Part shown: positions 1 to 27,480 of the stretch, one piece after another
Layout of the letters: each line of letters begins with the position of its first letter
Position numbering within the stretch: position 1 is the stretch's first letter
IMG/VR virus record: IMGVR_UViG_3300025809_000100
Location: 1 to 27,480 of that record
DNA: 27,480 nt
Strand: one strand, 5' to 3'
From: a virus
Notes under the pieces: generated by a model
Database searches by the model: none
What the model was told of the DNA's origin: nothing
Seen by the model: the letters and a program-made list of their open reading frames with translations, nothing else
Program-made: the position numbers and the translations under genes

Positions 1-156
1 GATGCTTGAATACCATCCCCACTTTTTTCCAAATCCTGCTGAAATTGTGGTTGTTTCTCCATTTCCTCCTGTAAATAATTGCTCGTAACGTTCAGTAACT
101 CCAAGCCTAAACTTTGAAAAAAAAAAAGAGAACCAAGAACTGCATCTAATTTTATC
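1..156. repeat. Terminal direct repeat, left copy (circular overlap)
   Basis: These bases recur at 27326-27480. The only difference seen is the A run: 11 A at 117-127 here and 10 A at 27442-27451 in the right copy. The tail assembly chaperone gene reads continuously when position 1 is joined to 27325, so this is best explained as overlapping ends of a circular assembly rather than a functional repeat. A short physical terminal repeat cannot be excluded from sequence alone. Confidence 0.93.
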
Positions 157-599
157 TGCTTCATTATCTCTTTTGTGTCAATGTCATATTCTGCAATAGA
201 ATACTTACCTGCTGCCTTGTTTGTTATCGGACGATACAACACATTCATTGCCCTATGTAAATCTTGTTCTGATGGTAAAAAAGAATCTAAATCAATGTAT
301 TCACCAAAAGAAATTTCTTGTAAATTTGGAATAAATCCATACTCTACACCACCCATTTTAAAAGTAGTTACAAGTTCGGGTTTTTCTTGAAAGGTTTTTG
401 TCAGTACTTCGATGATCTTTTCAACATCTGAAAATTTGATGTTTCTGCAATCTTTATAATCAACATTACAAAAGATTTCAATCATCTTTAGCTGAAGAAC
501 ATATTCATCTTCTTTGTTAATCTCTTGAACTTTCAAAAATCTTTGATATTGTTCTAGGGTAATTTCAGATAGACTCGGTACAGTTACACTTGCTTTCAT
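1..599 (-). CDS. Tail assembly chaperone (gpG-like), 5' part; continues at 27325
   Basis: The frame starts at the ATG at 599 and runs off the window at base 1. Joined to 27325 it ends with TAG at 27268, giving 218 aa in all. The N-terminal 160 residues match the pattern of Bacteroidetes phage tail assembly proteins: start MKASVTVPSLSEITLEQYQ, then KMGGVEYGFIPN and ISFGEYIDLD, then VLYRPITNK and LGSLFFF. Residues 158-161 are coded by CTT TTT TTT TTT over an 11-base T run (plus-strand A run 117-127), a perfect T_TTT_TTT slippery heptamer. A -1 slip there enters the frame that ends at 27185 and gives a 246-aa G-T fusion, as in lambda gpG/gpGT. Tail chaperones of this type coat the tape measure protein during tail assembly. 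The gene follows the terminator at 637-666 and has the late CGTTATAT motif four bases before its ATG. The family call is from memory of homologues; the frame geometry is seen directly. Confidence 0.82.
   Translation of the reverse strand, partial: MKASVTVPSLSEITLEQYQRFLKVQEINKEDEYVLQLKMIEIFCNVDYKDCRNIKFSDVEKIIEVLTKTFQEKPELVTTFKMGGVEYGFIPNLQEISFGEYIDLDSFLPSEQDLHRAMNVLYRPITNKAAGKYSIAEYDIDTKEIMKQIKLDAVLGSLFFFQSLGLELLNVTSNYLQEEMEKQPQFQQDLEKSGDGIQA
117..128 (-). promoter_or_regulatory. Slippery T run for programmed -1 frameshift
   Basis: On the minus strand the zero frame reads CTT TTT TTT TTT CAA. Eleven consecutive T give a canonical X_XXY_YYZ site made only of T. Slipping back one base at the last TTT makes the next codons TCA AAG TTT AGG, which stay open for 85 codons to the TGA at 27185. 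The right-end copy of the repeat has only ten T in this run. Polymerase slippage on the same homopolymer would have the same effect as ribosomal frameshifting. Confidence 0.72.
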
Positions 600-636
600 A
601 AATATATAACGCAAAACAGAAGTGATTTTTAAACAC
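597..636 (-). promoter_or_regulatory. Late control motif before tail chaperone
   Basis: The minus strand reads GCGTTATATATTTATG, with CGTTATAT exactly four bases before the ATG at 599. An A-rich block (AAAAATC) begins 19 bases upstream of CGTTATAT. The same arrangement precedes the genes starting at 16637, 19019 and 21045. It lies just downstream of the terminator at 637-666, where a new transcript would have to start. It could be a late promoter giving a near-leaderless mRNA, or a translation element. Confidence 0.55.
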
Positions 637-666
637 AAAAAAAGGGCAGCCATTTCTGACTACCCC
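637..666 (-). terminator. Rho-independent terminator with GAAA tetraloop
   Basis: The minus-strand RNA has GGGUAGUCA and UGGCUGCCC pairing over nine base pairs (two G-U) around a GAAA loop, followed directly by seven U. It lies after the last gene of the early/terminase block (stop at 690) and before the tail chaperone, so it separates the two transcription units. Confidence 0.88.
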
Positions 667-689
667 AATTAACCAACTAAACAAAAGTT

Positions 690-974
690 TTAAATATCTA
701 TCAACTTCTCTGCGTTGTCAAATCTTCGCTCTGCTTGTTGCGCCCTCATGCACCACTTGTTCCTTTCTAATTTGTACTCTTCGACTATCTTATCCTTTGC
801 TTGTGCATCGTGCTTTAAACGTGCTACATAAAATGTCATCTCTTGAAGAGCAGTCATTACTGATCTTATTTCTTCATTGCCGGGTTTGATCTTATGCCAT
901 TTCCTAAGAATGCTAGAACAAAGATGTGCATTGTTCCAATATTCTGCATCGTGTGTATTTTGTATCTTATCCAT
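690..974 (-). CDS. Hypothetical protein, helical, last gene of early block
   Basis: The product is 94 aa and I do not recognise it. It is charged and mostly helical in appearance, with a likely coiled coil over residues 35-90 (YVARLKHDAQAKDKIVEEYK). The ATG at 974 overlaps the end of the preceding gene by eight bases, which suggests coupled translation. The stop lies 24 bases before the terminator stem. Bacteroidetes phages often carry small helical proteins of this size, but no function follows from the sequence. Confidence 0.75.
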   Translation of the reverse strand: MDKIQNTHDAEYWNNAHLCSSILRKWHKIKPGNEEIRSVMTALQEMTFYVARLKHDAQAKDKIVEEYKLERNKWCMRAQQAERRFDNAEKLIDI

Positions 975-1305
975 GTGGGTGAATTTTAACTTCTAAAACT
1001 GGTACTATTATATTCTCAAGTTGATGATTTGTAATACAATCTTCATCATTAAAGTAAGCGCAACAATCATCAATTTCAAAAAAATATCTGTATGTTCCCG
1101 GCTCTTGATGATCATAAGTCTCGTATGGCTCACTAAGTGTTTCACGAATACACAACACACTTGCAAATATCTCTAAGTCATGCACAAACCAATTTACTTC
1201 TTGTCTGTGTACCTCTGAATCCATCATGTCAATATAGGCTATATCTATATCGTGTATAATTTCTTTTAGTTCTATGTCTGTAAATAAAGGCTTCATTGTT
1301 TCCAT
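967..1305 (-). CDS. Hypothetical acidic protein
   Basis: The product is 112 aa, rich in D, E and I, and unrecognised. I take the ATG at 1305 (METMKPLF) rather than the in-frame ATG at 1329. The eight codons between them encode the repetitive AACAAACAAACAAA tract, which precedes the start codon at two other early promoters (5973 and 9319) and is better read as an untranslated leader. A promoter-like element sits just upstream (1334-1363). An alternative start is MKPLF at 1296. The gene may be expressed separately from the terminase genes upstream of it. Confidence 0.72.
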   Translation of the reverse strand: METMKPLFTDIELKEIIHDIDIAYIDMMDSEVHRQEVNWFVHDLEIFASVLCIRETLSEPYETYDHQEPGTYRYFFEIDDCCAYFNDEDCITNHQLENIIVPVLEVKIHPHG

Positions 1306-1333
1306 TTTGTTTGTTTGTTTGTTAATCATATAT

Positions 1334-1363
1334 GCAAGGTAATATAAATAACTTATAAAACAA
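1334..1363 (-). promoter_or_regulatory. Bacteroidetes-type promoter
   Basis: The minus strand shows TTG at 1363-1361, a 19-base spacer and TACCTTGC at 1341-1334. This resembles the Bacteroidetes -33 TTG / -7 TAnnTTTG pattern. An AACAAACAAAC leader and the ATG at 1305 follow. The element at 9342-9371 has the same spacing and nearly the same -7 box. Confidence 0.55.
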
Positions 1364-1381
1364 AAACTTTATTAAATAGTT

Positions 1382-2593
1382 TTATCTAACATGATATTTT
1401 CCCCTATTTGGGTTTTGTAATTGATAGGTAACCGAGTACCTAAGTGCATCAAGAAGGTGATTGTGGGAATCTTGTGGAGTTTTTGATTTACGTTCTAGCC
1501 AACAATAGTTATTCAATTCTTTAATCAGATTAACCGAATCTTCAGATACTATTAAATCATAATCTTGAATCAAGGATATTCCATAGGTAATTGAACCTTG
1601 CCCCTTGACAGATGCAACTATTTTACTTCCCTTAGATTTTAGTTCATTTATTAATCTAGGCTCTGCACTATCCCCTATTATTAAAGCATCACCTGCGTGT
1701 TTTAAATTCAGTTCAGCAATCTGTGATGTAGTTAGGTGTTTGATATAAAAACATTCCCTTAGATAGATGATTTTATTTGTTGTGTCAATATTGGTTTCAA
1801 TTAGCGTAGATTCATCTGATGCAAATCCATAATCTTGTCCAAACACAGAAACCCCTACCTTTTTAAATTCTCCTATTTTCCAATTATCGAAAATTACACC
1901 TTCGGCTTTATCTAACCATCCCCCAAGGATTTGATGCTTGTATTTATTTGGGCGTCTTACCCTAATATTGTCTATTTGTGATAGGTAGCTTTCTGAAAGG
2001 TTTTGAATGTTGTCTAAGTAGGTTGTGTGGATGTATGTCACATCTTCTTTACTTGTGTTTAAACCCTCTTGCATTCCTTTGTCTTGAAAGAACCTTTGGT
2101 AAATCCAGTGTTCTTTTGTGGTTGGGTTTAAGATTAAGATAATTCTATTGGTTTGCGTTTGCGATCTAACCGATAAATCTATTTTATCAAATGTGTCTTC
2201 ATTGGTTAATTCTTCAGCCTCATCCAATACAAAGGTTGTAACACCTTGTAGTGATTTAAGATTTGCAGTTTGATCACCCGATGATGTTTTTATTCCTTTG
2301 AAGATAATCTTGCTGCCGGATATTTTGTTTTGAATCTCATCCTTTGTGATTTGGAAATGATCAAAGATATTCAGCAGTTCTAGTTTTTCGATAAACTCCG
2401 GAATTATAGAAACATAAGCAGATGTTAAGGTGTATCTACTGAAAAGGATAACGTGTCCTTTCTCATAAGTTAAAAGGCACAACATCAGATTAATGGAAAA
2501 GGATTTACCGCTACCTCTTCCACCTGTTACAATAAAGTATCTAGAATCTGCTTTTGATATTGGTGAATATTTGGGGTTAACCTTAATCACCAA
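1382..2593 (-). CDS. terL: Terminase large subunit
   Basis: This 403-aa protein is the ATP-driven DNA packaging motor and headful/site nuclease. The N-terminal ATPase domain has Walker A GGRGSGKS at residues 24-31 and Walker B VLDEAEE at 123-129. The C-terminal RNase H-like nuclease has the expected acidic residues: D255 in FGQDYGF, D309 in IIGDSAEP and D383 in HNHLLDALRY. The length is normal for the short PBSX/Terminase_3 type. The ATG at 2593 overlaps the end of the small subunit gene by 11 bases. Unusually, the terminase pair sits at the end of the early/replication block and is separated by the whole tail block from the portal and capsid genes. Confidence 0.95.
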   Translation of the reverse strand: MVIKVNPKYSPISKADSRYFIVTGGRGSGKSFSINLMLCLLTYEKGHVILFSRYTLTSAYVSIIPEFIEKLELLNIFDHFQITKDEIQNKISGSKIIFKGIKTSSGDQTANLKSLQGVTTFVLDEAEELTNEDTFDKIDLSVRSQTQTNRIILILNPTTKEHWIYQRFFQDKGMQEGLNTSKEDVTYIHTTYLDNIQNLSESYLSQIDNIRVRRPNKYKHQILGGWLDKAEGVIFDNWKIGEFKKVGVSVFGQDYGFASDESTLIETNIDTTNKIIYLRECFYIKHLTTSQIAELNLKHAGDALIIGDSAEPRLINELKSKGSKIVASVKGQGSITYGISLIQDYDLIVSEDSVNLIKELNNYCWLERKSKTPQDSHNHLLDALRYSVTYQLQNPNRGKYHVR

Positions 2594-2852
2594 ATTGAAT
2601 CAAATCTTTAAAGTTGATATTCAAACCTTCTGTTGCTGAGATGTCAATCTTTTCTTTTGGCTTTCCGTATCTGTAATTGAAGTATAACGTCAATGCTCTT
2701 GAATCTCCTTTAAGACACATCTCACCCAGTTTCATTACCACCTTGTCACTATCAATTAAAGCATCTAGTTTTTCAATTAACTTTTCTTCATCTGCTTTCT
2801 TTGGGCGTCCTGCCCCTTCTCTTATCCCTCCGTTTTTTTGTCTTCCATCCAT
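2583..2852 (-). CDS. terS: Terminase small subunit (probable)
   Basis: The product is 89 aa. Near the N terminus it has GGIREGAGRPKK (residues 8-19), a motif common in small terminase subunits of Bacteroidetes and other phages. A helical region follows with LKGDSRALTLYFNYRYGKPKEK. Small subunits recognise the packaging site and regulate TerL. The gene directly precedes terL and overlaps it by 11 bases, which supports the call. It is shorter than typical TerS proteins, and no complete helix-turn-helix is obvious. Confidence 0.8.
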   Translation of the reverse strand: MDGRQKNGGIREGAGRPKKADEEKLIEKLDALIDSDKVVMKLGEMCLKGDSRALTLYFNYRYGKPKEKIDISATEGLNINFKDLIQFGD

Positions 2853-2867
2853 CTGATTTATTTTTGT

Positions 2868-3362
2868 TTATTCAATCCTATTTGTAATATCACTTATTTT
2901 TATACTCCAACAATCTGATCTAATTATAAAATTATTATTTTTGTGTAATATGTCTTTTTCACCTTTCTTGCAAAACACTGCTTTCTTAAAAAAATCTTCT
3001 CTTGACATATAACCCAAAAGCCAACCCCTTTTTAAAAAATTATGCACCATTGTAAAATAATAATAGTTACAATTTTGAGTTGCATTTGATGCTGCAACAC
3101 TTACAATATAATTTTCTTTTGGAGGATATTTTATTTTTTTAGTTTTAACCTCAACAGTAAAACCATTTAAAATCAAATCATAATTAAAACTAGATTCATC
3201 TATTACTTTGGCTTTGTTCTTATAATAATTCAAAACCATTACTTCACCAAGCGCACCATATATTTCGCTTTCACCTTTAGTAATTGAGTTTTTTAAATTA
3301 TTAAACTCATAACGGGTTGTGGCTTTTTTTAAATCTTCATCATTAATTATAATCTGATGCAT
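2868..3362 (-). CDS. PD-(D/E)XK nuclease-like protein
   Basis: The product is 164 aa. A plausible restriction-endonuclease-fold active site is visible: E40 in GALGEVMV, D62 in NYDLIL, and E71-x-K73 in FTVEVKTKK, with the usual order helix-E, beta-D, beta-ExK. C-terminal strands contain RGWLLGYMSREDFF. Such stand-alone phage proteins act as DNA repair, host-DNA-degrading or packaging-linked nucleases. The gene is two bases downstream of a 56-aa gene and 15 bases upstream of terS, so a packaging or replication role is possible. The fold assignment is by motif only; the substrate is unknown. Confidence 0.68.
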   Translation of the reverse strand: MHQIIINDEDLKKATTRYEFNNLKNSITKGESEIYGALGEVMVLNYYKNKAKVIDESSFNYDLILNGFTVEVKTKKIKYPPKENYIVSVAASNATQNCNYYYFTMVHNFLKRGWLLGYMSREDFFKKAVFCKKGEKDILHKNNNFIIRSDCWSIKISDITNRIE

Positions 3363-3364
3363 TA

Positions 3365-3535
3365 CTATCCCACCTCTGTGTTTTCAATTATAAAATCCTT
3401 TGTTCTTCTGATCATGTAATTCTGATCTTTCTTTGTTTTGAAATTTCTAGGTATCTGAACCCATATTTTAGTGGGATCATCTTCTGTGAATAAATTTCTT
3501 AGTGACTTCCTTACTGAACTAACTAACTTTTTCAT
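3365..3535 (-). CDS. Small hypothetical basic protein (56 aa)
   Basis: The frame runs from the ATG at 3535 to TAG at 3365. It begins MKKLVSSVRKSLRNLFTEDD and contains PTKIWVQIPRNF. It overlaps the end of the DnaA-like gene by 17 bases and ends two bases before the nuclease gene, filling a gap that would otherwise be the only empty stretch here. The function is unknown. Confidence 0.68.
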   Translation of the reverse strand: MKKLVSSVRKSLRNLFTEDDPTKIWVQIPRNFKTKKDQNYMIRRTKDFIIENTEVG

Positions 3536-3890
3536 ATTTCTGTATTATTTTCCTTAAATTTTTAACTTTATTCTCTAACATATGAATCTTGTCAAGCGTA
3601 TCAAGATCAACTGGTGCAAAGTTAAATTGTTTTTCTAACTCTTCTAATTTGGGATTTTCATCCTTGTAAAGTTGATAGTAATGATGTGAATGTATAATAG
3701 TTGCGTGTGTTATACTTTTGTCATTTGCTTTAAAAAACAGTGCTATATTCATCCATCTAAGATTCATCTTTTCTCTAAGCAAGTAAATGAGTAGTGAACG
3801 GTAATGAATCACTTCTTTTTTCCTACTATCTTCAAAAACATTTACTTTAGTTTTCTTTACTATTCTGTCGCTAATTTCTTGTGCCGTCAT
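3519..3890 (-). CDS. DnaA domain IV-like DNA-binding protein
   Basis: The product is 123 aa. Residues 20-72 resemble the C-terminal domain of bacterial DnaA, which binds DnaA boxes: SRKKEVIHYRSLLIYLLRE, then a helix-turn-helix ending in the signature-like HATIIHSHHYY (compare HSTVIHA in DnaA). There is no AAA+ domain. The C terminus is a likely coiled coil (residues 95-123). Stand-alone proteins of this kind occur in flavobacterial phages and may mark the phage origin or compete with host DnaA; that role is inference. The start overlaps the previous stop as ATGA. Confidence 0.75.
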   Translation of the reverse strand: MTAQEISDRIVKKTKVNVFEDSRKKEVIHYRSLLIYLLREKMNLRWMNIALFFKANDKSITHATIIHSHHYYQLYKDENPKLEELEKQFNFAPVDLDTLDKIHMLENKVKNLRKIIQKYEKVS

Positions 3891-4078
3891 TTTAAATATC
3901 TTTTAACCTCTTTCCAAAATTCTACTTGATACCTGTAAGGTAATCCCCACTTAAAGATTTCATCTATAAGAATCAAAACCCCCTTCTTTGCAGAATCTTC
4001 ATCAACACCACATTCACTTATGTATCTGCTGATTAATTTCTGTGCTTGATCACTTGCGTTTTTTTCTCTTTCTGTCAT
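3887..4078 (-). CDS. Small hypothetical protein (63 aa)
   Basis: It is charged and helical, with KKGVLILIDEIFKWGLPYR in the middle and a basic end EVKRYLK. The stop TGA at 3887 shares bases with the next ATG (ATGA), so translation is probably coupled to the DnaA-like gene. The family is not known to me beyond recurring in similar phages. Confidence 0.7.
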   Translation of the reverse strand: MTEREKNASDQAQKLISRYISECGVDEDSAKKGVLILIDEIFKWGLPYRYQVEFWKEVKRYLK

Positions 4079-4089
4079 TTTTTATTAGA

Positions 4090-4317
4090 TTAACTAATTA
4101 ATTGTTTCATTTTATTAACACTTAAATGTGCTAAATAATCTTTATCTGCTTTACTCATATTGTTTATATTAATCATTTCATTAAGGATTAATTCAGATAA
4201 CTCTTCAGCCATAATAATATACTCATCAATTGGGGTAGGTATATTTGTGTATTGATGTTCTAAAATAAGAAGTTTAATTTTGTGAATTAACTTTTCTTTT
4301 AAATCCATTTCTGTCAT
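4090..4317 (-). CDS. Small hypothetical protein (75 aa)
   Basis: I place the start at 4317 (MTEMDLKEKL) because this ATG overlaps the previous gene's TGA as ATGA. The open frame extends 23 codons further upstream (to 4386), but that part lies entirely inside the neighbouring gene and is a shadow. The product is helical and acidic (IMAEELSELILNEM). The function is unknown. Confidence 0.68.
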   Translation of the reverse strand: MTEMDLKEKLIHKIKLLILEHQYTNIPTPIDEYIIMAEELSELILNEMININNMSKADKDYLAHLSVNKMKQLIS

Positions 4318-4496
4318 AGTTCTTTCTTTAACTTCTCTATATATAACGTTGCGTCCATCAATTCTTCTTGAAGATGATTCAGCCATTCTAAGGGACTTAA
4401 ATCTTTTCTATCTAATGTCACACCATATTTCTTTATTCCTTCCTCTGAGCGTTCTTTAAACTTATCTAGAACGCTTTCTACTATACTATCTGTCAT
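4314..4496 (-). CDS. MazG-like small phage protein
   Basis: The product is 60 aa. The core RSEEGIKKYGVTLDRKDLSP, then WLNHLQEELMDATLYIEKLK, is the pattern of short phage proteins related to all-alpha NTP pyrophosphohydrolases (MazG-like), where the EExxD helix binds metal. At this length it holds only one of the metal-binding helices of full MazG domains, so activity is uncertain. It might clean up nucleotide pools during replication. It is joined to its downstream neighbour by an ATGA overlap, and the 35-aa membrane protein gene overlaps its start. Confidence 0.62.
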   Translation of the reverse strand: MTDSIVESVLDKFKERSEEGIKKYGVTLDRKDLSPLEWLNHLQEELMDATLYIEKLKKEL

Positions 4497-4593
4497 GTGG
4501 TTTGTGTAAGTCTATAAAGTTTCCGATTATTAAAATCAAAACACTTGCTATAACTATAAACAAAGTGCCTACTATTCTTTTAGCTTTCTTCAT
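4486..4593 (-). CDS. Small single-pass membrane protein (35 aa)
   Basis: The frame runs from the ATG at 4593 to TAG at 4486 and begins MKKAKRIVGTLF. A basic N terminus is followed by one strongly hydrophobic helix (residues about 8-26) and a short polar tail. It lies between the 57-aa gene (stop at 4580) and the MazG-like gene, overlapping both by a few bases, as expected in this compact operon. The function is unknown; it could target the inner membrane or affect the host. Confidence 0.55.
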   Translation of the reverse strand: MKKAKRIVGTLFIVIASVLILIIGNFIDLHKPHDR

Positions 4594-4753
4594 TTTCTAT
4601 CTGTTTAATTAAACCATTTATTTCCTTTTCTAATTTTTTTAATCCTTTGGTTAAACCTACTATTTTGATTTGATCAATGTATGGATCAAGAATTAATTTT
4701 CTTGCCTCATCTCTTGTCTTTATCTTTTCGTTTAATTGTTCTTTTAATTTCAT
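4580..4753 (-). CDS. Small helical protein (57 aa)
   Basis: The frame runs from the ATG at 4753 to TAA at 4580. It is predicted helical throughout, starting MKLKEQLNEKIKTRDEARKL and ending in a coiled-coil-like KKLEKEINGLIKQIENEES. The ATG shares bases with the exonuclease stop (ATGA), which strongly supports it being a real coupled gene. The function is unknown. Confidence 0.66.
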   Translation of the reverse strand: MKLKEQLNEKIKTRDEARKLILDPYIDQIKIVGLTKGLKKLEKEINGLIKQIENEES

Positions 4754-5451
4754 TCTGTTCTAAGTTTTAAAAGGTTGTAACACTCTATGTACTTTTCCCT
4801 TGCTTTGCTTTTGTATCTTTCTTTAAAAAGAAGGTATAACATTTTAGTGAATTGATATTTTGTGTCACAGTCCTTGTAATATTTCTGTGCAAACTTGACA
4901 CCTTTTCCTTTGAAGTAGTTCACATTATCCGCAGTATCTCCAACTATCATTTGTGTGTAAAAGTTAAGCAATGAATCATATTTAGATAAGTCTAAAATTT
5001 CTTTTCGGTTATACTTATAAATCAATGCCGGGAACTGAAGGTAATCTTTATCTATTGAAACAATCATTACATTTTCTCTGCCAAACTTAGTAGTTAATTC
5101 TTTCCAATATTGAGCAACTATGTCATCTGTTTCAATTCCGTATCCATAAATGCCATCATAAGTTTCTTGCACATAGTCATGCATTTGTTTAAGCAATGGA
5201 GGTTTCTTTTGTCCTATTCTATTTGCTTTGTAAGTGGGTGTAATTAGTTTTCTAAAATTGCCTTTGCTATTGTTAAAGGTTAACACCTCTTTTACCTCGT
5301 ACTTATCAGATAGATCATTTACTATCTTCATAAATGATTCATCAAATTTGTGAATGACATCATCTAAATTTGTGTAGAATGTGTCAACATCCTCCTTTGG
5401 GCGATAGCAACTTGCAAAAACCAAACTATCTGCATCTACAAGCAAAATCAT
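4750..5451 (-). CDS. FEN-like 5'-3' exonuclease
   Basis: The product is 233 aa and belongs to the PIN/FEN flap nuclease group that removes 5' flaps and RNA primers in phage replication, as T4 RNase H or T7 gp6 do. Metal-binding acids and motifs are in order: D6 and D8 in LLVDADSL, FRKLITPTYKANR at 66-78, E107, D109 and D110 in IETDDIVA, D134 and D136 in IVSIDKDYLQ, and D172 and D175 in VGDTADNV, followed by KGKG at 181-184 (helix-hairpin-helix region). Its start overlaps the 41-aa zinc-ribbon gene (ATGA). The gene belongs to the replication block with ERF, SSB and the ATPase. Confidence 0.87.
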   Translation of the reverse strand: MILLVDADSLVFASCYRPKEDVDTFYTNLDDVIHKFDESFMKIVNDLSDKYEVKEVLTFNNSKGNFRKLITPTYKANRIGQKKPPLLKQMHDYVQETYDGIYGYGIETDDIVAQYWKELTTKFGRENVMIVSIDKDYLQFPALIYKYNRKEILDLSKYDSLLNFYTQMIVGDTADNVNYFKGKGVKFAQKYYKDCDTKYQFTKMLYLLFKERYKSKAREKYIECYNLLKLRTE

Positions 5452-5573
5452 TCTTCTACTACTTCACAATTCTCTTGACAAGCATCACATCTTTCTGAGT
5501 GTTCTATAACCCTTGCTCCGCAGCAGTTGCTTATTCCCTCTTCATAATTTAAAAATTCATTTGTATATTCCAT
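5448..5573 (-). CDS. Small cysteine-rich protein (41 aa)
   Basis: The frame runs from the ATG at 5573 to TGA at 5448, overlapping the exonuclease start as ATGA. The segment NCCGARVIEHSERCDACQEN has C17, C18, C29 and C32, with another C at 36, suggesting a treble-clef or ribbon zinc site. The function is unknown. Confidence 0.62.
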   Translation of the reverse strand: MEYTNEFLNYEEGISNCCGARVIEHSERCDACQENCEVVEE

Positions 5574-5731
5574 CTGTTTCTAATTTGTAAATAATCTAGC
5601 CAGTACTCAAACCATCTATTGTACTCCTCGTAATTGTTAAATGATTTTTTGGCTTTGGTGTATTTTTTATAGGCTGCTTCTACTTCCCATTCTTGTATAT
5701 CTCTTTCTATAATCCATTCGTATGACATCAT
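5549..5731 (-). CDS. Small hypothetical aromatic-rich protein (60 aa)
   Basis: The product is rich in W and Y (SYEWIIERDIQEWEVEAAYK). Two adjacent ATGs at 5731 and 5728 are possible starts. It overlaps the upstream zinc-ribbon gene by 65 bases in another frame and the downstream 41-aa gene by 25 bases. Such long overlaps make it possible that only one of the pair is expressed. The function is unknown. Confidence 0.55.
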   Translation of the reverse strand: MMSYEWIIERDIQEWEVEAAYKKYTKAKKSFNNYEEYNRWFEYWLDYLQIRNRWNIQMNF

Positions 5732-5888
5732 TCAAAAGTTTAGTGGGATAACATTCTTTACATACAACCCAATCGGGTAGTGATTGCATATTATCAGAAG
5801 ATGCTGCATGATTTCCGCAGGTTGGACATTCAATAACCCACAGGTTATCAATCTTTTTTCGTTCCCTTAGTAGTTTTGAGTTTCTCAT
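5667..5888 (-). CDS. Zinc-ribbon protein (73 aa)
   Basis: Two CxxC knuckles are seen: CPTC at residues 21-24 and CKEC at 43-46, with VVCKECYP typical of a phage zinc ribbon. The C terminus is basic (MDYRKRYTRMGSRSSL), so nucleic acid binding is plausible. The start lies within the preceding 41-aa gene and the end within the 60-aa gene, so three reading frames are stacked here. The function is not known. Confidence 0.62.
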   Translation of the reverse strand: MRNSKLLRERKKIDNLWVIECPTCGNHAASSDNMQSLPDWVVCKECYPTKLLNDVIRMDYRKRYTRMGSRSSL

Positions 5889-5973
5889 TTTCTATGATTT
5901 TTTCTCCGTCTTTTACTAATTCATCAACATCTTTCATAATGTCTCCAAAAATGTGTTCTATAAAATTTTCCAT
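5848..5973 (-). CDS. Small acidic/basic protein (41 aa), promoter-proximal
   Basis: The frame runs from the ATG at 5973 to TGA at 5848 and begins MENFIEHIFGDIMKDVDELV. The ATG follows an AAACAAAC leader like those before 1305 and 9319, with a TATCTTTG box upstream, so it appears to be the first gene of a transcript. Its end overlaps the zinc-ribbon gene by 41 bases. The function is unknown. Confidence 0.6.
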   Translation of the reverse strand: MENFIEHIFGDIMKDVDELVKDGEKIIENEKLKTTKGTKKD

Positions 5974-5994
5974 ATCTGTTTGTTTAATGAGTAA

Positions 5995-6024
5995 CAAAGA
6001 TATACACAAAAAGTTTAATAAAAC
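5995..6024 (-). promoter_or_regulatory. Bacteroidetes-type promoter (weak -33)
   Basis: The minus strand has TATCTTTG (6002-5995), which fits the TAnnTTTG -7 consensus, then a leader with AAACAAAC before the ATG at 5973. At the -33 distance (19-base spacer) it reads GTT rather than TTG, so this is weaker than the elements at 1334 and 9342. Confidence 0.45.
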
Positions 6025-6263
6025 TATTGTTCCTTCTTTTTCTTTCTAGTTTTTCTTTTTGATTGCTCCCACACATTATTTAAATCAGCTATTAACTGGT
6101 TTATTCTTTTGGGTGCGCACTTACATGGTTCTTCTAGTGGATGATCAAAATAGTCTGCGTGAAACTTGCAAACCATCTTGTATTCTTCGTGAGTAATGAC
6201 AGATTTATTTACTGATCTAAATTCATTCCAAACCGCCAAATCTTCTTTTTTAAATTTTACCAT
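6024..6263 (-). CDS. Hypothetical protein (79 aa)
   Basis: It contains YKMVCKFHADYFDHPLEEPC followed by KCAPKRINQLIADLN, a Cys/His arrangement (C32, H34, C46, C48) that recurs in small proteins of flavobacterial phages. The C terminus is a run of basic residues (SKRKTRKKKKEQ), consistent with nucleic acid binding. The previous 49-aa gene overlaps its first bases. The function is unknown. Confidence 0.7.
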   Translation of the reverse strand: MVKFKKEDLAVWNEFRSVNKSVITHEEYKMVCKFHADYFDHPLEEPCKCAPKRINQLIADLNNVWEQSKRKTRKKKKEQ

Positions 6264-6406
6264 CTTTTAATTCCGTTTACCTTATTTAGTTTTTTTCTTC
6301 TTTCATCACATCCGCAATCTTTGCCAGTGTATTTACTGTACCAATCCACCAAGGCTTTTATACCTGTGTATTTGGTTATGTAATAAATTAAATCTCCCAA
6401 TTTCAT
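6257..6406 (-). CDS. Small hypothetical protein (49 aa)
   Basis: The frame runs from the ATG at 6406 to TAA at 6257 and reads MKLGDLIYYITKYTGIKALV with a DCGCDERR motif (C31, C33). Proteins with this LGDxIxxITKxTGIK...DCGCDxR pattern are frequent in Bacteroidetes phages, from memory. The start overlaps the sigma-like gene stop as ATGA. The function is unknown. Confidence 0.7.
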   Translation of the reverse strand: MKLGDLIYYITKYTGIKALVDWYSKYTGKDCGCDERRKKLNKVNGIKRW

Positions 6407-6882
6407 AGTAAATGTTTTAGTTTGTTTTTAACCTTTTTGTAAGTGTTGTAAAGTGAGTAATAGGATATGTTTGTTTGCCGGGATAACTCAGAAATAGATT
6501 TACCTCCATCTATTATTTCGTAAACTTTTCGATCATACCAAAATAAAGTGTTTATTTCTTCAGTGACTGCTTCATAAGCATCTTCATAATTGATGTCTAA
6601 TTCACAATTTTCAATTTCTCCTAGTTCGACTATTTGAACTTTTGATTCTTTTCTTTTCAAGTCTAAAAAAAGCGATCTAAGCACTTTAAAAATATAGTAG
6701 TAGTTTATATCATCTTCACTGTATTGAATGTCTGTCCCTTTCTCTAATCGTTTCTGAACCTTAAAATACATCTCTTGAACTATGTCTTGTGATGTGTCAC
6801 GATTACAACCAAAGGATTTGACTATATCAATCCATTGATCATTCTTTTCAAATATTTTTTCAAGTGCCTTTGAGGGGATCAT
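6403..6882 (-). CDS. Sigma-70-like transcription factor
   Basis: The product is 159 aa, the length of an ECF-type sigma factor. Residues about 30-45 (TSQDIVQEMYFKVQKR) look like sigma region 2, which binds the RNA polymerase clamp and the -10 box. The C terminus (residues 126-159, KSISELSRQTNISYYSLYNT) is a helix-turn-helix like region 4.2. It lies in the early block right after the RecA-like ATPase, overlapping it by 23 bases. It could direct late transcription; the CGTTATAT element before four late units is the natural candidate target, but that link is inference. Alternatively it is a sigma-derived regulator that does not initiate transcription. Confidence 0.76.
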   Translation of the reverse strand: MIPSKALEKIFEKNDQWIDIVKSFGCNRDTSQDIVQEMYFKVQKRLEKGTDIQYSEDDINYYYIFKVLRSLFLDLKRKESKVQIVELGEIENCELDINYEDAYEAVTEEINTLFWYDRKVYEIIDGGKSISELSRQTNISYYSLYNTYKKVKNKLKHLL

Positions 6883-7669
6883 AAAAGTTTTCTATTATTT
6901 CCGGATAGCCAAAGTTATTAATTTTAAATGACAAGTTTTCAAATGGAAAACCTCGGCTTCTTTTACAGGTTACAGTTGTTTGATCTGAATGTACTGTGTT
7001 CTTTTCAAGTGATATTTGGGTTTCTGCTTTCTTTTCTAAAAATGAACCTAAATGCCCTGTTGGTTTGTCAGTTCCAAAATTACTATGAATGACTGTAATG
7101 ATGTGACATTTAAAATCAGTACTCCATTTCATCAACTTTTGTACACAATCATTACTTTGTTCTAAATTATTGACATCACTAACTAAATCAGCTATTCCAT
7201 CAATGACACAAATTCCTGTGTTTTTGTGCTTTCTAAAACAATATTCTATAAACTCCATTCTCTGCGAATAGTTAAGCGTACGCAAAGCAAAAGTATGATA
7301 ACCGTCTGATGTACCACACATATCAATTACCCTTCTAAAACTCCTTGCACTATGCCAGTGTCCTTGTTCTGTGTCGAAATGTAAAACCTTTTCATTCTTT
7401 CTGTGGGATTTAATTTTACCTACAAAATTGTTATGTTTTAAATAAGCTGAAACTAGCAAACTTACAAAGTAGGATTTTCGGCTTTTGGGGGGTGCTTGTA
7501 TAAAGCTAAAATTTCCATACGTCCCAATAGGAATATCTACTACTTGATTGCCTTTTTTACTGCTTATAACTTTACTACCTATGGATAGGGAAATAGGAGG
7601 ATATTCTATTTCTTGTGTATTGTCTATTTTGCAAAAGGTTTCAACCAGTTGCGCTTCTATATCTGTCAT
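6860..7669 (-). CDS. RecA-like P-loop ATPase (replication)
   Basis: The product is 269 aa. A degenerate P-loop APPKSRKS is at residues 59-66, FDTEQ at 98-102 (position of the catalytic Glu), a Walker B strand GICVIDGIADL at 152-162 and TVIHSN at 192-197. This order is that of RecA-fold ATPases related to RepA/DnaB hexameric helicases and RadA-like proteins. With no other helicase in the window it may be the replication helicase or loader, but there is no primase or polymerase gene beside it. It starts 16 bases after the terminator at 7686-7712. Confidence 0.75.
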   Translation of the reverse strand: MTDIEAQLVETFCKIDNTQEIEYPPISLSIGSKVISSKKGNQVVDIPIGTYGNFSFIQAPPKSRKSYFVSLLVSAYLKHNNFVGKIKSHRKNEKVLHFDTEQGHWHSARSFRRVIDMCGTSDGYHTFALRTLNYSQRMEFIEYCFRKHKNTGICVIDGIADLVSDVNNLEQSNDCVQKLMKWSTDFKCHIITVIHSNFGTDKPTGHLGSFLEKKAETQISLEKNTVHSDQTTVTCKRSRGFPFENLSFKINNFGYPEIIENFYDPLKGT

Positions 7670-7685
7670 GTGGTGTAATTTATAT

Positions 7686-7712
7686 AAAAAAAAGGGGGAA
7701 ATTAATCCCCCT
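7686..7712 (-). terminator. Rho-independent terminator
   Basis: The minus strand has AGGGGGA and TCCCCCT pairing around a short AT loop, followed by eight T. It lies five bases after the stop of the SSB-like gene and before the ATPase gene. Partial read-through would lower expression of the ATPase and sigma genes relative to SSB. Confidence 0.82.
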
Positions 7713-7716
7713 CAAA

Positions 7717-7998
7717 TTAAAAAGGTAATCCGCTATCTTCGGTTTTCTCTTCTTTCTCAGCTAACTTAATAGTTCCATCTGTCCAAAAGATTTTGCCATT
7801 GCCAATGTATTGCTTTGCCTTTTTGGCTTCTCGTTCTTCCTTTGTTTGAGGAATCATTGCTGATACATTGTTGCCGTATCTTGTGTCATCATTTATTGAA
7901 AATGTTATGTCACAATACACCGCTCCATCTTTACCTTTTACAAATTTTTCCTTGGGTAATTTGTCTACCCTTATGTTAATACTTCCTAGTGATCCCAT
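7717..7998 (-). CDS. Single-stranded DNA-binding-like protein
   Basis: The product is 93 aa. N-terminal strands (GSINIRVDKLPKEKFVKGKD and YCDITFSIND) and RYGNNVSAMIPQTKEE match the compact OB-fold-like proteins found in flavobacterial phages next to ERF. The acidic C-terminal tail ends EDSGLPF, resembling the SSB tip (DDIPF) that recruits partner proteins. It probably coats single strands for ERF-mediated annealing and replication. The gene lies one base after the ERF gene and is followed by a strong terminator. Confidence 0.7.
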   Translation of the reverse strand: MGSLGSINIRVDKLPKEKFVKGKDGAVYCDITFSINDDTRYGNNVSAMIPQTKEEREAKKAKQYIGNGKIFWTDGTIKLAEKEEKTEDSGLPF

Positions 7999-7999
7999 A

Positions 8000-8536
8000 T
8001 TATTTATTTATTTGTTCTAGTTCTAAAATTAATTCATCATTTATTGTGTACTTCTTTTTTACATCATCAATGGTAAATCCATTACTCATTGCGTGTTCTA
8101 CTTTTTTGTAATTTGGTGTATTCTTTAGCAAAATAGGCTTTTGGGTTTTGTCATGTTTATTGATGGCATCAGAATCTTGTGTGTCATCAATCAAAAACAA
8201 ATTGCCCAGTGAATACTTTTTACCATAAGAACTTGCTGATCCAAATCTTTGAGGCATTTGCATACCTTTTTGATCTGTGTCAACACCTACAATGGCAGTT
8301 GCTTTTATCTTTTGTACTCCATCTGATATTATAGCCGTAGACTTAATAACATAACTACCTAGATACTTTTCTTTAATTCTGATAGTAACATCATGTTTCA
8401 AAAGATAAGGCTTTAAAGCCTCTAAAATATCCTCTGCACTTCTAAAATTGTATTTGCCAAATGAATTAAATCTACTTTTCTTCGATTTAAATAATGCTTG
8501 AATTTCTGATAACTTGTGGTTTAGTGATATATCCAT
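8000..8536 (-). CDS. erf: ERF-family single-strand annealing protein
   Basis: The product is 178 aa. The ERF signature is clear: SEIQALFKSKKSRFNSFGKY then NFRSAEDILEALKPYL (residues 30-45), MPQRFGSASSYGKKYSLGNL (94-113) and FLIDDTQDSDA (114-124). ERF proteins form rings that anneal complementary single strands in phage recombination and genome circularisation. The C-terminal 45 residues form a separate small helical region. It is co-directional with the SSB-like gene one base away, a common pairing. Confidence 0.92.
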   Translation of the reverse strand: MDISLNHKLSEIQALFKSKKSRFNSFGKYNFRSAEDILEALKPYLLKHDVTIRIKEKYLGSYVIKSTAIISDGVQKIKATAIVGVDTDQKGMQMPQRFGSASSYGKKYSLGNLFLIDDTQDSDAINKHDKTQKPILLKNTPNYKKVEHAMSNGFTIDDVKKKYTINDELILELEQINK

Positions 8537-8545
8537 AATTTTAAT

Positions 8546-8689
8546 TTAAAATTTAACCTGTTTGGGATTTTCCCTAGATTGTAACAATGCTTGTAACATC
8601 TCAATCTTATTTTCCAATTTATGTATGAGTAATTGAAATTCTTGTATCTGTACCTCGTACTGATATTTGATGTGTTCTATGTTTTCCAT
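8546..8689 (-). CDS. Small coiled-coil protein (47 aa)
   Basis: I place the start at 8689 (MENIEHIKYQ). The frame is open up to 8800, but that part overlaps the 56-aa gene at 8727-8897 in another frame. A TATATTTG box lies 13 bases before the ATG. The protein is a leucine/isoleucine heptad coiled coil (LLIHKLENKIEMLQALLQ). The function is unknown. Confidence 0.62.
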   Translation of the reverse strand: MENIEHIKYQYEVQIQEFQLLIHKLENKIEMLQALLQSRENPKQVKF

Positions 8690-8701
8690 AGTTTTTTTTA
8701 A

Positions 8702-8709
8702 CAAATATA
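8702..8709 (-). promoter_or_regulatory. Possible -7 promoter box
   Basis: The minus strand reads TATATTTG, a perfect match to the Bacteroidetes TAnnTTTG -7 consensus, 13 bases before the ATG at 8689. No TTG lies at the -33 distance, so this may be chance in AT-rich DNA. Confidence 0.3.
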
Positions 8710-8726
8710 AACATTTTATTTTAAAA

Positions 8727-8897
8727 TTAAATTTGTTGCTTTTTTTTAATTCTATATGCTTTTTTGTCATATCTCCTTTGCTTTGAGTAAATCCAATCAT
8801 TTATGTCTGATGAAAATGCAAATGAAAATCTATCTCTATTTGGTTCTGTTTTTTTGTCGTAAAGTATATTTAATGGTGTTGGTGTTTTTTGCTCCAT
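8727..8897 (-). CDS. Small basic protein (56 aa)
   Basis: The frame runs from the ATG at 8897 to TAA at 8727. It begins MEQKTPTPLNILYDKKTEPN and continues SFAFSSDINDWIYSKQRRYD, with a lysine-rich end. A GC-rich hairpin (8906-8920) stands nine bases before the ATG. The function is unknown. Confidence 0.6.
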   Translation of the reverse strand: MEQKTPTPLNILYDKKTEPNRDRFSFAFSSDINDWIYSKQRRYDKKAYRIKKKQQI

Positions 8898-8900
8898 ATA

Positions 8901-8923
8901 TTAAAGGGGGTTTTACCCCCCCT
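8901..8923 (-). terminator. GC hairpin, possible terminator
   Basis: The minus strand has GGGGG and CCCCC pairing around TAAAA, then TTTAATAT. It follows the stop at 8930 and sits directly upstream of the ATG at 8897. The T tract is short, so it may be a weak terminator, an RNA-processing or stability element, or a translation control hairpin. Confidence 0.5.
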
Positions 8924-8929
8924 GTTTAA

Positions 8930-9319
8930 TTATTTTTCTTTAAATTCTTTTTCCCAAACTTCTGCCCATTTGGGATCATTTCTCAATTCAATAATTTTTT
9001 TAGGGGTAAGTCCATAGTCTTTACTTTGATATTTGTTTTTAAAATCCTTTAATGTCATCATATACACATCTTGAATAAAAGGAAATTTATTATTTGATTT
9101 TGCAATTTTTATTTTTTTTAATTGTTCTTTTAATTCTTTAATTCCATTCATGTTTTCATAAGGGAATAGAGAACTTTTTAATTCAACATCATTATTACTC
9201 CATAACTTATAACGAATACCTCTATCATTAATTTTATTTATCATCTTTTGCTTACTTACTATCATTTCATCAATTGTTTGATGCATTTGTTTTTCTGTGT
9301 GTTGTTCTAATAAATCCAT
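8930..9319 (-). CDS. Early lead gene, hypothetical (129 aa)
   Basis: This is the first gene after the early promoter at 9342-9371. The product is highly charged and mostly helical, with YENMNGIKELKEQLKKIKIA in the middle and LTPKKIIELRNDPKWAEVWE near the end. I do not recognise the family. Its position at the head of the early transcript is where phages often put host-takeover proteins, but nothing in the sequence shows this. Confidence 0.75.
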   Translation of the reverse strand: MDLLEQHTEKQMHQTIDEMIVSKQKMINKINDRGIRYKLWSNNDVELKSSLFPYENMNGIKELKEQLKKIKIAKSNNKFPFIQDVYMMTLKDFKNKYQSKDYGLTPKKIIELRNDPKWAEVWEKEFKEK

Positions 9320-9341
9320 ATTTGTTTGTTTGATTATGAAG

Positions 9342-9371
9342 GCAAGTTATATACAAAAAATTTAACAACAA
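9342..9371 (-). promoter_or_regulatory. Early promoter, Bacteroidetes type
   Basis: The minus strand has TTG at 9371-9369, a 19-base spacer and TAACTTGC at 9349-9342, then an AAACAAACAAA leader and the ATG at 9319. The spacing and -7 box agree with the element at 1334-1363. It lies just after the terminator at 9383-9412, so it likely starts the early transcript. Confidence 0.62.
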
Positions 9372-9382
9372 ACTATTTAAAC

Positions 9383-9412
9383 AAAAAAAGAGGAAAAAAT
9401 TAATTTTCCCCT
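9383..9412 (-). terminator. Rho-independent terminator
   Basis: The minus strand has AGGGGAAAA and TTTTCCTCT pairing (nine pairs, one G-T) around a six-base loop, followed by seven T. It lies after the NinG-family gene and before the early promoter, and so closes the late/lysis transcript. Confidence 0.8.
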
Positions 9413-9423
9413 TTTAACAGATA

Positions 9424-9445
9424 TTTAGATAGGAGTCTATCTAAA
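9424..9445. repeat. Perfect inverted repeat, 9-bp arms
   Basis: TTTAGATAG and CTATCTAAA flank GAGT. It is beside the terminator at 9383-9412, between the NinG gene and the early promoter. Neither strand has a T run after the stem, so it is not a standard terminator. It could be an operator or a structural element. Confidence 0.6.
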
Positions 9446-9490
9446 AAAAATATACCACCACAGATATTTAAGTTGCTCAAATATACTAAT

Positions 9491-9880
9491 TTATTCTAAT
9501 TCATCAAGCAAATCTTTATATTTTTTAATCATTTCTTCAATTTCATTTGTGGTAAATTTTCCCATTATTTGAGATTTTAAAAACAATTCATTTGATGTTC
9601 CTTCCCCAAAGGTTTTATCTAGGTATTTACTGAAAAGGTATTGTTGCCCATGTTTAAATATGTTACAACTGATACATTGCACCCCTACGTTAAGTATTTC
9701 CCACCGAGTAGAATAGTGGCTTCTGCTCATAAAGTGTCCACATTGTAGTTCTTTCCAATGTCTTTCAACTCCACAAGTGATACATTTTGCTATGTCATTA
9801 ATAGCATCTTTTCTTCTGATGTATTGGCTAAATACATTATCTAGTTTTTTGATTAATTTACTCCTCGTTAATTTCTTCAT
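9491..9880 (-). CDS. ninG: NinG/Rap-family recombination nuclease
   Basis: The product is 129 aa. The lambda NinG (Rap) pattern is evident: LDNVFSQYIRRKDA (13-26), CITC at 33-36, QCGHFMSRSHYSTRW at 46-60, QCISCNIFKHGQQ at 68-80. C33, C36, C69 and C72 probably bind zinc and H49 lies in the HNH-like core. NinG proteins cut branched DNA such as D-loops and Holliday junctions and act with phage annealing proteins; an ERF protein is present here. It is smaller than lambda NinG and sits between the lysis genes and the early block, behind a GC hairpin at 9888-9907. Confidence 0.87.
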   Translation of the reverse strand: MKKLTRSKLIKKLDNVFSQYIRRKDAINDIAKCITCGVERHWKELQCGHFMSRSHYSTRWEILNVGVQCISCNIFKHGQQYLFSKYLDKTFGEGTSNELFLKSQIMGKFTTNEIEEMIKKYKDLLDELE

Positions 9881-10029
9881 ATTAAACGAACCCCTTTAAG
9901 GGGGTTCTTATCTAGTTAATGCCCCCCTTACCCCCCATTGAGGAGATATAAATATTTTGCCCGATCCAAGCACTGGTGTTTAGTGTGCAAGTTTAGCCTT
10001 GACGGCAATGCAATGATAATAAAAAAAAT
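9881..10029. other. GC-rich structured noncoding island
   Basis: No reading frame fits this 149-base stretch, the longest noncoding segment in the block. It is richer in G and C than its surroundings. It holds two six-base C tracts (9922-9927 and 9931-9936) on the plus strand, a hairpin at 9888-9907 and smaller stems around 9970-9987 and 9996-10006. Possible roles are a packaging or cos site, an origin, or a noncoding RNA; the sequence does not decide. Confidence 0.5.
9888..9907 (-). promoter_or_regulatory. Hairpin directly before ninG start
   Basis: GAACCCC pairs with GGGGTTC around a six-base loop. It ends seven bases before the ATG at 9880 and has no T run. It may block or protect the 5' end of the message; the hairpin before the ATG at 8897 is similarly placed. 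Confidence 0.5.
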
Positions 10030-10242
10030 TTACTTTACAACCTCTTCTACTTCCTCAAGCGAAATTTTGCCTGTGACAAATGCATAAACGGCTGCTGCTG
10101 CAACTAATAACCTTACCATTTGCTTGATAAACCTTGGTGCAAAAAACCTTCCTACACCGCCTTCTTTGGCTTTTATGTTTTCAACTAGTTCTCCACCTAT
10201 TGGAACTATTGTTTCTACTAAATTTAAAAATGTCTTTAACAT
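10030..10242 (-). CDS. Holin-like membrane protein (70 aa)
   Basis: One hydrophobic segment (residues about 43-60, MVRLLVAAAAVYAFVTGK) follows an amphipathic N terminus and a basic stretch (RFFAPRFIKQ); the C terminus is acidic. Size, membrane segment and position just after the endolysin suggest a holin or lysis accessory. It starts five bases after the preceding membrane protein gene. No defined holin family is recognised. Confidence 0.6.
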   Translation of the reverse strand: MLKTFLNLVETIVPIGGELVENIKAKEGGVGRFFAPRFIKQMVRLLVAAAAVYAFVTGKISLEEVEEVVK

Positions 10243-10246
10243 AGCT

Positions 10247-10534
10247 TTATTTTTTAAATACTCTTTGTTCTAAATCTTCAATTCTTTTGTCTGTTTGTGA
10301 TTCAAACTTTTCAAATTCTCTGATTAAAAAATCTAACTTTTGATTAACTACCCTAGTGTCATCTTGTGATACTATTGGTTTAGGCAGTGTTTTAGCAATT
10401 TCAATTTCACTCTTTAACATTGCGTATGATAGTGTTAATGAAACTACCATACCAACCGCCATTATTAGGGTTTTAAAATCAACTTGAAAATCCGGTTTTT
10501 TGTCTCCGTCCACATCTACATTTAATTGTGTCAT
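10247..10534 (-). CDS. Membrane protein with coiled coil, holin/spanin-like (95 aa)
   Basis: A polar N terminus (VDVDGDKKPDFQVDF) precedes one membrane helix (about 22-40, TLIMAVGMVVSLTLSYAML). A C-terminal coiled coil (about 65-95, QKLDFLIREFEKFESQTDKR) follows. This layout fits a holin or an inner-membrane lysis accessory. Its ATG overlaps the stop of the 44-aa gene (ATGA), and the endolysin is just upstream, so the three form a lysis cassette. Confidence 0.6.
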   Translation of the reverse strand: MTQLNVDVDGDKKPDFQVDFKTLIMAVGMVVSLTLSYAMLKSEIEIAKTLPKPIVSQDDTRVVNQKLDFLIREFEKFESQTDKRIEDLEQRVFKK

Positions 10535-10665
10535 TTTTTATCTTTGAATTTTTGATAACAAATAGCAATGGCTTGATCTTTCTTGTACTCCCCCATTAAC
10601 TGGGGAATACATCGAACCATAAAATCCTTCTGCTTTTCGTTTTTATTTGGTTTAGGTATTGGCAT
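10531..10665 (-). CDS. Small protein of lysis cassette (44 aa)
   Basis: The frame runs from the ATG at 10665 to TGA at 10531. It begins MPIPKPNKNEKQKDFMVRCI and has an AIAICYQKF motif with C19 and C37. Short proteins of the pattern PxPKxxExxxxFVxRC...AVCYxxW are common next to phage lysis or head genes, from memory. It overlaps the endolysin end by 14 bases and the next gene by ATGA. Confidence 0.7.
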   Translation of the reverse strand: MPIPKPNKNEKQKDFMVRCIPQLMGEYKKDQAIAICYQKFKDKK

Positions 10666-11167
10666 TAGAATATCTTGTTTTTCCTCTGTGATTTGTTGCT
10701 TTTAGTTTTTGGTTTCTATTCTCTTTTTCGCTCAAGAAAGAAATATGAATCCAATTCGGTTCTTCATTTGTTCCAAATTCCCAAATCAACTGATCAAAAT
10801 TAAGATTTTCAGATGCCCAATTAAATAAATCAGCGTTTGACTTCTCTCCTAGTGTGTCTAAATCTAAAGCCTGTCCAAATGCGTGTTGGCTTGTTTTAGA
10901 GCCTCCTACGGCTTTATTTAATTCTTCTGATCTGTACATACTATTTATACGAATAGGATGCCCACACCAATCCCTAAGTGGCTGAAATAGCTTCTCAGCA
11001 GTAACTAGCATATTCTCATAATGTTCCTCGGTTGGCTCATTACTAATTCCCAGTTTAACGGCAGTACTAGAAAAAATTCCTTCTTTGTAACTTAGGTTTT
11101 TACTTAGTTTCTTCTTCCGTAATTTCGGTGTACTCTCCTGTTTCAAGGTTGATGTTAATTTTGCCAT
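10652..11167 (-). CDS. Endolysin, peptidase M15 type
   Basis: The product is 171 aa. Zinc peptidase M15 features: RINSMYRSEELNKAVGGS (73-90), SQHAFGQALDLD (93-104) with H95 and D102 as metal ligands, and WIHIS (139-143) with H141 as the third ligand. These enzymes cut peptide cross-links in peptidoglycan. No signal peptide is seen, so export would need a holin; two membrane proteins follow. The start at 11167 lies 68 bases inside the preceding gene. The first 20 or so residues could be a shadow, but no later ATG, GTG or TTG precedes the domain, so I keep it. Confidence 0.88.
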   Translation of the reverse strand: MAKLTSTLKQESTPKLRKKKLSKNLSYKEGIFSSTAVKLGISNEPTEEHYENMLVTAEKLFQPLRDWCGHPIRINSMYRSEELNKAVGGSKTSQHAFGQALDLDTLGEKSNADLFNWASENLNFDQLIWEFGTNEEPNWIHISFLSEKENRNQKLKATNHRGKTRYSNANT

Positions 11168-11336
11168 AGCTTTCTTCTATTGATTCAAATGTCATTTCTT
11201 GATGCTCTATTACATCATCTAATAAGTGAAGTAATTTGTGCTTTCTAGATTCTAAAGCACCTAAATCGTGAGCAAGTTGGTTCTTTTGTTTCTCTTGCGT
11301 TTGTAATGTTTCTAGTTCTTTTTCTGTAATTTTCAT
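11100..11336 (-). CDS. Small acidic coiled-coil protein (78 aa)
   Basis: A helical N-terminal coiled coil (KELETLQTQEKQKNQLAHDL) is followed by a short beta-like end, GKININLETGEYTEI. This arrangement recurs between fibre and lysis genes of flavobacterial phages, from memory. Its end overlaps the endolysin gene by 68 bases. The function is unknown. Confidence 0.7.
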   Translation of the reverse strand: MKITEKELETLQTQEKQKNQLAHDLGALESRKHKLLHLLDDVIEHQEMTFESIEESYGKININLETGEYTEITEEETK

Positions 11337-11358
11337 AGCTTTTTTTCTTCAAAGATAA

Positions 11359-11634
11359 TTAATCTTCCGAATCTACCCAATCACCTACAATCACTAGGTT
11401 TAAATCCTCTGCTATAATCGTGTAAACGTAATCATCATCAGCACCCCACGCATCGTATTGCGAACCACTAATTCCAAGGTTACCATTTGCTACTTGATAA
11501 TTTTCTTCAGTTAACAATTGCCAATAAAAAGAGGCTGCTTGTCCCAAGGTTACACTTGTACCTTGTGCTTGTAATTTTACAGCAGTTTTGGTTGTTCCGT
11601 TCTGCCAAACGTCTATTGGTTCTATTTCTTTCAT
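11359..11634 (-). CDS. Hypothetical protein after tail fibre (91 aa)
   Basis: It contains a beta-rich core and SQYDAWGADDDYVYTIIAED near the end, a motif I have seen in small proteins following phage fibre or tail genes. It is acidic. The gene lies 51 bases after the fibre gene, with an A-rich leader before the ATG. It might assist or attach to the fibre; that is inference. Confidence 0.68.
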   Translation of the reverse strand: MKEIEPIDVWQNGTTKTAVKLQAQGTSVTLGQAASFYWQLLTEENYQVANGNLGISGSQYDAWGADDDYVYTIIAEDLNLVIVGDWVDSED

Positions 11635-11685
11635 AATTTATTTTATTTATTTTGTTTACTCTTGTTTTAATAACGTAGGTAACAC

Positions 11686-13725
11686 TTACCCTTCTAGTGT
11701 TTCAATTCTTGCTTTTAAATCTTCTATGATGGTTTGTTGTTCTTGAATTGCTTTGGTTAAATGTGGAATTATAAAATCCATTTTAATTGCTAACATTTCA
11801 TTTTCCTCTTGGTAAACGCTTACCGCTTCGGGAATTACTTCTTTAACCTCTTGAGCAATAAATCCAAATTCATTTTTAAACCCATCTATAAAATCAAATT
11901 TTCTAGGTTGAAGAGCCAAAACCTTATTTAATCCATCATCTAAATTAATAATATTTTCTTTTAATCTTCTATCTGATCCACTCCAAGAAGATGAAGAAAA
12001 CAAGTAGCCATCTCCTCTTACATAAAGATATTGAGTATTACTTGTGCTTTGAACGCTCATAGTATAATCAGATGAAGATGTTCCCGCTTTCACTAATAAG
12101 CCATAAGATTGACTAGTTGTAGTTCCTCCTCTACAATTTAAACCCCACTCGTTATCTTTTCCCTCTATTAGTACGCTCTTACTAAAAGTAGCATCACCCC
12201 CCGATGAGATGGTGAGTCCATTACCACTAACTAAACTTGCACCCGTTCTAATACGAAAACTATCATCTGTTTGTCTATATCCCATCATGAATTTAGCAGT
12301 AGAACCGTGATAATATTCCGTATAACCCCATCCCGAAGTTCCCGCATTAAAGCGTATACCCGCATTTTGAAAATTATTGCCAATCTCCATACCGTAACCC
12401 GACTGAGAAACTGTTGGCGAATTAGTTCCAATACCCACATTACCCCCCGATGAGATAGTGAGGGGAACAACAGAACCTTGTCTTATTCGAAAGGCATTAC
12501 TAGTCGCTAAATCTAAAGAGGTTAAAGCGCTACTTTGTCCAAAAGTAAATGAACCGCTATCATTTCCAAAACTTGCAATATCTGAACTTGCTCCCGAAAG
12601 AACTTGTAATTTTCTTGTAGGCGTACCACTAGTTCCAATACCCACATTACCCCCCGATGAGATGGTGAGATGTGGGTTATTATTTGTTTTGAATGTAATA
12701 GTAGAATCATCTAAATCTATGACGGCGCTTGTCACTCCGTCTCGCTGTCCAATAACTAAGCCATTGCCCGATACTTGATTCTCTATGTATCCGTGTAAAG
12801 TTGTACCATCCGCAGCATAAAATAATATATTGCCTGCCCCCGTACCCCTAATTAATTTAATAGAGTTTTGAACGCCCGTAAGAAATTGAAAAGCTGCATC
12901 TCCTTTTATAGTGTTTGAATTAGTCCATATTGCTACCTCATTAGTACTTGGTGTTCCACTTATACTTACATCACCACCCGCAGCATCTATAAATGAATAT
13001 GTTCCATTAGCATTTGTAGACAAAACTTGTCCACTAACTATTCCATCAGATACTACTGAAATAGCACTTGTACCATTACCTACTAAAATACCCGTTAATG
13101 TAGTTGCTCCCGTACCTCCATTGGCAACCCCTAAAGTACCACCTATAGCAATAGTTCCATTTGTGGTTATTGGTGAACCCGTAACAGTTAATCCCGTTGG
13201 AACACTTAACGCTACTGATGTAACAGTTCCTGCGGTTGATACTTGATTATCTACATATTCAGTAGTAGCAACCTTTGTGGAGTTATCACTAGCCGTTTGT
13301 GTAGTCGCTACTGATCCATCGGGAAGGACAACACCTGCGGTTGGAAAGGATAAAGTAATTGCTTGGCTTGATGCGCTTGTTACTATTTCATTTGCCGTAC
13401 CTGTAAAGGCTAATGTTTGACTGTCTAAAGTAACTGAGCCTGTGCCTGTACCACCCGAAAAATCTAATGTGTTTGAAAGGCTATCATTTTCCCAAGTCAA
13501 AACACCTGCTCCATCAGTTTTTAAAACTTGCCCATCTAAACCATCTGTATTCGGAAAAGCGTATTCTCCATAAAACTGAATTGAATCAGTTGAAAGATAT
13601 AATGGTGATGTGTTTCCCCTACCATCCGTTATCTGAGTGAGTGATGCGCTTAATACTCCACTACTTGAGGTTTTGAGTAAACCCGAATATGTTGCGGATA
13701 TTTGTTGATTAAATAAATCAGCCAT
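11686..13725 (-). CDS. Tail fibre/spike with S74 intramolecular chaperone
   Basis: The product is 679 aa. The C-terminal 96 residues (from 584, SDRRLKENIINLDDGLNKVL, then GFIAQEVKEVIPEAV and a final coiled coil) form a Peptidase_S74 chaperone domain. These domains trimerise fibres and cut themselves off before a Ser, here likely in GSDRR. The body is a low-complexity Ser/Thr/Gly/Asn beta region with TISSGGNVGIGT repeats at about 355-435 and TVTSVALSVPTGLTVTGS-like segments, typical of receptor-binding fibres. It follows the head genes and precedes the lysis cassette. Confidence 0.9.
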   Translation of the reverse strand: MADLFNQQISATYSGLLKTSSSGVLSASLTQITDGRGNTSPLYLSTDSIQFYGEYAFPNTDGLDGQVLKTDGAGVLTWENDSLSNTLDFSGGTGTGSVTLDSQTLAFTGTANEIVTSASSQAITLSFPTAGVVLPDGSVATTQTASDNSTKVATTEYVDNQVSTAGTVTSVALSVPTGLTVTGSPITTNGTIAIGGTLGVANGGTGATTLTGILVGNGTSAISVVSDGIVSGQVLSTNANGTYSFIDAAGGDVSISGTPSTNEVAIWTNSNTIKGDAAFQFLTGVQNSIKLIRGTGAGNILFYAADGTTLHGYIENQVSGNGLVIGQRDGVTSAVIDLDDSTITFKTNNNPHLTISSGGNVGIGTSGTPTRKLQVLSGASSDIASFGNDSGSFTFGQSSALTSLDLATSNAFRIRQGSVVPLTISSGGNVGIGTNSPTVSQSGYGMEIGNNFQNAGIRFNAGTSGWGYTEYYHGSTAKFMMGYRQTDDSFRIRTGASLVSGNGLTISSGGDATFSKSVLIEGKDNEWGLNCRGGTTTSQSYGLLVKAGTSSSDYTMSVQSTSNTQYLYVRGDGYLFSSSSWSGSDRRLKENIINLDDGLNKVLALQPRKFDFIDGFKNEFGFIAQEVKEVIPEAVSVYQEENEMLAIKMDFIIPHLTKAIQEQQTIIEDLKARIETLEG
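12196..12216. repeat. Fibre repeat, partial third copy
   Basis: It matches the last 21 bases of the repeats at 12424-12462 and 12631-12669. It encodes the TISSGG motif in the fibre. Confidence 0.7.
12424..12462. repeat. Fibre direct repeat, copy A (39 bp)
   Basis: It matches 12631-12669 with one mismatch. On the minus strand it encodes LTISSGGNVGIGT in the fibre body. Confidence 0.85.
12631..12669. repeat. Fibre direct repeat, copy B (39 bp)
   Basis: It matches 12424-12462 with one mismatch. Homologous recombination between the copies would delete or add about 207 bases (69 codons) in frame. Confidence 0.85.
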
Positions 13726-13788
13726 TTTTTTCTAGTTTTAATAAAAACTTTTTTAATTTTTTAATGTTTTCTTCTTTCGGTTTGTAAC

Positions 13789-14301
13789 TCACAGAACCCA
13801 TCCGTTAAAAGTTGCGTCAGAACTTGGATAAATATCATTGTTTACATTCGAAGTGTATTCGGGAAATAAATTCTCGTTGAAACACATATAGTCTATAAAC
13901 CTTCTAGCGTACCACTCAGCGTGTGTTCTAGCTTTTTCTACTAGATAGTCTACTTCTGTTTTGTTAACAGTCTCAGCGTTCTCTGAGGTGTGTTTAAATA
14001 CCCCTCCATTTTTAACTTGATAAGCAGCAAATGGAAGATAATCCACTTGGGCAAACCAAATCAACATAGGCTGAATGTATTCGTTTAGAAGTGTCTTATA
14101 ATCAGCATAAGGAACAGTGTCAATGTCTCCATTTCCAACTATTAAAGTAAACTTATCGTAAAGTTTTGTACCTAAATAATTCTGAATATTTATCTGTTGG
14201 CTAATCTTGATAAATTGTATGAACTTATCTGTGTCAACATTGCCATCTAAGATAGAATTTCTGACTAAGTCGGTGCGATTTATGAATAATACTGTTGCCA
14301 T
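13789..14301 (-). CDS. Head-tail connector-like protein
   Basis: The product is 170 aa. The pattern (IQNYLGTKLYDKFTLIV, then a long helical middle and KARTHAEWYARRFIDYMCFN) matches the DUF6712-type structural proteins of Bacteroidetes phages, from memory. These take the place of head completion/adaptor proteins under the portal. It starts three bases after the portal gene, which fits this role. The assignment is by pattern and context. Confidence 0.65.
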   Translation of the reverse strand: MATVLFINRTDLVRNSILDGNVDTDKFIQFIKISQQINIQNYLGTKLYDKFTLIVGNGDIDTVPYADYKTLLNEYIQPMLIWFAQVDYLPFAAYQVKNGGVFKHTSENAETVNKTEVDYLVEKARTHAEWYARRFIDYMCFNENLFPEYTSNVNNDIYPSSDATFNGWVL

Positions 14302-14304
14302 TTC

Positions 14305-16281
14305 TTATTTCTTTTTAGTTGGATATGCACCTTGATTTGGCATATTTACTGGAGCAATTTGTGCCTCTTTCCATCCCCTTGGAGAAGGTTTGTAACTCTT
14401 AGGTATTGTTGTTGCTCTTTTGTATTTGTCAAAATCATCAGTTTTCTCTGTGTTCTTTTTAAGCCTATATAGCTGCTCTTTCCAAGCGTGTCGACAATAG
14501 ATACCACCTTTGAATTTAAAGAGGTTATAAGGCTTCCCTTTGTGTCCTAGTCGCTTGTTTACACCTTTGTCTGATGCTTTGTCAATGTCTTCAATTCTGT
14601 AAATGATTCCTTGCCCTGCTAACTTCATCATATTTGAGCAAAACAATCTAGATTCATTTCCGCTTTTCATTGCCTTCTTAGATTTCTTAAAATACTTGTA
14701 TCGTATTTTGTAAAGGTTTTTATCTAAGACAGAAAACACTTTTGGCTTACCTGTAATTTGATCTGCAAACTTTTGAAGTTTTGATTTACTTGGTTGAATT
14801 AATTGAGTTGCCCACTCTTCAAGATTCTCACCTTCATATTCTCTTTCATCTACTAGTTCCCATTCATCTGTGATAACCTCACCTTCCAATTCAGCAAGTA
14901 TCTCATCACCCATTTCATCAGTTAGTTCGGGAATTTCTTCACTTGCTTTATCGTGTGTCTCACAAGCCATAAACCATTCTTTGTCACCTTCCATGTGGGT
15001 GTGATATCCTTCACATCCTAATTTTTCTGCTTCTGCAATGGCTTCTTCTTTAGTCTCAAATACAGTTTGCCCATCAATCTCTTTTAAACTAATCTTTGAC
15101 ATCTGCACACCTGTTTCTTCTTCAATGTCTTCTTGGCTTTGTATTGTTGTGTCAACCTCTGTAAATTCTAATGGTTGCAAAGTCACAAAATAAAGATTTA
15201 AAGCAATGTCATTGTAGGCTAGTATTTGATCAAATGAATCAATTAAAAGTTCTTGAAACGGACGTATTACTGTGTTGTCCATCAATAAACTTGCAGTCTT
15301 TATTTCTTCAGCGTTATTGCCTAAACCCGAATTATCTTTTATTCCTAATAACATAGGTGAAACAACCCTATGCGCTACCATTATTTTTTGTGTAGCCTCT
15401 GTGGAAAGGAATTGATACTGATTGTGTGCATCGCTTAACTGAACAGGAGTAATGTCTGCTTTTGATTCTGCATTATCATTGAATGCAAGGATGAATTTAC
15501 CTGCGTTTGATGTCCCACTAAACTTAGATGCAATTTTGTTTTCTAATAATTGCCTTTCTTCTTGATTAGGTGTGCCGTTATTAAAGTTAATGAGCATGGA
15601 AGGTGCTAACCCATTCATTATATTATTAATGTGATAGTTAGAAATCTCTTCTTCTAACTCACAATATTGCAAACCACCTTGATAATCTACTGGCGAATAA
15701 TAATAGAAACCTGCTTTGTATGGTTTAATATATAAAATCTCAATATCCTCTTTTGACATCCCAAATGCCGGGATTCTTAAAGGTGTATCACTTGGTTTTA
15801 TGTTTGTCCAATCCTTAAAATAATAATAAGCAGAAACTTCACCTTCTTCATTTGCCTTTTCTGCCCTTAAAGTTTCTATTGGAAAGTGTTCTACTTTGAC
15901 AATCTTCTTTCTGTCTTTAGAATAGATTATTTGAGCAGCACATTGTCCCATTAATTTTAAATCGTAGGACAATTTTCTAACACAATCCTTCCCAAACATT
16001 GAAATCATTTGGGCATATTGATCGGGTTTTTTATTGGCATCTGTTGCGTTTAATCCTTTGCCATAAATTGCTTGGCTTATGCCATTAATAGCAGCGTTGT
16101 TTGTGGCTGATCCATTATATCTATCAATTAAGAATTGAAAGTAATTATTATCAGCACCATATTCTACCCAATCTTTGTTTTTTACCTCTTTTACTTCGGG
16201 TGAAGTGTAGGTGCTTAAATTAACAAACCCAATACTTGGTTGTTTTGTTACACCTTTTGGTAAACTCTTTTGTCTTTTCAT
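14305..16281 (-). CDS. Portal protein with C-terminal extension
   Basis: The product is 658 aa. Residues about 35-375 carry the portal core (DWVEYGADNNYFQFLIDRYN, YGKGLN, KMGQ-like LMGQCAAQIIY, and VAHRVVSPMLLGIKDNSGLG at 302-321). The portal is the 12-fold ring that DNA passes through. Beyond the core there is an insert with a possible zinc site (C423, H427, H429, C440, H443), then an acidic linker and a C-terminal domain (about 515-610) with LFCSNMMKLAGQGIIYRIED and KPYNLFKFKGGIYCRHAWKE. Bacteroidetes phage portals often carry this tail. The start overlaps the previous gene (ATGA). The gene follows capsid and tail tube genes rather than the terminase. Confidence 0.85.
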   Translation of the reverse strand: MKRQKSLPKGVTKQPSIGFVNLSTYTSPEVKEVKNKDWVEYGADNNYFQFLIDRYNGSATNNAAINGISQAIYGKGLNATDANKKPDQYAQMISMFGKDCVRKLSYDLKLMGQCAAQIIYSKDRKKIVKVEHFPIETLRAEKANEEGEVSAYYYFKDWTNIKPSDTPLRIPAFGMSKEDIEILYIKPYKAGFYYYSPVDYQGGLQYCELEEEISNYHINNIMNGLAPSMLINFNNGTPNQEERQLLENKIASKFSGTSNAGKFILAFNDNAESKADITPVQLSDAHNQYQFLSTEATQKIMVAHRVVSPMLLGIKDNSGLGNNAEEIKTASLLMDNTVIRPFQELLIDSFDQILAYNDIALNLYFVTLQPLEFTEVDTTIQSQEDIEEETGVQMSKISLKEIDGQTVFETKEEAIAEAEKLGCEGYHTHMEGDKEWFMACETHDKASEEIPELTDEMGDEILAELEGEVITDEWELVDEREYEGENLEEWATQLIQPSKSKLQKFADQITGKPKVFSVLDKNLYKIRYKYFKKSKKAMKSGNESRLFCSNMMKLAGQGIIYRIEDIDKASDKGVNKRLGHKGKPYNLFKFKGGIYCRHAWKEQLYRLKKNTEKTDDFDKYKRATTIPKSYKPSPRGWKEAQIAPVNMPNQGAYPTKKK

Positions 16282-16637
16282 ACTACGATATATTCATTGT
16301 TGTAAGAATCATCAGTTGTGTACACACCATCATTTAAGTTGTAATAATCATTATCCACTTGATTGATTGTTTGATCAGTACAAAAGATTCTATCTTTAAA
16401 AATTATGTTTGTTCCTGTGTAAAGTGTCATGTCATAGAAATGATTCTCTACTAAAATGGGTGAAAATGTGTTTTGATAAGTAACATAGTTACCCGATACA
16501 GTTGCCCCAGTGATGTTATATGTCACAGTTACATTTGTACTATCATCTCTTATGCTCATTGTGAATGCCGTTAAAGAATAATCTCTTGGTATTACTTTAA
16601 ATGTTTGTGCAGTTGCTGATGTCGTTAATACAATCAT
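16278..16637 (-). CDS. Structural/head completion protein (119 aa)
   Basis: I use the ATG at 16637 (MIVLTTSATAQTFKVIPRDY). An upstream TTG at 16652 is in frame, but the sequence between encodes the late GCGTTATAT motif, which stands four bases before the ATG as at three other genes. The product is beta-rich, with TYNITGATVSGNYVTYQNTF and an end YYNLNDGVYTTDDSYNN seen in Bacteroidetes phage structural genes. It precedes the portal with an ATGA overlap. A head or neck role is inferred from context. Confidence 0.62.
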   Translation of the reverse strand: MIVLTTSATAQTFKVIPRDYSLTAFTMSIRDDSTNVTVTYNITGATVSGNYVTYQNTFSPILVENHFYDMTLYTGTNIIFKDRIFCTDQTINQVDNDYYNLNDGVYTTDDSYNNEYIVV

Positions 16638-16664
16638 ACCTATATAACGCAAAAAAAATGATGT
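16635..16664 (-). promoter_or_regulatory. Late control motif before portal unit
   Basis: The minus strand has GCGTTATATAGGTATG, with CGTTATAT four bases before the ATG at 16637. CAAAAC begins 19 bases upstream of CGTTATAT. It is the same geometry as at 597, 19017 and 21043. Confidence 0.55.
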
Positions 16665-16670
16665 TTTGTT

Positions 16671-16832
16671 TTAAGAACCACACCCAACACAATCAATTTC
16701 TGTATTAATAGGCTTACAACCATTTGCCTTCATTTTTAAATTATGTATTTTGTCTTTTATTTCCATATCTGAGAACATATTTCCTGTTAATTGTGATTCT
16801 AAAGTTTTGATTTGATTGTGTATCTCTTGCAT
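16671..16832 (-). CDS. Small cysteine-containing protein (53 aa)
   Basis: The frame runs from the ATG at 16832 to TAA at 16671. It starts MQEIHNQIKTLESQLTGNMF as a helix and ends EIDCVGCGS, a CxxC ending that I recall from similar phages. A promoter-like pair lies upstream (16846-16874), right after a terminator, so it may be expressed on its own. The function is unknown. Confidence 0.66.
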   Translation of the reverse strand: MQEIHNQIKTLESQLTGNMFSDMEIKDKIHNLKMKANGCKPINTEIDCVGCGS

Positions 16833-16845
16833 TGATGTATAATTT

Positions 16846-16874
16846 GAAGGTTAAAAAATGTAAAAATAAGACAA
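16846..16874 (-). promoter_or_regulatory. Possible promoter
   Basis: The minus strand has TTG at 16874-16872, an 18-base spacer and TAACCTTC at 16853-16846, close to the host-type pattern. It overlaps the T tract of the terminator just upstream, so transcription could restart here. Confidence 0.4.
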
Positions 16875-16904
16875 AAAAAAAGCACCCCCTAAAAAGAGAT
16901 GCTT
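16873..16904 (-). terminator. Rho-independent terminator after tail tube gene
   Basis: The minus strand has AAGCATCTC and GGGGTGCTT pairing (nine pairs, two G-T) around a short loop, followed by nine T. It lies 22 bases after the stop at 16926. Confidence 0.85.
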
Positions 16905-16925
16905 TCACTAGAAGAAAATAAATAA

Positions 16926-17465
16926 TTAAGGTGTTACTGCAGCCGTAGGATCAATTTTTGTTCCTTGTGTTGCTCCAGTTACTAAAGCAGGTGTGATAAA
17001 TGTAGCAGGATCAACTTCTTGTCCTACCAATGTCATTGTGAAACCACTTAGATCACCGGGTTGAGTGCCAGTGCCAATAGTCCCCCCACTCAATTCCATT
17101 CCATTTTCTAATCCTGCAATGAACATATTTCCATAATAATCTTCAACCGCTACACTAGGACGTCCCCAAGCAATCAATTTGATTTGCTCTTGTGTTGGTG
17201 CATCTAAGTAAGTTAAAGTTAAACTAAGTGTTTGCTCATAGAATGTTGTTCCTGTTTCCCTAGAACTGTTTATGGCAGTTTCTAGTGATGATGTGTTTTT
17301 TACATCATATTCATATACTGTTGGAGTACCTGCTATTGCAGTAATTACACCATCTGTATACGTTAATGCACCAAGTGCATCTAAGTCAAAAAAGTAAGCA
17401 GCCTTTATGCCTCCATATCCTGCCTTACATGGGAGTACTCTTCCCGAAGTTACGTTACAAGCCAT
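16926..17465 (-). CDS. Major tail (tube) protein, probable
   Basis: The product is 179 aa. It starts MACNVTSGRVLPCKAGYGGI and is beta-rich with SLTLTYLDAPTQEQIKLIAW and a final domain with TMTLVGQEVDPATF. Size and beta content fit siphovirus tail tube subunits, and proteins with this start occur next to the capsid gene in flavobacterial phages. It has its own terminators on both sides (17480-17516 and 16873-16904), as expected for an abundant structural protein. A head decoration role is the main alternative. Confidence 0.55.
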   Translation of the reverse strand: MACNVTSGRVLPCKAGYGGIKAAYFFDLDALGALTYTDGVITAIAGTPTVYEYDVKNTSSLETAINSSRETGTTFYEQTLSLTLTYLDAPTQEQIKLIAWGRPSVAVEDYYGNMFIAGLENGMELSGGTIGTGTQPGDLSGFTMTLVGQEVDPATFITPALVTGATQGTKIDPTAAVTP

Positions 17466-17479
17466 ATTTTTTATATTTT

Positions 17480-17516
17480 AAAAAAAAAGGGTAGATAGAC
17501 ATACCCACCTACCCCT
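17480..17516 (-). terminator. Rho-independent terminator after capsid gene
   Basis: The minus strand has GGGTAG and CTACCC closing a 14-base loop region, followed by nine T. It lies 20 bases after the capsid stop at 17537 and ends 15 bases before the next ATG at 17465. Confidence 0.83.
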
Positions 17517-17536
17517 TTCTTATGGTTTAAAATTTA

Positions 17537-18442
17537 TTAAGAGTAAAGAACGATGTCAGAACCAATTCCGTACTGAACAGATGCCGCAAATCTCATGATT
17601 AAACGAACATTCTGTGAGCCATCCAAATCTCTCATATCTAATAACTTAACTTCGTTCTGATCGCTAAGTAAAGAAGTACCAAAGTACAAGTTTGATTTCT
17701 CAGCAGCTACCGCAGTGTTATTTGCTAATCCATTAGCAACAAACAAAGGAATACCACCGAAAGATAAAGGTGCGCCATTCTGATACCACAATGCTCCTCT
17801 GTTGTCAATACCACTTCCCAATGCACCCATTGCACCAACATAAGCCTTGGCAATGTTTTGTGATACATAGATATGTAAATCTTCCTTGCCGAACAAAGTA
17901 GCAGGAATAGCATCAACTATTTTCTGCATTTCTGTAACTACGTTTCCAACAACAACTGCACCTGCAACTACATCAATTACATCAGCATCAGCCGTCATAA
18001 GAGTTGTAAATCCGTCAAATTCACCTGCGTTTGCGTTTACTCCACTCCAAATGTTAGATTCTGTTTTAGCAGCTACCTCAGCAGCAAATTGTCCAATAAT
18101 AAAATCAGAAAACTTGGGAGGTAATTGATCAAAAGCAGAGTATCCCATTTGAGCAGCCTCCCAATCAGATTGGAAAGGTGTGAGACACATTTCTTGATTT
18201 ACTTGAAAATATTCGGGTTGAATAATTCGTTCAGTTAATGTAACTGATCCTGCGCTTGTGAAATCACAAGTTGCATCTACTACCAAACCACTAGTTGCTA
18301 CCTTCTTGATAACTTCTTTGTATTTGATATTTGGTTTTACTTCGATACCACCGTTTGCGATGGTGTTTCCACTCAAAAGGGCAGCAGAGATATATTCTCC
18401 TGCAAATTCTCCTGCGTAGGTACTGGTTATGTTTACAGCCAT
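17537..18442 (-). CDS. Major capsid protein, HK97-like
   Basis: The product is 301 aa. Residues 90-135 (DWEAAQMGYSAFDQLPPKFS) and the C-terminal half, GKEDLHIYVSQNIAKAYV and SFGGIPLFVANGLANN (about 229-244), then DMRDLDGSQNVRLIMRFAAS, match Bacteroidetes phage capsid proteins of the HK97 fold. Five hundred or so copies would form the shell; scaffold and protease genes lie just upstream, and a strong terminator follows. No separate delta domain is seen at the N terminus, consistent with the separate scaffold gene. The start at 18442 follows an A-rich leader one base after the scaffold gene. Confidence 0.88.
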   Translation of the reverse strand: MAVNITSTYAGEFAGEYISAALLSGNTIANGGIEVKPNIKYKEVIKKVATSGLVVDATCDFTSAGSVTLTERIIQPEYFQVNQEMCLTPFQSDWEAAQMGYSAFDQLPPKFSDFIIGQFAAEVAAKTESNIWSGVNANAGEFDGFTTLMTADADVIDVVAGAVVVGNVVTEMQKIVDAIPATLFGKEDLHIYVSQNIAKAYVGAMGALGSGIDNRGALWYQNGAPLSFGGIPLFVANGLANNTAVAAEKSNLYFGTSLLSDQNEVKLLDMRDLDGSQNVRLIMRFAASVQYGIGSDIVLYS

Positions 18443-18443
18443 T

Positions 18444-19019
18444 TTATTTTAAATTTGATATTTTTTGAAAAATTCTATCTTTAGTACTCATTACCCTATT
18501 CGGAGAAATGTGCATTTTTATTTGTTTTCTTGATTCGCCTTCGGGATTGTGCTTGATAGGCTTGGTTGCCGGTTCAGCAGAAAGTTTTTCTTTAACTTCC
18601 TCTTCTACCTTACTAGCTTCCATTTTATCGGCTTTCAAATCCGCAATGGCATCCTCAAGATTTTTAATTCTTACTTCCATTCCTTGCCAATCAGCAACAT
18701 CCGCTTCTTCAGCTAAATCTTCTTCAACTAAATCTTCTGTTTCTTCTTGTGGAACTTCATCACTCACTTCTCTAACATCAGCAATTTTGCCTTCTTCTTC
18801 AACAACTAAAAGTCTTGAATCTTCAAGCATATATTCACCAACGGGAAGTGCTACTTTTTCATCTTCAGTCATGATAAAAATATCATTACCTTCTTCAAAT
18901 GATTCTGCTTCTACAACAGTTCCATTTTCTAATTTTAGGCTTTCTAGTTTAATCTCTTTCTTTTCAAGATCAATTCCTAAAACCGTTTTGATTTGGTTTA
19001 AAACTTCATTTGATTTCAT
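18444..19019 (-). CDS. Scaffolding protein (probable)
   Basis: The product is 191 aa from the ATG at 19019 (MKSNEVLNQIKTVLGIDLEK); a second ATG at 19025 would add two residues. The later start keeps the four-base spacing to CGTTATAT seen at three other late genes. The protein is very acidic, with a beta part VALPVGEYMLEDSRLLVVEE at about 57-76, an acidic stretch and a coiled coil (about 113-150), then a basic C terminus (HISPNRVMSTKDRIFQKISN). This layout is that of scaffolds that bind capsid through a basic end and are cut out by the protease. It directly precedes the capsid gene. Confidence 0.75.
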   Translation of the reverse strand: MKSNEVLNQIKTVLGIDLEKKEIKLESLKLENGTVVEAESFEEGNDIFIMTEDEKVALPVGEYMLEDSRLLVVEEEGKIADVREVSDEVPQEETEDLVEEDLAEEADVADWQGMEVRIKNLEDAIADLKADKMEASKVEEEVKEKLSAEPATKPIKHNPEGESRKQIKMHISPNRVMSTKDRIFQKISNLK

Positions 19020-19046
19020 ATTCATATAACGCTTATTAAAATTTAT
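19017..19046 (-). promoter_or_regulatory. Late control motif before scaffold/capsid
   Basis: The minus strand has GCGTTATATGAATATG, with CGTTATAT four bases before the ATG at 19019. CAAAAT begins 19 bases upstream of CGTTATAT. Confidence 0.55.
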
Positions 19047-19055
19047 TTTGCATTT

Positions 19056-19514
19056 TCATGCTTTCTTTTGAACTATGAACCACTCTGTTCCATCGCTCCA
19101 CAACTGAACACCTTCGTATTCTTTGTTAATTACATAAGGAGATGCTGAACCGTCTATGGTTGCTCCATTAATAGGAGTTAAACTAACCCTAGTATTGGAT
19201 GTAAATGTTGAATCAGATATAAATCTTATTAATCTATTTGTGTTTGTTCCGTTTACACTTGGCAAATTAACCGTTGCATTCTCTACTCCACCTGTTGCAG
19301 TAAATGTGAACTTTATTAAAGTAGAACTAGTATAAGTGCTATCTGATAAATTTATTGTAGTACCATCTGCAACTGTTATATGTGTTTCAATTACATAATT
19401 ATCTATATCACTTAACGTAGTTCTTTTAGTTGTACCATTTTGAACTAATGCAAAAGATTCATCTCCTTGCAATGCAGTTGCTATTGGTAAAGCAGATATT
19501 TTTGAATTTGCCAT
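19056..19514 (-). CDS. Head decoration/fibre-like protein (152 aa)
   Basis: The N terminus (KISALPIATALQGDESFALV, then QNGTTKRTTLSDI) is a common anchor module of Bacteroidetes phage fibre and decoration proteins. The rest is beta-rich, with a final LWSDGTEWFIVQK that resembles C-terminal fibre motifs. Placement between protease and scaffold suggests a capsid-attached fibre or decoration protein. It is joined to the upstream gene as TAATG. Confidence 0.65.
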   Translation of the reverse strand: MANSKISALPIATALQGDESFALVQNGTTKRTTLSDIDNYVIETHITVADGTTINLSDSTYTSSTLIKFTFTATGGVENATVNLPSVNGTNTNRLIRFISDSTFTSNTRVSLTPINGATIDGSASPYVINKEYEGVQLWSDGTEWFIVQKKA

Positions 19515-19735
19515 TATAATATAATTTTAGAATTATCCTCTTGAAGAATTAAATCAGTATCTTCTTTAGTTAAAAAATTACCTTCTACTCCTGTAATAAC
19601 ACCAATGCCTTGCGCCCAATTATCACCATCACAACATTCTATTGAATAGGTATTATCTTGACACAAACACGCTCTTCTGCCTCCTCTTGGAGATGTAGGA
19701 TTAGGAATGTAATTCTTTTTTTTAATGCCTTGCAT
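19514..19735 (-). CDS. Small cysteine-rich protein (73 aa)
   Basis: It contains SPRGGRRACLCQDNTYSIEC followed by CDGDNWAQGIGVI, with C23, C25, C34 and C35. The pattern CLCxDxTYSxECCDGxxWAQGIG recurs beside head genes of flavobacterial phages, from memory. The cysteines could bind a metal or form disulphides. Its stop shares bases with the next ATG. The function is unknown. Confidence 0.68.
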   Translation of the reverse strand: MQGIKKKNYIPNPTSPRGGRRACLCQDNTYSIECCDGDNWAQGIGVITGVEGNFLTKEDTDLILQEDNSKIIL

Positions 19736-19737
19736 TT

Positions 19738-20157
19738 TTAAATATCAAATTCTAAAGTGTTAGTTGTCATTCTCTTTGCAGCATTTTTTAAATCTAGAAA
19801 TAAATCTGATGCTTTTTTATATCCATCAATGTCTTCTTCTTGAACTCCAAGTTCTTTAGCCATTGTTGACGCTTTATCCATCAAAGTTTTTAGATTTTTT
19901 AAGTTTTGTGTAATATCTTCATAAGTAATTGATGCATATTTATTATAAAATCTTGAATCTTTTTCAACTTTTTTTATAGCCACATTTACTTTTATTGATG
20001 CATCAACCACTTTGTTTGCAGTATCTAAAGTGTTACTCATTGCTTTAACTGAATTTTGCAAATCTTGTGCTAACCCCAAATCAACCTTATGAGATTCTAG
20101 ATTAACCTCTTCCCTTGACAACTTGCTGAATACTTTACTTAATTCTCTTTTGTTCAT
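19738..20157 (-). CDS. Helical protein with domain shared with protease
   Basis: The product is 139 aa and almost all helical. The C-terminal part (ASTMAKELGVQEEDIDGYKK, then ASDLFLDLKNAAKRM) resembles the end of the protease encoded just upstream (VEAASKDLGVNPNSIPKYKE, then ALKAIEYGEKQLQKG). The two genes probably share a duplicated helical domain, which might act as an internal scaffold or targeting part. The gene starts six bases after the protease stop. Confidence 0.65.
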   Translation of the reverse strand: MNKRELSKVFSKLSREEVNLESHKVDLGLAQDLQNSVKAMSNTLDTANKVVDASIKVNVAIKKVEKDSRFYNKYASITYEDITQNLKNLKTLMDKASTMAKELGVQEEDIDGYKKASDLFLDLKNAAKRMTTNTLEFDI

Positions 20158-20163
20158 TGTTTT

Positions 20164-21045
20164 TTATTTTAATAATTGCTTACCTTTTTGTAATTGTTTT
20201 TCTCCGTATTCTATTGCTTTTAATGCTTCTTTATATTTTGGAATACTATTTGGATTTACACCTAAATCTTTAGATGCTGCCTCCACTTTTGTTAAACCCT
20301 TTTTTAACATATTAATATCTCCTTGTAAATCTTCAATATCTACCTTCATAGATACAATAGCAGATTTTAATTGCTTTTCACCTATATCAATATTTTTTCC
20401 AAATACTTCTACACCTTTAATATATTTTAAAGCATCATCTATTAAACCCAATTCTACCCTTTTACCTTTGACAATGCTTGTTATTTTACTAAGCAATAAA
20501 TCTGCTTCTTGTTCTTCTTTTTTCATTTCTGATGCTTTAATTTTATCGGCAAAAAAGCCTTCTATGCTAAATCCTTTTACTTTACCCTCCTTCACAAATT
20601 CATTCCAAATTTTTTCATTGTTAACTTTGACAGTTCCCATCCAAGTTCCAACTGGTACATTCAAACCGTACTTTCTTGATTTGTCTTGAACCTCATCTTC
20701 TACTATCCAACTTTCAACCAATGTCAATCCTTCTAAATTGTCAGAATGTTCTAGTGTTGAATTGTTTTGATATCCATTGGTTAGGTATCTTTGTGAGGCT
20801 TTTAATACAGTATCTTTTGAGAAATATATATAATACTCATCTCCTTCTGTCTTTCTGTATATAGGCTTATTTGGGATTAATAAAGCACCCATTAAAATCT
20901 TTTTTTCTGTGTCAACTTCTGCAAGTTTTACTTCTTCAGATTTTAAAGCCACAAAATCAGATTCAATAGCAGGTGATTCAACAATAGAGATAGCTTCAAT
21001 TCCGCTTTCTTCATTGTCATCTAAAACTAATTCTACGATTTTCAT
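20164..21045 (-). CDS. XkdF-like prohead protease
   Basis: The product is 293 aa. The N-terminal 170 residues match the XkdF-type prohead serine protease: AISIVESPAIESDFVALK (18-35), KKILMGALLIPNKPIYR (48-64), TLEHSD with H100, LVESWIVED (109-117), GTWMGTVKVNNEKIWNEFVK (133-152) and GFSIEGFF with S160 as the likely nucleophile. It would mature the prohead by cutting the scaffold. A helical C-terminal extension (about 185-293) resembles the next gene's product. The gene follows the tape measure gene and carries the late CGTTATAT motif before its ATG. Confidence 0.82.
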   Translation of the reverse strand: MKIVELVLDDNEESGIEAISIVESPAIESDFVALKSEEVKLAEVDTEKKILMGALLIPNKPIYRKTEGDEYYIYFSKDTVLKASQRYLTNGYQNNSTLEHSDNLEGLTLVESWIVEDEVQDKSRKYGLNVPVGTWMGTVKVNNEKIWNEFVKEGKVKGFSIEGFFADKIKASEMKKEEQEADLLLSKITSIVKGKRVELGLIDDALKYIKGVEVFGKNIDIGEKQLKSAIVSMKVDIEDLQGDINMLKKGLTKVEAASKDLGVNPNSIPKYKEALKAIEYGEKQLQKGKQLLK

Positions 21046-21072
21046 AACTATATAACGATTTAAATTTTAATT
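21043..21072 (-). promoter_or_regulatory. Late control motif before protease
   Basis: The minus strand has CGTTATATAGTTATG, with CGTTATAT four bases before the ATG at 21045. CAAAAA begins 19 bases upstream of CGTTATAT. It lies in a 34-base gap after the tape measure stop at 21080. Confidence 0.55.
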
Positions 21073-21079
21073 TTTGTGT

Positions 21080-22885
21080 TTATAATGTCGCTGATTCTAC
21101 AATGTTCCTATCTAATGCTTGTGCCGTTGTAACATCGTTTGCAACCACATAAGCCTTTACTGGTGCTTGTGATGCAACTACATCAGCAATCTGATTTGCT
21201 CCGCTTGTACCTACTATATTAAACTCCGGTGCTTGTGATTCAAAAGAGTCACCCCTTGTTGACGGTGATGCTATTGTTGCTTCTGATGCAATCGATCCTC
21301 CTTCACCTATTGCAGATAATGCTTTTTTAGAAGATGCTATTGTTGCTGCTATTCCTATTGCTGCATTTGCAGTATTTATAGCCGTAAAAGGAAAGCCTGT
21401 GGGGGGAACTAATGCTGCTGCCTTTGCATTTGCTACTTGAGTACTCATTATTATCTGTCCAATACTTGCTGCTGCTTCTGCTACAATTATTGCTTTTTGA
21501 AGTTTTAAATTTCCTTCGGTTACCCCTTTTAATACACCTAACCCATTTTGCAAAACACCTACTGTTGCCATTGCAATTTCTTTTTTATTAACAAATGCTG
21601 CTAATTCAGCATCTTTTCTTTTTTTCTCTTCAGCAGCCAATTCTTCTGTGTATTCTTTTTCTAAGGTTATGGATTCGTGTCTGCTAGTTTGCATAAATTC
21701 ATCCAAAGCAATTTGTGCATCTACCTTTGCTTGTGTTCCTATGTTAGCATTATCTACTATTGCTTGTAGTCTTTCTGCCTCAACTAGTTTTTCTTCTTCG
21801 TTTATTTCTTTTAATTTCTCAATTCTTTTGACTGCATTTTTTTCTTGTTCAGCATCAAATTTTCTTTTTTCAAAACCTAAATTAGATACAGATTCTGCCT
21901 CAGTGTTTAATAGTTCAATTCGTTCCCTGTCAAGTGCTAAGTCATTTGCTAATTGTTCTGATCTGAAACCTTCAATAGTCGCTTCTACTGCCATCACTTC
22001 ATTCTTAGCAGCAATTAATGCAGTTTCATTTTCTAGGCTTTTATTTCGATTAAATGCTACTTGTGCAGCCTTTTCTACTATCTTGGCATTCTCAAGCATT
22101 TTTGCATTTTGCTCTTCTAATATTCTTCCTAGTTCTACGTTTGCTGCAATTCTGTCTGTAATTGAATTTCTCTCCTCATCCCTAATTTGTCTTTGTTGCT
22201 CTGCTTGTCTATCGTACTTTTCAAGCAAACCGGCATTTATTACTTCCGCTTTTTGTGCCTCTTTTGCAAGTTGAACATTTGCAACTGCTGCATCTTTTAA
22301 TTCAACTGCATATTCTGCTGCATCTGTGGCTGCCTCTACAAAGCCGTCACCAGTTTGTGATATTGCATCACCTAAACCACTAAATCCTTCTTGAGCAGAT
22401 TCCAATGCACCACTAAAATCACCACCGAATATCTTGCTAAATGCATCACCAAATTTTTCAAAGGCTTGTGTGGCAGTTTGTATAGGTTGCCCAAAATATT
22501 TATCGAAAGCATCCCCTAGTTTTTTGACTGACTCTTGCCCACCTATCAACAATCCAAACACATCATTAAAAACCAAAGCCAATCCTTCAAATGATGCACC
22601 TACTGCATCGGCAACGATTTGATTTTGCAGGAATAATTCTTTGATAGTGTCAAGAGCAATAATAAACAAACCTAAACCTGCCGTCTTTATTGATTTTCCA
22701 ATTCCCTTAACACCCTCACCTGTTGATTTAGAAGTTTCTTCAATGCTTTTTAAACCTGCTGCGGTTTGTTCGTTTCCTTGTTCAACTGCCTTGGTTAAAT
22801 TCTTAATTCCACCAGTTAAATCATCAACGTTTTTCTCCGCTTTTTTGGTTTCTACTTCTAATTCTACTTGTACTTGCTCTGCCAT
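21080..22885 (-). CDS. Tail tape measure protein
   Basis: The product is 601 aa. N-terminal helices (QVELEVETKKAEKNVDDLTG) and a hydrophobic segment (about 66-85, IKTAGLGLFIIALDTIKELF) are followed by a very long Ala/Glu/Lys coiled-coil region (about 195-435). A further hydrophobic stretch (about 440-535) contains TVGVLQNGLGVLKGV and ANAAIGIAATIASSKKALSA. This is the usual make-up of tape measure proteins that set tail length and help DNA enter the cell. Using about 1.5 angstrom per residue, the tail would be near 90 nm; that figure is inference. It lies in the tail block and overlaps the 50-aa gene by 22 bases. Confidence 0.84.
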   Translation of the reverse strand: MAEQVQVELEVETKKAEKNVDDLTGGIKNLTKAVEQGNEQTAAGLKSIEETSKSTGEGVKGIGKSIKTAGLGLFIIALDTIKELFLQNQIVADAVGASFEGLALVFNDVFGLLIGGQESVKKLGDAFDKYFGQPIQTATQAFEKFGDAFSKIFGGDFSGALESAQEGFSGLGDAISQTGDGFVEAATDAAEYAVELKDAAVANVQLAKEAQKAEVINAGLLEKYDRQAEQQRQIRDEERNSITDRIAANVELGRILEEQNAKMLENAKIVEKAAQVAFNRNKSLENETALIAAKNEVMAVEATIEGFRSEQLANDLALDRERIELLNTEAESVSNLGFEKRKFDAEQEKNAVKRIEKLKEINEEEKLVEAERLQAIVDNANIGTQAKVDAQIALDEFMQTSRHESITLEKEYTEELAAEEKKRKDAELAAFVNKKEIAMATVGVLQNGLGVLKGVTEGNLKLQKAIIVAEAAASIGQIIMSTQVANAKAAALVPPTGFPFTAINTANAAIGIAATIASSKKALSAIGEGGSIASEATIASPSTRGDSFESQAPEFNIVGTSGANQIADVVASQAPVKAYVVANDVTTAQALDRNIVESATL

Positions 22886-23016
22886 TTCATTTCATTTTTA
22901 AAGCCTTTAAACGCACCCCCAAATGTTTTTGGGAATAAGTATTTTCCTTGTGCAATTCTTATATTTTCAGTTTCTCCGTTTGCTATTTCTAGCATTTTAA
23001 GTATCATCTTTATCAT
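22864..23016 (-). CDS. Small protein before tape measure (50 aa)
   Basis: The frame runs from the ATG at 23016 to TAG at 22864. It reads MIKMILKMLEIANGETENIR, then IAQGKYLFPKTFGGAFKGFK. The ATG shares bases with the stop of the 721-aa tail gene (ATGA), and the end overlaps the tape measure start by 22 bases. Position suggests a tail assembly role. Confidence 0.72.
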   Translation of the reverse strand: MIKMILKMLEIANGETENIRIAQGKYLFPKTFGGAFKGFKNEMKWQSKYK

Positions 23017-25178
23017 ACTAAATTAATTAGTTCTATACTGCTTTTTCCGTTTGTTAAATCCGTTGTCATTGAATTGATTCTGTAATTCTCATAGTTAATT
23101 TCTATTGTGTCATACAACTTTAAATTATAAATCAAATTCAAAGGCAAATAAGCAGTCACTTTAAACATTCTTCTTTTTGTGTTGAATATTTCAGCAATAT
23201 AATTTTCGTAATATGTCGCAAACAAAGTACCAGTAAAACTTCCATCTAATTGATATTCGTTAATCTCTAAACTAAAATTAATATTTGACGTATCAGTACT
23301 CGAAGAAAGAGCAACACTATTTGAAGGAATAATATAACTTGTCAATTCCAAATGTGTTGAAGATGTGTCTCTAAAAGAAATACTTTTTTCCAAACCTGCA
23401 GTTGTTGTTTGAAGTATTGGATAAAATAATAACGGTTTTCCAAAATATGCTTGTTGATTTTGATCTACAAAGTATCCATATTGAATTGGTGTTTGTCCTC
23501 CTCCATTTACGTTTACTAGCCTTTCCATTTGAAGGTGTTCAAAAGGAACTTGAACTTTGTAAACCTCATTTGGTGCATCGTATGTTTCAGAATCTAAAGT
23601 GTATCTTTCTGTTCCCCATCCAACGTTGTTTAATTGGTTGTATTGTTCTGCCAAAAATGTTCCTAATCCTTCGTATTCAAAATTCACTTGCTTAAAAGGA
23701 AGTGCCACATTTACTTGGGTAGAATTAACATCAACAAATTCATCCAAAGAATAAATACTAGCACCCGATGTTCCTGCTTCGTTCCAAAGTCTGTCATCAT
23801 TTTGCCACAATGTATTGGTTGTATTCCAAGTGCTTTCTAATTGATAGTATTCATCTAGTGTTTTTACTACAATTATTCCATTTTCAACATAGGCAGTTAG
23901 GTTGAACATTTTAAACAAACCTGTAAGAAGATCAATTACCTTCATTTCGGGTATTTGTTCGGTTATGTTAAACTCATAATCAGCCGTCTCTGTTGCAAAG
24001 TTTGTTGAAGTATAAATATCTTGCCAATTTACATTCGATGCTATTCCGTTTATCTCCCATCTAACACTGCTAAAGGTTATGTTGTTTTCGTGTGTTTGCC
24101 TTATGGCAACCGTATATGCACCGGGTTGTAATGTGCCTATTTCAGCTTGTCCCAAAACAGTAGTAACTTGGCTTCCTGTTCCTTGAATTAATACTGAAGA
24201 ATAGAATAATGATCCATTTCTGTAAATTATAACTTGAAATTCTTCACTAGTAGATGTTGTTAAATAAAGATAATTGGTATTTATAGCATTTGGGGGAACA
24301 ATGTTCTGTGTGTAAATAGACAGTGTATTACCATCTACATTCATTCCTGTGTTTGGTGTTCCCGAAGTAAGTGAAAACCCATCTACTTGTGAAAAAAATT
24401 CATTTACTTGTGTCGCAGGTTGAACACTTCCCTTCTTTCTGTGCAACCACATAAATAGGTTATAGTAATTTTCATTTGATGAACTAAAAAAATCATCTGA
24501 AAAAACAATATTTGAAGGAAACCCATTTGCTATTGTATAGTGGGACTCAATAGATTCAATAATCTTATGTACTCTTAAAGCAAATTTTAAATCACTCCAT
24601 TCAACACCCTGCAAAGGTTTTGCTACATCGTATTCTAAATTGCCATCTCCTGCTGCACTAGAAGAACTATCATAATATAACCTTTTAGTGTGCGTAATTA
24701 ATGGGGCAATTATATCTGTTGTTGTTGGATCAGCTTGTAGTTTTGTTTCAATTGTGTCAGCATCATAGATTAAATTCTCAGAAGATAATGTTGATATATC
24801 AGAAAGCAAGTCTTCCCCTAGAATGTCTTTTAAATTGATTGTTTCACCAAAGAATGTAATCCTATATGCATAGGGTTTATTGTTCTTTAAATCCACCCCA
24901 TTTAAAGCCATAAAGCCATTCTTCCAAGGTAGGTAATTTAACTCAATACTTGATGCTGCTTTAATTCTTGCATCAAAACCTCCTACAATATTATAGTTGT
25001 AATAGTGAGTAAATATTTTTGAATTTGTAGGTGATGCCGGAATGGTGAAACTCTGTGTAAATTCTGTAAAGATTTTAGAAATGTCTTTTATGTTTTGGAT
25101 TGATTGGGTAATTGAAACCGTTTCATCCTTAAAAAGTTCTAGCCTTTCACTTCCTACATATATCTGAACCTTCTGCAT
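23013..25178 (-). CDS. Large tail protein (baseplate/hub-like)
   Basis: The product is 721 aa. The N terminus (SQSIQNIKDISKIFTEFTQS-like region, then FTIPASPTNSKIFTHYYNYN and GGFDARIKAASSIELNYLPW) and ITFFGETINLKDILGED are typical of a conserved Bacteroidetes phage tail protein. The rest is beta-rich with possible carbohydrate-binding-like strands and MKVIDLLTGLFKMFNLTAYV (about 400-420). It may form the tail hub or tip at the host-contact end. The start shares a base with the stop of the preceding gene. Confidence 0.72.
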   Translation of the reverse strand: MQKVQIYVGSERLELFKDETVSITQSIQNIKDISKIFTEFTQSFTIPASPTNSKIFTHYYNYNIVGGFDARIKAASSIELNYLPWKNGFMALNGVDLKNNKPYAYRITFFGETINLKDILGEDLLSDISTLSSENLIYDADTIETKLQADPTTTDIIAPLITHTKRLYYDSSSSAAGDGNLEYDVAKPLQGVEWSDLKFALRVHKIIESIESHYTIANGFPSNIVFSDDFFSSSNENYYNLFMWLHRKKGSVQPATQVNEFFSQVDGFSLTSGTPNTGMNVDGNTLSIYTQNIVPPNAINTNYLYLTTSTSEEFQVIIYRNGSLFYSSVLIQGTGSQVTTVLGQAEIGTLQPGAYTVAIRQTHENNITFSSVRWEINGIASNVNWQDIYTSTNFATETADYEFNITEQIPEMKVIDLLTGLFKMFNLTAYVENGIIVVKTLDEYYQLESTWNTTNTLWQNDDRLWNEAGTSGASIYSLDEFVDVNSTQVNVALPFKQVNFEYEGLGTFLAEQYNQLNNVGWGTERYTLDSETYDAPNEVYKVQVPFEHLQMERLVNVNGGGQTPIQYGYFVDQNQQAYFGKPLLFYPILQTTTAGLEKSISFRDTSSTHLELTSYIIPSNSVALSSSTDTSNINFSLEINEYQLDGSFTGTLFATYYENYIAEIFNTKRRMFKVTAYLPLNLIYNLKLYDTIEINYENYRINSMTTDLTNGKSSIELINLV

Positions 25179-26161
25179 TAACGTACATTGTTTATGTAAT
25201 CAAATGCCATATCAAAATCCATTGTGTATTCAATCAGCTTGTCATTTAAACTAGTCTTATATGTAAATGAAGATGTGGAAATAATCACTGGAACTACTTG
25301 CTCAGTTGATGGATCGTAGGGATCGGGTTGCGTCAACCATACTTGATCAGATAGTAACAATTCTTCAAAGAAAGGATTAGCACCTTCGGGATAATACCCA
25401 CTGCTTAATCTAATCTTTTGATTTGCCGTTTTATTAAATACTGTTTTAGTTGGTGCGTTTACTGAGTAAGTCGCTGAGCCTGTGCTTGTGCTTATTGTGT
25501 TTGCGTTGTAGGTTTCTTTTGTTGATGTGGTTGCTTTAACACTTTTAAGAAAGAACCACAAATCTTGTAAGCCTCCAAACTTATTAACAAATGTTATTTT
25601 ATTCCCATTTCCGTATTTTGTGCAATCAACTCTAACAATGTTTATTGTGTCAGCACCTGTAAGCGTTGCGCTTGTTGCATCTGTTGCGAATGTCTTATAA
25701 CTAATACTTCCTGCATTTGTTATGATTGGAATTTTACCACTTGTGTTTAAAGGATAATAAACATAGTAACCATTTTTAATTACATCTTTTGAAACCATCC
25801 ACAAAGGAGAACTAATTGTTGGATTAGAACCTTCCATAAAAGTTCCGTATCCATTAAAAGCAATGTGATCAATAGCAGTTGGACTACCTTGATTACCTGT
25901 GCCATCTTGCCCTATGTATTGTATTACATTTGAAGATGCAGTTGATACAGTTGATGTTGTATAATTTCCATCAAATGTTTGCGTAATATAATCCCTAATC
26001 AATTCCGCTATTTCAAAAGTAACAACACTGCTTGGTGCAGAATTTTTAATAATAGTATATCTTAAAACACCTCCAATATAAAGTTCTAATTTTATACTAT
26101 TGGCTGATGCGTCCATTGTAAAGGTTTCAAACCTTGGTGATCTAACTAATATATTTGCCAT
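25178..26161 (-). CDS. Tail protein (distal tail-like, 327 aa)
   Basis: It starts MANILVRSPRFETFTMDASA and is beta-rich, with the ends rich in T and S (TSSFTYKTSLNDKLIEYTMD). Its position just before the 721-aa tail protein and its size suggest a distal tail or tail-tip adaptor. The family is recognised only as recurrent in similar phages. It is joined to its neighbours with a two-base gap upstream and a TAATG overlap downstream. Confidence 0.65.
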   Translation of the reverse strand: MANILVRSPRFETFTMDASANSIKLELYIGGVLRYTIIKNSAPSSVVTFEIAELIRDYITQTFDGNYTTSTVSTASSNVIQYIGQDGTGNQGSPTAIDHIAFNGYGTFMEGSNPTISSPLWMVSKDVIKNGYYVYYPLNTSGKIPIITNAGSISYKTFATDATSATLTGADTINIVRVDCTKYGNGNKITFVNKFGGLQDLWFFLKSVKATTSTKETYNANTISTSTGSATYSVNAPTKTVFNKTANQKIRLSSGYYPEGANPFFEELLLSDQVWLTQPDPYDPSTEQVVPVIISTSSFTYKTSLNDKLIEYTMDFDMAFDYINNVR

Positions 26162-26163
26162 AA

Positions 26164-26709
26164 TTATCTTTTAGTGCCTAACACAATTGCCTTTTCAATG
26201 TCTAATTTAAATGCCTTTACTATCTCAACTGGTAAGCGTTTGAAAGCCGAATAGAAAGGCTTTGTGAAAAATAGACTTGGCTTAGTTCCTTTGTTGTAAA
26301 TACTCCGAGCAATCAAAAATGTCATTGATTTGTAGGATAGGAATTTGCCTGTCTTTTTATCCTTCCATTGTTTAATGGGTTTTTGTTTAATCCATTTACT
26401 AATTCCTTTAGTTAAACCTCCTTTTTTACCAGTTCCACTTCCAAACTTAAATGGTGATGTTCTATTATTCGAACTGCTACCTGCACCCCTTACACCTTCA
26501 TCTACAAAAGCACCATAATCTTCCATTATAAAATCAATCAAAAAAGCACCCTCTTCTTGTCTCGGTTCGTACTTCAAAGAATTGTACAAAGCACCTGTGT
26601 CGTTTTTATCACCGTAGGGAGGTTTTCCTTTTGTCAAGTTTGATCTTGATTGTTGGATAACATATTTACCAAATGCATTTAATGCTTTACTTAGTTCTAA
26701 ATAATCCAT
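26164..26709 (-). CDS. HK97 gp10-like tail completion protein
   Basis: The product is 181 aa from the ATG at 26709 (MDYLELSKALNAFGKYVIQQ), which touches the previous stop as TGATG; an ATG four codons upstream (26721) is less likely. The layout is that of HK97 gp10-like proteins: SNLTKGKPPYGDKNDTGALY with NSLKYEP, then DFIMEDYGAFVDEGVRGAGS, and a final SLFFTKPFYSAFKRLPVEI. These join or complete the tail tube. The neighbour upstream has a tail-terminator-like size. Confidence 0.76.
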   Translation of the reverse strand: MDYLELSKALNAFGKYVIQQSRSNLTKGKPPYGDKNDTGALYNSLKYEPRQEEGAFLIDFIMEDYGAFVDEGVRGAGSSSNNRTSPFKFGSGTGKKGGLTKGISKWIKQKPIKQWKDKKTGKFLSYKSMTFLIARSIYNKGTKPSLFFTKPFYSAFKRLPVEIVKAFKLDIEKAIVLGTKR

Positions 26710-27188
26710 CAGCAAATCCAAATGTCGTTGTAAATCGTGATGTTAAAAGTAGCAGTAACACCGGCTAATTCGTTCTCAAACCTTTCTGTGAAAAACTCAA
26801 ACGTAGCATCACCTTGTACTTGATACATATCTTGAAATAAAGTCCCTCCTCGCATTATCTGAATCAACTTGTTACTTACAGACATTTGTGTGTTTAGAAT
26901 GTCTTGTGTGTTATCGTTGCCTCTGAACAAGTCTGTGGTTGGTTCTTTACTTTGATCAACAATATCCATTGAAAGAATAGAAACATTGAAGGTATATGTT
27001 GCACTTCCGTTGTTGTCGCTTTGTGTCACACTGTTAATTAAGATATGTGACAAGGGGAAGATATCCTGTTTTTCGAGATTGATTTTTGATATGTCACCAG
27101 TGGTAACTGTTTTACAATTCTCATCTAAAAGCAATTGATCTTCTAGTGTTTTGGTTACTTGATAAAAACCTCTTATTCCTTGGCTCAT
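26709..27188 (-). CDS. Tail terminator-like protein (159 aa)
   Basis: It starts MSQGIRGFYQVTKTLEDQLL. A central part with LSMDIVDQSKEPTTDLFRGN and the end GVTATFNITIYNDIWIC match the small mixed alpha/beta proteins that precede gp10-like genes in Bacteroidetes phages; these probably cap the tail tube. The ATG overlaps the stop of the T-frame of the chaperone (ATGA). Assignment is by position and pattern. Confidence 0.6.
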   Translation of the reverse strand: MSQGIRGFYQVTKTLEDQLLLDENCKTVTTGDISKINLEKQDIFPLSHILINSVTQSDNNGSATYTFNVSILSMDIVDQSKEPTTDLFRGNDNTQDILNTQMSVSNKLIQIMRGGTLFQDMYQVQGDATFEFFTERFENELAGVTATFNITIYNDIWIC

Positions 27189-27442
27189 CTTCTTTGCTTA
27201 TTTTTTATTTGTTGTGCTTCTGCTTCGTTCTTTTCTTTCATAAATGTTAACATCGTTAAACACTTATCTAGTTCAAGGGAAGTGATACTTTCAAATCTTT
27301 CAATATCTCCTTGAGAGAGTGCATAGATGCTTGAATACCATCCCCACTTTTTTCCAAATCCTGCTGAAATTGTGGTTGTTTCTCCATTTCCTCCTGTAAA
27401 TAATTGCTCGTAACGTTCAGTAACTCCAAGCCTAAACTTTGA
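27185..27442 (-). CDS. T-domain of tail chaperone, -1 frame
   Basis: This open frame is reached from the chaperone gene by a -1 slip at the T run. It begins SKFRLGVTERYEQLFTGGNG and contains KKWGWYSSIYALSQGDIERF and TMLTFMKEKNEAEAQQIKN, a pattern common in Bacteroidetes phages just after the G-like gene. It adds 85 residues and makes a 246-aa GT form with the 1-599 part. An in-frame ATG at 27469 (MQFLVLFFF) exists in this 10-A copy, but it lies inside the G gene. It fully overlaps the 57-codon zero-frame tail. Confidence 0.72.
   Translation of the reverse strand, partial: SKFRLGVTERYEQLFTGGNGETTTISAGFGKKWGWYSSIYALSQGDIERFESITSLELDKCLTMLTFMKEKNEAEAQQIKNKQRR
27268..27441 (-). CDS. Tail chaperone gpG, C-terminal part (zero frame)
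   Basis: This is the continuation of the gene at 1-599: 57 codons from the slippery run to TAG at 27268. It reads QSLGLELLNVTSNYLQEEME and later HSLKEILKDLKVSLPLN. In this right-end copy the A run has 10 rather than 11 bases, so it is out of frame with the start of the same copy. With the 11-A left copy it is in frame. Confidence 0.75.
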   Translation of the reverse strand, partial: QSLGLELLNVTSNYLQEEMEKQPQFQQDLEKSGDGIQASMHSLKEILKDLKVSLPLN

Positions 27443-27480
27443 AAAAAAAAAGAGAACCAAGAACTGCATCTAATTTTATC
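27326..27480. repeat. Terminal direct repeat, right copy
   Basis: It is identical to 1-156 apart from one fewer A in the run at 27442-27451. Confidence 0.93.

Follow-up and report, generated by a model that had tools for sequence, protein, structure and literature searches.

A conserved T run as a probable programmed -1 frameshift site in a phage gene with two overlapping C-terminal frames

We describe a run of T residues in a phage gene that probably serves as a programmed -1 frameshift site, with a short protein (G) and an extended protein (GT) as its predicted products. We give this reading a probability of about 0.85. The first-pass annotation of the DNA had claimed that the T run joins a G-like frame to a T-like frame by a -1 shift, and had stated that the lack of such a frameshift pair in homologues would refute it. 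Sequence comparison strongly supports the claim: the relatives evaluated keep the run and both frames, with one exception for the -1 frame, and constraint on the -1 frame sets in at the run. The finding assigns a likely behaviour to phrog_32199, a large family of phage proteins that carries no name, of which 264 distinct sequences were evaluated.

Results

The gene crosses the ends of the record

The window, that is the whole stretch of DNA that was analysed, equals the whole virus record of 27480 bases. When the ends of the record were compared, bases 1-156 recurred at 27326-27480. Bases 1-126 are identical to 27326-27451, and beyond the run 29 more bases match after skipping one base. The terminal overlap is 156/155 bases long and holds a single indel, which lies inside the homopolymer run. 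The earlier statement that the two copies differ solely at the slippery run was therefore correct. The phage genome is circular or terminally redundant, with a unit of ~27.3 kb.

The gene with the run lies on the minus strand. It starts at the ATG at 597-599, leaves the record at base 1 and resumes at the other end. The ATG at 653 of the mechanically called ORF is positioned upstream of this conserved start. The features of the gene and of the overlap are as follows.

1..156, no strand: left copy of the terminal overlap, from the end comparison
27326..27480, no strand: right copy of the terminal overlap, with the run one base shorter, from the end comparison
1..599, minus strand: first part of the G frame, MKASVTVPS..., continuing over the join; homologous to the P12024L start MKLTIPTS...
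117..127, minus strand: slippery run T11, with the G-frame codons CTT TTT TTT TTT CAA; the same codons are found in six close relatives
27442..27451, minus strand: run with 10 T, where the G frame is broken (163 aa), taken as an end-of-contig error
27268..27451, minus strand: G frame after the run, ...KEILKDLKVSLPLN, with its stop at 27268
27185..27451, minus strand: T frame (-1), from the run to its stop, FFSKFRLGVTERYEQLF...KKWGWYSSIYALSQGD...KNKQRR

The A11 at 117-127 on the plus strand is T11 on the minus strand, and this run contains two in-frame T_TTT_TTT heptamers. Translation with 11 T gave a protein of 218 aa (G), and translation with 12 T, which is equal to a -1 slip on 11, gave 246 aa (GT). 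With 10 T the translation gave 163 aa and ended in FFF-K-V. The translations thus reproduced exactly the 218 and 246 aa that had been claimed for an open G-like frame with 11 T and for a -1 slip into the T frame, and they bore out the claim that the zero frame of the 10-T copy stops soon after the FFF. After the first in-frame heptamer the G frame continues for 58 codons, as counted in the close relative L003, and approximately the first two thirds of the T frame overlap the G frame.

We infer that slippage occurs at this run. Most translation would read through it in the zero frame and yield G, while a minority would slip back one base in the run, or read an mRNA with one extra U, and yield GT. 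The two products would have their first ~160 residues in common and different C-termini. Since the zero frame stays open far past the site, both C-termini would be encoded by the same bases in two frames. In this AT-rich record the presence of A10 is not above chance (3 matches vs 4.16 expected). Judged from the sequences, the features beyond chance are that the run is conserved and that both frames are constrained.

The run is conserved among relatives

We scanned IMG/VR with the G protein and took the best 80 of 597 relatives. Further seeds gave 63 of 63 loci, then the best 80 of 195, the best 80 of 110 and the best 80 of 157, with contigs partly shared, and genome contigs added 6 loci. Among the best 80 of 597 relatives the G frame was open across the run in 79, and the match in the remaining one (L020) is cut by the contig end. 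We observed an uninterrupted T run with an in-frame T_TTT_TTT in 141/141 evaluated loci, out of 148 given. Seven loci were left out: L147 is 5' truncated and its run is outside the range searched, and in six the -1 frame is off the contig (L069, L122, L134, L143, L145 and L150, with runs of 9 or 10). In a second set the same run and heptamer were found in 228/228 evaluated loci of the 240 given, the other 12 having the G frame off the contig.

The two sets share contigs and together amount to 264 distinct sequences after deduplication, drawn from best-match listings. All 264 have the G frame open past the run. Its length is 9 in 198 of them, 10 in 56, 11 in nine and 12 in one. Upstream in the gene, TTC accounts for 404/1384 Phe codons of the same set. 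A scan with only the bases 3' of the run returned 63 matches, mostly on contigs already in the 63-locus set, and at least 9 T preceded the matched bases in 63/63. The slippery site is therefore conserved and in register with a conserved -1 frame, for which L036 is the one exception. L036 alone has a stop of the -1 frame within the overlap; it is a short contig and perhaps carries a sequence error. Three other relatives of the gene (L151, L152 and L153) are on contigs binned as Epsilonproteobacteria, Euryarchaeota and Pseudooceanicola, and are perhaps mis-binned phage contigs.

Isolated phages also carry the pair. The Nonlabens phages P12024L and P12024S (Inhavirus) have a T9 run and the same -1 frame, and the pair comes right after the terminase gene. 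Both their G (29-30% identity over 75% of the query) and their -1 frame are homologous to those described here. In P12024L, whose genome is also our locus L085, G stops 25 codons past the heptamer. The frameshift is unannotated there, and orfs 40 and 41 are given as two hypothetical proteins, which means that in isolated phages annotation misses the frameshift and presents two hypothetical genes. A literature search outside most subscription journals, which included the accessible parts of PMC5009743, PMC3711429, PMC1088944 and PMC10885494, returned no description of a frameshift at this site.

Ribosome or polymerase

The slippage could be made by the ribosome or by the polymerase, and we lean towards the ribosome. 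Ribosomal -1 shifting is the mechanism described for tail genes of such layout in the available part of PMC5009743. The polymerase is the less probable agent, although it deserves serious attention. It would add or drop U's at the run, and ordinary translation would carry the mRNAs with one extra U into the T frame. In agreement with this, the run is never shorter than 9 in the 264 distinct sequences, though a ribosomal heptamer needs 7. The search for RNA structure downstream of the run points the same way: none was found by minimum free energy, with a mean z of 0.03 for 35 sequences against a background of -0.35. In -1 frameshift genes a downstream stem-loop or pseudoknot is often, but not always, present.

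Two further observations concern runs of nine. Among 108 bacterial genomes, a large proportion show evident selection against A/T runs at this length (PMC1088944), and the sole other 9-base A runs in the window, 16873-16881 and 17480-17488, are positioned between ORFs of structural genes. However, the T's that flank the heptamer are mostly implied by the coded residues, so the length of 9 is not clearly selected for itself. We considered a run of at least 9 as proof of transcriptional slippage and dropped it; all 264 sequences have such a run, but with flanks that are mostly residue-implied it is not decisive. The gene family offers a clean test of ribosomal versus transcriptional slippage.

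Both frames are under constraint

Substitutions were counted in 84 close pairs, with each sequence used once and with L036 and four open-ended loci left out. In successive 20-codon bins before the run, changes that are silent in G and replace a residue in the -1 frame occurred at 1.27, 1.06, 0.84 and 0.79 times the neutral rate, and in the bins after the run at 0.26, 0.16 and 0.13 times that rate. The step is not perfectly sharp, since in 10-codon bins the ratio was 0.70 just before the run and 0.35 just after. Gain or loss of -1-frame stops fell from 0.69-1.23 of neutral before the run to 0.12, 0.13 and 0 after it. This step at the run suggests that translation of the -1 frame begins at about the run.

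It is accordingly very improbable that T is a separate gene with an internal start. This is how P12024L_41 is annotated, as an ORF of its own that starts at the G stop. However, the -1-frame constraint starts near the run, upstream of the P12024L_41 start, and the T run is invariant in the evaluated loci, which also argues against T as a separate gene.

Changes that are silent in T and replace a residue in G occurred in the overlap at 0.32 of neutral (95% interval 0.26-0.38), whereas T-silent changes beyond the G stop occurred at 0.75 (0.61-0.88). This difference indicates that G is constrained in the overlap. Upstream of the run the constraint on G is stronger (0.02-0.07 vs 0.32 in the overlap). 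When one frame was reshuffled synonymously, the trials that kept the other frame open made up no more than 3.7% in any of 24 representatives. The reshuffling and the rate counts together point to selection on both the zero-frame and the -1-frame product.

The shorter run at the right end of the record

An assembly or sequencing error is the most likely source of the 10-T copy at the right end. We scanned for the same sequence context with the run length left free and found six records, all with 11 T; these six are the closest among the best 80 of 597 relatives. Because 6/6 near-identical records have 11 T and the gene with 10 T is a truncated G, we read the 10-T copy as an end-of-contig error. 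The first-pass annotation had left two explanations for the difference between the copies, an assembly error or a length variation that changes the ratio of the G and GT forms. The six records speak for the former. The latter found no support, since 10 T stops the zero frame at 163 aa.

A real length polymorphism, be it phase variation or a population variant that switches or tunes the products, is thus hardly credible. Homopolymers do mutate by slippage, and lengths of 9-12 are found among relatives. However, every relative's run length comes with flanking codons that keep G open for at least 16 codons further, and none of the evaluated relatives (sets of 141 and 228 loci that share contigs) has a run that breaks the G frame. 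Moreover, the distance between the end of the odd copy and the contig end is 29 bases, and the gene with this copy would give a 163-aa stump in which G is truncated rather than the ratio tuned. At such a site, a single homopolymer error is enough to ruin the assembled gene unnoticed.

Extent of the double-coded stretch

We rejected GGAAAAAAG (22..30, minus strand, read from 30 to 22) as the actual -1 site, with the T run as mere Phe codons, as next to impossible: both frames are open there in the window and the heptamer looks slippery, but the -1 frame is conserved between the run and GGAAAAAAG and is already constrained in the first 20 codons past the run (0.26 vs 0.79 just upstream).

Counted from the T run as the shift site, the T part is of near constant length in the 264 sequences (80-92 codons), and the G stop lies 16-84 codons past the heptamer. 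The double-coded share of T is consequently 20-91%. In a tree built from 70 representatives, the overlap class changed at least 10 times, compared with 30.4 changes in shuffles, which indicates that the class is inherited, yet that the G stop has moved repeatedly. The tree was rooted at its midpoint and does not give the direction of the stop movement (growth vs shrinkage). A long double-coded stretch with both frames constrained and a moving stop is a natural series for the evolution of overlapping frames.

A more specific picture can be drawn, in which one assembly protein of a widespread phage family has two alternative C-termini encoded by the same bases, with the length of T fixed, the zero-frame C-terminus overprinted to a variable extent (16-84 codons), and the two split by transcriptional slippage on T9-T12 and not by the ribosome. 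Taken as a whole, we regard this picture as unlikely.

Neighbouring genes

The Pfam-recognised terminase, portal, XkdF-like protease and fibre genes are all on the minus strand. Two neighbours help to place the G gene.

1382..2593, minus strand: terminase large subunit (PF04466, E 8e-34), encoded upstream of G in the same orientation
21080..22885, minus strand: putative tail tape measure protein of 601 aa, downstream of the T frame (phrog_1538, E 5e-4; phrog_21537, virion structural, E 9e-13)

The G/GT gene is positioned between these two genes on the same strand, and four ORFs lie in the interval from T to the putative tape measure gene. The tube candidate, recognised by eye only, lies elsewhere (16926-17465).

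The order of the modules on this strand is unusual: terminase, G/GT, four ORFs, the tape measure candidate, the XkdF-like protease, capsid and tube candidates (the tube by eye) and, as the last, the portal. The portal (14305-16281, minus strand, 658 aa; phrog_33693, E 3e-100) has a C-terminal extension, and its residues 408-443 form a DUF3721-like stretch just below the Pfam cut-off (E 5e-6). A large repetitive fibre-like protein (11686-13725, minus strand) carries a C-terminal Peptidase_S74 intramolecular chaperone domain (E 6e-15). By eye, the ORF at 10652-11167 (minus strand) resembles an M15-type D-Ala-D-Ala peptidase, a possible endolysin, and the one at 6403-6882 (minus strand) a sigma-70-type factor of small size. 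In P12024L, an ORF with sigma-70 region 2 precedes the terminase gene by a few genes.

Discussion

Searches for the function of G and T

Pfam, NCBIfam and PHROGs name no function for the gene family. The predicted structure of G is confident (pLDDT 86), and the model of T is weak (pLDDT 71.7). Among solved structures a sequence search gave no convincing match (best E 0.61, a chitinase-like protein), and neither did a fold search with G (best E 1.3 with Foldseek on the PDB, best Z 4.6 with VIA-align). Of the predicted viral structures in BFVD, 35 matched at E 0.001 or better, none of them with a function name. One tail assembly chaperone by name came at rank 44 (E 0.14, prob 0.82), and the matches at ranks 1-43 are unnamed or uncharacterised.

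A 191-aa structural match in BFVD led us to consider Flavobacterium phage 6H as a possible distant relative. The ORF of that length (gp10) has no matching run or clear frame pair. In the same region (L394 9900-10927), a gap of ~300 unannotated bases follows gp10 (10352-10927). It contains an open frame that has no clear join to gp10 and may be either a distant form of the pair or the result of a sequencing error.

Comparison with known systems

Transcriptional slippage on A9/T9 is described for Thermus dnaX and for IS elements in the accessible part of PMC1088944. They resemble the phage gene in that a homopolymer of at least 9 lies in a coding region and, as predicted here, more than one product is made. 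In Thermus dnaX, according to the same partial source, the slip leads to early termination, whereas in the phage gene a second long conserved frame follows the run.

The other comparison is with the G/GT switch of phage lambda and, more broadly, with the -1 frameshift that dsDNA phages conserve in their tail assembly genes. The lambda gene lies between the major tail protein gene and the tape measure gene, and its products are tail assembly chaperones that bind the tape measure and tail tube proteins and are absent from virions. The most probable use of the pair described here, which we hold with some reserve, would be the same as that of gpG and gpGT, namely two forms of a tail assembly chaperone made at a fixed ratio. 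By its layout and its short and extended pair, the phage gene may well work like the lambda switch.

The G/T label of the first-pass annotation fits in one respect, the short and -1-extended pair, but homology with the lambda tail chaperone found no support: hhalign to lambda G and T, the sole members compared, was null, and we detected no sequence similarity between the phage pair and lambda G/T. Other differences are in the site and its surroundings. The slip site is a T run here and GGGAAAG in lambda. Past the slip site G continues for 16-84 codons here, compared with 6 in lambda. Four ORFs separate T from the putative tape measure gene here, and none does so in lambda. What the two systems have in common is one gene for a short protein and its -1 extension (predicted here), a slip site of repeated bases and a position among structural genes on one strand.

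Follow-up and report, generated by a model that had tools for sequence, protein, structure and literature searches.

The window, by which we mean the entire 27,480-nt stretch of viral DNA analysed here, comes from an IMG/VR virus record and carries nearly all of its genes on the minus strand. Its first 155 bases recur at positions 27326-27480 with one base different, in a homopolymer, so the window probably represents a whole genome that is redundant at its ends. Closest among named phages are the Nonlabens phages P12024S and P12024L, with portal proteins ~32% identical to that of the window, and hundreds of IMG/VR contigs are closer still; the clade is a large one of uncultured marine viruses whose hosts are probably flavobacteria, host and late timing both being taken from relatives and gene content. 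Scans of the window for tRNAs and Rfam families gave no match, and a capsid search of a species-genome collection returned one contig only, labelled as a Woesearchaeota MAG and probably misbinned.

Gene units and the element at their heads

Four genes (Table 1) stand first in units that run on into the genes for tail, protease, scaffold/capsid and portal, as the initial annotation had recognized; the probable capsid gene and the portal gene themselves stand second in their units and lack the motif. Before each head gene lies the same box, CGTTATAT, exactly four bases from the ATG, and 19 nt upstream of its C begins a second block, CAAAA at three sites and AAAAA at the tail site, just as first described. 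A fifth CGTTATAT (4341-4348) lies inside a gene; it has no such block upstream, and no ATG follows at the matching distance. The full arrangement, [C/A]AAAA-N14-CGTTATAT-N4-ATG, has four matches in the window, all of them on the coding strand and none on the other, and it appeared in none of 300 dinucleotide shuffles (mean 0.0). With one mismatch allowed, the box by itself was seen 25 times against 23.9 expected, which is not significant; the significance of the element thus comes from its position and second half and not from the count of CGTTATAT alone.

Scored with a PWM trained on non-close relatives only, three window sites reached 23-29 bits, compared with 16.6 bits for the best of 20 shuffled windows. 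The tail site scored only 9.6 bits because its -35 half reads TAAAA/AAAAA instead of CAAA, and we regard it as a candidate on the basis of its conserved position. The element also corrects predicted start codons. The scaffold ORF has another in-frame ATG at 19025, overlapping the box, and the geometry at the other sites together with the relatives makes 19019 the likely start; the gene heading the portal unit would start at 16637 instead of at a TTG at 16652.

Table 1. Genes, predicted promoter elements and terminator-like hairpins of the window.
Feature	Position	Strand	Basis or remark
Tail gene (chaperone-like by position), heads tail unit	1..599	-	crosses circular join at 27480
P-tail, putative late promoter, -10 box CGTTATAT	604..611	-	predicted start 599 (ATG 597-599); core-clade orthologues alike
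P-tail, putative -35 half AAAAA	626..630	-	core TAAAA, weaker than CAAA elsewhere
Terminator-like hairpin (GGGTAGTCAGAAATGGCTGCCC) and T-run directly upstream of P-tail	637..666	-	sequence; relatives alike
Host-type -7 box TATCTTTG (TAnnTTTG)	5995..6002	-	before leadered early gene; contrast case
159-aa ECF-like sigma factor (sigma-2 and sigma-4)	6403..6882	-	proposed reader of late promoters
Host-type -7 box TATATTTG	8702..8709	-	early region, upstream of sigma gene
Portal gene, second in unit	14305..16281	-	without own motif
Small gene heading portal unit	16278..16637	-	
P-portal unit, putative late promoter, -10 box CGTTATAT	16642..16649	-	predicted start 16637 (ATG)
P-portal, putative -35 half CAAAA	16664..16668	-	
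Terminator-like hairpin and T-run upstream of portal unit	16873..16915	-	short ORF intervenes in window
Probable major capsid gene, second in unit	17537..18442	-	without own motif
Scaffold-like gene, heads capsid unit	18444..19019	-	position, composition, gene order
P-scaffold/capsid, putative late promoter, -10 box CGTTATAT	19024..19031	-	predicted start 19019, second ATG of the ORF
P-scaffold, putative -35 half CAAAA	19046..19050	-	
Head maturation protease-like gene, heads a late unit	20164..21045	-	PF14550
P-protease, putative late promoter, -10 box CGTTATAT	21050..21057	-	predicted start 21045 (ATG)
P-protease, putative -35 half CAAAA	21072..21076	-	

Other features of these units were observed along the way. 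The tail gene (~216 aa, start 599) overlaps a conserved alternative-frame ORF (...EFRDRL...GWYSSIYALAQGDI...) at a T9-T11 run (117-127 and 27442-27451, minus strand) that has 11 T in one end repeat and 10 in the other; the run and the relation between the frames persist in 6/6 relatives examined, suggesting that a programmed frameshift gives a G/GT-like tail chaperone pair. The major capsid gene is directly followed, at 17478-17513, by a hairpin and T-run that resemble a strong terminator, 20 nt ahead of the next gene; this structure is common among relatives and probably lowers downstream expression. A short ORF (MQEIHNQIKTLESQ..., 16674-16842, minus strand) lies between the terminator and the promoter of the portal unit, and most relatives have none there. 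One record (L016/G003) combines a capsid fragment 100% identical to that of the window with a sigma factor only 58% identical, reflecting module exchange or a chimeric assembly.

Conservation and geometry of the element

A scan of 2.9 million viral contigs that used DNA only, with no protein information, returned at least 143 matches to CAAA-N15-CGTTATATA-N3-ATG, at least 134 of them directly before orthologues of the same four genes; a control in which the spacer was lengthened by three bases (N18) gave 30 sites altogether, and an ORF of at least 100 codons followed 12 of these. With gene groups set by tblastn from the window, start codons called automatically and forced to ATG, and near-identical upstream regions removed, CGTTATAT preceded the four genes at 75/125 distinct orthologous starts, versus 0/397 starts of 13 neighbour genes, capsid and portal included. 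Among ten long relatives read, all four sites are present in near-complete G002, G004, G013, G017 and G020, and three of the four in G019 and G024. In P12024S, the Nonlabens phage available in culture, seven gene starts have CGTTA 11-12 nt ahead of the ATG, with ACAAA upstream at 6/7 and a spacing one base shorter than that of the window; some starts in divergent lineages have no motif, or none that was recognised.

We then aligned 91 sites on the C of the box, CGTTA being required for entry and CAAA not. CAAA occupied positions -19 to -16 (93-100%) and CGTTATATA positions 0 to 8, separated by an A/T spacer that is nearly free, and the xCAAA block began exactly 20 nt before C in 83/91 sites. 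Counted from C, the A of the ATG lay 12 nt away at 40 sites and 13 nt away at 31, with smaller numbers at 14 (7), 15 (7) and 16 (5). The element thus recurs at the same four genes with its halves locked to one another, and the fixed distance to the ATG that had been proposed does not extend to the relatives, where it varies from 12 to 16 nt. Locked halves combined with a sliding ATG indicate the geometry of a promoter and not of a translation signal.

This bears directly on the two options left by the initial annotation, a -10-like box yielding leaderless mRNAs or a translation signal at a fixed distance. A translation-initiation signal in the mRNA, fixed relative to the start codon, would agree with the nearness of the element to the ATG in the window and with the A-rich upstream context used in Bacteroidetes, which have no Shine-Dalgarno sequences (PMC6847099). 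The ATG slides while the halves stay locked, however, the second genes capsid and portal lack the element, and the same box stands 33-35 nt before a small-terminase-like gene in three relatives; on these grounds we rejected this reading as very improbable. Chance, or a duplicated leader kept by descent without function, could draw on the AT-richness of the genome, but the full arrangement never arose in the shuffles, both halves are invariant and conserved above a nearly unconstrained spacer, and the element persists where the sigma factor described below is only ~50% identical, leaving this reading with almost no probability at all.

Terminators were weighed separately. In 47/52 distinct relatives a terminator-like hairpin and T-run ends 20-49 nt (mostly 32-49) before the ATG of the portal unit, a gap with room for little besides the element; the terminator abuts the promoter in most relatives, unlike in the window. 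A gene without the motif, g17465, next after capsid, also has a terminator just upstream, which means that read-through happens and that terminators alone prove nothing; we therefore set aside terminator presence as proof of a promoter.

Related sites occur at other genes. The three boxes before small-terminase-like genes (G013 24237, G020 17808 and G024 1056, all on the minus strand; loci L270, L275 and L277) are followed by an A-rich leader, ATTGAATAAACAA, between box and gene, and the window keeps a similar leader at ~2855-2885, where the CGTT box is missing. ParB-like genes lie directly after CAAA-N15/18-CGTTATATA-N3-ATG at L333, L365, L380, L419 and L423, and may be another gene under promoters of this type.

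The predicted start site follows from the register of ECF promoters, exemplified by the -10 elements G(-11)T(-10)T(-9) of Mtb sigmaH (PMC6411747) and T(-12)G(-11)N(-10)C/A(-9) of sigmaL (PMC6372665). Reading CGTT in this register, with C as -12, places +1 12 nt after C. That position is the A of the ATG in all four window genes and at 40/91 relative sites, and one base before it at 31 further sites; an mRNA 5′ end at the AUG is the prediction from this geometry. Of the two original options, it is therefore the -10-like box, from which transcription would begin at the ATG, that is strongly supported, through the rigid spacing, the sliding ATG, the restriction to unit heads, the adjoining terminators and a phage ECF-like sigma factor, whose gene the earlier reading had overlooked.

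Leaderless mRNA might nevertheless not be the functional form, if leadered read-through RNA were mostly translated or if the 5′ end lay at least one base inside the start codon. No terminator separates the scaffold and protease promoters from the upstream genes, whose ends they follow or overlap; some RNA is therefore probably made by read-through, and start sites may shift by one or two bases. Yet the ATG stands 12-13 nt from C in 71/91 sites, as ECF geometry predicts for +1, and the portal-unit promoter lies just behind a terminator; we consider this alternative unlikely, and favour start sites at the ATG.

The candidate sigma factor

The gene proposed to encode the reader of these promoters lies near ERF and AAA genes, which are of early type, and has no late motif upstream. 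Its product shows a region-2 pattern (DIVQEMY...YIFKVLRSLFLDLKR) and a C-terminal helix-turn-helix. An AlphaFold2 (AF2) model using 66 family sequences (mean pLDDT 88) has two helical domains, about 1-84 and 97-159, in the sigma-2/sigma-4-only layout of ECF factors, and its top PDB fold matches are ECF sigmas, namely Mtb sigmaH, sigmaL and sigmaE, E. coli sigmaE and also SigW. The sigma-4 domain superposes on region 4 of E. coli sigmaE with Z 9.0 and an rmsd of 1.5 Å, and the sigma-2 domain matches SigR and others. With an E-value limit of 0.1, Pfam Sigma70_r2 was found in 47/66 homologues (best E 2.9e-05), the window protein alone falling under the gathering cut-off, and Sigma70_r4_2 gave weak matches only (2/17), the sigma-4 likeness being mostly structural. 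Because sequence profiles are weak, we base the assignment on the combination of pattern, fold and context; architecture and promoter core support a putative membership of the protein in the ECF group. Foldseek also gave a weak match to chain F of the gp79-dependent RNAP complex (9m7y_F, E 0.077), which we treat as a lead only.

Homologues were found in 19/20 family records longer than 23 kb, fragmentary records often lacking the part of the genome that holds the gene. P12024S is among the 19, and its homologue, gp33, is annotated with sigma-70 region 2. No relative of the window sigma was found in the species-genome collection, and a host origin was rejected on that ground.

Sigma and motif vary in parallel. 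Where the sigma is ~50% or more identical the motif is unchanged; in L149 (35% identical) it reads GCAAA...CGTTA with a looser tail; and at 22-27% identity it becomes AAAACAAA...CGTTAATATA (P12024S), AAAACAAATT...TGTTACTTATAAT (L058) or AACACT...TTTACATTA (L080). Judged from their sequences, sigma/promoter pairs seem to have diverged in concert, in a small number of lineages, about five. A further lineage, G006/L036 (49.8 kb; L426-L428), has a related motif, AACAAAA...AGTTATCTTATTATG, before the same genes; no sigma homologue was detected in G006, and a search there for a divergent sigma gave no convincing candidate. As a separate observation, L080 (G012) and L082 carry a divergent late motif, AACACT-N-CTTTTTTTTACATTA...ATG, before tail and scaffold genes, which in L080 accompanies a sigma only 23% identical.

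Two other readers of promoters at these sites were weighed. The host primary sigma was rejected, as TAnnTTTG is missing at the late sites while intergenic TAnnTTTG boxes occur in the early region. A host ECF sigma could read promoters of the same geometry, the phage sigma then having another role: F. psychrophilum has seven ECF sigmas and the CGT-box motif SM6 (PMC9723704), and G006 combines a related motif with no detected phage sigma. The phage homologue is nonetheless present in nearly all long records, motif changes accompany sigma divergence, and host ECF sigmas are condition-induced (PMC9723704), a poor fit for obligatory late transcription. We judge recognition by a host ECF factor improbable and retain the phage sigma as the proposed reader.

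A proposed late-transcription switch

Phage sigma factors directing late promoters are of a known kind, and the present case shares with them a sigma gene among early-type genes and a common promoter before four virion units. T4 gp55 is likewise a phage sigma for late genes; unlike here, its promoters (TATAAATA) consist of a single -10 element used with a sliding clamp and a coactivator, with no -35 half. According to the accessible part of one report, Salmonella phage 7-11 has late promoters of the form GTAAtg-(16)-aCTA, read by the phage sigma SaPh711_gp47, and phiEco32 gp36 serves middle and late promoters of the form tAATGTAtA (PMC8948821). In 7-11, as proposed here, a phage sigma brings host RNA polymerase to bipartite late promoters, early genes being left to the host primary sigma; the consensus is different, the host is enterobacterial, and a leaderless layout is not stated in that part. 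In phiEco32 a small phage sigma likewise replaces host specificity, at middle and late genes. As far as that account goes, its promoter differs in being a single element, and gp36 in lacking region 4 homology, whereas the window sigma has both regions.

A CGT in the -10 region is a signature of ECF promoters, so the initial statement that no element of this form was known does not hold. In the F. psychrophilum motif SM6, too, a CGT box has been attributed to ECF sigmas (PMC9723704), and the Mtb sigmaH promoter reads GGAACA/GTT (PMC6411747). The element has a CGT/GTT -10 core (CGTTATATA in the core clade, CGTTA in P12024S) and a rigid spacer, which it shares, together with a sigma-2/sigma-4-only factor, with bacterial ECF (group 4) systems. 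Its -35 half, [A/G]CAAA, is placed suitably for sigma-4, and in the core clade it shows no evident AAC; CAAA here stands against GGAAC in bacteria, and the regulon here consists of phage virion genes. Deinococcus-type -10/ATG arrangements place a -10 box so that +1 falls on the start codon. Leaderless mRNAs are likewise found in mycobacteria (PMC4633059); in both cases the placement of the box resembles that proposed here and the genes are cellular. A paper describing a promoter of the window type was not found in a literature search with subscription journals mostly outside it. What appears new is the ECF-like two-box form in flavobacterial phages, with the box placed so that the start codon would be the start site.

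Sequence comparison and the structural model together make it quite likely that an ECF-like sigma encoded by the phage directs the synthesis of late mRNAs that are essentially leaderless. The sigma would be made first, from a gene that has early-type genes and host-type TAnnTTTG boxes around it. Host RNA polymerase carrying it would then read the late promoter, with [A/G]CAAA at -35 bound by sigma region 4 and CGTTATATA at -10 by sigma region 2. Transcription would start at the A of the ATG, giving leaderless mRNAs in the window and leaders of 0 to ~4 nt in relatives, and the tail, protease, scaffold/capsid and portal units would be switched on. Counting against this are the -35 half, CAAA where ECF promoters usually have AAC, the weak -35 half of the tail site, the related motif in G006 with no sigma homologue detected, the sub-threshold Pfam score of the window sigma, and the starts in divergent lineages at which no motif was recognised.

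A broader proposal, on which we are evenly divided, is that the clade ties its late programme to leaderless mRNA, the sigma setting +1 on the AUGs of four unit heads. Leaderless mRNAs amount to 5.5% in F. psychrophilum (PMC9723704), and in F. johnsoniae 87% of mRNAs have leaders longer than 10 nt (PMC6847099). If the proposal is true, virion mRNAs would bypass the leader-based, Shine-Dalgarno-free initiation of the host, possibly favouring late phage translation, and it raises the question of how leaderless mRNA is translated at a high level in a phylum without Shine-Dalgarno sequences.

Collectively, the analysis proposes a complete late-transcription switch, with sigma, promoter, four units and start sites to the base, in a group of very common marine phages that has a cultured member, Nonlabens phage P12024S. 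The sigma/promoter pairs of this group, which seem to have diverged in concert, make up a natural series, and orthogonal pairs from it may serve as expression tools for flavobacteria.
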